Below the pieces are notes generated by a model. That model did not search any database, was not told where the DNA came from, and saw nothing but the letters and a program-made list of their open reading frames with translations. The position numbers and the translations under genes are program-made. Shown piece by piece: positions 1 through 40,952 of a stretch of DNA of 40,952 nucleotides. Positions within the stretch are counted from its first letter, which is position 1, and each line of letters starts with the position of its first letter. Source of the DNA: Acidimicrobiales bacterium (GTDB lineage: Bacteria > Actinomycetota > Acidimicrobiia > Acidimicrobiales > AC-9); contig DATBBR010000062.1 in the NCBI GenBank assembly GCA_036270875.1, forward strand, positions 1-40,952, read 5' to 3'.

Positions 1-92
1 CCGCCGAGCAGCGCGCGCCGGGTCACGCCCAGACGGCCGTCATCGACGACGTCGCCGGTCGCCGGTTGTGGTTCGTGCCCGATCGGATTCAT
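1..92 (-). CDS. N-terminal fragment of a probable Tat-exported protein
   Basis: Reading leftward from an ATG at 92, thirty codons stay open to the window edge. The peptide ends in VTRRALLG, a twin-arginine motif followed by the start of a hydrophobic stretch, as in Tat signal peptides. A GGAAAGG ribosome site lies six bases before the ATG, and the start is only 17 bases after the stop of the phosphatase gene, so the two are probably co-transcribed. The mature protein lies outside the window, so its function cannot be given. Export by the Tat pathway is inferred from the motif. Confidence 0.6.
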   Translation of the reverse strand, partial: MNPIGHEPQPATGDVVDDGRLGVTRRALLG

Positions 93-109
93 CCCCAGCC
101 TTTCCGGCG

Positions 110-1822
110 TCAGGCGGCGGGCCCCGGTCGTCGCCGCACCAGCAGAAGGGCGGTGTCGTCGGCACCGCCCGCCACCCGGGCCATGGACTCGATGGCCTCG
201 TCACACAGTCGGTCGAGCGACGAGCCGTCACCGCTGAGCACGTCGGCGAATGCCCTGATCCCGTCCTCGAGGTCGTGGCCGTGGGACTCGACGAGCCCGT
301 CGGTATAGAAAGCCAGGATGGCGTCCTCGGGAAGGGACCACGTGTGCTCCTTGTACCCGCCGACGCCGGCGCCGAGCGGCGGTCCCTGGTCGGCCTCGAG
401 GCTGCTCGTCAGCCCGCCGGGGCGGGCGACGAGAGGCGGCACGTGTCCGGCGTTGGCGAACCGAAGCTGGCAGGTGGCCGGATCGAGCACTGCATAGATG
501 CACGTGGCGATCTCGGCCTCTCCGACATCGATCATCAGCTCGTCGAGCGCTCGCAGCACCTCGCCGGGCGGCAGGCCCAGCTTGGCGTAGGCCCGCACCG
601 CGGTGCGGATCTGACCCATGATCGCGGCGGCGTGGACGCCTCGGCCCATCACGTCGCCCATCACCAGCCCGACACCACCCGATCTCGACCGTATGACGTC
701 GTACCAGTCACCACCGACCTCGGCGTGGCCCGCCGCCGGTACGCACCGGGCGGCGACGTCCAACCCGTCAACCGATGTCACGTCGGCGCGCGGCAGCATG
801 CTGCGTTGCAGGGTGGTCGCGATCTCCTGCGACTGATGGAAGCGCAGCCCATGCTCGACGGCGACGTTGGCCCGAGCCGAGAGCTGGTCCATCATGCGCA
901 GGTCGTCTCCGTTGTAGCTCGGTCGCTCGCCACAGGCCCCGAAGAGAACGACCGCGACGACCTCACCGCCGGCGATCACCGGCACGCCGACCGTGGTGTG
1001 CGGCCGCTCGCGCGGCAACTGCGTACGGGGGCACAGCGCCTGGATCCATCCCGGTGGCGTTTCTGCATCGACCCGGTGGAGCGCCGGTGTGCGACTCCGC
1101 GCTGCCCTGGTGACCGGATCGTCTCCCGGGAACCGGATGCTCACACCGGGGTCGGGACGAGCGCCGCAGAGCTCCCGGGTCGCTGCGAACGCGACGGGTT
1201 CCGCCGTCACCTCCGGTCCATCGCTCCAACCATCTCGCCGCGCCGCCGGCAGCACGAACACCGCACACATATCGGCGATCGCGGGCACGACGGCATGAGC
1301 CAGCGCCTGCAGCTTGGCTCCAGGGTCCAAAGCCGCGTTCACCTCTGCCGTGACGCCCGAAAGAAGCTCCAGCCGCTCGCGATCCCGGGAGACTGCGTGC
1401 TCCGTCAGCTCCAGCTCGGTGATGTCCTCGGCGATCGCTCCCACGCCGCACCTGGTTCCGTCAGAGCTGTCGATAGGGATGTAGCTCATCCGCCACACGC
1501 GCGCCGTCCCGGGGGCGTGCCGCAGCTCTCCCTCCACGCGCTCGCCGAAGATCGGCCTGCCGGTCTCCAGCACCTGGCGCAACGACCGATCCACTCCGGA
1601 CGCCAGGTCCGGGTGGACCTCACGGACCGTCCGGCCGCACCGCTCGTCGGAGGTGCCGCCGTCCATCGCCAGCAGGGCGTCGTTGACCCGGGCGAAGCGG
1701 AGCTCGGTGTCGAAGATCATGAGCCCGACCGGAAGGCCGCGGAACAGCGCGTCCAGCGCCGCGGGCGAGCCGGCGTCGATGACCTCGCTGGCGTCGGGAG
1801 ACGCCTCGCCGGTCATCGGCAT
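110..1822 (-). CDS. PAS-GAF-SpoIIE (PP2C-type) serine phosphatase
   Basis: About 570 residues with three domains. A PAS-like sensor spans roughly residues 20-140 (GLMIFDTELRFARVNDALL), a GAF-like domain roughly 155-315, and a PPM/SpoIIE phosphatase domain roughly 340-565. The phosphatase metal-binding motifs are intact: GGDWYDVI, GDVMGRG, YTDGLVE and ADDTALLLV. Actinobacterial proteins of this layout (RsbU/RsbP-like) usually dephosphorylate anti-sigma-factor antagonists in stress signalling. No anti-sigma factor or antagonist is visible here, so the partner is unknown. The open frame extends to 2128, but that would run across the divergent NYN gene. The ATG at 1822 has GGAG six bases upstream and begins just before the PAS domain, so I prefer it. 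No membrane segment is seen, so it is probably cytosolic. Confidence 0.88.
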   Translation of the reverse strand: MPMTGEASPDASEVIDAGSPAALDALFRGLPVGLMIFDTELRFARVNDALLAMDGGTSDERCGRTVREVHPDLASGVDRSLRQVLETGRPIFGERVEGELRHAPGTARVWRMSYIPIDSSDGTRCGVGAIAEDITELELTEHAVSRDRERLELLSGVTAEVNAALDPGAKLQALAHAVVPAIADMCAVFVLPAARRDGWSDGPEVTAEPVAFAATRELCGARPDPGVSIRFPGDDPVTRAARSRTPALHRVDAETPPGWIQALCPRTQLPRERPHTTVGVPVIAGGEVVAVVLFGACGERPSYNGDDLRMMDQLSARANVAVEHGLRFHQSQEIATTLQRSMLPRADVTSVDGLDVAARCVPAAGHAEVGGDWYDVIRSRSGGVGLVMGDVMGRGVHAAAIMGQIRTAVRAYAKLGLPPGEVLRALDELMIDVGEAEIATCIYAVLDPATCQLRFANAGHVPPLVARPGGLTSSLEADQGPPLGAGVGGYKEHTWSLPEDAILAFYTDGLVESHGHDLEDGIRAFADVLSGDGSSLDRLCDEAIESMARVAGGADDTALLLVRRRPGPAA

Positions 1823-2006
1823 CCGTCGCTCCGGCCTGGTGTCACAACAGCATGATGAAGACCGCGTGTAAGGGTGCTCCCCATCCTCCCCGTCTCCTGA
1901 CCCCGACTCACCCGTCCGGCGCCGGGCGCACACCCTAATCCCTCGGCCGATGCCCGATCGCTCCACCACTGTCGAGACCACCTGGACGCCGTAGGGTAGC
2001 CCGGAG
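1823..2006. promoter_or_regulatory. Divergent promoter region between phosphatase and NYN genes
   Basis: This 184-bp spacer holds the same hexamer, TAGGGT, in both directions. On the plus strand it is at 1992-1997, nine bases before the NYN ATG. On the minus strand it is at 1937-1932, about 110 bases before the phosphatase start. Both match the TANNNT -10 consensus of actinobacterial housekeeping promoters. The -35 regions are weak (TGTCGA at 1970-1975 for the NYN gene). Confidence 0.45.
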
Positions 2007-2399
2007 ATGGGCCGGATCCTCGTCGACGGCATGAACGTGATCGGCTCCCGTCCGACGGGCTGGTGGCGCGACCGGGCCGCCGCGGCGCGGGAGCTCTTCG
2101 GCCGCCTGCAGCGCCTGGCCGCCGCCACCGGCGACGACGTGACCCTGGTGCTCGACGGGCGGCCACAGCCCGAGCTGCCGGAGGGCGAGCACCCCGGGGT
2201 GCGGGTCCTCTACGCCCGGCGCTCGGGCCCCGACGCCGCCGACGAGCGCATCCTCGAGCTGCTGGCCCAGGAGCCCGAGCCGGGGTCAGTTCGGGTGTTC
2301 ACCTCGGACCGGGCCCTCCGCCAAGAGGCGGAGCGGCTCGGCGCAGCCGTGGCGGGGGCTGGGACCCTCCTCACCCAGCTCGACGAGCTGGCCGGCTGA
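2007..2399 (+). CDS. YacP-like NYN (PIN-fold) RNase-domain protein
   Basis: A 130-residue protein starting MGRILVDGMNVIGSRP. The early VDGMN motif, a central LVLDG and a later VFTSDRALR supply the acidic positions of the NYN/PIN nuclease fold. The Bacillus relative is YacP/Rae1, a ribosome-associated endoribonuclease, although many actinobacterial members are untested. The length is normal for a single-domain protein. It reads as a monocistronic gene with a TAGGGT -10 box close to the ATG, which fits a leaderless or very short leader. The RNA target is unknown. The family call is firm and nuclease activity is inferred from family. Confidence 0.8.
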   Translation: MGRILVDGMNVIGSRPTGWWRDRAAAARELFGRLQRLAAATGDDVTLVLDGRPQPELPEGEHPGVRVLYARRSGPDAADERILELLAQEPEPGSVRVFTSDRALRQEAERLGAAVAGAGTLLTQLDELAG

Positions 2400-2494
2400 G
2401 CGTGCTGGCGCAGGGTCGCCCCGGCGGGACCGCGCCAGGGCAGCCCCGCAGTCGTCATCTTCCGGCCCGGCTGCACCAGCCCGCTTCGGGCCTC

Positions 2495-2523
2495 TAGCCT
2501 GGTGGGCACCGCAGTGGAAGGAG
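2495..2523 (+). promoter_or_regulatory. tatA promoter -10 and ribosome binding site
   Basis: TAGCCT at 2495-2500 fits the TANNNT -10 consensus. An AAGGAG ribosome site lies at 2518-2523. It abuts the ATG at 2524 with no spacer but is six bases from the GTG at 2530, which favours the GTG as the real tatA start. Confidence 0.45.
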
Positions 2524-2529
2524 ATGCGT

Positions 2530-2769
2530 GTGCTCGCCAATATCGCCGGGCCCGACCTCTTCATAGTCCTGGCCGTGGTCGCGCTGCTCTTTGGCGGGAC
2601 CCAGCTTCCGAAGCTGGCCCGCTCACTGGGATCGGCGTCCCACGAGTTCCGCAAGGGCGTCGAAGAGGGGGGCCACGCGGAGGACAAGGCGACGGACGAC
2701 AAGGCCGAGGGCAAGGGCAAGGCCCAGGAAAAGGCCACGACGGAGGACAAGGGGCAGGCAAGTACCTAG
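2530..2769 (+). CDS. tatA: Sec-independent translocase subunit TatA
   Basis: A 79-residue protein with the TatA layout. It has a short N-terminal transmembrane helix (DLFIVLAVVALLFGG), the hinge-like LPKLARSLG, an amphipathic helix, and a highly charged lysine/glutamate-rich tail. TatA oligomers form the pore that moves folded proteins bearing twin-arginine signals, working with TatC. No tatC or tatB is in the window. The tail (KAEGKGKAQEKATTEDKG) is low complexity, as is common in this family. An in-frame ATG at 2524 would add two residues but lacks a usable ribosome-site spacing. A probable Tat substrate starts at the left edge of the window. Confidence 0.9.
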   Translation: MLANIAGPDLFIVLAVVALLFGGTQLPKLARSLGSASHEFRKGVEEGGHAEDKATDDKAEGKGKAQEKATTEDKGQAST

Positions 2770-2776
2770 GCGGTCC

Positions 2777-2836
2777 CAGTCCGATCTGGCACAGTCCAAT
2801 CGGGCACAGTCCGATCGCGCCCGGTCCGAACGGGCC
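2777..2836. repeat. Four-copy 15-bp tandem repeat
   Basis: Four consecutive 15-base units begin at 2777, 2792, 2807 and 2822, each of the form CRGTCCRA followed by TCKSGCM-like sequence, with two to five differences between units. They lie between the tatA stop and the membrane protein. An 8-bp inverted repeat (CCGAACGG at 2826-2833 and CCGTTCGG at 2843-2850) overlaps the last unit and could act as a weak tatA terminator, although no T-run follows. Confidence 0.6.
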
Positions 2837-2920
2837 GGACTTCCGTTCGGGCTTCATCAGGGGGCCGAGTACGTCTTCGCCGCGCTCCTGGTCGAGACTT
2901 CACTGCACGTACGCGGACCC

Positions 2921-3553
2921 ATGGGAAAGGTCCTCCTAGCTGCCGCCGCCTATCTGGTGGCGATGGCCCTGCTGTCCCGGGGCCCCCTCGGCCTGGTCCA
3001 CATCGTGGGCCCCCGCCTCCACCAGGGCCTCGATCTGGTGCTGGTCATCGGTCTGGCCGTCTCGCCGGTCATAGCCAGGAACGACCTCGACGTGGCGGGG
3101 GTCATCGTGGCCGAGGCGCTCGCCATCATCCTCCTCCGGTTGGCCTTTCGCACCCGCTACGTCCCGGCCGCCGCCGCCGTCGGCACCGGGGGAGCAGCCA
3201 CCCGGGCTGTTCCGGCGTCCAGGGAGCCGGGCCGCGCCCCCGTCTCGGAGGGCAGCGGCAGTGCTGGGCCTCCTGGCGAGGCGGCGCAGTCGCCGGCAGC
3301 GAGTGCCGGCGACGGGGCTGCCGCCCCCTCTGCTCGCCGTTCACCACGAACAGCAGAGGGCGGGAACGGGTCCCCCTCTGGGCCTGCGGCGCCGCCGGCG
3401 ACACAGCGCCCCGTGCCCACGACGGCCTGGACGCTGGGGGTCCTGGCAGCACGGGCCCGCCGACGAAGGGCCGGTCCGGACCGCGCCCTGGGCGAAGGGG
3501 CTCGCAGGCTCGGCACGGCGCTGGGGCGCGCCAACCGGCGGCGAACTGACTGA
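2921..3553 (+). CDS. Small membrane protein with disordered tail
   Basis: I do not recognise a family. The 210-residue product begins MGKVLLAAAAYLVAMALL and has two or three hydrophobic segments in its first 85 residues (about 3-20, 38-56 and 62-80). A tail of about 120 residues rich in Ala, Pro, Gly, Ser and Arg follows. Third-position GC stays high throughout, which supports coding. The frame is open upstream to 2591, but that part overlaps tatA in another frame and the 15-bp repeat, so I start at the ATG where the hydrophobic segment begins. There is no good ribosome site, so the start is uncertain. It runs toward the SCP2 gene. Confidence 0.5.
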   Translation: MGKVLLAAAAYLVAMALLSRGPLGLVHIVGPRLHQGLDLVLVIGLAVSPVIARNDLDVAGVIVAEALAIILLRLAFRTRYVPAAAAVGTGGAATRAVPASREPGRAPVSEGSGSAGPPGEAAQSPAASAGDGAAAPSARRSPRTAEGGNGSPSGPAAPPATQRPVPTTAWTLGVLAARARRRRAGPDRALGEGARRLGTALGRANRRRTD

Positions 3554-3577
3554 CGCGAGCCCTCTATGAGGCGAGCG

Positions 3578-4003
3578 CTACTGGGCGAACCACGTCTGCA
3601 TGGTCTGGGCGAAGAACATGTCGCCAGTGAGCTTGAGCTTGCCCGACATGAAGGCCTGCATGCCGTCGAGCTTGCCCGACACGAAGCGCACGAAGTCGGC
3701 CAAGGCCAGCCCCAGGGTGACCCGAGGAGACTCGCCGGCGCCCTTGGCCACCGAGCACGCTCCGTTGTCCACCTTGAACTGGTAGCTGCGGGTCCCGTCA
3801 GGAGTGGCGATGTCCCACTGGACGAGGGCCGACTGGCCGGCCGCCTTCTCGGGGAGGAAGGCCTCCTGCATCCCCTCGAAGATCTGGTCCAGCACGGTGT
3901 CCACGCCGGTCGCGGAGACGAACTCGTTGATCTCCTCGTCCGACCTTCCATCCACGAGCTCAGCCAGCTGCTCCCGGCCCAGCTGCTCGGCGTTCTCGGC
4001 CAT
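3578..4003 (-). CDS. SCP2 sterol-carrier-domain protein
   Basis: A 141-residue protein whose C-terminal 100 residues match the SCP2 fold: a beta segment with SYQFKVDNGACSVAKGAG, then PRVTLGLALADFVRFVSGKL and a final KLKLTGDMFFAQTMQTWFA. SCP2 domains bind lipids or acyl chains in a hydrophobic tunnel. The N-terminal 45 residues are helical and acidic. An AGGAGGA site just before the ATG at 4003 fixes the start over the longer open frame. The divergent neighbour is an alkylsulfatase-like hydrolase lacking the SCP2-like domain that normally ends such enzymes, so the two may work together. That link is inference. Confidence 0.82.
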   Translation of the reverse strand: MAENAEQLGREQLAELVDGRSDEEINEFVSATGVDTVLDQIFEGMQEAFLPEKAAGQSALVQWDIATPDGTRSYQFKVDNGACSVAKGAGESPRVTLGLALADFVRFVSGKLDGMQAFMSGKLKLTGDMFFAQTMQTWFAQ

Positions 4004-4034
4004 GGACGCTCCTCCTGCTCGTCGGTAGCGGCGA

Positions 4035-4064
4035 ATCCTAGGATCTCGATGGTCGGGGCCACAA
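4035..4064 (-). promoter_or_regulatory. Promoter of the SCP2 gene
   Basis: On the minus strand, TTGTGG (4064-4059), an 18-base spacer and TAGGAT (4040-4035) make a plausible -35/-10 pair. The untranslated leader is short and contains the AGGAGGA ribosome site. Confidence 0.5.
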
Positions 4065-4121
4065 CGGTCCGGCGTGCGCCCGCCCGGGAGGCGGCGCAGG
4101 AAACAACTATCGGGGGCGACG

Positions 4122-5384
4122 ATGACGAACAGCGTGCTGGAGACGGCCGACCGCCTGTGGCGCGGTGAGGCGGACATCGCCGAGCAGCATCAGTTCTTTC
4201 CCGACACGAGCCTGACGGAGATCGCCGACGGGGTGGTCTTCGTGCGCTCCTTCGCCAACGTCAGCGCCGTGGCCACCGGCGAGGGGCTGGTGCTCGTCGA
4301 CACGGGCAGCCCGTTCTTCGCCCTCGCCATTCATAGCCAGCTGCGGCGGTGGTCGGCCGACCGCCTGCACACGGCCATCTATTCGCACGGCCACATCGAC
4401 CACGTGTTCGGCGTCGGTCCCTTCGAGGAGGACGCCCGGTCGAACAGCTGGCCCGCACCGACCGTGGTGAGCCATGAGGCCCTCCCCCCGCGCTTCGACC
4501 GCTACCTGCTGACCGCCGGCTACAACGGCATCGTCAACCAGCGCCAGTTCCAGGCGCCCGACCTCGTGTGGCCGACGAGCTACCGCTACCCCGACCACAC
4601 CTATCGCGAGCAGATGAGCCTCGAGATCGGCGGGCTGCTGTTCGAGCTGCATCACGACCGGGGGGAGACCGACGACCACACCTGGACCTGGATCCCCGAG
4701 CGCCGCGTGCTGTGCTGCGGTGACTTCTTCATCTGGGCGTCACCCAACGCCGGCAATCCGCAGAAGGTCCAGCGCTACCCGAGCGAGTGGGCGGCGGCGC
4801 TGCGCAAGATGGCCGCGCTCGGTCCCGAGGTGCTCCTGCCTGGCCACGGCTTCCCGATCGTCGGCGCCGACCGGGTCGCCCGGGCCCTCACCGACACGGC
4901 CGAGCTTCTCGAGAGCCTGCACGACCAGACCGTGGCCCTCATGAACCAGGGAGCCCGGCTCGACGAGGTGATCCACAGCGTCGCCGCCCCCCGCCATCTC
5001 CTCGAGCGACCGTACCTCCACGCCATCTACGACGAGCTCGAGTTCGTGGTCCGCAACACCTGGCGCCTGTACGGCGGCTGGTACGACGGCAACCCGGCCA
5101 TGCTCAAGCCTGCCCCCGAGGCCGACCTGGCCGGGGAGCTGGCCGATCTGGCCGGCGGGGCCCAGCGGCTGGCCGATCGGGCCCGACAGCTCGCCGAGGC
5201 CGGCGATCTCCGACTGGCTGGCCATCTGGCCGAGGCCGCGGCGCTCGCCGCCCCCGCGGATCCCGAGGTGCACCGGGCTCGAGCTGAGGTGTACGAGCGA
5301 CGGGTGGCCCACGAGGACTCGGTCATGTCGAGGGGCATCTTCGGCTGGGCCGCCGCCGAGTCGCGCCGCCTGGCGCAGGGGTGA
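4122..5384 (+). CDS. Alkylsulfatase-like metallo-beta-lactamase-fold hydrolase
   Basis: A 420-residue protein in two parts. Residues about 25-260 are an MBL-fold domain with the zinc motif SHGHIDHVFG (HxHxDH), GRGETD-like HDRGETDDHTW, CGDFFIW and LPGHGFPI. The remainder matches the helical dimerisation domain of SdsA1/BDS1-type alkyl sulfatases (YDELEFVVRNTWRLYGGWYDGN). These enzymes cleave sulfate esters of alkyl chains. The usual C-terminal SCP2-like substrate domain is absent. A separate SCP2 protein is encoded divergently 118 bp away. I use the ATG at 4122; an upstream ATG at 4074 would add 16 basic residues without homology. Sulfatase activity is plausible, but other esters are possible. 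Confidence 0.83.
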   Translation: MTNSVLETADRLWRGEADIAEQHQFFPDTSLTEIADGVVFVRSFANVSAVATGEGLVLVDTGSPFFALAIHSQLRRWSADRLHTAIYSHGHIDHVFGVGPFEEDARSNSWPAPTVVSHEALPPRFDRYLLTAGYNGIVNQRQFQAPDLVWPTSYRYPDHTYREQMSLEIGGLLFELHHDRGETDDHTWTWIPERRVLCCGDFFIWASPNAGNPQKVQRYPSEWAAALRKMAALGPEVLLPGHGFPIVGADRVARALTDTAELLESLHDQTVALMNQGARLDEVIHSVAAPRHLLERPYLHAIYDELEFVVRNTWRLYGGWYDGNPAMLKPAPEADLAGELADLAGGAQRLADRARQLAEAGDLRLAGHLAEAAALAAPADPEVHRARAEVYERRVAHEDSVMSRGIFGWAAAESRRLAQG

Positions 5385-5391
5385 CGCGGGT

Positions 5392-5437
5392 CCCCTTCGG
5401 CATCCCCCGAAAAAGGCAGGGAGTGGGCCGAAAGGGG
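5392..5437 (+). terminator. Possible hairpin terminator after the metallohydrolase gene
   Basis: CCCCTTCGGC at 5392-5401 pairs with GCCGAAAGGGG at 5427-5437 with one bulged base and a 25-base loop. There is no T-run, so this is a weak candidate. Confidence 0.3.
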
Positions 5438-5441
5438 CGAA

Positions 5442-5447
5442 TATACA
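5442..5447 (+). promoter_or_regulatory. -10 box for the subtilase gene
   Basis: TATACA ends exactly six bases before the ATG at 5454, the spacing of a leaderless transcript. The last base is A rather than T. The nearest ribosome-site-like purine run is 16 bases away, so a leadered start is less likely. Confidence 0.4.
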
Positions 5448-5453
5448 CACGCA

Positions 5454-6824
5454 ATGACTCGTCGCTCGGTCTTCCGTCGCGCCGGGGTCGTCGCCTCTGT
5501 CTTCGCAACGCTTCCCGTCCTGGCGTGGGCCTGCTCCGCCTCGGGTACCCCCGCAGCCCCCAACGACCCGTTCTGGCCCCAGCAGTGGAACATGACCCAG
5601 ATCGGTCTACCGGCGGCGTGGGGCGCGAGCACCGGCCGGGGCGTGCGCATCGGGATCGTCGACTCGGGAGTCGACCTCGGTCACCAGGATCTGACCGGCA
5701 AGGTCGTCGCCGGCACCAACTGCATCAACTCCGGCGGGGACTCCACCAAGTGCAACGGGAGCCCCCAGGACGACAACGGGCACGGGACGCACGTGTCGGG
5801 GATCGCCGCCGCCTCGACGAACAACGGGCTGGGAGTGGCGGGCACCGCGCCGGACGCCCAGCTGGTCGTGGCGAAGGTCCTTGACGCCCGTGGGTCGGGC
5901 AACTTCTCCGACGTCAACGCCGGCATCATGTGGGTCGTCGACCATGGCGCCCGGGTGGTGAACCTGAGCCTGGGTGACTCCACGCCGATCGTCCCCGGCC
6001 TGCTGGGGCAGAACTCGCTGGAAACCGGCATCGAGTACGCCTGGAGCCACGGGGCAGTGCCGGTGCTGGCCTCAGGCAACACCAACTACTTCGGTCTCGG
6101 CAGCCAGAACTACGGCAACACCGACGCCGTCGTGGTCGGAGCCACGGGGTCCAACGGCCAGCCGACCAGCTATTCGAGTCCGCCCGGCAATGCCAAGTGG
6201 TCGTTGGTCGCGCCGGGCGGTGCGGGCTACGACTCAACCGGCCAGCCGACCTGCGACGGCGCCGCCCGGGCCCAGTGCATCATCTCGACCTACTGGAGCT
6301 CGGGCCAGGCCAACTCCTACGGCTATGACGAGGGAACATCCATGGCGACCCCGCACGTGACGGGGACGGTGGCACTGCTCCTGGCGATGGGGCGAACCCC
6401 GACCCAGGCGGTGTCGGACCTCCTGTCCTCGGCCAACAAGGCAACGGCCTGCGGGTCCGGCTGCGCCGGCCGCCTCGACGCCTCCAGCGCAGTCGGTGCC
6501 GGTCCCGCCCCCGCGGCGCCGTCGGGGCCCGCCGGCGGCTCGTCCGGCCACGCGGCCACCTCAGGGGCGGCCTCCGCCCGACCCGCAGGCTCCGGATCCA
6601 CGGGCACCCAGGCGCCGCGGCCGGGAACATCCCCCACGGTGTCAGCCATCGCCAGCCCGCCGCCCGGCTCCCGGGCGAGCGCAGCCGGGAACCTGGGCAT
6701 CCCGACCGCCGGCCAGGGTCGCGATGGCCGAATGTCCGGCGCCGCCGGCGTCCTCGCCGTGGTCACCTTCCTCGTGGCCGGGTTCACCGCGGCCTTCCGG
6801 GTCCGGCGGCAGTTGCGGGGCTGA
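5454..6824 (+). CDS. Membrane-anchored subtilisin-family serine protease (S8)
   Basis: A 456-residue protease precursor. Residues 1-27 form a Sec-type signal (RRAGVVASVFATLPVLAWA). The catalytic triad is complete: Asp in GIVDSGVDLGHQD, His in DDNGHGTHVSGIAA and Ser in GTSMATPHVTG, with the oxyanion-hole region around PVLASGN. There is no long propeptide; the catalytic domain follows the signal almost directly, as in thermitase-like enzymes. After about residue 345 comes an Ala/Pro/Ser/Gly-rich stalk of about 80 residues and a final transmembrane helix (VLAVVTFLVAGFTAAF) with a basic tail, so the enzyme should face outside while tethered to the membrane. No ESX genes are nearby, so I do not call it a mycosin. 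Substrate unknown. Confidence 0.9.
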   Translation: MTRRSVFRRAGVVASVFATLPVLAWACSASGTPAAPNDPFWPQQWNMTQIGLPAAWGASTGRGVRIGIVDSGVDLGHQDLTGKVVAGTNCINSGGDSTKCNGSPQDDNGHGTHVSGIAAASTNNGLGVAGTAPDAQLVVAKVLDARGSGNFSDVNAGIMWVVDHGARVVNLSLGDSTPIVPGLLGQNSLETGIEYAWSHGAVPVLASGNTNYFGLGSQNYGNTDAVVVGATGSNGQPTSYSSPPGNAKWSLVAPGGAGYDSTGQPTCDGAARAQCIISTYWSSGQANSYGYDEGTSMATPHVTGTVALLLAMGRTPTQAVSDLLSSANKATACGSGCAGRLDASSAVGAGPAPAAPSGPAGGSSGHAATSGAASARPAGSGSTGTQAPRPGTSPTVSAIASPPPGSRASAAGNLGIPTAGQGRDGRMSGAAGVLAVVTFLVAGFTAAFRVRRQLRG

Positions 6825-6921
6825 GCCGTCCGACGCGGCCCGTACCAGCCGGACGACGTGGGCTGTGACCAGCGGCGAAGTGCGGGCCCCTCCGGCTTTC
6901 GATTTCGCCGGCACGTCCCGC

Positions 6922-6927
6922 TAGATT
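6922..6927 (+). promoter_or_regulatory. -10 box of the ctaCDF operon
   Basis: TAGATT lies seven bases before the GTG at 6935. This is leaderless geometry, and it supports the GTG over the TTG at 6926, which lies inside the -10 box. Confidence 0.5.
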
Positions 6928-6934
6928 GCCCCGC

Positions 6935-7705
6935 GTGATCCGCGAGCTTCGCCGGGCGGGTGGCCACGGCTCCTCTTCGCGACGGGGACTCTGGGCGGCA
7001 ATCGGGCTGCTCCTCGTCGCCATCTCCGGCTCCGCCTGCACCATCCCCACCTTCGGTGCCTTCAAGGGCGCGACGGACCAGGGCCATGCCGCGTTCCACA
7101 TGTGGGAGTGGTCCCTCCTCGCCGCCATGGGCGTCGGGGCCATCGTGTGGATACTCATCTTCTGGTCGATCATCCGCTACCGGAAGCGGGGCGACGAGCT
7201 CCCCAAGCAGATCCGCTACAGCACCCCCGTGGAGATCGTCTACACCATTGTCCCGATCCTCATCGTGATAGGGCTCTTCTACTTCACGGTCATCGTGGAG
7301 GACCGGATCGACGCCGTGAGCCCCACTCCGGCGGTGACAGTGAAGGTCACCGGCTATCAGTGGGGGTGGCGCTTCGACTACCAGGGATCGGGGGTGTCGC
7401 TGGTCCCGTCGCCCAACCACCCGGCCCAGCTCGTGCTGCCGGTCGGCGTGAGCACGAGGATCAATCTCGTCTCCAACGACGTGGTGCACGGCTTCTACAT
7501 TCCAGCGTTCAACTTCAGCCGGTACGCCCAGCCCGGAGTGACCAACACCTTCGACTTCAACCCCACCGAGAGCGGGACTTTCATCGGTCGGTGCGCGCAG
7601 TACTGCGGGCTCTACCATTCGCAAATGCTGTTCAGCGTCAAGACGGTGAGCCGGGGTCAGTTCAGGACCTGGCTGGCCGGCCAGACCTCGGGAGCGGCGG
7701 CATGA
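6935..7705 (+). CDS. ctaC: Cytochrome c oxidase subunit II
   Basis: About 256 residues. It has an N-terminal export signal ending near ISGSAC, where a lipid-modified cysteine is possible, and two transmembrane helices (about residues 50-75 and 95-115). A periplasmic cupredoxin domain follows. The CuA site is complete in [12 protein letters not shown], with the upstream histidine in [10 protein letters not shown]. This subunit accepts electrons from cytochrome c, here probably the QcrC diheme protein, and passes them to subunit I. The stop overlaps the ctaD start by four bases (ATGA). GTG 6935 is chosen because the TANNNT box ends seven bases before it. Confidence 0.94.
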
Positions 7706-9381
7706 CGATCATCGGCGAGCGTCCGGCGACCATCGTTCACGAGCCTGACCACGAGGCCGAGCCCTCGGGGATCTACAAGTGGCTCACGAGCACCGACCAC
7801 AAGGTCATCGGCAAGAGCTACCTGATCACCTCGTTCCTCTTCTTCCTCCTGGCCGGCGTCCTGGCCATGGTCATGCGCACCCAGCTGACCGAGCCCAACA
7901 GCACCATCGTGAGCCAGCACGCGTACAACGAGCTGTTCACGATGCACGGCAGCCTGATGATGTACCTGTTCGCCGGGCCGTTCGCCTTCGGCGGCTTCGC
8001 CAACGTCATCGTGCCGCTCCAGGTGGGCGCCCCGGACATGGCCTTCCCCCGCCTGAACGCCCTGTCGTACTGGCTGTACCTGAGCGGCGGGCTCATGATG
8101 ATCTCGGGCTTCTTCACCGCCAGCGGCGCCGCCGACTTCGGCTGGGTGGCCTACGCGCCCCTCTCCAACGTGACGAGCACGCCAGGGGCGGGCCCGGACC
8201 TGTGGATCATGGCGCTGATCCTGACCGGGTTCTCGGCCATCTTCACCGGGGTCAACATCATCACCACCACGTTCTACCTGCGGGCGCCGGGCATGACGAT
8301 GTTCCGCGTCCCGATCTTCACCTGGAACATGGTCGTCACCGGGATCCTGATCCTCATCGCCTTCCCCGTCCTCACCAGCGCCCTCGTGCTGCTCATGGCC
8401 GACCGCCACTTGGGCACCCACGTCTTCACAGTGCAAGGCGGTGGTGTGCCCGTGCTCTGGCAGCATCTCTTCTGGTACTTCGGGCACCCGGAGGTGTACA
8501 TCCTCGCCTTGCCCTACTTCGGGATCGTGACGGAGATCCTGCCCGTCTTCTCCCGAAAGCCTGTCTTCAGCTACAAGGGCCTCGTCTTCGCGACCATGGC
8601 GATCGCGGGGCTGTCCACCGGTGTGTGGGCCCACCACATGTTCACCACGGGAGTGGTCCTGCTCCCATTCTTCAGCGGGCTCTCCTACCTCATCGCGGTG
8701 CCCACGGGGATCAAGTTCTTCGCGTGGATCGGGACGATGTGGCGCGGCCAGCTCACGTTCGAGACGCCGATGCTGTTCGCCATCGGGTTCCTGGTGACGT
8801 TCCTGCTCGGCGGCCTCTCGGGCGTGCTCCTGGCCTCGCCGCCGGTCGACTTCTTCGTCCACGACACCTACTTCGTGGTGGCCCACTTCCACAACGTGCT
8901 GTTCGGGACGGCGGTGTTCGCAGGCTTCGCCGGGATCTACTACTGGTATCCCAAGATCACCGGGCGCAAGCTCCACGAGGGGTGGGGCAAGTGGCACTTC
9001 TGGCTGACGCTGGTCGGGTTCACCGTCACGTTCATGCCCCAGTACCTGCTCGGGCTCAAGGGCATGCCCCGCCGCATCGCCGTGTACTCGCCCACCGACG
9101 GGTTCACCTTCCTCAGCCGCATCTCGACGGCGGGGGCCTACATCCTGTTCCTGTCCGTGGTGTGCCTCCTGATCAACTTCTACGTCTCCTGGCGCCGACC
9201 GATACCCGCCGGTCCCAATCCGTGGGACGGGCACACCCTGGAGTGGGCAGCCGACTCGCCGCCCGCACACCACAATTTCGAGCGGCTCCCCCTCATCCGG
9301 TCCGAGCGCCCGGTGTGGGACATGAACCACGGAGAGCCTGACGCCCCAGGGATCGAGGGACCGACTGGGGTCACGGTTTGA
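7702..9381 (+). CDS. ctaD: Cytochrome c oxidase subunit I
   Basis: A 559-residue heme-copper oxidase core with about 12 membrane helices. Key residues seen are the heme a ligand in [10 protein letters not shown], the D-channel entrance in [11 protein letters not shown], the HPEVY segment containing the channel glutamate and the CuB His-Tyr pair, the CuB histidines in [10 protein letters not shown], and the heme ligands near [11 protein letters not shown]. The presence of both D-channel acid and HPEV glutamate makes it an A-type aa3 oxidase that reduces oxygen to water and pumps protons. It is the middle gene of ctaC-ctaD-ctaF, overlapping both neighbours, so translation is coupled. Confidence 0.97.
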
Positions 9382-9839
9382 TGAGCAACGTCCCGCCCGA
9401 GGGCACCATCCCGGAGGACAAGGCGTTCACGCGACGCCGGCGGGCCTGGATCGTCGAGGCCCGGTTCCTGGTCGGCGTGGCCGTCTTCTTCGCCGCCGTC
9501 TGCGCCATGTACTGGTTCGGGTCCTACGAGAACGCAGGGACCGTCCTGCTCGTCTTCACCGCCTTCCTTGGTCTCCTCCCCGGGGGCTACCTGCTGTGGT
9601 GGTCACGGCGCATGCGCCCTCGGCCGGAGGACCGCGATGATGCTGTCCTCGACGAGGGGGCCGGCCACATCGGCGCTTTTCCCGACTCGAGCATCTGGCC
9701 CTTCATCTTCGGCATCGGCGCCGGCGTCTTGGCGTCGGGCTTCGTGTTCGGGGCCTGGCTCTGGGTCCTGGGCGTGAGCATGATCATCTCGGCCATCGTC
9801 GGCGTCGTGATCGAGAGCCGCCGCGGCGGCACCGTCTGA
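9381..9839 (+). CDS. ctaF: Actinobacterial cytochrome c oxidase subunit IV
   Basis: A 152-residue protein with four predicted transmembrane helices in two pairs (about 30-50, 55-75, 102-122 and 124-145), matching the actinobacterial CtaF family. It is a non-catalytic subunit that stabilises the oxidase. The start overlaps the ctaD stop by one base (TGATG). It ends the plus-strand half of the oxidase genes. Subunit III is encoded 4 kb away on the other strand. Confidence 0.88.
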   Translation: MSNVPPEGTIPEDKAFTRRRRAWIVEARFLVGVAVFFAAVCAMYWFGSYENAGTVLLVFTAFLGLLPGGYLLWWSRRMRPRPEDRDDAVLDEGAGHIGAFPDSSIWPFIFGIGAGVLASGFVFGAWLWVLGVSMIISAIVGVVIESRRGGTV

Positions 9840-9867
9840 GCACGGAGTTCCCGCCGGACGTCGGTGC

Positions 9868-9931
9868 GGGAGCGTCACCCTCGGCTTGGCCCCGTTCTTT
9901 CGAAATGGGGGCCAGCCGAGGTGCCGCTCCC
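9868..9931. terminator. Long compound hairpin, probable bidirectional terminator
   Basis: Nested arms pair as GGGAGCG (9868-9874) with CGCTCCC (9925-9931), CCTCGGC (9879-9885) with GCCGAGG (9915-9921), and GGCCCC (9888-9893) with GGGGCC (9908-9913). The apical loop carries the palindrome TTTCGAAA. It lies 29 bases past the ctaF stop. The structure is nearly symmetric, so it could stop transcription from both sides. Confidence 0.6.
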
Positions 9932-10164
9932 TCGCCTCCTACAAGCGAGGCAGTGGAGCCCGCCCGTCAGAGCGCCCTGAACGCGACACGTTCGCTCATC
10001 GACGGCCTCAGCAGCTCCTCAGCAGCTCGTCGCGATCGGGGCACAGAAACCTCGGCGGCGAAGGCGCAAAGGGCCGAGCTCACCGGGCGAGCTGGCCGGC
10101 GCATCGGCGGCGATTTCGTAGAACGCCGACGATGCGACCGGGCCAGATCGCCCGCGCGGGCCGG

Positions 10165-10181
10165 CCGGCGCTGGACGCCGG
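10165..10181 (-). terminator. Short hairpin after qcrB
   Basis: CCGGCG (10165-10170) and CGCCGG (10176-10181) are perfect arms around a 5-base loop, directly after the qcrB stop. No T-run follows. Confidence 0.4.
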
Positions 10182-10183
10182 GG

Positions 10184-11821
10184 TCAGCTGCTGCCGGCGG
10201 GCCGGTGCCGGGGCCGCAGGAGGCCTCCGAACCGGCGCGGAGGCGTGACGCCGGTGGCCTCCGAGCGGTCGGCTCCGACGCCGACCTCCTCCTCGCCGCC
10301 CTCCGGCCCACGGCCGCCACCGCGGCGCACCGCCTCTTCCGGCAGCTCCTCGGGCGGCGGCTCGCGGACGTCGTCGCCGGGGTGGATGTCGGCCGGGACC
10401 GTCGTGTACCCGCCGTCGGGCGACCGCACGACAACGTTCGAGCGCTTGCGCAGTCCCGCGCTCGGAGCACGCGACAGCTCCTTGCAGATCTGGTACGTCG
10501 CCAGGCCCACCACGATGGGAATCGTGGGGGTCCCGATGCGGAACGTCCACAGGACCCCGTTGAGCGACACCTTGAGGGTGTTGGCCAGGACGTCGGTCGA
10601 GCTGGCGAAGAACAGCATCACGTAGAACGTAAGGACGCCGACCCCGAGCCCGGTGCGGACAGGTCGATCGCGGGGCCGGTCGAGCAGGTGGTGCTCCTGG
10701 GTCTTGTCCTCCGGCCTGAACCTGGCCTCGATGAACGGCCAAGCGTAGAGGATGCCGAAGGTGAGCCCGGGCAGGATGACTGCCGGGTAGAAGGGGGCCG
10801 AGATCAGGTACCGGCTGGCGAACTGGGTCTCCCACGCGGGCATGATCCGCAGGGCCCCGTCCAGCCACCCCATGTACCAGTCGGGCTGCACGGCATAGCT
10901 GACCTTGAAAGGCTCATAGGAGCCGTAGAGCCAGATGGGGTTGATCTGGAACAGGCCCCCGAGCAGGGCGAGACCGGCGAAGATGATGAAGAAGTACCCG
11001 GTCGTCTTGGCCACGTAGGTCGGCCAGAAGGACGACCCCACCACGGTTCGGTTCGTTTTCTCCTTCCCCGGGAAGTCGGTGTGCTTCTGGTGCCACATGA
11101 TCCCCAGGTGGGCGGCGAGGAGGCCGGCGATCACAGCGGGGATGATGAGGATGTGCAGCGAGTAGAAGCGGGGGATGATGTCGCCGTTGCCGGGGAAGTT
11201 GCCGCCCCACAGGAGAAAAGCCCCCCACGTCCCGATGATCGGGATGGACAGGAATATCGAGAAGGCGATGCGCAGGCCCGCGCCCGAGATCTGGTCGTCC
11301 GGAAGCGAGTACCCGATAAACCCGTTGACGATGACCAGGATCAGCATGGTGAGCCCGATCATGTAGTTGAGCTCCCGGGGCCGGCGGAAGGCCCCGGTGA
11401 AGAAGATCCGGCACAGGTGCACGACCACGGCGGCGGCGAAGATGTCGGCCGCCCAGTGGTGCATCTGACGCATGACCAGGCCGGCCCGCACGTTGAGGCT
11501 GAGGTCCACCGTCGACTGGTAGGCCTCCGAGACCCGCTGGCCCCGCAACGGGACATAGCTGCCGTTGTAGACGACCTCGTGGGTCGACGGCACGAAGAAC
11601 AGCGTGAGGAAGATCCCCGTGATGATGAGGATCACGAAGGAGTACATGGCGATCTCGCCGAGCAGGAAGGACCAGTGGTCGGGGAAGATCTTGTTCAGCG
11701 TGGTCTTCCCGAACCGGGCCACACCGAAGCGGTCGTCGACCCACCGCGCCAGCTCGATGGTGCGGTCCTCGACCGAAGGACGCGGCTTGTCGCGTGACTT
11801 CATCGTCGGTCGCTTGATCAC
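10184..11821 (-). CDS. qcrB: Cytochrome bc complex cytochrome b subunit
   Basis: About 545 residues. The first 420 or so form the cytochrome b core with eight or nine helices. Heme-ligand histidine pairs lie in QMHHWAADIF...VHLCR and SLHILIIP...AHLGIMWHQ. The quinol-site motif reads PDWYMGW in place of PEWY. The last 80 residues are charged and disordered (EPPPEELPEEAVRRGGG), an extension common in actinobacteria. The GTG start shares a base with the qcrA stop (TAGTG); an ATG six codons later is the alternative. It oxidises menaquinol and passes electrons to the Rieske protein. Confidence 0.95.
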   Translation of the reverse strand: MIKRPTMKSRDKPRPSVEDRTIELARWVDDRFGVARFGKTTLNKIFPDHWSFLLGEIAMYSFVILIITGIFLTLFFVPSTHEVVYNGSYVPLRGQRVSEAYQSTVDLSLNVRAGLVMRQMHHWAADIFAAAVVVHLCRIFFTGAFRRPRELNYMIGLTMLILVIVNGFIGYSLPDDQISGAGLRIAFSIFLSIPIIGTWGAFLLWGGNFPGNGDIIPRFYSLHILIIPAVIAGLLAAHLGIMWHQKHTDFPGKEKTNRTVVGSSFWPTYVAKTTGYFFIIFAGLALLGGLFQINPIWLYGSYEPFKVSYAVQPDWYMGWLDGALRIMPAWETQFASRYLISAPFYPAVILPGLTFGILYAWPFIEARFRPEDKTQEHHLLDRPRDRPVRTGLGVGVLTFYVMLFFASSTDVLANTLKVSLNGVLWTFRIGTPTIPIVVGLATYQICKELSRAPSAGLRKRSNVVVRSPDGGYTTVPADIHPGDDVREPPPEELPEEAVRRGGGRGPEGGEEEVGVGADRSEATGVTPPRRFGGLLRPRHRPAGSS

Positions 11822-12846
11822 TATCCCGCCGCCTTGTTCTTCGGTGGGTTCAACGTCGTCGACGTGTTGCGTTCCCAGTACCCCGGACCGACCGGCTCCT
11901 GGTAGTCCGACTGGGCCCTCAGGAATCCGTCGCCGTTGTCCATGATCGGGAGCTGGGGTATGAGGCGGGGCGCGGGGCCGAAGATCGGTCGGGCTCCGTT
12001 GAGGATCGTGAACACCGACTGGTGGCACGGGCAGAGCAGCTGCTGCACCTGCTGCTGGTACAGGCTCACCGGGCAGCCGGCATGGGTGCACAGCTTGGAG
12101 TAGGCGAGGTAGCCGTGTGGTGACCACGTCTCCCGCCCCGGCAGGGTGGTGATGGGCACCGACGACGCTCTGATGAGCAGCGTCTGGGACACGGCATCGC
12201 CCTCGTGGCCCTCCGGGAACACGGTCAGCACCCCACCCACGTCGACGTCGTCGGCCATAACCGGATTGCCGTCGATGCGGACCAACCGGGAGCCCGGACG
12301 AAACTGGGTGAAGTCCAGCGCGTTCCCCGGCCTCGGATTGTAGAGAGAGCGGATGAACGGGAAGATGCCGACGATCGAGAAGACCGTTATGGCCGCACCG
12401 AGCAGCTTGCCGAGGAAGCCTCGTCGCTCGACGGCCACCGCGCCTCTCGAGAAGGCGGCGCCGAAGGCCTCCTTGTCCTCCTCGGTGGTGGGCAGCTCGT
12501 GGCGATCCTCGCGGAATGGTCCTTGCGGCATGAGGTACTTGCCCCAGGCGGCGACGCCAATGCCGATGCCGGCCAGGCCCACCCCCAGCAGGGCCCCCTC
12601 AGCTTGGGTCTGGCCGCCCAGCGAGTAGATGATGGCCAGGCCGATGGTGGCCAGCACGCTGACGGCGAAGCACAGGGCGACGAAGTTCTCGACCCGGCGC
12701 GGGCGCTGGACCGGGATCTCGAGGCGGAGGTCCTCGACCGCCGTGGCCGTGCCACCGCCGGAGCTCGTGCTGCCCGGGCCAGCGCCACCCGCGCCGCCTG
12801 AGCTCACCTGCTCGCTCCTGCTCTCATCCTCGCCGCCAGGGCTCAC
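11821..12846 (-). CDS. qcrA: Rieske iron-sulfur subunit of the cytochrome bc complex
   Basis: A 341-residue protein with the long actinobacterial form: a Gly/Ser-rich N-terminus, three transmembrane helices (about 52-75, 82-105 and 138-160) and a C-terminal Rieske domain. The 2Fe-2S ligands are in CTHAGCPV and CPCHQS. It carries electrons from menaquinol to the diheme cytochrome. The GTG start overlaps the qcrC stop by four bases (GTGA), and the stop overlaps the qcrB start, so the three subunits are translationally coupled. Confidence 0.95.
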   Translation of the reverse strand: MSPGGEDESRSEQVSSGGAGGAGPGSTSSGGGTATAVEDLRLEIPVQRPRRVENFVALCFAVSVLATIGLAIIYSLGGQTQAEGALLGVGLAGIGIGVAAWGKYLMPQGPFREDRHELPTTEEDKEAFGAAFSRGAVAVERRGFLGKLLGAAITVFSIVGIFPFIRSLYNPRPGNALDFTQFRPGSRLVRIDGNPVMADDVDVGGVLTVFPEGHEGDAVSQTLLIRASSVPITTLPGRETWSPHGYLAYSKLCTHAGCPVSLYQQQVQQLLCPCHQSVFTILNGARPIFGPAPRLIPQLPIMDNGDGFLRAQSDYQEPVGPGYWERNTSTTLNPPKNKAAG

Positions 12847-13817
12847 GTTTCAACCTTCTCGGTGGTCTCTGTCCGCGGGGCACCAGGGGCACTCGTACCC
12901 GCGTCCGCTGTTGGAGAGGCAGGGGGCCGGCTGTCGGCATCGGGGGCACCGCTCGTGGAGTCTGAACTGTTCGGTCCTGCTCTGATCCCGATCCAGTAGG
13001 CCGCGAGTATCAGCACGCCGAGGCCCACCACGATGGCGATGAAGCCCTCCGTCACCGGCCCCACGTGACCCAGCCCGAGGCCTCCCGGGTTGGCAGGATG
13101 CTGCAGGTAGGTCACGTAGCGCACGATGTCGTTGACGTTCTGGTCGCTCAGGGTGCCGGGCCCGAACCGCGGCATGTTCCCCGGCCCCGTCCGCATGGCC
13201 TCGGCGATCTGCGTCGGCGTCGCCTGGTAGAGGGACGGGGCGAAGGCGCTGTTGGCCAGGGCGTCACCGACCCCGGTGATCACGTGGCAGCCGGCGCAGT
13301 TCAGCCCGAACAGGTCGTTGCCGCTCGACTGGCTGGCCGACGCGGTGTTCACGACGGGGATGCCCGGCCCTCCCGCCCCGAAGGACGTGACAAAGGAGAC
13401 GATGGCGAGCTGTTGGGTCCTGCTGAACAGCACGGGCTTGCGCACCGCCTGGGCGCCCGGGTACGCCAGCGGCATCCGCCCCGTCGAGACCCAGAAGTCG
13501 ACGGTCGCCGCGCCCACCCCGACCAGGTTGGGGCCCCGGTCGCTCCCCTCGGCGCTCAGCCCGTGGCAGCTGGAGCAGTTGTTGATGAACAGCTGCTGTC
13601 CCGTCCCCGCCAGCGCGGTCGGAACCGGCAGCGTCGACGAGGTGGTCGCGGGGTTGGCGACAGAGGTAGGCGTCGATGAGGCCCCGCCTGGAGTGGTGGT
13701 CGGAACGGTGGCCGGCTGCGCCCGCGCTGGCGTCGGGCTGCCTCCGAACGACAGCAGGCCCAGGGCGACCACGAAGGCCACCAGGGCAGCGGGGAGGAGG
13801 AGTCGATTGCGCATCAC
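12843..13817 (-). CDS. qcrC: Diheme cytochrome c subunit of the bc complex
   Basis: A 324-residue protein with an N-terminal signal or anchor helix, a Pro/Thr/Ser-rich linker, and two cytochrome c domains marked by CSSCH (about residue 83) and CAGCH (about 175). A C-terminal transmembrane helix (FIAIVVGLGVLILAAYWIG) and a disordered acidic tail follow. In actinobacteria this subunit bridges complex III directly to the CuA site of complex IV, replacing a soluble cytochrome c, and no soluble cytochrome c is encoded here. The start is GTG 13817 or ATG 13814, three codon-lengths or less past the ctaE stop. Confidence 0.95.
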   Translation of the reverse strand: MMRNRLLLPAALVAFVVALGLLSFGGSPTPARAQPATVPTTTPGGASSTPTSVANPATTSSTLPVPTALAGTGQQLFINNCSSCHGLSAEGSDRGPNLVGVGAATVDFWVSTGRMPLAYPGAQAVRKPVLFSRTQQLAIVSFVTSFGAGGPGIPVVNTASASQSSGNDLFGLNCAGCHVITGVGDALANSAFAPSLYQATPTQIAEAMRTGPGNMPRFGPGTLSDQNVNDIVRYVTYLQHPANPGGLGLGHVGPVTEGFIAIVVGLGVLILAAYWIGIRAGPNSSDSTSGAPDADSRPPASPTADAGTSAPGAPRTETTEKVET

Positions 13818-13820
13818 GGT

Positions 13821-14420
13821 CTAGTGGAGGAGGAACAGCGAAGCGTAGAGAGCTACCCAGACGATGTCGACGAAATGCCAGTAGTAGGCGACGGCCTGGA
13901 ACGCGGGAACCTCGCCCGGGTCGCCGCGGGGGCCGATCATGCGCCCCAGGAGAGCGACCATCGCCAGCAGGCCCAGGGTGACGTGGAGTGCGTGCAGGCC
14001 CGTCATCATGAAGAACATCGACCCGTAGGCGTTGGTCTTGGGAGTGAAGTCGACCGTCAGCCACTCGTACAGCTGGTTGGCGACGAACGCCGCCCCCAGC
14101 AGGAAGCTCATGATCGTCCAGAAGCGGGCCGAGCTCCGGAGGAACTTCTCCTCCTGCCACACCGCGTGCTGCATGGTCACGCTGGACATGACCAGGATGA
14201 AGGTGAAGATGCCCGCCCGGATGGGATCGACGTGGGTCGCCGTGGGCGGCCAGGGGTTCCCGTCGTGGGCGCGGATGGTGAAGTAGGACGCGAACAGCCC
14301 GCTGAAGAACATGAGCTCGGAGGCCAGCCAGATGATGGTCCCGACGCCCACCATGGACGGGCGCTTGGCGTGCGCCGGTCCGAAGCCCGGGGTCCCCTCG
14401 ACCGGGATGGCCTGAGTCAC
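13821..14420 (-). CDS. ctaE: Cytochrome c oxidase subunit III
   Basis: A 199-residue protein with five transmembrane helices, the short bacterial form lacking the first two helices of the mitochondrial subunit. Recognisable segments include WLASELMFFSGLFASYF, TGLHALHVTLGLLAM and YWHFVDIVWVALYASLF. It stabilises subunit I and its proton uptake. It leads the conserved actinobacterial order ctaE-qcrC-qcrA-qcrB. The GTG start lies only 11 bases after the helD stop, so it probably shares a transcript with helD. No separate strong promoter is seen in between. Confidence 0.95.
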   Translation of the reverse strand: MTQAIPVEGTPGFGPAHAKRPSMVGVGTIIWLASELMFFSGLFASYFTIRAHDGNPWPPTATHVDPIRAGIFTFILVMSSVTMQHAVWQEEKFLRSSARFWTIMSFLLGAAFVANQLYEWLTVDFTPKTNAYGSMFFMMTGLHALHVTLGLLAMVALLGRMIGPRGDPGEVPAFQAVAYYWHFVDIVWVALYASLFLLH

Positions 14421-14431
14421 GGGTCCAGTTC

Positions 14432-16699
14432 TTAGTCGAAGGGGCCGCTACCGATCACATCGGCGCCGACCGGCTCCGGCGAGCCCGTGGAGGGGGCCAT
14501 GGCCGACGGCAGGGGATGCTCGTGCACGACAGTCAAACGCCGGGTGGCGCGGGTCAAGGCGACGTAGAGGGCCCGCAGTCCCTGGGGCTCCTCGTCGACG
14601 ATCGAGGCGGGCTCCACCACGACCACCGAGTCGAACTCGAGGCCCTTGACCACCTCGACGGGGACCACGGTGATGGCGAAGTCGAGCCCGTCCCGGCTGG
14701 CGTCGCCGAACGAGAGCCCGGCTCGGCTCAGCCCCTCGGCCAGCGCCGGCGCCAGCGAGCCGGGAGCGACCACTCCAACGGTGCCGCCCCGGACCAGGGC
14801 CGCCTCCCTGGCCGACCGCGCCACGACCTCGGCGACGAGGCCGCCCGGACCGGCGGCGACCACTGCCGGGGCCTCACCTGTCACCCGCACCGAGCGAGGT
14901 GGATCGACCCACGGTGCTGCCACCCGGAGGACGTGGCTCGACACCCTCATGACCTCGTCGGGCGTGCGGTAGTTGACGCTCAGTTCCACTGTCCGCGCCG
15001 CTCGTCCGGGTGCCAGGTGGGCCAGGACGTCCGTCCAGGCCTTGGGCGCAACCGGACCGGTCGCCTGGGCCAGGTCGCCGACGACGGTCATCGAGCCCGA
15101 CAGCGAGCGGCGCGACACCATGCGCAGCTGCATGGGCGACAGGTCCTGGGCCTCGTCCACCACGATGTGGCCGTACGAGCGAAGGTCGTCCTCGCCACCG
15201 GACGACACCGGCCCGAGCAGCACGCGGGCCTCGTCGATGAGGGGGATGTCGGCGACCGACCAGGGGATCTCGTCCAGCGAGCTGCTCCTGGGGCGATGCA
15301 GGGCGCCCACCTCGGGATCGGCCAGCCCGGCTCTGCGGCCGGCGAGGCGCAAGAGGGCGGGCGCCCCGTAGAGGTCGTGCAGCAGCTCCTCGGGCCGCAG
15401 GCGGGGCCACATGCGGTCGAGCGCCTCGGCCAGGGCCGGCACCCGGCGGACCTCGCTGATGAACTCGTCGTCCTCCAGCTCGAAGCCCGCGACGCGGTCG
15501 GCGGCGCCAGCGCGCGCCAACGACTCCCGGTACTGGGCCAGCAGGCGGCGCCCCACGAGGGTCTCCAGCTGCCGCCGCCGGGAGTTGTGGGTGCCCGGAC
15601 GCCGGCGGACCGCGGTCACCACCTCGGCCGAGACCTGGGCCGTGAAGCGGAGCACCGCAGACCCGAACGGCACCTCGACATCGCGGGTCAGCGCTCGTTG
15701 CCGGTCCCGCACCGCCCGGGCGATCAGCGTGGCCATCCGGATCTCGCCCTTCAGGGCGGCGGTGCCCGGGTCGTCCGATCCCCGGGCGTCGACGCCGGGT
15801 ACCAGGCTCTCGGCCGTGCCGAGCACGACGCCGTTCTCACCGAGGGACGGCAGGACCTGCTCGATGTAGCGGAGGAAGACCCGGTTGGGCCCCACGACGA
15901 GCAGGCCCTGGCGCTCCAGAGGGAACCGGTGCGTGTACAGCAGGTAGGCGGCGCGATGAAGGGCGACCGCGGTCTTGCCTGTGCCCGGACCACCCTGGAC
16001 GACGACCACACCGGGCAGCGGGGCTCGGATGATCTCGTCCTGCTCCCGCTGGACCGTCGCCACGATGTCACGCATGTGGCCGGAACGAGTCCGCTCGAGA
16101 GCCGCCAGCAGCGCTCCGGAGCCGACGCGACCCTCGGTGTCACCATCGGCCAGCCCGTCTTGGCCGCCCGGCTCCCCCGAGGGGAGCGTGAGGAGCTCGT
16201 CCTCGATGCCCAGCAGCCGCCGGCCGTCGGTCGAGAAGTGCCGCCGGCGGACGAGACCCATGGGGTGGCGGGCCGTCGCCCGATAGAAGGGCTCGGCGAT
16301 CGGCGCCCGCCAGTCCACCACCAGCGGCTCGTGGTCGGCCCCGGAGACGGCCAGCCGGCCGATGTAGAACGTCTCACCGGCGCCGTCGGTGTCTTCGGGC
16401 CGGGCTCCCGGGCCGGCGGTGCCCGCGGGCCGGCCTCCCGGGCCGGCGGCCGCCCCGTCAGGGCCGGCCCGGTCGATCCGGCCGAAGCACAGGGCGTGGC
16501 GACCGATCTCCAGCTGGTCGAGCCGCTGGAGGCTGGAGCGGACGATCACGTCCCGCTCCTGCCTGGCCTGGTGGGTGCCGCCCTTGCCCTGGTCGAGAAC
16601 CGCCTCCAACCGCCGGCGGGCGGCATCGCGCATAGCCGCCAGCCGCTCGTAGGCGTGGTCGATATAGGCCTGCTCGCTCTGGAGGTCGGGATGGGGCAC
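14432..16699 (-). CDS. helD: HelD-type RNA polymerase-recycling ATPase (superfamily 1 helicase-like)
   Basis: About 755 residues. The N-terminus (LQSEQAYIDHAYERLAAMRD) is the long coiled-coil arm typical of HelD. A DWRAPIAEPFY segment follows, and then the SF1 motor: Walker A GGPGTGKTAVALHRAAYLLY, Walker B VVDEAQDLSP, and motif VI YVALTRATRRL. HelD proteins insert into the secondary channel of RNA polymerase and use ATP to pull stalled polymerase off DNA. The Streptomyces relative HelR protects against rifamycins. The frame is open to 16954, but that overlaps hemE. GTG 16699 sits at the first homologous residue, and a TAGGGT box lies upstream, so I start there. It is unexpectedly placed directly before ctaE. 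Confidence 0.88.
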   Translation of the reverse strand: MPHPDLQSEQAYIDHAYERLAAMRDAARRRLEAVLDQGKGGTHQARQERDVIVRSSLQRLDQLEIGRHALCFGRIDRAGPDGAAAGPGGRPAGTAGPGARPEDTDGAGETFYIGRLAVSGADHEPLVVDWRAPIAEPFYRATARHPMGLVRRRHFSTDGRRLLGIEDELLTLPSGEPGGQDGLADGDTEGRVGSGALLAALERTRSGHMRDIVATVQREQDEIIRAPLPGVVVVQGGPGTGKTAVALHRAAYLLYTHRFPLERQGLLVVGPNRVFLRYIEQVLPSLGENGVVLGTAESLVPGVDARGSDDPGTAALKGEIRMATLIARAVRDRQRALTRDVEVPFGSAVLRFTAQVSAEVVTAVRRRPGTHNSRRRQLETLVGRRLLAQYRESLARAGAADRVAGFELEDDEFISEVRRVPALAEALDRMWPRLRPEELLHDLYGAPALLRLAGRRAGLADPEVGALHRPRSSSLDEIPWSVADIPLIDEARVLLGPVSSGGEDDLRSYGHIVVDEAQDLSPMQLRMVSRRSLSGSMTVVGDLAQATGPVAPKAWTDVLAHLAPGRAARTVELSVNYRTPDEVMRVSSHVLRVAAPWVDPPRSVRVTGEAPAVVAAGPGGLVAEVVARSAREAALVRGGTVGVVAPGSLAPALAEGLSRAGLSFGDASRDGLDFAITVVPVEVVKGLEFDSVVVVEPASIVDEEPQGLRALYVALTRATRRLTVVHEHPLPSAMAPSTGSPEPVGADVIGSGPFD

Positions 16700-16739
16700 C
16701 GGCAGGTCCCGGGTCGGTCCACCGTGGGCGGGACCGTCA

Positions 16740-16745
16740 ACCCTA
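16740..16745 (-). promoter_or_regulatory. -10 box of helD
   Basis: TAGGGT on the minus strand, about 40 bases before the chosen helD start. It lies in the 112-bp divergent spacer shared with hemE. Confidence 0.4.
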
Positions 16746-16799
16746 ATACCGTTCAGCGTCGAAGCCGAATGCCGGGGGCGACTCCGCAGTCCGCGCAGG

Positions 16800-16805
16800 T
16801 AACGT
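16800..16805 (+). promoter_or_regulatory. -10 box of hemE
   Basis: TAACGT ends exactly six bases before the GTG start, the standard leaderless spacing. No ribosome site is visible. Confidence 0.5.
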
Positions 16806-16811
16806 CGCCGC

Positions 16812-17846
16812 GTGCCGCTCGAGGACTCCCCGTTCCTGCGGGCCTGCCGGTGCCGGCCCGTCGATCGAGTGCCGGTCTGGTTCATGCGCCAGGCTGGTCG
16901 GTCGCTTCCCGAGTACCGGGCGCTGCGCGGTGACGGAAGCGTCCTCGAGGCCATCGTCCAACCCGAGCTGGCCGCCGAGCTGACCCTCCAGCCGGTCAGG
17001 CGCTACGGCGTCGACGCCGCCATCCTGTTCTCGGACATCGTCGTCCCGGTGGCCGCCATCGGATTCGGCGTCGACGTGGTGCCGGGGGTGGGTCCGGTCG
17101 TGGACAGCCCCTTCTCGGGTCCGGCCGACCTGGCCCGCATCAGGCCCCTCGAGGCGGAGGAGGACATCCCCTACGTCCTCGACGCGGTGCGGCTCGTGGT
17201 GCAGGAGCTCAACGTGCCCCTCATCGGCTTCGCCGGAGGGCCGTTCACCGTGGCCAGCTACCTCATCGAAGGAGGGCCGCCGCGCACCTACACCCGCACC
17301 AAGACCCTGATGCGGACCGACCCGACGACCTGGGCACAGCTGGTGGAGCTGCTCGCCGACCAGGCCCTTGCGTCGCTGCGAGCTCAGGTGCTGGCCGGCG
17401 CCACCGCCATCCAGCTCTTCGACAGCTGGGTCGGTGTCCTGTCGCCGGACGACTATCGGGACCTGGTCCTGCCGGCCACCACGCGGATCTTCACCGGGCT
17501 GGCCGACCTGGGCGTGCCCCGCATCCACTTCGGGGTCGGCACCGGGGAGCTGCTGGCGCTCATGGCGACCGCCGGCGCCGACGTCGTCGGTGTCGACTGG
17601 CGGGTACCCCTGGACGCCGCCCGACAGCGCGTTGGACCACGGCGGGCGGTCCAGGGCAACCTCGACCCGGCGATCTGCCTGGCGCCCTGGGAAGTCGTGG
17701 CGCCCGAGGCTCGCAAGGTCCTGGCCGCGGGCGGCGGCCGGCCGGGCCACGTGTTCAACCTGGGCCACGGGGTGCTGCCCGAGACCGACCCTGATGTGCT
17801 GCACCGGATCGTCGACCTGGTCCATGAGGAGGGTCGGATCGGATGA
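16812..17846 (+). CDS. hemE: Uroporphyrinogen decarboxylase
   Basis: A 344-residue protein of normal family length. It opens with PVWFMRQAGRSLPEYR, the substrate-binding signature, and has the later FAGGPFTVASYLIEGG and DWRVPLDAAR segments. It removes four carboxyl groups from uroporphyrinogen III to give coproporphyrinogen III in heme synthesis. Its stop overlaps the start of the hemY-type gene by four bases (ATGA), so the two are an operon. The GTG start is supported by the TAACGT box. Confidence 0.96.
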   Translation: MPLEDSPFLRACRCRPVDRVPVWFMRQAGRSLPEYRALRGDGSVLEAIVQPELAAELTLQPVRRYGVDAAILFSDIVVPVAAIGFGVDVVPGVGPVVDSPFSGPADLARIRPLEAEEDIPYVLDAVRLVVQELNVPLIGFAGGPFTVASYLIEGGPPRTYTRTKTLMRTDPTTWAQLVELLADQALASLRAQVLAGATAIQLFDSWVGVLSPDDYRDLVLPATTRIFTGLADLGVPRIHFGVGTGELLALMATAGADVVGVDWRVPLDAARQRVGPRRAVQGNLDPAICLAPWEVVAPEARKVLAAGGGRPGHVFNLGHGVLPETDPDVLHRIVDLVHEEGRIG

Positions 17847-19252
17847 CGCCGAGCGACGAGGTGGTGGTGGTCGGCGGCGGCATCACCGGCCTGGCGGCGG
17901 CGTGGGAGCTCTCGCAACCGGCGGGCGGCGGCAGTCCCGCCCGGGTGACGGTGCTCGAGGCGGCGACGCGCCTCGGCGGCAAGATCGACCGCCAGGACCT
18001 GGCCGGCGAGCCGGTCGACGCCGGGCCCGACGCCTTCCTCGCCCGGGTGCCTGATGCCGTGGCCCTGTGCCAGGAGCTCGGGCTGGGCGAGGAGCTGGTC
18101 GCTCCCGCCACCAACACGGCACTCATCTGGACGCGGGGCCATCTGCGGCGCCTGCCCGACGACACCGTGCTGGGGGTCCCCACGCGGCTTCGGACGCTCG
18201 GGGCCTCGAAGATCGTCTCGCCGGCCGGGCTGGCCCGCGCCGGCCTCGACCTGATCCTTCCCGCTGACGCCTCCGCCGACGACCGCTCCGTCGCCGCCCT
18301 CGTCGACGCCCGGTTCGGTCGCGAGGTGCGCGAGCGCCTGGTCGACCCGCTCCTGGGTGGCATCCACGCCGGGTCGACCGAGCACCTGAGCCTGGCTGCC
18401 ACCGCCCCCCAGCTCGACGCGGCAAGACGCGAGCACCGAAGCCTGCTGCGCGGCCTGCGTCCGCCGCCACGCGATCCCGGCGCCGCGCCCAACCCCGTCT
18501 TCCTCGCCCCGCGCCGCGGGCTCGGCCAGCTCGTCCAGGCACTGGCGCGCCAGCTGGCCGAGCGTGGCGTAGAGCTGCGCACCGCGGTCGCGGTCGAGAA
18601 GCTCGAGCGAGCGGAGGGACGGTGGGAGGTGGGCACGCCTCATGGGCCCGTCGTGGCGGACGCGGTCGTCCTGACCGTGCCGTCCTTCGTGGCCTCGGAC
18701 CTGGTGGCGTCCCAACTACCGGAGGCGGCGTGCGAGCTCGATGCCGTCGAGCACGCGTCGGTGGTCCTCGTCACCCTGGCCTATCCGTCCCACGCCGTCT
18801 CGATGACGCCGGAAGTCAGTGGGTTTCTCGTTCCCCGGGTCGACGGGCGCCTCATGACCGCGTGCACCTGGCTGTCGGCCAAGTGGCCGCACCTGGCGCG
18901 CCCCGGCACGACCTTGCTGCGGGCGTCAGCCGGCCGCTGGGGAGACGAACGCGCCTTGGACATGGCCGACGAGGAGCTTGTAGGCCTACTGCGGGCGGAG
19001 CTGCAGGAGGCCATGGGGATCAGCGCACCTCCCGACGCTGTCGCCATCGCTCGCTGGCCTCGCGCCTTCCCGCAGTACCAGGTCGGGCACATGGAGCGTG
19101 TGGCCCGGATCGAGGCCGCGCTGGCCCGCCAGCCGGGCCTGGTCGCCGCCGGGGCCTCGTACGGAGGGGTGGGCATCCCCGCATGCATCGGCCAGGGGCG
19201 CCGGGCGGCCCGGGCCGTGCTCGACCAGCTGACGGCGGGCGCCCGGCGATGA
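17843..19252 (+). CDS. hemY: Coproporphyrinogen/protoporphyrinogen oxidase, HemY/CgoX type
   Basis: A 469-residue FAD-dependent oxidase. The dinucleotide-binding motif VVVGGGITGLAAAWEL is at the N-terminus, then LEAATRLGGKI. The C-terminus has the FAD-contact segment GASYGGVGIPACIGQGR. In actinobacteria this family oxidises coproporphyrinogen III to coproporphyrin III, the step before iron insertion and decarboxylation by HemQ. A hemQ gene lies at 34.4-35.1 kb, so the coproporphyrin branch is the likely route. Ferrochelatase is not in the window. Overlap with hemE implies coupled expression. Confidence 0.92.
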   Translation: MTPSDEVVVVGGGITGLAAAWELSQPAGGGSPARVTVLEAATRLGGKIDRQDLAGEPVDAGPDAFLARVPDAVALCQELGLGEELVAPATNTALIWTRGHLRRLPDDTVLGVPTRLRTLGASKIVSPAGLARAGLDLILPADASADDRSVAALVDARFGREVRERLVDPLLGGIHAGSTEHLSLAATAPQLDAARREHRSLLRGLRPPPRDPGAAPNPVFLAPRRGLGQLVQALARQLAERGVELRTAVAVEKLERAEGRWEVGTPHGPVVADAVVLTVPSFVASDLVASQLPEAACELDAVEHASVVLVTLAYPSHAVSMTPEVSGFLVPRVDGRLMTACTWLSAKWPHLARPGTTLLRASAGRWGDERALDMADEELVGLLRAELQEAMGISAPPDAVAIARWPRAFPQYQVGHMERVARIEAALARQPGLVAAGASYGGVGIPACIGQGRRAARAVLDQLTAGARR

Positions 19253-19260
19253 GCCCGCGG

Positions 19261-19289
19261 CCAGCGGCGGGGATCCATCCCGCCGCTGG
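19261..19289 (+). terminator. Perfect 11-bp hairpin after hemY
   Basis: CCAGCGGCGGG (19261-19271) and CCCGCCGCTGG (19279-19289) are exact inverted arms with a 7-base loop, starting eight bases after the hemY stop. No T-run follows, but the stem is strong. Confidence 0.65.
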
Positions 19290-19353
19290 TGTGGGGTACG
19301 CGTGGCGAATTTGGGAGAATCGGAAGGGCTGGGCAGGAGAGCGAGGTGATGAG

Positions 19354-20184
19354 GTGGCCAGAGCTATCTGGAGCGGATCGATCAGCTTCGGGCTGGTCAA
19401 CGTGCCCGTGAAGCTGTTCACCAGCGTGCGCAAGAAGGACGTGCGCTTCAACCAGCTCCACGCCAAGGACGGCGTGCGCATCCAGCAGAAGCGGGTGTGC
19501 CCCGCCGACGGCGAGGAAGTGGGTTGGGACGACCTGGTGAAGGGCTACGAGATCGCGCCCGGGCAGTACGTCGTTGTCACCAACGAGGAGCTCGAGGCGC
19601 TCGACCCGGAAGCCACCCACACCGTCGACATCGAGGACTTCGTGGCCCTCGAGGACATCGATCCGCTCTACTTCGACTCCTCCTACTACCTGGTGCCCGA
19701 CGCCCCCGGCGTCAAGCCCTACCGCCTGCTGCTCGACGCCATGAACGACAGCGGGCGGGTGGGCATCGGTCGGGTGGTGCTGCGCACCAAGCAGTACCTG
19801 TGCGCGGTGCGGCCCCTGGGCGACGCGCTGGTCCTCACCACGATGAACTTCGCCGACGAGGTTTCCCCGGCCAGTGAGCTGGAGGGGGTCCCAGGACCGG
19901 GGGCGGAGCCGTCGAGCCGCGAGATGAAGGTGGCCAAGCAGCTGATCGACTCGCTGACGGCCAAGTTCGAGCCCGACAAGTACCACGACACGTACCGCGA
20001 GGCGGTGCTCGCGCTCATCGAGGCCAAGGCCCAGGGACAGGAGGTGGTCTCCGAGCCGCCGCCCGAGAAGGCCGCACCGGTGGTCGACCTCATGTCGGCG
20101 CTCGAAGCCAGCCTGGCCGCCGTCAAGGACAAGGGCGAGACCGAGGACACCGGGCGGCAGGAGAAGCGACGCGCAACTTCCTAA
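19354..20184 (+). CDS. ku: Non-homologous end-joining protein Ku
   Basis: A 276-residue bacterial Ku starting VARAIWSGSISFGLVNVPVKL, the family's characteristic N-terminus. The beta-barrel DNA-ring core follows (DSSYYLVPDAPGVKPYRLLL; RTKQYLCAVRPLGDALVL). Ku homodimers ring broken DNA ends and recruit ligase LigD. No ligD is in the window. The C-terminal tail is short and mildly basic. The ribosome site GAGGTGAT (19343-19350), closely complementary to the 16S 3' end, sets the GTG start at 19354. The frame open back to 18622 is antisense-like extension over hemY. Confidence 0.96.
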   Translation: MARAIWSGSISFGLVNVPVKLFTSVRKKDVRFNQLHAKDGVRIQQKRVCPADGEEVGWDDLVKGYEIAPGQYVVVTNEELEALDPEATHTVDIEDFVALEDIDPLYFDSSYYLVPDAPGVKPYRLLLDAMNDSGRVGIGRVVLRTKQYLCAVRPLGDALVLTTMNFADEVSPASELEGVPGPGAEPSSREMKVAKQLIDSLTAKFEPDKYHDTYREAVLALIEAKAQGQEVVSEPPPEKAAPVVDLMSALEASLAAVKDKGETEDTGRQEKRRATS

Positions 20185-20207
20185 GGATCGGCGCGCCGCT
20201 GGGGAGA

Positions 20208-21734
20208 ATGTCCGCCATCAGGGTCGCGGCCGTCGGGCTGGCGGCCGGCCTGACGACGGCCTTCTCCTTGCCGCCGTGGGGGTTCTGGATCCTGGCCCCC
20301 GTCGGTCTGGCCGTCCTCTACCGGCTGCTGGAAGGCCGCGGGGCGCCGTCCCGGGCGTTGGCCGGGCTCACCTTCGGCGTCGGGCTGCTCGCCATCGGCC
20401 TGTTCTTCACCACCGCCTTCAACGCCGGCGGGTGGGTGGTGCTGGTTCTCCTCGAGTCGGCCTTCGTCGCCGTCGCCTGCGCCCTGGTGCCCCCGGTGCG
20501 GGGACGGAGCCTGGCCTTCCCGGCCGTCCTCGTCCTCGCCGAGGTGGTCCGGGGCTCGTGGCCCTTCGGCGGCCTACCGATGGGTGGCATCCCACTGGGC
20601 CAGGTGAGCAGTCCCATCGGTCCCGCGGCCCGGCTGGGCGGCCCGATGCTGCTGCTGGCGCTGGCCGCGCTCGGCGGCGTCGTCCTGGCTGAGGCGGCCC
20701 GCCTCGTCCCGCTGGGCCAGACGATCGATCCGCGCCGACGGGCCCACGCGCTCGCCACCGCGGGGCTGGCCGCCGTGGCGATCGTCGGCCTGGCCGTGGC
20801 CGGCGACCTGGCTCCCGACGGCGGGGCGGCCGTGGGGAGCGACCGGGTCGCACTGGTGCAGGGCGGGGGGCGGCGGGGCTTCCGGGCCTCCCAGGTCGAC
20901 CCCGCCACGGTGTTCGACGCCCAGCTCACACCGAGCCTGGCCCTTCGGCCCCCACTTGGGCTCATTCTGTGGCCCGAGAACGTGCTGGACCTGAACCAGT
21001 CCCTCCAGGGCTCCGCCGAGGCCCAGGAGGTGAGCCAGCTGGCTCGGGCCAAGAGGGCCACCGTGGTCGCCGGGGTGACCGAGCCGGTCGGGACGAGCCA
21101 GTTCCGCAACATCGCGGTGGCGTGGGCGCCGTCGGGGGCCATCGTCGCCACCTACGACAAGGTCCATCGGGTCCCGTTCGGCGAGTGGATCCCGTGGCGG
21201 CCCTTCTTCGGCCTGCTCGCCGACCTGTCCGCCGTTCCCCGCGACGCCATCCCCGGCCACGGTCCGGGGATCCTCCACACCCCGGTCGGGTCCCTCGGCG
21301 TGATGATCTCCTACGAGGTCTTCTACGAGGACGCCGGCCGGGCGGCGGTCCGGTCGGGCGCCCGGCTCCTCACCGTGCCCACCAACACCGCCTCCTACAC
21401 CACCAGCCAGGTGCCGACCCAGGAGCTGACCACAGCCAGGCTCCAGGCCATCCAGGAGGGACGCGATCTCATCCTGACCTCCCCCACCGGCTTCTCCACC
21501 ATCATCGACCACCGGGGCCGCGTGCTGGCCCGGTCGAATCTCGGATCCCAGCAGGTCGTCGAGGGCACGCCGGCGATGCGCACCGGGCTCACGCCCTACG
21601 CCCGGGTGGGGGACGTGCCGGTCCTCGCAGCCAGCGGACTGGCGGTGCTGGCAGCGTGGGTCCTCGAGGTCCTGGGCCGCCGTCGTCGGAGGGCGGATCC
21701 GCGGGACCCGCAGCTCACTACTGCTTCTCGCTGA
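20208..21734 (+). CDS. lnt: Apolipoprotein N-acyltransferase with Cys-to-Ser active site
   Basis: A 508-residue protein with about seven N-terminal transmembrane helices (to about residue 215), a nitrilase-fold periplasmic domain (about 225-480) and a C-terminal helix. Lnt adds the third acyl chain to the N-terminal cysteine of lipoproteins. The nitrilase-type triad is partly visible: Glu in LWPENVLDL and Lys in YDKVHRVPFGEW. The position of the catalytic Cys reads VMISYEVFYED, encoded TCC, so it is Ser. Everything else looks intact. A GGGGAGA ribosome site precedes the ATG. It may be less active, use serine, or have another acyl-transfer role. Convergent 17-bp overlap with cobT. Confidence 0.85.
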   Translation: MSAIRVAAVGLAAGLTTAFSLPPWGFWILAPVGLAVLYRLLEGRGAPSRALAGLTFGVGLLAIGLFFTTAFNAGGWVVLVLLESAFVAVACALVPPVRGRSLAFPAVLVLAEVVRGSWPFGGLPMGGIPLGQVSSPIGPAARLGGPMLLLALAALGGVVLAEAARLVPLGQTIDPRRRAHALATAGLAAVAIVGLAVAGDLAPDGGAAVGSDRVALVQGGGRRGFRASQVDPATVFDAQLTPSLALRPPLGLILWPENVLDLNQSLQGSAEAQEVSQLARAKRATVVAGVTEPVGTSQFRNIAVAWAPSGAIVATYDKVHRVPFGEWIPWRPFFGLLADLSAVPRDAIPGHGPGILHTPVGSLGVMISYEVFYEDAGRAAVRSGARLLTVPTNTASYTTSQVPTQELTTARLQAIQEGRDLILTSPTGFSTIIDHRGRVLARSNLGSQQVVEGTPAMRTGLTPYARVGDVPVLAASGLAVLAAWVLEVLGRRRRRADPRDPQLTTASR

Positions 21735-22779
21735 CCCCGGCGGAGTCGAAGGTGGCCATCTCCCGCACGATCCGAGCCGCTCCCTGGAGCACCGGAAGCG
21801 CCACACAGGCGCCGGTCCCCTCTCCCAGGCGCAGGTCCAGGTCGAGCAGAGGCGACAGGCCGAGGTGCTCGAGGCCGACCGACGCTCCGGGCTCGCTGGA
21901 GCGGTGCCCGGCGACACAGAAGGCGGCGCACCCCGGCGCCAGCGCCTCGGCGACGACGCCCGCAGCCACGGCGATCACACCATCGACGAGGACCGGAACC
22001 CGAGCGGCCGAACCGGCCACGATGAACCCGGCGAGGGCGGCGATCTCCAGGCCGCCCAGTGACGCCAGCACGGCCTGGGGCTCGATGTTCGCCTCCGCCG
22101 CGGTCCGGGCCAGGCCCCGCTCGACGACGTGGACCTTGCGGTCCCACTCGTCGTCGCCGATGCCGGTGCCCCTGCCAGTCACCTCCGCCGCCGGCCGACC
22201 CGTGAAGGCGGCGATCAAGGCGGCCGACGGGGTCGTGTTGCCGATGCCCATGTCACCGGTGACCAGGCATCGGGCCCCCTTCGTCACCAGGTCGTCGGCC
22301 ACGGCCGCCCCCACGTCGAGGGCGGCGGTCGTCTCCTCCGCCGTCATGGCCGGCTCTTCGGCCAGGTTCGCCGTCCCGGGCCGCACCTTCGCCGACACCA
22401 GCCCGTCGGCGGGGGCCAGATCGGCGGCGACCCCGACGTCGATCACCACCACGCCCGCCCCAGCGTGACGGGCGAGGACGTTGATGGCTGCGCCGCCGGC
22501 GCAGAAGTTGGCGATCATCTGGGCGGTGACCTCGGCCGGCCACGGCGACACGCCCTCGGCCAACACACCGTGGTCACCAGCGAAGACGGCGACCACACCA
22601 GGCTCGGGGACCGGTGGAGGGGACTCCGCGGCGATGCCGGCGAGCTGGACGGCGAGGGCTTCGAGGCGGCCGAGGGATCCTCGCGGCTTGGTGAGCCGGT
22701 CGAGATGGGCGGCGGTCGAGCGCGCCGCCGCCTGGTCGGGGCGACCCAGGCGGGCCCGGGCGTCCGCGAAGTCGAGCAC
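21718..22779 (-). CDS. cobT: Nicotinate-nucleotide-dimethylbenzimidazole phosphoribosyltransferase
   Basis: A 353-residue protein of normal family length. Typical segments are LTKPRGSLGRLE, VFAGDHGVLAEGVSPWP, GDMGIGNTTPSAAL and the C-terminal LRLGEGTGACVALP, which carries the catalytic glutamate in the family. CobT makes alpha-ribazole phosphate for the lower ligand of cobamides. No other cobalamin gene is in the window. The GTG start is 11 bases after the GtrA-like gene's stop, so it is probably expressed with it. Its last 17 bases overlap lnt on the other strand. Confidence 0.94.
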   Translation of the reverse strand: MLDFADARARLGRPDQAAARSTAAHLDRLTKPRGSLGRLEALAVQLAGIAAESPPPVPEPGVVAVFAGDHGVLAEGVSPWPAEVTAQMIANFCAGGAAINVLARHAGAGVVVIDVGVAADLAPADGLVSAKVRPGTANLAEEPAMTAEETTAALDVGAAVADDLVTKGARCLVTGDMGIGNTTPSAALIAAFTGRPAAEVTGRGTGIGDDEWDRKVHVVERGLARTAAEANIEPQAVLASLGGLEIAALAGFIVAGSAARVPVLVDGVIAVAAGVVAEALAPGCAAFCVAGHRSSEPGASVGLEHLGLSPLLDLDLRLGEGTGACVALPVLQGAARIVREMATFDSAGVSEKQ

Positions 22780-22790
22780 CTGGGGCTCGC

Positions 22791-23312
22791 TCAGTCGTCA
22801 GGCGTGCCGGGACGGTCGAGGATGACCGCCTCGAGGCGCGCCGGGCGCTGGTGACCGTGGTCGATGAACAGCAGGCGGTTGAAGATCGCGAACTTGCCGA
22901 CCCAGATCACGCCCCACGCCGCCAGGGCCGAGGCGTTGACGATCACAGCCGTGCCCAGGTGGGAGGAGGTGACGAGGTGCGCCTTGCTCTCGGCGATGTC
23001 CACGGCGAGGATCGACAAGGCCAACCCGGCGAAGGCCAGGGCCCAGAAGGGCACGATCTCCTTCCACAGGTGCGACGGACCTCTCTTGCCCCACGCCCAC
23101 CGCCGGTTGAGGTAGTAGGAAGGCACGGTGGCAACGGCCGTGGCGATGATGTTGCAGGTGACAGCGGAGCCAACCTGCATCACGCCGAAGGTCAGGAAGA
23201 GCACGGCCTGGCTGACCGCCACCGAGATCACCGACACCAAGGTGTAGCGGACGGCCTTCTTGCCGTTCGGCGTCGACGCCCACGCCTTCACGTCGCCGGG
23301 AGCGAGGCTCAC
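22791..23312 (-). CDS. GtrA-family membrane protein
   Basis: A protein of about 173 residues with four transmembrane helices and the GtrA pattern: an early RYTLVSVISVAVSQAVLF, then YYLNRRWAWG, with a fourth helix and the FAIFNRLLF segment. GtrA-like proteins are thought to flip or position lipid-linked sugars for cell-envelope glycosylation. No glycosyltransferase lies directly beside it. ATG codons at 23324 and 23321 are in frame, but they fall inside a TATGAT box that ends seven bases before GTG 23312, so I favour the GTG as a leaderless start. Confidence 0.82.
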   Translation of the reverse strand: MSLAPGDVKAWASTPNGKKAVRYTLVSVISVAVSQAVLFLTFGVMQVGSAVTCNIIATAVATVPSYYLNRRWAWGKRGPSHLWKEIVPFWALAFAGLALSILAVDIAESKAHLVTSSHLGTAVIVNASALAAWGVIWVGKFAIFNRLLFIDHGHQRPARLEAVILDRPGTPDD

Positions 23313-23319
23313 CCCCTTC

Positions 23320-23325
23320 ATCATA
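23320..23325 (-). promoter_or_regulatory. -10 box of the GtrA-like gene
   Basis: TATGAT on the minus strand, close to the TATAAT consensus, ends seven bases before an in-frame GTG. It overlaps two in-frame ATG codons, which would then be untranscribed. Confidence 0.45.
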
Positions 23326-23383
23326 TCGTCACAATCCCCTCAACCCCGCGTCGCCCTCGACGACGCCCCGACGGTCATCCGCC

Positions 23384-24562
23384 TCACGGCGGACCGAGAG
23401 CGTTCGCCCTGGCCACGGAGCCGAGCCACGCGGCGCTGGGTTTGGGCTGGCGCTCGAAGGTCTTGCGGTCAACCGCTACCAGCCCAAATGTCGGGCGGTA
23501 GCCGAGGGCCCACTCGAAGTTGTCGAGCGCGCTCCAGTAGGTGTACCCGCGCACGTCGATGCCATCGTCGAGGCAGTGGTGGACCCCGGCCAGGGCGCGG
23601 CGGACGTAGGCGATCCGGCGATCGTCGTCCTCGGTGGCGATGCCGCTCTCGGTGACCAGCAGCGGTACGCCTTCGGTCACGTCCCAAGCCCGGCGGAGGG
23701 CCGCCTCCAGCACCTCGGGCCAGAACTCATAGCCCATCTGGGTCGTCTCCACGCCCGGCTCCGGCCCGAGCGCCCCAGCGGGGCCAACCCGCGTGCGCGA
23801 GTAGCACTGCACACCGAGGAAGTCATCGCCCCGCGCCGCCTGGAGAAAGACGTCCTCCATGGAACGGCGGATGCGTTCGACCGTCGGCTGGCCGCCGTCG
23901 ACGGCCTGGTAGTCGGACATCGCCAGGGTGAGGCCGATCGGCGCCGTCCCCGGTCCCGAGCGGATCGCCGCGGTCGCCTTGCCGTGGGCGTCGATCAGCA
24001 CCTCGTTCACGATCCGGCGCAGTGCAGGATCGCGGCTCCCGGGGGGGAAGACCCCCGCCATGAACCCCATGAGGGCCACGATGTTGGGCTCGTTGATCGT
24101 GCACGCCCACCCGATGAGGTCACCCAGGTGGGCGGCGGCGTGCTCGCAGTACCGGGCGAAGAGGTCCGCAGCGCCATGGTCGGCCCAACCGCCGGCCTCC
24201 GCCATCCACCTCGGGGTGGTGAAGTGGTGGAAGGTGACCACCGGTACGAGGCCGTGCTCGTGGCAGCAGGCACAGACGCGCCGGTAGTGGTCGAGCGCGG
24301 CGAGCGACCACTCCCCCCGCTCGGGCTCGATTCGGCTCCACTCCAACGAGAAGCGGTAGGTGTCGAAGCCGAGGCGGGCCAGCAGGGCGATGTCGTCGGG
24401 ATAGCGGTGGAACTGGTCGCAGGCGTCGCCGCTCGGCTCGACGCAGCCCGAGCCCGGCTGATGCTCCCAGGCCCACCAGTCGTTGTTCCAGTTCCCGCCC
24501 TCGACCTGGTGGGCGGCGGTGGCTGTACCCCACAGGAAGCCGTCGGGGAAACGCGCCGCCAT
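23384..24562 (-). CDS. Glycoside hydrolase family 1 (beta-glucosidase-like)
   Basis: A 392-residue TIM-barrel enzyme starting MAARFPDGFLWGTATAAHQVEG, the GH1 N-terminus. The acid/base glutamate is in TINEPN and the nucleophile glutamate in LLVTESG, where most members have TENG. The sugar-binding tryptophan segment is YWSALDNFEWALGYRPTFGLV. It is shorter than the usual 440-460 residues, with compact loops. It hydrolyses beta-linked sugars or glycosides, and exact specificity cannot be read. There is no signal peptide. The start is fixed by a TACTGT box seven bases before ATG 24562. Confidence 0.92.
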   Translation of the reverse strand: MAARFPDGFLWGTATAAHQVEGGNWNNDWWAWEHQPGSGCVEPSGDACDQFHRYPDDIALLARLGFDTYRFSLEWSRIEPERGEWSLAALDHYRRVCACCHEHGLVPVVTFHHFTTPRWMAEAGGWADHGAADLFARYCEHAAAHLGDLIGWACTINEPNIVALMGFMAGVFPPGSRDPALRRIVNEVLIDAHGKATAAIRSGPGTAPIGLTLAMSDYQAVDGGQPTVERIRRSMEDVFLQAARGDDFLGVQCYSRTRVGPAGALGPEPGVETTQMGYEFWPEVLEAALRRAWDVTEGVPLLVTESGIATEDDDRRIAYVRRALAGVHHCLDDGIDVRGYTYWSALDNFEWALGYRPTFGLVAVDRKTFERQPKPSAAWLGSVARANALGPP

Positions 24563-24569
24563 CTGGCAG

Positions 24570-24575
24570 ACAGTA
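24570..24575 (-). promoter_or_regulatory. -10 box of the GH1 gene
   Basis: TACTGT ends seven bases before the ATG at 24562. No ribosome site is present, consistent with a leaderless message. Confidence 0.45.
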
Positions 24576-24635
24576 GCGGAAGGGGGACGGCGCCAGTCGG
24601 ACGGACTGTGCACAAGGGAATGACAATATGACCGG

Positions 24636-25481
24636 ATGACAGATGCGCTCGACGCCCTGGTCGCCCTCCTCGATCTCGAGGCCATCGAGGTGAACATCTT
24701 CCGCGGCATCAGCCCCGAGGAGAAGCGACAACGCGTCTTCGGTGGCCAGGTCGCCGGTCAGGCCCTGGTGGCCGCGGGCCGGACCGTCGAGCGGGGCAAC
24801 GTGCATTCGCTGCACGCCTACTTCCTCCGTCCCGGCGACACCAGCGTCCCCATCCTCTACGAGGTCGACCGGATCCGCGACGGCCGATCGTTCACCACCC
24901 GGCGCGTCGTGGCCATCCAGCACGGCAGGGCCATCTTCAACCTGTCGGCGTCGTTCCACGTCGACGAAGAGGGCGTGGACCACCAACTGCCCATGCCCGA
25001 CGCGCCCGACCCCGAGTCACTGCCGACCTTCCAGGAGCGGCTGGCGCCGTATGCCGAGCAGCTCGGCGACTGGCTGACCCGTCCGCAGCCGATCGACCAG
25101 CGCTATGTCGGCAACGGCGGAGGGCTCTTCCGGGCCGGCGTCGGCCCACCCCAGCAGAAGGTGTGGATCAGGGCCGACGGCCGTCTGCCCGACGACCCCC
25201 TGCTCCACGCCTGTGTGGTCGCGTACGCCTCCGACATGTCCCTGCTCGACTCCGTGATGCTGCCCCACCGGGTCAGCTGGGACGATCCCCGCTTGATGGG
25301 GGCCAGCCTGGACCACGCCATGTGGTTCCACCGACCCTTCCGGGCCGATGAGTGGATGCTCTACGACCAGGAGAGCCCCTCGGCCTATGGGGCACGGGGC
25401 CTGGCCAGAGGGACCATCTTCACCAGGGACGGCCGCCTCGCCGTGTCCGTGGTCCAGGAGGGGCTGGTCCGCTTCCGCTGA
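24636..25481 (+). CDS. tesB: Acyl-CoA thioesterase II (TesB family)
   Basis: A 281-residue double-hotdog thioesterase. The N-terminal half has RVFGGQVAGQALVAAGRTV and SLHAYFLRPGD. The C-terminal half has ASLDHAMWFHRPF (catalytic Asp) and SPSAYGARGLARGTIF. It hydrolyses medium- and long-chain acyl-CoAs to fatty acid and CoA. Length is normal. Divergent from the GH1 gene and convergent with citrate synthase 13 bases away. The start has no clear ribosome site. Confidence 0.94.
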   Translation: MTDALDALVALLDLEAIEVNIFRGISPEEKRQRVFGGQVAGQALVAAGRTVERGNVHSLHAYFLRPGDTSVPILYEVDRIRDGRSFTTRRVVAIQHGRAIFNLSASFHVDEEGVDHQLPMPDAPDPESLPTFQERLAPYAEQLGDWLTRPQPIDQRYVGNGGGLFRAGVGPPQQKVWIRADGRLPDDPLLHACVVAYASDMSLLDSVMLPHRVSWDDPRLMGASLDHAMWFHRPFRADEWMLYDQESPSAYGARGLARGTIFTRDGRLAVSVVQEGLVRFR

Positions 25482-25494
25482 GCTGGCTCCAGGG

Positions 25495-26766
25495 TCAGCG
25501 GCGCTCCTCGAGCGGCACGTAGTGGCGCTCGTCCTCGCCCGCGTAGAGCTGACGGGGACGGGCGATCTTGGAGTCCTGGTCCAGGAGCTCCGTCCAGTGG
25601 GACAGCCATCCCGAGGTCCGCGGGATGGCGAACAGCACCGGGAACATGTCGATCGGAAAGCCCATGGCCTGGTAGATCAGCCCCGAGTAGAAGTCGACGT
25701 TGGGATAGAGGCGACGAGACGTGAAGTACTCGTCGGACAGGGCCCGCTCCTCGAGCTTGAGGGCGATGTCGAGCAGCGGGTTCTTGCCCGTGACGTCGAA
25801 GACCTCGTCCGCCGTGCGCTTGATGATGCGAGCCCGGGGGTCGTAGTTCTTGTACACGCGGTGGCCGAAGCCCTGCAGGCGGCCCTCGCCGCGCTTGACG
25901 GCGGCGACGAAGTCGTCGACGTGGTCGATCGAGCCGATCTCGGTGAGCATGCGGATCACGGCCTCGTTGGCTCCACCGTGGCGGGGGCCGTAGAGCGCGG
26001 CGCAGGCGGCGGCGCAGGCCGAGTAGGGATCGGCGTGGGACGAGCCGACGACGCGCATCGCCGTCGTCGAGCAGTTCTGCTCGTGGTCGGCGTGGAGGAT
26101 GAACAACACGTCGAGGGCGTGGGCGAGGGCCGGGTTGGCGTCGAACCGGGGCTCGGCGATCTTCCACATCATGGACAAAAAGTTGGCGGCGAAGCCCAGC
26201 GAGTTGTCGGGGTAGACGAAGGGCATGCCGACGCTGAACCGGTGGGCGGCCGCGGCCAGGGTGGGCATCTTGGCGATGAGGCGGATGATCTGCTTGTCGC
26301 GGGACTCGGGGTCGAAGATGTCCTTGGCGTCGAGGTAGAAGGTCGAAAGGGCGGCGACCGCCGAGACCAGCATGCCCATGGGATGGGCGTCGTAGTGAAA
26401 GCCCTCGAGAAAGCGCTTGCGCACGTTCTCGTGGATGAACGTGTGGTGGGTGACCTCGCGCCGCCAGACGTCGAACTCCGCCGGCGTGGGCAGCTCGCCC
26501 TTCAGGAGGAGGTAGGCGACCTCCAGGTACGAGGAACGCTCGGCCAGCTCGTCGATGGGGTAGCCGCGGTACCTGAGGATGCCGGCCTCGCCGTCGAGGA
26601 ACGTGATGGCGCTCTGGCAGGCCGCCGTGGACGTGAACCCAGGATCGTAGAACCAGATGCCGGGCAGGAGCTTCGACCACGCCGCCGCCGAGATCCCGCC
26701 GTTCTCGATGGGGATCTCGACCGACTGGCCGTTGCGGTTGTCGGTGATGGTGACGCTCTCTGGCAC
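25495..26766 (-). CDS. gltA: Citrate synthase (hexameric type I)
   Basis: A 423-residue protein of normal length for the GltA type. Active-site segments are HADHEQNCSTTAMRVVGSSH, GPRHGGANEAVIRML (catalytic His), GFGHRVYKNYDPRA and NVDFYSGLIY (catalytic Asp). It condenses acetyl-CoA and oxaloacetate to citrate. The GTG at 26766 is preceded by a purine-rich AGAGGGA, and the preceding open frame lacks homology. A second, CBS-fused citrate synthase lies 0.5 kb upstream on the same strand, separated by a GNAT gene. This one looks like the main TCA enzyme. Confidence 0.96.
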   Translation of the reverse strand: MPESVTITDNRNGQSVEIPIENGGISAAAWSKLLPGIWFYDPGFTSTAACQSAITFLDGEAGILRYRGYPIDELAERSSYLEVAYLLLKGELPTPAEFDVWRREVTHHTFIHENVRKRFLEGFHYDAHPMGMLVSAVAALSTFYLDAKDIFDPESRDKQIIRLIAKMPTLAAAAHRFSVGMPFVYPDNSLGFAANFLSMMWKIAEPRFDANPALAHALDVLFILHADHEQNCSTTAMRVVGSSHADPYSACAAACAALYGPRHGGANEAVIRMLTEIGSIDHVDDFVAAVKRGEGRLQGFGHRVYKNYDPRARIIKRTADEVFDVTGKNPLLDIALKLEERALSDEYFTSRRLYPNVDFYSGLIYQAMGFPIDMFPVLFAIPRTSGWLSHWTELLDQDSKIARPRQLYAGEDERHYVPLEERR

Positions 26767-26802
26767 GAGTCGGTCCCTCTTCCTCTCGCCACCCCTCCGT
26801 CC

Positions 26803-26808
26803 ATAGTA
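26803..26808 (-). promoter_or_regulatory. -10 box of gltA
   Basis: TACTAT on the minus strand with TTCAGG about 17 bases upstream. The leader of about 30 bases contains the ribosome site, so gltA can be transcribed separately from the GNAT gene. Confidence 0.45.
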
Positions 26809-26831
26809 CGGCGGGCCCGAGGCCTCCTGAA

Positions 26832-27266
26832 TCAGGATCGGTGCCGGTAGACGTTGGTGTCCCGGGGCTCGAACCCCAGGCGGCGGTAGAGGCGGTTGGC
26901 CGCCTCCCGGGAGGGCCGGGACGTGAGATCGACGCTCCTGGCGCCGGCTGCGGCCGCCCGCCGGATGGCCTCCTCGTTGAGCGCCTCGCCGACGCCCCGC
27001 CCTCGGGCGCCGTCGTCGACCACCACGTCCTCGATCCACGCCCGCACCCCTGTCGGGATGCGGAAGACCACCAGGGTGAGCGTTCCCACGATCTCACCCG
27101 CCGGGAGCCGGGCGACGAGCAAGGTGGTCGCCGGAGACTCCACGATCTCGGCCAGCTCGGCCGGGCCCGGAGGCGGCGAGGACGACGACAGCTGGGGCAC
27201 CAGCCCGGCGAAGGCTTCGACCAGCTCGGCGGTGACCTCGGTCGCCGCCTCGACCCGCACCTCCAC
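26832..27266 (-). CDS. GNAT-family N-acetyltransferase
   Basis: A 144-residue single-domain acetyltransferase. The acetyl-CoA loop is VVVDDGARGRGVGEALN (the R/QxxGxG/A signature), preceded by WIEDV and followed by AANRLYRRLGFEPRDTNVYRH. It transfers an acetyl group from acetyl-CoA to an amine, and the substrate is unknown. Its GTG follows the stop of the CBS-citrate synthase gene with no gap (TAGGTG), so the two are surely co-transcribed. Sitting between two acetyl-CoA-consuming citrate synthases is suggestive but not proof of a link. Confidence 0.87.
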   Translation of the reverse strand: MEVRVEAATEVTAELVEAFAGLVPQLSSSSPPPGPAELAEIVESPATTLLVARLPAGEIVGTLTLVVFRIPTGVRAWIEDVVVDDGARGRGVGEALNEEAIRRAAAAGARSVDLTSRPSREAANRLYRRLGFEPRDTNVYRHRS

Positions 27267-28817
27267 CTACTCGGCGTCCGGTACGGGCTGCGGAGGCGGC
27301 GGTCCCGTGTAGTGCGCGCTCGGTCGAATGAGACGGTTGTCGGCGGCCTGCTCGAGGATGTGGGCGCACCAGCCGATCGTGCGGCTGCTGGCGAAGGTCG
27401 GGGTGAACAGCGATCTTGGCAGCCCACACTCGCTCATCACCACGCCGGCGTAGAACTCGACGTTGGTATAGAGCGACCGGCCCGGCTTGAGCTCGGCGAG
27501 GACGTCGACCACCGTCTGCTCGACCTGTCGGGCGAACGCCGCCAGCGGCCCGCCGAGGTCGAGTGCCACCCGCCGCAGCATGAGCGAACGGGGGTCGTCG
27601 GTCTTGTAGACGCGATGGCCGAAGCCCATGATCCGGCCGCCCCGCTGCACCACGTCACGGATGTAGGCGTCGGCGTTCTCGGGCCGGCCGATGGCGTCGA
27701 GCATGTCCAGGGCCCGACTGGGGGCGCCGCCGTGGAGCGGCCCGGAGAGGGCGCCGATGGCACCGACCACAGCGGCGCCCAGGTCGGCGCCGGTCGAGGT
27801 GATGACGCGAGCGGTGAAGGTCGACGAGTTGAACCCGTGGTCGATGGTGGAGATGAGGTACTTCTCGAGGGCCCGGGCCTTGGCCGGATCGGGCACCTCT
27901 CCCGTGAGCATGTAGAGATAGTTGGCCGCGTAGTCGAGCTCAGGATGCGGCTCGATAGGCTGCTGGCCCTCGCTGAGCCGGTAGAGCGCCATCACGAGCG
28001 TCGGGACCAACGCGCACAGCCGCATGGCCTCGTCCTCCAGCTCGGAGGCGCCGAGATCCAAGCTGGCCCGAAAGCCGAGCGAGCTGGCGGACAACGACAC
28101 CGCCGATCGCAGCGCGTCGAGCGCCACGAACCGGTCGCCGGCGGCGGCGATGGCGGGCAGCAGCGGACGCACCGAGTCGGGGATCGTGCGGCTGGCCCGC
28201 ACGCGCCGGCGGAGCTCCTCGCGCTGGCTGGCGGAGGGCAGCTCGCCGAAGAACACGAGGTGCCAGACGTCCTCGAGCGAACGCTTCTCGGCCAGCTCGA
28301 CGGCCGAGTACTGGCGGTAGTGATAGAAGCCCTCGAGGCCGCGGACGTCACCGATATCGGTCTCGGCGACGACGACACCCTCGAGACCCCTGGGGACATC
28401 GGTCACGGCCTGCTCGACGGGCCGGATCTGGGCGATGCGCATGAGGTCGCGCATCGAGAGCACACCGACGAGCTCGGCGTCCTCGACGACAGGGATGTGC
28501 CGGTACCCGTGCTCGGCCAGATTGCGCCAGGCCTCGGTGACCTCGACGTGGGGGGCGACGGTGTCGGGCCGCTCGGTCATCCACTCGGACACCTTGGTCA
28601 CGGACGCGTCGGCGCCCGAGCCGGCGAAGCGGACGAGGTCGCGCTCGGTCAGGATGCCGACCGGGCGTCGATCCTCGACCACGACGACCGATCCCAGCCG
28701 GTGCTCGGACATTCGCTCGGCCGCCTCGGCCACGCTCTCGCGCGGCGACGCCGTGATGGCGGGGCTGCTCATGACATCGGCGACGGTGCGAGTACGGGGT
28801 CCGGTGGCGTCGGTCAT
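27267..28817 (-). CDS. Citrate synthase-like enzyme fused to an N-terminal CBS pair
   Basis: A 516-residue fusion. Residues about 12-130 are two CBS motifs (VADVMSSPAITASP...RLGSVVVVEDRRPVGILTERDL and VSEWMTERPDTV...HIPVVEDAELVGVLSMRDL). From about 150 on it is a short CitA-type citrate or methylcitrate synthase: DHGFNSSTFTARV, ALSGPLHGGAPSRAL and GFGHRVYKTDDPRS. The usual NVDFY catalytic Asp reads NVEFYAG (GAG, Glu). CBS pairs bind adenine nucleotides, so allosteric control by energy state is likely. Citrate versus 2-methylcitrate cannot be told; no prp genes are nearby. The start is fixed by GAGGAGG before ATG 28817. No frameshift joins the parts. Confidence 0.9.
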   Translation of the reverse strand: MTDATGPRTRTVADVMSSPAITASPRESVAEAAERMSEHRLGSVVVVEDRRPVGILTERDLVRFAGSGADASVTKVSEWMTERPDTVAPHVEVTEAWRNLAEHGYRHIPVVEDAELVGVLSMRDLMRIAQIRPVEQAVTDVPRGLEGVVVAETDIGDVRGLEGFYHYRQYSAVELAEKRSLEDVWHLVFFGELPSASQREELRRRVRASRTIPDSVRPLLPAIAAAGDRFVALDALRSAVSLSASSLGFRASLDLGASELEDEAMRLCALVPTLVMALYRLSEGQQPIEPHPELDYAANYLYMLTGEVPDPAKARALEKYLISTIDHGFNSSTFTARVITSTGADLGAAVVGAIGALSGPLHGGAPSRALDMLDAIGRPENADAYIRDVVQRGGRIMGFGHRVYKTDDPRSLMLRRVALDLGGPLAAFARQVEQTVVDVLAELKPGRSLYTNVEFYAGVVMSECGLPRSLFTPTFASSRTIGWCAHILEQAADNRLIRPSAHYTGPPPPQPVPDAE

Positions 28818-28844
28818 GAGCCTCCTCTGCATGCCTCTCCAGCG

Positions 28845-28850
28845 AGTCTA
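28845..28850 (-). promoter_or_regulatory. -10 box of the CBS-citrate synthase gene
   Basis: TAGACT on the minus strand. The leader of about 25 bases holds the GAGGAGG ribosome site. Confidence 0.45.
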
Positions 28851-28890
28851 CGAGGTGCGTCTCGACCGGGGCCTCGGCGGGCGCGGGCGC

Positions 28891-28896
28891 TACGGT
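28891..28896 (+). promoter_or_regulatory. -10 box of the PAC2 gene
   Basis: TACGGT ends seven bases before the ATG at 28904, which makes the GTG at 28895 (inside the box) unlikely as a start. Confidence 0.5.
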
Positions 28897-28903
28897 GGAA
28901 CGG

Positions 28904-29749
28904 ATGGACGCGCTGCGCTGGAGCGACCGCCCAAAGCTCCGCCGCCCGGTCCTGGTGGCGGCCTTCGAGGGGTGGAACGACGCCGCCGACGCCGCCACCA
29001 CGGCCGCCCGGTACCTGGCGCGGTCCTGGTCGGCGCGGCCGTTCGCCGACCTGGATCCTGAGGAGTTCTTCGACTTCACCGCCACCCGCCCGCAGGTCCG
29101 CCTCGACGAAGGGACCGTCAGGCACATCGAGTGGCCGGCGAACACCTTCGCCTCCGCTGCCCTGCCGGGCCGGTCGCGCGACGTCGTGTTCCTCCACGGC
29201 ACCGAGCCCCAGCTGCGGTGGAGGACGTTCAGCGAGGTGCTCGCCAACACGGCCAGGGAGCTCGGCGTCGAGCTGGTCGTCACCCTCGGGGCGCTGCTGG
29301 CCGACGTGGCCCACAGCCGGCCCGTTCGGGTGACGGGAAGCGCGGCGGATCCTCAGCTCGTGGCCCGTCTCGGGCTGCGCCGCTCGGGCTACGAGGGCCC
29401 CACGGGGATCGTCGGGGTCCTGCACGACAACCTTTTCCAGGCCGGCGTCCCCTCGGCGTCGCTGTGGGCGACCGTCCCCCACTACGTGGGCCAGACGCCG
29501 TCGCCCAAGGCCACGCTGGCCCTGGTCGAGCGCACCGCGTCCCTGCTGGGCGCGGGCATCGAGCCGGTCGATCTCCAGATCGCCTCCTCGGCCTACGAGC
29601 GACAGGTCACCGAGCTGGTCGAGGCCGACGACGAGGCGGCCGCGTACGTGGCCCAGCTGGAGCAGGCCGACGACGAGGAGGACGAGATGCCCTCCGGCGA
29701 CGCCCTGGCGGCCGAGGTGGAGCGCTACTTGCGCGATCACGGCGACTGA
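28904..29749 (+). CDS. PAC2-family (proteasome assembly chaperone-like) protein
   Basis: About 281 residues. The opening PVLVAAFEGWNDAADAATTA and the central VTLGALLADVAHSRPVRVTGSA and YVGQTPSPKATLALVERTA are typical of actinobacterial PAC2 (DUF75) proteins. The fold resembles the eukaryotic proteasome chaperone PAC2, but the role in bacteria is unsettled. The C-terminus is acidic and helical (EADDEAAAYVAQLEQADDEE). No proteasome, Pup or Mpa gene is in the window. Divergent from the CBS-citrate synthase gene and convergent with the amidase. Confidence 0.86.
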   Translation: MDALRWSDRPKLRRPVLVAAFEGWNDAADAATTAARYLARSWSARPFADLDPEEFFDFTATRPQVRLDEGTVRHIEWPANTFASAALPGRSRDVVFLHGTEPQLRWRTFSEVLANTARELGVELVVTLGALLADVAHSRPVRVTGSAADPQLVARLGLRRSGYEGPTGIVGVLHDNLFQAGVPSASLWATVPHYVGQTPSPKATLALVERTASLLGAGIEPVDLQIASSAYERQVTELVEADDEAAAYVAQLEQADDEEDEMPSGDALAAEVERYLRDHGD

Positions 29750-29778
29750 TCCGGAGTCGTCTCGTTCCCTCGTCTCGT

Positions 29779-29818
29779 CGAAAGCGGGCGAGGCGCTTGG
29801 GCGCGGTGCCCACTTTCG
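29779..29818. terminator. Hairpin between convergent PAC2 and amidase genes
   Basis: CGAAAG plus GGGC (29779-29789) pairs with GCCC plus CTTTCG (29808-29818), with one mismatch. It can serve both directions. Confidence 0.5.
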
Positions 29819-29837
29819 CCCCGCCGTGCAGCAGCGC

Positions 29838-31247
29838 TCAGGCCGAGCGGGCGAAGGGCCGGGGCGCCACCCGGGTCCACGGCCGGACCTGCTCGTAGAT
29901 GCGGGCCAGGCGCAGGACGGTGGCGTCGGCGTGGCGGCGGCCCATGACCTGGAGGCCCACGGGCAGCCCGGCCTCGGTGGGCGCCGACGGCACCGACACG
30001 GCAGGGTTCCAGCACAGGTTCCCCACCATCGTGAAGGGCACCACCATGGCGGGGTGGACCTTCTCGCCGGCGATCTCGGTCGGCATCGGTCCTGCGGCGG
30101 CGAAGGCGGGCACCGCGGTGGCCGGGGTGAGCAGCACGTCGACGTCCCTGAAGATGGCGGCGACCTCCTCCTCCAGTTGGGCTCGCCGCCGCAGGATGCG
30201 CGCGTACCGTGGCATGGCGACGTCGGCGGTGGCGTCGAGGGCCAGGCGGGTGAGCGGGTCCATGTCCTCCACCTGCTCGGGGTACATGCCCTCCTCGAGG
30301 TCCATCCACAGGTCGCCGGCACCGGACGTCAGCCAGGTCCGCACCGGATCGGTCAGCGTCACTGGACGGTCCACCAGCTCGAGCCCGGCTGCCTCCGCCA
30401 GGGCGAGGGCGGCGGACTCGGTGAGCTCGGTGACTTCCGGCTCGACCACGGCGAAGCCGAGGTCGGGTGACCACGCCGCCCGCAGGCCGACAACGTCCAG
30501 CTCCTCGATGGCCCGCTCGAAGACGACGCCGGCGGGCGGCAACGAGACCCGGTCGCGATCGTCGGGCCCCGCGGCCACGTCAAGGTGACGGGCGGCGTCG
30601 GCAACGGTCGTCGTGAGCGCGCCGGGACAGGTCGTCTGGGAAGGGGCAGCGTCGGGATGGGGGATGCGGCCGTAGCTGGCCTTGAACCCGACCAGCCCGC
30701 TGAAGGCGGCGGGGATGCGCGTCGAGCCGCCGCCGTCGCTGGCGGTGCAGAAGGGGACCAGCCCGGCGGCGACGGCAGCCGCCGAACCGCCGCTCGACCC
30801 GCCGGGCGTCCGCTCGAGGTCCCACGGGTTCGCCGTCGTCCCCCAGGCCCGGGTGCTCGTGAAGCACACGGTGCCGAACTCCGGTGTCGCCGTCTTTCCC
30901 ACCGGCACGGCGCCGGCGGCGCGCAGCCGGCGAACGTGGACCGAGTCCGCTGTCACCGGCGGCCTGCCCTTGAAGAGCAGCGAGCCGTACGAGGTGGGCA
31001 TGCCCGCGCAGTTCTCGAGGTCCTTCACGCCAAAGGGCACGCCGGCGAGGGGACCGGGGTCCTCGCCCCGCGCCCGGCGGGCGTCGACCTCCTCGGCGGC
31101 CTGGCGGGCCAGGTCCAGGTCGAGGTGGACGAAGGCGTTGAGCTTGTCGTCAGCGGCGCCGATGGCGGCGGCGTGCTGGTCGAGGACCTCGGTGGCCGTC
31201 CGCTCGCCCCTGCGCACTGCGTCGGCCAGGTTCACCACGGTCTCCAT
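29838..31247 (-). CDS. Amidase-signature-family amidase
   Basis: A 469-residue enzyme with the Ser-cisSer-Lys triad: Lys in GVPFGVKDLENCAG, the first Ser in TPGGSSGGSAAAVAAG, and the nucleophile Ser in DGGGSTRIPA. The family hydrolyses amides such as arylalkyl amides, nitrile-pathway amides or Glu-tRNA(Gln) intermediates. There is no gatB or gatC partner here and the C-terminus resembles stand-alone amidases, so I do not call it GatA. Substrate unknown. A TAGCGT box ends seven bases before ATG 31247, ruling out the longer frame to 31697. Confidence 0.92.
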   Translation of the reverse strand: METVVNLADAVRRGERTATEVLDQHAAAIGAADDKLNAFVHLDLDLARQAAEEVDARRARGEDPGPLAGVPFGVKDLENCAGMPTSYGSLLFKGRPPVTADSVHVRRLRAAGAVPVGKTATPEFGTVCFTSTRAWGTTANPWDLERTPGGSSGGSAAAVAAGLVPFCTASDGGGSTRIPAAFSGLVGFKASYGRIPHPDAAPSQTTCPGALTTTVADAARHLDVAAGPDDRDRVSLPPAGVVFERAIEELDVVGLRAAWSPDLGFAVVEPEVTELTESAALALAEAAGLELVDRPVTLTDPVRTWLTSGAGDLWMDLEEGMYPEQVEDMDPLTRLALDATADVAMPRYARILRRRAQLEEEVAAIFRDVDVLLTPATAVPAFAAAGPMPTEIAGEKVHPAMVVPFTMVGNLCWNPAVSVPSAPTEAGLPVGLQVMGRRHADATVLRLARIYEQVRPWTRVAPRPFARSA

Positions 31248-31254
31248 GGCGGCA

Positions 31255-31301
31255 ACGCTACTGGCCGGCCCGGAGACCGGCCCGGGAGGGGGCCCTAGGG
31301 T
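31255..31301. promoter_or_regulatory. Divergent -10 boxes for amidase and the orphan gene
   Basis: In a 60-bp spacer the minus strand has TAGCGT (31260-31255), seven bases before the amidase ATG. The plus strand has TAGGGT (31296-31301), six bases before the ATG at 31308. Both have leaderless spacing. Confidence 0.5.
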
Positions 31302-31307
31302 GACGGG

Positions 31308-31781
31308 ATGGCGCCGCTGGTGGCCAGCTGTGTCTGGGACGTCACACCGGAGCTGGTGGTCGCCCTCGACGACCGCTTCGGCGAGTCGACCGACGCCTAC
31401 GTGAACGGGTCCCAGGTCTGGTTGCGCGACGACGGTCCCCGTGGGGTGACCCTGGAGTGGCGTCTTCACCCCGTCGCCGGGTACCAGCGCCCACCGGGGG
31501 TCGACACCTACTCGGTCTTCCCGACCGTGGCCCTGGCGGTGGCTACGGGCGCGCAGCCACCGGCTCTGCCCGAGTCGCTGTGGGACGGGCTGGAGGCGTT
31601 CGCCGCCTACGGCGACGAGCTGGAGCCCGCGCCGCTCGGCCGCGCAGGCGCCGAATCCATCGGGATCACGCCCCGCGCGGTCGGCCTCGTCGACCACGGC
31701 GCCATCGGCGACGCGTGGGAGCGGAGCCGGGGTCAGCTGTCGGTCGTGACCCTGCTGCTCGAGCAGCTGGAGACCAGATAG
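31308..31781 (+). CDS. Conserved-looking protein of unknown function
   Basis: A 157-residue soluble protein that I do not recognise. It begins MAPLVASCVWDVTPELVVAL and has an alternating hydrophobic pattern (VWLRDDGPRGVTLEWRLHPV), which suggests an alpha/beta fold. No metal motif, signal or membrane helix is seen. Third-position GC and the precisely placed TAGGGT box support a real gene. It runs toward the Nudix gene with six bases between stops. Confidence 0.7.
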   Translation: MAPLVASCVWDVTPELVVALDDRFGESTDAYVNGSQVWLRDDGPRGVTLEWRLHPVAGYQRPPGVDTYSVFPTVALAVATGAQPPALPESLWDGLEAFAAYGDELEPAPLGRAGAESIGITPRAVGLVDHGAIGDAWERSRGQLSVVTLLLEQLETR

Positions 31782-31787
31782 GTCGTG

Positions 31788-32465
31788 CTACTCGGCGCCG
31801 CGCCAAGTGGGCTGGCGGGGCTGGTCGAACAGCACCTCGACGGGCTCGCCCCGTATGGCCGCGAACACGTGCTTGGACCAGTTCTCGGCTCCAGCGAGGG
31901 GCTGGGGCAGGCGCTCCTCGGAGAACCACCCAACGTCGGCGCACTCGAGGGGGTGGGGGCGCAGCTCGCCTCCGAGGACCCGGCAGTGGAAGATCAGCGA
32001 GTAGAGCGGCACGCGGGTGAAGCCCTGCCGCAGACCGTCGAGCACCGCGATGAGGCGCAAGGGCTCGACCTCCATTCCCGTCTCCTCGAGCACCTCCTTG
32101 ACCACCACCTCCGACGCCGAGTACCCGACGTCCGCCCAGCCGGTCGGATAGAGCCACACGCCCGAGTCGGCCCGCTTCACCAGGAGCAGCTCACCCTGCT
32201 CGTTGCCGACCACGGCGCCCACGGCGACCTTTGGCGTGACGTAACCGGCGACGCCCTCGCCCACCGCGTCGAGCCACTCCGCCACCACAGTGGCGGCGTC
32301 GGCTTCCGCGCTGGCGGCGACGCGGATGTCGGCCGCGACCTTCAGCACCTCCTCGAAGCGCTCCTGCTCGTAGAGATTCTCGGTGAAGCCGAGGCCCGTC
32401 CGGGCGATGGCCGAGAGGCTCTCGCTCCAGCGGATCAGGTCACGGGATGACAGCCGGTCGGCCAC
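31788..32465 (-). CDS. Nudix hydrolase with N-terminal helical Nudix_hydro_N domain
   Basis: About 225 residues. The first 65 or so (RDLIRWSESLSAIARTGLGF) match the helical domain found before Nudix domains of the Bacillus YjhB/CDP-choline pyrophosphatase kind. The Nudix box reads GWADVGYSASEVVVKEVLEE, then TG. The EExxEE metal core is kept, with Tyr for the first Glu and Lys for Arg, as usual for this subgroup. It should cleave a nucleoside diphosphate linked to another group. A TAGGTT box seven bases before GTG 32465 fixes the start. Confidence 0.88.
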   Translation of the reverse strand: MADRLSSRDLIRWSESLSAIARTGLGFTENLYEQERFEEVLKVAADIRVAASAEADAATVVAEWLDAVGEGVAGYVTPKVAVGAVVGNEQGELLLVKRADSGVWLYPTGWADVGYSASEVVVKEVLEETGMEVEPLRLIAVLDGLRQGFTRVPLYSLIFHCRVLGGELRPHPLECADVGWFSEERLPQPLAGAENWSKHVFAAIRGEPVEVLFDQPRQPTWRGAE

Positions 32466-32472
32466 CTCCGCG

Positions 32473-32478
32473 AACCTA
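32473..32478 (-). promoter_or_regulatory. -10 box of the Nudix gene
   Basis: TAGGTT on the minus strand ends seven bases before GTG 32465. It lies between the stop of the upstream 153-residue gene and the Nudix start. Confidence 0.45.
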
Positions 32479-32490
32479 GTACCGGTCGGA

Positions 32491-32952
32491 TCACGAACCG
32501 CTCCCGTGGCGGCGCCGGTGGGCCATGGCCTTGGCCGCCCCCCAGGCCAGCCCCACCTCGACGAGGTCGGGGTCGACGTCGCCCAGCGACGCCGGCGCCA
32601 GGTCGTAGTCGTCCTCCGGAAAGCTGGACTCGGCGAACGCGTCGCGCCGCACGGGCGGTATCCCGGCGGCGCGCAGCACCTCGGTGGGGTACCGCACCGC
32701 CTGGCGGAGCAGGCTGAGGGGCGTCGTCGACTGGGCGTCGATGTCGGTCTCGAGGAGTGCCCTGATGCCGGCGGCGACCTCGGTCTGCGCTCGTCGGCCG
32801 GCATCTGCCGCCGCCGTCATCACCTCGTCGCCCGCCGCGCCGTTGTACTCGAGGAGTCGTCGCTCGACGCAGCGCTCGACCCAAGCCGGCACGGCCGCCT
32901 CGATGCCGTCGAACAGGGCCTGGGCATGCTCCTCCATGGCCTCATGTTGCAT
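32491..32952 (-). CDS. Acidic helical protein of unknown function
   Basis: A 153-residue protein, mostly helical by residue pattern, that I do not recognise. It starts MQHEAMEEHAQALFDGIEAA and has a conserved-looking centre (SLLRQAVRYPTEVLRAAGIPPV) and an acidic stretch (FPEDDYDLAPASLGDVDPD). No catalytic or binding motif is clear. An ATG at 32937 is an alternative start. It lies upstream of the Nudix gene on the same strand, 25 bases apart, but the Nudix gene has its own promoter box. Confidence 0.68.
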   Translation of the reverse strand: MQHEAMEEHAQALFDGIEAAVPAWVERCVERRLLEYNGAAGDEVMTAAADAGRRAQTEVAAGIRALLETDIDAQSTTPLSLLRQAVRYPTEVLRAAGIPPVRRDAFAESSFPEDDYDLAPASLGDVDPDLVEVGLAWGAAKAMAHRRRHGSGS

Positions 32953-32999
32953 GCTGGCGGGGTGCGGCCCAAGCCGGTCACCCCGGGATCGCTGGGCCG

Positions 33000-33281
33000 G
33001 TGAGGATCAGAGCCCTCTCGGTCTTCGAGGGCGTCGTCTACCACTGCCACGCCGTCGAGCTCTCGAACCCGTGCCGGCCCACGCTCGAGGTCGACGCCGT
33101 CACCCGTCCCGGCGATCTCGACGTCGGCCCGCTCCTTGTCACCTTGGCCGAGTACGTCCGAATGGTCGGCGCCGACACGGCCCGTCGCTGCGCCCCGCGC
33201 CTCCGCGACCAAGGTCGCCTGGTCGAGCACCTCGGCGTGACCCACCTTGCCTTCCCGACCTGGACGGTTTGCGAGGACTGA
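33000..33281 (+). CDS. Small protein of unknown function
   Basis: A 93-residue frame with strong third-position GC, which supports coding. It begins GTG (MRIRALSVFEGVVYHCHAVEL). It contains four cysteines and several histidines, but no CxxC pair. No ribosome site or TANNNT box precedes the GTG, so the start is doubtful. It converges with the NIL-domain gene nine bases away. I recognise no family. Confidence 0.5.
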   Translation: MRIRALSVFEGVVYHCHAVELSNPCRPTLEVDAVTRPGDLDVGPLLVTLAEYVRMVGADTARRCAPRLRDQGRLVEHLGVTHLAFPTWTVCED

Positions 33282-33290
33282 GGCAGAGAG

Positions 33291-33530
33291 TCAGCTCTCG
33301 ACCACGTCGCCCAGCAGATCGACCTGCACGCCCTCGTCGCGCAACCAGGCGATGGCGCGATCGATCGCCGCGGGCTCGCCGGCCAGCTCGCAGACGATCC
33401 AGCCGACGTTGCCCTCGACGCTGGCCCGGCGGATGTTGGGGACCACGTCGCGCTCGCGTGCCAGCCGAGCGACGATCGGCTGGGTGATGAGGTGCTCGGG
33501 AAAGGTGAGCTTGATCTTGGCGCCGATCAC
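33291..33530 (-). CDS. Stand-alone NIL-domain protein
   Basis: A 79-residue protein that is essentially one NIL (ACT-like) domain: IGAKIKLTFPEHLITQPIVA, then NIRRASVEGNVGWIVCELAG and an amphipathic end. NIL domains end methionine ABC-transporter ATPases and accompany some ferredoxin-type sulfur proteins, so a methionine- or sulfur-linked regulatory role is possible. GTG 33530 overlaps the larE stop by four bases (GTGA), so it is the last gene of hemQ-larE-NIL. The larger frame to 34160 is an antisense-type extension through larE. Confidence 0.8.
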   Translation of the reverse strand: MIGAKIKLTFPEHLITQPIVARLARERDVVPNIRRASVEGNVGWIVCELAGEPAAIDRAIAWLRDEGVQVDLLGDVVES

Positions 33531-34387
33531 CGGTGCTCCCGCTCGAGGGCACCGTTGGCCCCGGAGGCCGCGGCGAGCGAACGGTTGAGGTTGCCGGTCC
33601 GGAAGCCCTCGAGATCGAGGGTCACGTAGGCGTACCCGGCCTCGCGAACGGCGGCCACGATCGCCTCTCGGCACTCGACCGCCCGGGCCAGCTCGTCGCC
33701 GTCGAGCTCGATGCGGGCGAGCTCCCCGTAGTGGCGGACCCGGAGCTGACCGAAGCCGAGCAGCCGGAGGGCCGATTCGGCCCGAGCGACCGAGTCGAGG
33801 ACGCCGAGCGTCACGGGCGTCCCGTACGGGACCCTCGACGCCAAGCAGGCCGCCGCCGGCTTGTCCCAGGTGCGCAGGCCGAGGAGCTTGGACGCGGCGC
33901 GCACGTCCGCCTTGGTGAACCCGGCCTCGACGAGGGGGAACACGGCCCCGCCCTCCTGCGCCGCCTGCTGTCCGGGGCGATGGTCGCCCAGGTCGTCGAG
34001 GTTCACGCCGAGGGCGATAACGGCACCCTCCGCGGCAGCGATCGGGCCCACGACCGCCATGAGCTCGGCCTTGCAGTGGTAGCAGCGGGTGCCGTCGTTG
34101 GCCGAGTAGCCGGGGTTCGCCAGCTCGTCGGTCTCGACGGAGATCCAGCGCAGACCCCACTCGGCGACCAGCGCCTCGCAGTCGGCGCGCTCTTCGGGCG
34201 CCAGCGACGGCGAGACGGCGGTGGCGCAGAGGACTCGATCGGGTCCCAGGGCGTCGGTGGCCGTCCAGGCCAGGAAGGCGGAGTCGGCGCCGCCGCTGAA
34301 GGCGACCACCACGCGGCCGAGTTGACGAAGCCCGTCACGCAGACGTTCGAGGTCGGGATCGGTCGCGCCCGGCCGGACGACGCGCAT
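33527..34387 (-). CDS. larE: LarE-like ATP-dependent sacrificial sulfur transferase
   Basis: A 286-residue PP-loop enzyme. The ATP motif is VVVAFSGGADSAFLAWTA. Other LarE segments are NDGTRCYHCKAELM and WDKPAAACLASRVPYG, which carries the cysteine that LarE gives up as sulfur when converting the pyridinium nickel-pincer cofactor precursor. The other two cysteines of the cluster-dependent LarE form are not evident, so the single-use cysteine form is likely. No larA, larB or larC is nearby, so the sulfur acceptor may differ. The ATG overlaps the hemQ stop by one base (TGATG). Confidence 0.88.
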   Translation of the reverse strand: MRVVRPGATDPDLERLRDGLRQLGRVVVAFSGGADSAFLAWTATDALGPDRVLCATAVSPSLAPEERADCEALVAEWGLRWISVETDELANPGYSANDGTRCYHCKAELMAVVGPIAAAEGAVIALGVNLDDLGDHRPGQQAAQEGGAVFPLVEAGFTKADVRAASKLLGLRTWDKPAAACLASRVPYGTPVTLGVLDSVARAESALRLLGFGQLRVRHYGELARIELDGDELARAVECREAIVAAVREAGYAYVTLDLEGFRTGNLNRSLAAASGANGALEREHR

Positions 34388-35070
34388 CAGGGCCGGGCGA
34401 TCTGCTCGAGCACCTCTTCGGTATCACCGATCATCCCGGTGTAGAAGGGCCCGAACTCGGCGTACTGGGCCGACGCCTCGTCGAAGCGCATCGTGTAGAC
34501 GACGTCCTTGAGGTCGTCTGGGCGGACCGCGAACAGCGTGACCCCCCACTCGTAGTCGTCGATGCCGGTCGAACCGGTGATCAGCTGCAGGACCCGGCCG
34601 GCGAAGGTGCGGCCTGTGGCGCCGTGGCCGCGCATCAGCGACTCTCGCTCCTGGTACGGGAGGGCGTACCAGTTCTGCCCCTCGTTGCGGCGCTTGGACA
34701 TCGGGTAGAAGCAGATGGCCCGCTTTCCCTCGGGGGGCAGCTGTGGGTAGAGGCGGGGGCGCTTCATCTCGTCGGGGAAGCCCTGTGCGTACTCCGAGAC
34801 CTCGGTCAGTGAGACGTAGGAGTCGGTCACCTCGATGCCGGCCGCCTGGAGCGCGGTCTGCAAGGCCCGCAGCCGCCAGAGGTCGGGCCCCAGGGCGAGG
34901 AAGCCGAGGTCGGCCTTGTGCCCGAGGACGGCGAAGGTGACGACCTGCTGGCCGTCGGCCTGGGCCGCCTTGACGGCGTGGATCACCGCCTCGCGACTCA
35001 CGTCCGCACGCAAGCGGGCGAAGAGGTGGAGGACTCCCCAACCGGTCGACGGTGAGAGGGGCTCCGGCAC
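34387..35070 (-). CDS. hemQ: Coproheme decarboxylase (HemQ/ChdC)
   Basis: A 227-residue member of the chlorite-dismutase-like family. The catalytic tyrosine segment is FYPMSKRRNEGQNWYALPY, and the heme-ligand histidine lies in ESLMRGHGATGRTF. It converts coproheme to heme b with hydrogen peroxide, the last step of the pathway that uses HemY/CgoX at 17.8 kb. True chlorite dismutases have a distal arginine and are rarer, so the heme role fits better. GTG 35070 is supported by a TAGACT box six bases upstream. It leads the hemQ-larE-NIL operon. Confidence 0.9.
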   Translation of the reverse strand: MPEPLSPSTGWGVLHLFARLRADVSREAVIHAVKAAQADGQQVVTFAVLGHKADLGFLALGPDLWRLRALQTALQAAGIEVTDSYVSLTEVSEYAQGFPDEMKRPRLYPQLPPEGKRAICFYPMSKRRNEGQNWYALPYQERESLMRGHGATGRTFAGRVLQLITGSTGIDDYEWGVTLFAVRPDDLKDVVYTMRFDEASAQYAEFGPFYTGMIGDTEEVLEQIARP

Positions 35071-35076
35071 GGCCTC

Positions 35077-35082
35077 AGTCTA
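35077..35082 (-). promoter_or_regulatory. -10 box of hemQ
   Basis: TAGACT on the minus strand ends six bases before GTG 35070. Its upstream region overlaps the groEL terminator stem. Confidence 0.45.
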
Positions 35083-35091
35083 CGGGGACAG

Positions 35092-35119
35092 CCAAGGGGC
35101 GCCTTGCGGCGCCCCTTGG
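35092..35119 (-). terminator. Perfect 12-bp hairpin after groEL
   Basis: CCAAGGGGCGCC (35092-35103) and GGCGCCCCTTGG (35108-35119) are exact inverted arms with a TTGC loop, about 40 bases past the groEL stop. No T-run follows in the groEL direction, but the stem is very stable and insulates hemQ from groEL. Confidence 0.75.
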
Positions 35120-35158
35120 TGTCACTCGCTCCGGTTGACCAGCTCGTGCCGGTGAACC

Positions 35159-36836
<1,678 letters not shown>

Positions 36837-36866
36837 CAGCAAACCACGCACGGCCCCGTTCCGCAA

Positions 36867-36966
36867 CCGGGCCCGTGCGGGCCCGGGACCGCTTTTTCGG
36901 CACCGCAGGTGCCGAGGTGCGCGGGTGGCGCCGGATCGGGCCGCCTATGCGCCCAAGCTCGGGCGC
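36867..36966 (-). terminator. Three hairpins downstream of the MoaD-like gene
   Basis: Between the MoaD-like stop and groEL lie three inverted repeats: GCGCCC/GGGCGC (36949-36966), CGGCACC/GGTGCCG (36898-36914) and CCGGGCCCG/CGGGCCCGG (36867-36886). On the plus strand a T5 tract (36893-36897) follows the last of these. They probably end the thrC-moaD transcript. Confidence 0.5.
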
Positions 36967-36975
36967 TTCGTCCGG

Positions 36976-37251
36976 TCAGCCTCCGGCGACGGCGGGGATG
37001 ATGGACAGCGTCTGCCCGTCGGGCACCGGGGTGTCCAGACCCTGCAGGAAGCGGACGTCCTCGTCGGCCAGGAAGACGTTGACGAAGCGGCGCAGCTTCC
37101 CGGTGTCGTCGAAGAGGCGCCCGGCGAACCCTGGGTAAGAGGCGTCGAGCGCCTTGAGGATGTCACCCACGCTCGACCCCTCGACCGCGACCTCGCCGAC
37201 GCCGTTGGTGAGGGTGCGCAGCTGGGTCGGCACACGAACGGTCACGCTCAT
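36976..37251 (-). CDS. MoaD/ThiS-like sulfur-carrier protein
   Basis: A 91-residue ubiquitin-fold protein ending in AVAGG, the Gly-Gly tail that is adenylated and thiocarboxylated in sulfur carriers. It begins MSVTVRVPTQLRTLTNGVGEV and has FVNVFLADEDVRFL in the middle. Relatives give sulfur for molybdopterin, thiamine or cysteine (CysO). The ATG overlaps the stop of the threonine synthase gene by four bases, an arrangement I recall from other actinobacteria. That hints at a sulfur role linked to amino-acid synthesis. The activating enzyme is not in the window. Confidence 0.88.
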   Translation of the reverse strand: MSVTVRVPTQLRTLTNGVGEVAVEGSSVGDILKALDASYPGFAGRLFDDTGKLRRFVNVFLADEDVRFLQGLDTPVPDGQTLSIIPAVAGG

Positions 37252-38498
37252 GGCCGGTCGACCTGCTCGAGGGCGGCCAGCGCCTCTTCAAAGGCGTCCA
37301 TCGACGGGGCGATGGTGGCGCTGGGACCCACGTGGGGCGTCACCGCGTCGACGGTCTTCAAGCCGTGCCCGGTGACGTAGGCGACCACCCGCTCGTCGGA
37401 GCGGACCACGCCCGCCGCCGCCAGCTTGGCCAGGGTCGCCACGGTCACACCCCCCGCCGTCTCGGCGAAGATGCCCTCGGTGCGGGCCAGCAGGGAGATG
37501 CCCTCGACGATCTCGTCATCGGTGACGGCGTCCAAGGCGCCGCCGGTGGAGCGTACGGTGTCGAGGGCGTACCAACCGTCCGCGGGGTTGCCGATGGCCA
37601 AGGACTTGGCGATCGTCGCGGGCCGGACGGGACGGATGTGGTCGACCCCCTCGGCGAAGGCCGTGGCCACGGGAGCGCACCCGGTGGCCTGAGCTCCGGA
37701 GATGCGCACCTCAGGAGCCTCGGGGAGCAGGCCCACCTGCCCGAGCTCCTGAAAGCCCTTGTGGATCTTGGTCAGCTGGCTGCCCGAGCCGACGGGCACC
37801 ACCACGTGGTCGGGGGCCTCCCAGCCCAGCTGCTCGGCCGCCTCGAAGGCGAGGGTCTTCGACCCCTCGGCGTAGTAGGTGCGCACGTTGACGTTGACGA
37901 AGGCCCACGAGGGGTGCTCGGCCGTCAGCTCCGCGCACAGCCGGTTCACGTCGTCGTAGTTGCCCTCGACGGCGATGAGCCTGCCGCCGTAGACGGCGGT
38001 GGTCACGACCTTGGCCAGCTCGAGGTCGTGCGGGATGAACACGACCGACTCCATGCCCGCCCGGGCGGCGTGGGCGGCCACGGCGTTCGCCAGGTTGCCG
38101 GTCGAGGCGCAGGCCGCCACCTTGAAGCCCAGCTGCCGGGCTTTGGTGAGCGCTACCGACACGACCCGGTCCTTGAACGAGCCGGTCGGGTTCACCGTGT
38201 CGTTCTTGATCCACACCTCCCCCAGCCCCAGCTCGGCCGCCAGGCGGTCGGCTCGGACGAGCGGCGTGAAACCGGCACCGAGGTCGACCGGGGCCTCAGC
38301 CTCGACCGGCAGCAGGTCGGCGTAGCGCCAGATGGTGTCGGGGCCGGCGGCGATGCTGTCGGCACTCACGTGGTCGGCAATGGCCTCATAGTCATAGGTG
38401 ACCTCGAGGGGCCCGAAACAGTAGTCACAGACGTGCAGAGCCTCGGCCGGATACACGCGCGCGCATTCCCGGCAGCGGAGGCCTTCTATGAACGACAC
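37248..38498 (-). CDS. thrC: Threonine synthase (PLP-dependent)
   Basis: A 416-residue fold-type II PLP enzyme. An N-terminal zinc ribbon (CREC and CDYC) leads into the PLP lysine motif NPTGSFKDR, ACASTGNLANAVAAHAA and the phosphate-binding VPVGSGSQLTKIHKG. It converts O-phosphohomoserine to threonine. Zinc-ribbon members coupled to MoaD-like proteins could instead use another O-phospho substrate. The GTG start has a strong GAGGAGG site four bases upstream. Confidence 0.92.
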   Translation of the reverse strand: MSFIEGLRCRECARVYPAEALHVCDYCFGPLEVTYDYEAIADHVSADSIAAGPDTIWRYADLLPVEAEAPVDLGAGFTPLVRADRLAAELGLGEVWIKNDTVNPTGSFKDRVVSVALTKARQLGFKVAACASTGNLANAVAAHAARAGMESVVFIPHDLELAKVVTTAVYGGRLIAVEGNYDDVNRLCAELTAEHPSWAFVNVNVRTYYAEGSKTLAFEAAEQLGWEAPDHVVVPVGSGSQLTKIHKGFQELGQVGLLPEAPEVRISGAQATGCAPVATAFAEGVDHIRPVRPATIAKSLAIGNPADGWYALDTVRSTGGALDAVTDDEIVEGISLLARTEGIFAETAGGVTVATLAKLAAAGVVRSDERVVAYVTGHGLKTVDAVTPHVGPSATIAPSMDAFEEALAALEQVDRP

Positions 38499-38704
38499 AA
38501 CTCCTCCTCATCGCTCGGGCATTGGCACCTGGCGCCCCCCGCTCCCCGGCGGGTCTGGCGCTGGTTGTCGCGGCGTCGTTGGGCCCGGTCCCTCGACCGC
38601 TCTGGATGATGGCTTCTCCAATAGTGAACGACCTGCGCCCGCCCGTCAAAGCGGTTTCGGGGGACAGTCGGGCGGAGGTGCCCGCGGTGGTGGATGATGG
38701 CCCC

Positions 38705-39610
38705 ATGGTTCCCGGCCGGTCACGGGCCTTTCATCACCGCGACTTCCCCCTCGAGTCCCTCGCCGCCGCCAAGGGGGGCCGGCGGGTGTCGGTCTGCCTC
38801 CCGGCGCGTGACGAGTCGGCGACGATCGGCCCGATCCTGCGGGCGCTGCTGAGCGGTCGGGTGGCGGCGTCCGGTCTTGTCGACGAGGTCCTTGTCGTCG
38901 ACGACGGCTCGACCGACGGCACCGCCGAGGTCGCCCGGTCGGCGGGGGCTCGAGTGGTGCGGGCCGCCGACGTGCTCGGCCAGCACGGCGGGGAGCCGGG
39001 CAAGGGCCAGGCGTTGTGGAGCGCGGTGTTCGCCAGCGAGGGGGACGTCGTCGCCTTTCTCGACGCCGACGTGACCAACTTCCAGCCCTCGTTCGTCGCC
39101 GGGCTGCTGGGCCCCGTCCTCACCTACGACGATGTGGCCCTCGTCAAGGCGTTCTACGACCGCCCGTTCGAGGGGCAAGCGACTGGCGGCGGGCGGGTGA
39201 CGGAGCTCGTCGCCAGGCCCCTGATCGCCGTGCTGCTCCCGCACCTGTCCGGCATCGTCCAGCCCCTTGCCGGTGAGTGCGCAGCGCCGCGGGAGGTGCT
39301 CGAGCGCCTGCCGTTCGCCCAGGGCTACGGCGTGGAGCTCGGGCTGCTGGCGGACGTCGCCTCCCGCTTCGGACTGGGCTCGATCGCCGAGGTCGACCTG
39401 GGCACCCGGGCCCATCGCAACCGCCCGGTTTCCGAGCTGGCACCCCAGGCGGTCGCCATCGTCCAGGTCGCCCTGGACAGGGCCGGGGTGCCGGCTCGGG
39501 AACAGCCGTCAGCGACGCTGGTCGTTCCTGGCGCCGCCCCGCGCACCGTCGCCAGCGGGGACCTCCCGCCCCTGCTCGACGTGCCCGCCTACACCCGCCG
39601 CAGCGCCTGA
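38705..39610 (+). CDS. gpgS: Glucosyl-3-phosphoglycerate synthase
   Basis: About 301 residues, GT81/GT2-like. Typical segments are VSVCLPARDESATIGPIL, VLVVDDGSTDGTAEVA, PGKGQALW, the metal motif FLDADVTNFQ, and GGGRVTELVARPL. It transfers glucose from NDP-glucose to 3-phosphoglycerate, the first step to glucosylglycerate and, in mycobacteria, to methylglucose lipopolysaccharides. The mycobacterial GEYAA loop reads GECAA here. ATG 38705 lies just before the homologous region; the frame is open to 38522, and no ribosome site decides. Stop overlaps glycerate kinase by 22 bases. Confidence 0.9.
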   Translation: MVPGRSRAFHHRDFPLESLAAAKGGRRVSVCLPARDESATIGPILRALLSGRVAASGLVDEVLVVDDGSTDGTAEVARSAGARVVRAADVLGQHGGEPGKGQALWSAVFASEGDVVAFLDADVTNFQPSFVAGLLGPVLTYDDVALVKAFYDRPFEGQATGGGRVTELVARPLIAVLLPHLSGIVQPLAGECAAPREVLERLPFAQGYGVELGLLADVASRFGLGSIAEVDLGTRAHRNRPVSELAPQAVAIVQVALDRAGVPAREQPSATLVVPGAAPRTVASGDLPPLLDVPAYTRRSA

Positions 39611-40629
39611 AGCGCCTGAAGCCCCTGAAGGTAGCGAGCCACTTCCTCCTCGACGCACTCGAGCGTGCGGCCCATCGCCCGCTCCCGCCCGCAGCGTTCG
39701 ACGAGTGAGATGACCGACACGTCGTGGTGACTCTCCCCGCCGAGCTCTTTCAGGTTGGCGTCGACCACCTCGCCCACCACGGCGAGGACGGGAACGTTCG
39801 CCCGGGCCGCCAGCTCGGCGACCTCGCCGACCACCTTTCCCCGGAACGACTGCTCGTCGAGGAACCCCTCACCCGTGACAACGAGCTCGGCCCGGTCGAT
39901 CTCGTCGGCCAGACCCACCGCCTCGGCCACGAGGTCGAACCCCGGAACGAGGGTGGCGCCGAGAGCAGCCAGGCCCCCGGCGAGCCCGCCGGCGGCTCCG
40001 CTGCCGGGCAACTGCCGGACGTCGACCCCGTACTCGTTGTCGTACAGCTGGGCCAGGCGCTCGAGCCGCCGCCGAAGCAATGCCACCTGGGCCGGGCTGG
40101 CCCCCTTCTGAGGGGCGAAGTCCTCGGCGGCATCGACGAACGTCGTCGTCACGTCGCACGCCACCACGAGCTCGACCTTGGTCAGGCGAGCGTGCGGGTC
40201 CAAGGCCCGTATGGCGCCGAGGCCGCCGTCGGTCGTCGCCGAGCCCCCCACCCCGACGATCACCCGGCGGGCGCCGGCCGCCACGGCGGCGGCGATCAGC
40301 TGACCGGTCCCGGTGGTGGACGCGGCCACCGGGTCGTTGCCGCGGGGCCCACCCACGAGCTCCAGTCCCGAGGCGCGGGCCATCTCGACCACGGCCGTCT
40401 TGTCGTCGAGCCGCCACTCGGCCGTCACCGGGGCACCCAGCGGACCCTCCACCGACGTCCGCCGGACCCTCCCGCCCAGGACGTCGAGGATCCCCTCCCC
40501 CCCGTCAGCCATCGGCACCTGGGTGCAGCTCCAGCCGAGCGACGCACCGGCCCGGGCAACAGCAGCAGCCACTTCAGTGGCGGCGGCTGTTCCCCTGAAC
40601 TTGTCCGGCGCAGCCACGAGGTGAGGCAC
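39589..40629 (-). CDS. Glycerate kinase (type I)
   Basis: A 346-residue glycerate kinase of the GarK/GlxK family. It opens VAAPDKFRGTAAATEVAAAV and has the diagnostic MADGGEGILDVL, VGVGGSATTDGGLGA and VVTGEGFLDEQSFRGKV. It phosphorylates glycerate, usually to 2-phosphoglycerate. Beside gpgS it may recycle glycerate released from glucosylglycerate. GTG 40629 is the start. Its last residues (LQGLQALQALRRV) come from the 9-bp repeat shared with gpgS. Convergent with gpgS and divergent from the GT20 gene. Confidence 0.92.
   Translation of the reverse strand: MPHLVAAPDKFRGTAAATEVAAAVARAGASLGWSCTQVPMADGGEGILDVLGGRVRRTSVEGPLGAPVTAEWRLDDKTAVVEMARASGLELVGGPRGNDPVAASTTGTGQLIAAAVAAGARRVIVGVGGSATTDGGLGAIRALDPHARLTKVELVVACDVTTTFVDAAEDFAPQKGASPAQVALLRRRLERLAQLYDNEYGVDVRQLPGSGAAGGLAGGLAALGATLVPGFDLVAEAVGLADEIDRAELVVTGEGFLDEQSFRGKVVGEVAELAARANVPVLAVVGEVVDANLKELGGESHHDVSVISLVERCGRERAMGRTLECVEEEVARYLQGLQALQALRRV
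39602..39628. repeat. Three-copy 9-bp repeat spanning the gpgS stop
   Basis: AGCGCCTGA occurs at 39602-39610 and 39611-39619, and once more as AGCCCCTGA at 39620-39628. Each unit carries TGA in the gpgS frame, giving three consecutive in-frame stops, and on the other strand it encodes Leu-Gln-Ala/Gly repeats. Confidence 0.7.
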
Positions 40630-40734
40630 CGGGCCATCGTGCCCGACGGGTCGACCGATGGGCGACCGGCCGTCGCCCCGCCCATGAGCCCGGCGGGTCT
40701 CCGAGGGGCCCTCCTGGCGCGGGGGCCCACCGAC

Positions 40735-40769
40735 GGCGGGCGGCGGGCGGCGGGCGGCGGGCGGCGGTG
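40735..40769. repeat. G-rich 7-bp tandem repeat upstream of otsA
   Basis: Four perfect GGCGGGC units (from 40735, 40742, 40749 and 40756) and one degenerate unit (40763), followed by further G-runs up to the ATG. The block can form a G-quadruplex on the plus strand and lies where the -35 element would be. Confidence 0.75.
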
Positions 40770-40773
40770 GCGG

Positions 40774-40779
40774 TAGGGT
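40774..40779 (+). promoter_or_regulatory. -10 box of otsA
   Basis: TAGGGT ends eight bases before the ATG at 40788. It lies immediately after the G-rich repeat. Confidence 0.45.
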
Positions 40780-40787
40780 CCGGGGGC

Positions 40788-40952
40788 ATGGGCGGACCGG
40801 AGCTCGTCATCGTCTCCAACCGGGGTCCGCTGTCTTTCGCTCTGGACGACGACCAGCAGCTCGTCGCCCGACGTGGCGCGGGCGGCCTCGTCTCCAGCCT
40901 GAGCCCGCTGGTAGCGGGGACCGACACCATATGGATCGCCGCCGCCATGGGC
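40788..40952 (+). CDS. otsA: Trehalose-6-phosphate synthase (GT20), N-terminal fragment
   Basis: Fifty-five codons open to the right edge. LVIVSNRGPLSF is the GT20 N-terminal motif, and RRGAGGLVSSLSPLV continues with the glucose-donor loop, then TIWIAAAMG. It should join UDP- or GDP-glucose to glucose-6-phosphate. The catalytic core lies outside the window, so a related GT20 enzyme cannot be excluded. Near gpgS and glycerate kinase it fits a compatible-solute locus. Confidence 0.82.
   Translation, partial: MGGPELVIVSNRGPLSFALDDDQQLVARRGAGGLVSSLSPLVAGTDTIWIAAAMG

Follow-up and report, generated by a model that had tools for sequence, protein, structure and literature searches.

The window, a stretch of 40,952 nucleotides on contig DATBBR010000062.1 of an uncultured Acidimicrobiales bacterium, carries a gene in which a pair of CBS repeats precedes a citrate synthase (Table 1). 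The initial annotation had placed both domains in one uninterrupted frame but left the strand unstated; the single frame was confirmed on the minus strand, where Pfam finds both domains, while the plus strand of the same interval is open too but gives a different reading and not the fusion protein. A second in-frame ATG lies upstream at 28832. In the DNA of a sister genome (L004) this ATG is absent, and the AGGAGG and the ATG at 28817 are kept. The idea that an assembly or frameshift error joined two genes has practically nothing left to recommend it and is already refuted, as the identical frame occurs in two genomes of the same genus (93-95% identity), which excludes an assembly error, and in dozens of independent assemblies. 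Chance domain matches are excluded by the Pfam E-values, 3.4e-29 for CBS and 3.9e-113 for Citrate_synt.

On the minus strand the fusion gene is followed by a gene for a GNAT acetyltransferase and then by a type I citrate synthase, which scored above the cut-offs of NF004126 (568.7 bits vs 505) and TIGR01798 (549.2 vs 485.15). The fusion and the type I enzyme account for both of the citrate synthase domains found in the whole genome. Of the 79 distinct CBS-bearing loci, four were too short downstream; in 26 of the other 75 a homologue of the GNAT gene immediately follows the CBS-bearing gene. That the GNAT protein acetylates either synthase is speculation.

Table 1. Coordinates of the fusion gene, its parts and neighbours, with examples of a divergent partner gene from other loci
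Feature	Position	Strand	Remarks
CBS-CBS-citrate synthase fusion gene, 516 aa	27267..28817	minus	ATG at 28817, stop 27267-27269
AGGAGG, likely ribosome-binding site	28821..28826	minus	3 bases before ATG; kept in L004; read by eye
CBS repeat 1	28626..28784	minus	residues 12-64; best Pfam PF00571 stretch
CBS repeat 2	28431..28595	minus	about residues 75-129; second Pfam stretch, limits from model secondary structure
GILTERD, CBS 1 ligand signature	28638..28658	minus	residues 54-60
GVLSMRD, CBS 2 ligand signature	28446..28466	minus	residues 118-124
Citrate synthase domain	27318..28388	minus	residues 144-500, PF00285; same span in whole-genome search
Glu454 codon, at place of catalytic Asp	27456..27458	minus	NVEFY, residues 452-456
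GNAT acetyltransferase gene	26832..27266	minus	PF00583, 57.8 bits; GTG start on the base after the fusion stop
Main citrate synthase, type I (GltA-like), NVDFY	25495..26766	minus	NF004126 and TIGR01798 over cut-off
PAC2-family gene, divergent neighbour	28895..29749	plus	PF09754, 193.3 bits; 77 bases from fusion start
Divergent HTH-citrate-synthase-like partner, examples	L105:3632-4888, L059:3635-4897, L070:3744-4961	minus	outside the window; in other loci too

The citrate synthase domain

The enzyme part matches PF00285 over the full profile (positions 1-357 of 357; 378.5 bits vs a curated cut-off of 27), and its DHG, GFGH, DPRS and NVE active-site stretches are invariant among 51 aligned relatives. 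The original assignment to the CitA type was upheld, citrate synthase 1 of Bacillus subtilis (2c6x) being the best solved match (E 9.9e-90) and the score on NF009005 (PRK12350, CitA-like subfamily) lying above the NCBI cut-off, at 344.1 vs 332. On the same model a Streptomyces relative, as a partial frame, scored 329.8. Several matching NCBIfam models are models of bifunctional 2-methylcitrate/citrate synthases, and the scores on TIGR01800 (2-methylcitrate synthase/citrate synthase II; 329.1 vs 421.3) and NF010636 (297.6 vs 479) stayed under the cut-offs.

Structure prediction, which had been put forward as a check on the initial annotation, modelled both the CBS pair and the citrate synthase with high confidence. 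The AlphaFold monomer model has a mean pLDDT of 82.3 and a pTM of 0.65, with the CBS pair (residue blocks 11-120 at pLDDT 81 to 95) and the citrate synthase well defined; residues 129-167, the linker and first enzyme strand, fall under a pLDDT of 50, so the contact between CBS pair and enzyme is not readable from it. Solved citrate synthases fit the second part of the model with Z up to 41.9, the best Foldseek match was B. subtilis CitA at 42% identity, and a fold search with the whole model returned citrate synthases alone among the matches listed.

A change of the catalytic Asp to Glu had been singled out in the initial annotation. We take the catalytic residues to be the His, His and Asp of the Escherichia coli and pig enzymes; both His are kept and the Asp has become Glu454, so that the acid is retained and the residue is changed, the other citrate synthase of the genome having the usual NVDFY. 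The letters were read correctly, but the change is not distinctive. Glu was found at this position in 103 of 103 relatives with letters there (106 distinct rows, three with gaps), comprising 61/61 CBS-bearing and 42/42 CBS-less rows, and the solved CitA enzymes of B. subtilis (NVEFY) and Mycobacterium tuberculosis (NVEFW) have it as well. With Glu in both kinds of row alike, the change is ruled out as a novelty. Glu thus characterises the CitA-like branch as a whole, with or without a CBS pair, and is uninformative about the fusion.

The CBS pair

PF00571 matches the N-terminal part in two stretches (101.4 bits vs a cut-off of 24), and this part also matches IMP dehydrogenase chains by sequence. 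Both repeats fit the motif GxxS/TxxD, which we take to be the ligand signature of CBS repeats. Across 77 fused rows the first signature keeps its Asp in 77, its Gly in 76 and its Thr or Ser in 77, and the second its Gly in 77, its Ser or Thr in 77 and its Asp in 73. Nine of ten examined signature positions rank within the top 18 of the 122 CBS columns of these rows (Gly54, Thr57, Glu58, Arg59 and Asp60 of repeat 1; Gly118, Ser121, Arg123 and Asp124 of repeat 2), position 122 being variable at rank 57. His107 does not vary at all, and Arg106 and Pro109 hardly vary. The CBS pairs of rows L076 and L104 match that of the window most weakly, at 30% identity. Both parts of the gene are under purifying selection: in a single pair, the window against one same-genus relative, dN/dS came to 0.147 in the CBS part and 0.124 in the enzyme part. 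The fused gene at L026 (genome G004) has about 50 additional residues separating the CBS pair from the synthase, in a single frame.

Spread and history of the fusion

In a sample of the class 47 of 395 genomes (own included) carried the fusion, made up of 46 with matches spanning both parts (in one of these a contig edge cuts the match) and of G004, in which the CBS pair shares the frame of the synthase but was found as a separate match and pieced together. At a threshold of E 1e-90, a further 29 matched over the synthase part only and 319 had no match. Among 59 relatives' genomes, again including the own genome, 22 had a match spanning both parts (G012, with a match starting at residue 32, is counted), and in G004, G048 and G056 the fusion was split or cut. 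A phylum sample gave 21 of 396 genomes spanning both parts (own included), plus G004. A scan of GTDB contigs, which alone covered fusions in other phyla, found the CBS pair in 44 of the best 80 of 581 confirmed candidate loci; within these 80 the CBS-bearing loci named to class were mostly Acidimicrobiia (20) or 'Actinomycetes' (7), with two from Thermomicrobia, where the fusion is in two Thermomicrobiales records. All of these counts refer to samples and best 80 candidates and not to all genomes. The initial annotation knew of no characterised enzyme with this layout. At 47/395 the fusion is not rare in the class, and among the matches listed from open-licence full text no paper describing it was found. 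In one Thermomicrobiales locus the fused gene is followed by another synthase-like stretch (L052:6956-8232), broken across two frames and perhaps a decayed duplicate.

A quick tree built under LG+G4 from 126 synthase domains, in which long branches were flagged and two long outgroup rows set the root, requires six changes of CBS state at the fewest and places CBS-bearing rows on both sides of a CBS-less Streptomyces branch. With the outgroup used, the simplest reading would be a single early fusion followed by about five losses, the apparent ones being L027, L028, the Streptomyces branch, L063/L127 and L131; they are conditionally called losses because the root depends on the two long outgroup rows. 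A comparison of the 77 fused CBS pairs with 20 free-standing CBS pairs of relatives did not reject one origin of the fused pairs (p-AU 0.712). Separate fusion events, into which a first CBS tree had split the fused rows (3 changes), found no support, the likelihood being higher when these rows were constrained together. It was also higher when they were held together without a group of eight rows (p-AU 0.952), and a second fusion in that group is possible. Few columns and long branches limit both the enzyme and the CBS tree. On these trees the fusion is apparently old. Four loci nested among fused relatives, L063, L127, L130 and L131, have 68-74% identity over the synthase part and no CBS motif nearby in any frame, and represent natural CBS-less controls.

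A divergent partner gene in relatives

The Streptomyces gene, like that of some Acidimicrobiia, has a divergent partner gene in which a helix-turn-helix (HTH) domain is combined with a citrate-synthase-like one. A domain scan of the partner took in three examples, in one of which HTH_17 was under its cut-off. In 43 frames of the partner the first His and an Asp are kept and the second His nearly always is, whereas the Asn of the first motif is lost (DHGFN has become DHxLA or DHEMA). From its sequence the partner looks like a citrate-synthase-derived transcription regulator of the neighbouring gene. An operator-like repeat, TTGAY-N3/4-RTCAAYRTTGAY, lies between the two divergent genes (e.g. L105, L031 and L059). 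With two mismatches allowed, 54 of the 55 distinct loci that have the partner as defined by the HTH motif carry it, vs 4 of the 72 that do not, the background being 30 of 2000 random stretches. The four exceptions were L025, L027, L028 and L030. A divergent citrate-synthase-like frame that the HTH motif had missed is present in L025, which has the CBS pair, and in L028 and L030, which do not; none was found in L027.

The repeat was unmatched in the window, and the HTH-citrate-synthase partner was absent from both the window and the own genome. With neither there, loss of a likely transcription regulator and retention of the CBS pair would be the apparent history of the lineage of the window. 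A plain swap of the transcriptional partner for the CBS pair was not supported as such, as 17 of the 79 distinct CBS-bearing loci retain the HTH partner by motif and L025 is CBS-bearing with a divergent citrate-synthase-like frame. By the criteria used, the HTH partner and the GNAT gene occurred together in none of 128 distinct loci. It is conceivable, if rather doubtful, that the class gained a nucleotide-switched synthase isozyme once and early, and that in the lineage of the window this direct control, with the GNAT gene alongside, takes the place of the HTH partner and its operator. If true, the first step of the Krebs cycle would have been moved from control at the level of the gene to control at the level of the enzyme.

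Proposed function and alternatives

Citrate synthase sets the entry of carbon into the Krebs cycle, and bacteria are known to regulate it through substrates, NADH or ATP that act directly on the enzyme. The fusion protein is probably, with moderate confidence, a secondary citrate synthase isozyme of the CitA type that adenine nucleotides control directly through its built-in CBS pair. We infer catalytic activity, nucleotide binding and control of the activity by that binding, and direct adenine-nucleotide control is the best inference from signatures kept family-wide and two confidently modelled domains. The enzyme would condense acetyl-CoA and oxaloacetate, with the N-terminal CBS pair (Bateman module) as an in-chain allosteric sensor; an adenine nucleotide bound to the pair would reposition it relative to the enzyme, activity would rise or fall with this movement, and carbon entry would thereby be tied to energy or second-messenger state. 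CBS pairs bind AMP, ADP, ATP, SAM, NAD and c-di-AMP (excerpts of PMC8822347), and the candidate ligands here would be AMP, ADP, ATP, NAD and c-di-AMP.

What counts against this proposal is that relatives have apparently shed the CBS pair more than once, which suggests that the enzyme can do without it, and that 319 of the 395 class genomes have no relative of the protein at E 1e-90. The same losses would suit a CBS pair that is a structural or docking module, setting the oligomeric form or receiving a partner such as the GNAT protein, with small molecules irrelevant to activity. The position of the GNAT gene right behind the CBS-bearing gene in 26 of the 75 loci points the same way, but in 49 of the 75 it is missing from that place, and the positions of the ligand signatures belong to the best conserved of the CBS part, which would be needless in a mere spacer; such a module is unlikely. 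Nor is the substrate of the enzyme part likely to differ, as it would if propionyl-CoA or another acyl-CoA were used in 2-methylcitrate synthesis or an unknown condensation under the same CBS control. The bifunctional NCBIfam models speak for this, whereas TIGR01800 and NF010636 are under their cut-offs, and in the own genome (completeness 97.13%) neither the PrpD family (PF03972) nor the isocitrate lyase family gave a match, and PrpB scored 62.2 bits vs a cut-off of 354.4. A role in 2-methylcitrate or glyoxylate metabolism is less likely for want of these three enzymes above cut-off, and a change of acyl-CoA is on the whole quite improbable.

The ligand to which the sensor responds might instead be c-di-AMP and not AMP, ADP or ATP, in which case carbon entry would follow potassium or turgor state, as with DarB in trans. 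A diadenylate cyclase domain was matched in the own genome (PF02457, 90.7 bits), which makes c-di-AMP a possible ligand, and DarB, a CBS pair, is an activator of pyruvate carboxylase that c-di-AMP displaces (excerpts of PMC8822347). The cyclase is common, however, occurring in 11 of 14 control genomes, and dependence on c-di-AMP is very unlikely. Under the favoured reading, control by adenine nucleotides, a citrate synthase that carries its own dedicated nucleotide sensor would offer a clean, testable example of regulation by energy or second-messenger state, and would do so in environmental actinobacteria about whose physiology little is known. Relatives that do and do not have the CBS pair, up to 74% identical over the synthase part, provide controls from nature, and the fusion is widespread enough in the class to deserve an assay.

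Comparison with known systems

Among the matches listed from a search of open-licence full text, with supplementary files outside it, no description of a CBS-citrate synthase fusion was found, and the excerpts of PMC4264754 name the two proteins apart and not as a fusion. Both parts and the principle are known; it is the combination that is undescribed in the literature searched. The closest solved enzyme, B. subtilis citrate synthase 1 (CitA, 2c6x), shares NVEFY, but at 363 residues it is without a CBS pair, unlike the fusion protein. CitA of M. tuberculosis (6wgy, 8gll, 8gi7 and related entries) shares the fold and the Glu, but has no CBS pair and a lower score to the fusion protein. IMP dehydrogenase and other Bateman-module enzymes have a CBS pair in cis on the same principle; in IMP dehydrogenase the pair is inserted in the barrel, whereas in the fusion protein it is N-terminal to the synthase.

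The Streptomyces enzymes are 59-65% identical over the synthase part and have the same Glu, but they are without the CBS pair and have the divergent HTH_17-citrate-synthase neighbour and the operator-like repeat. The Streptomyces divergent pair is presumably, by gene arrangement, sco5831/sco5832 of S. coelicolor, one of the two being the counterpart of the fusion gene. MtrA binds between sco5831 and sco5832 (excerpts of PMC12323332). CBS pairs of the DarB/CbpB type are likewise nucleotide sensors for an enzyme at the entry to the Krebs cycle, DarB controlling pyruvate carboxylase in B. subtilis (excerpts of PMC8822347). They differ in that DarB/CbpB is a stand-alone protein that acts in trans and on a different enzyme, whereas the CBS pair of the fusion protein is a built-in domain.
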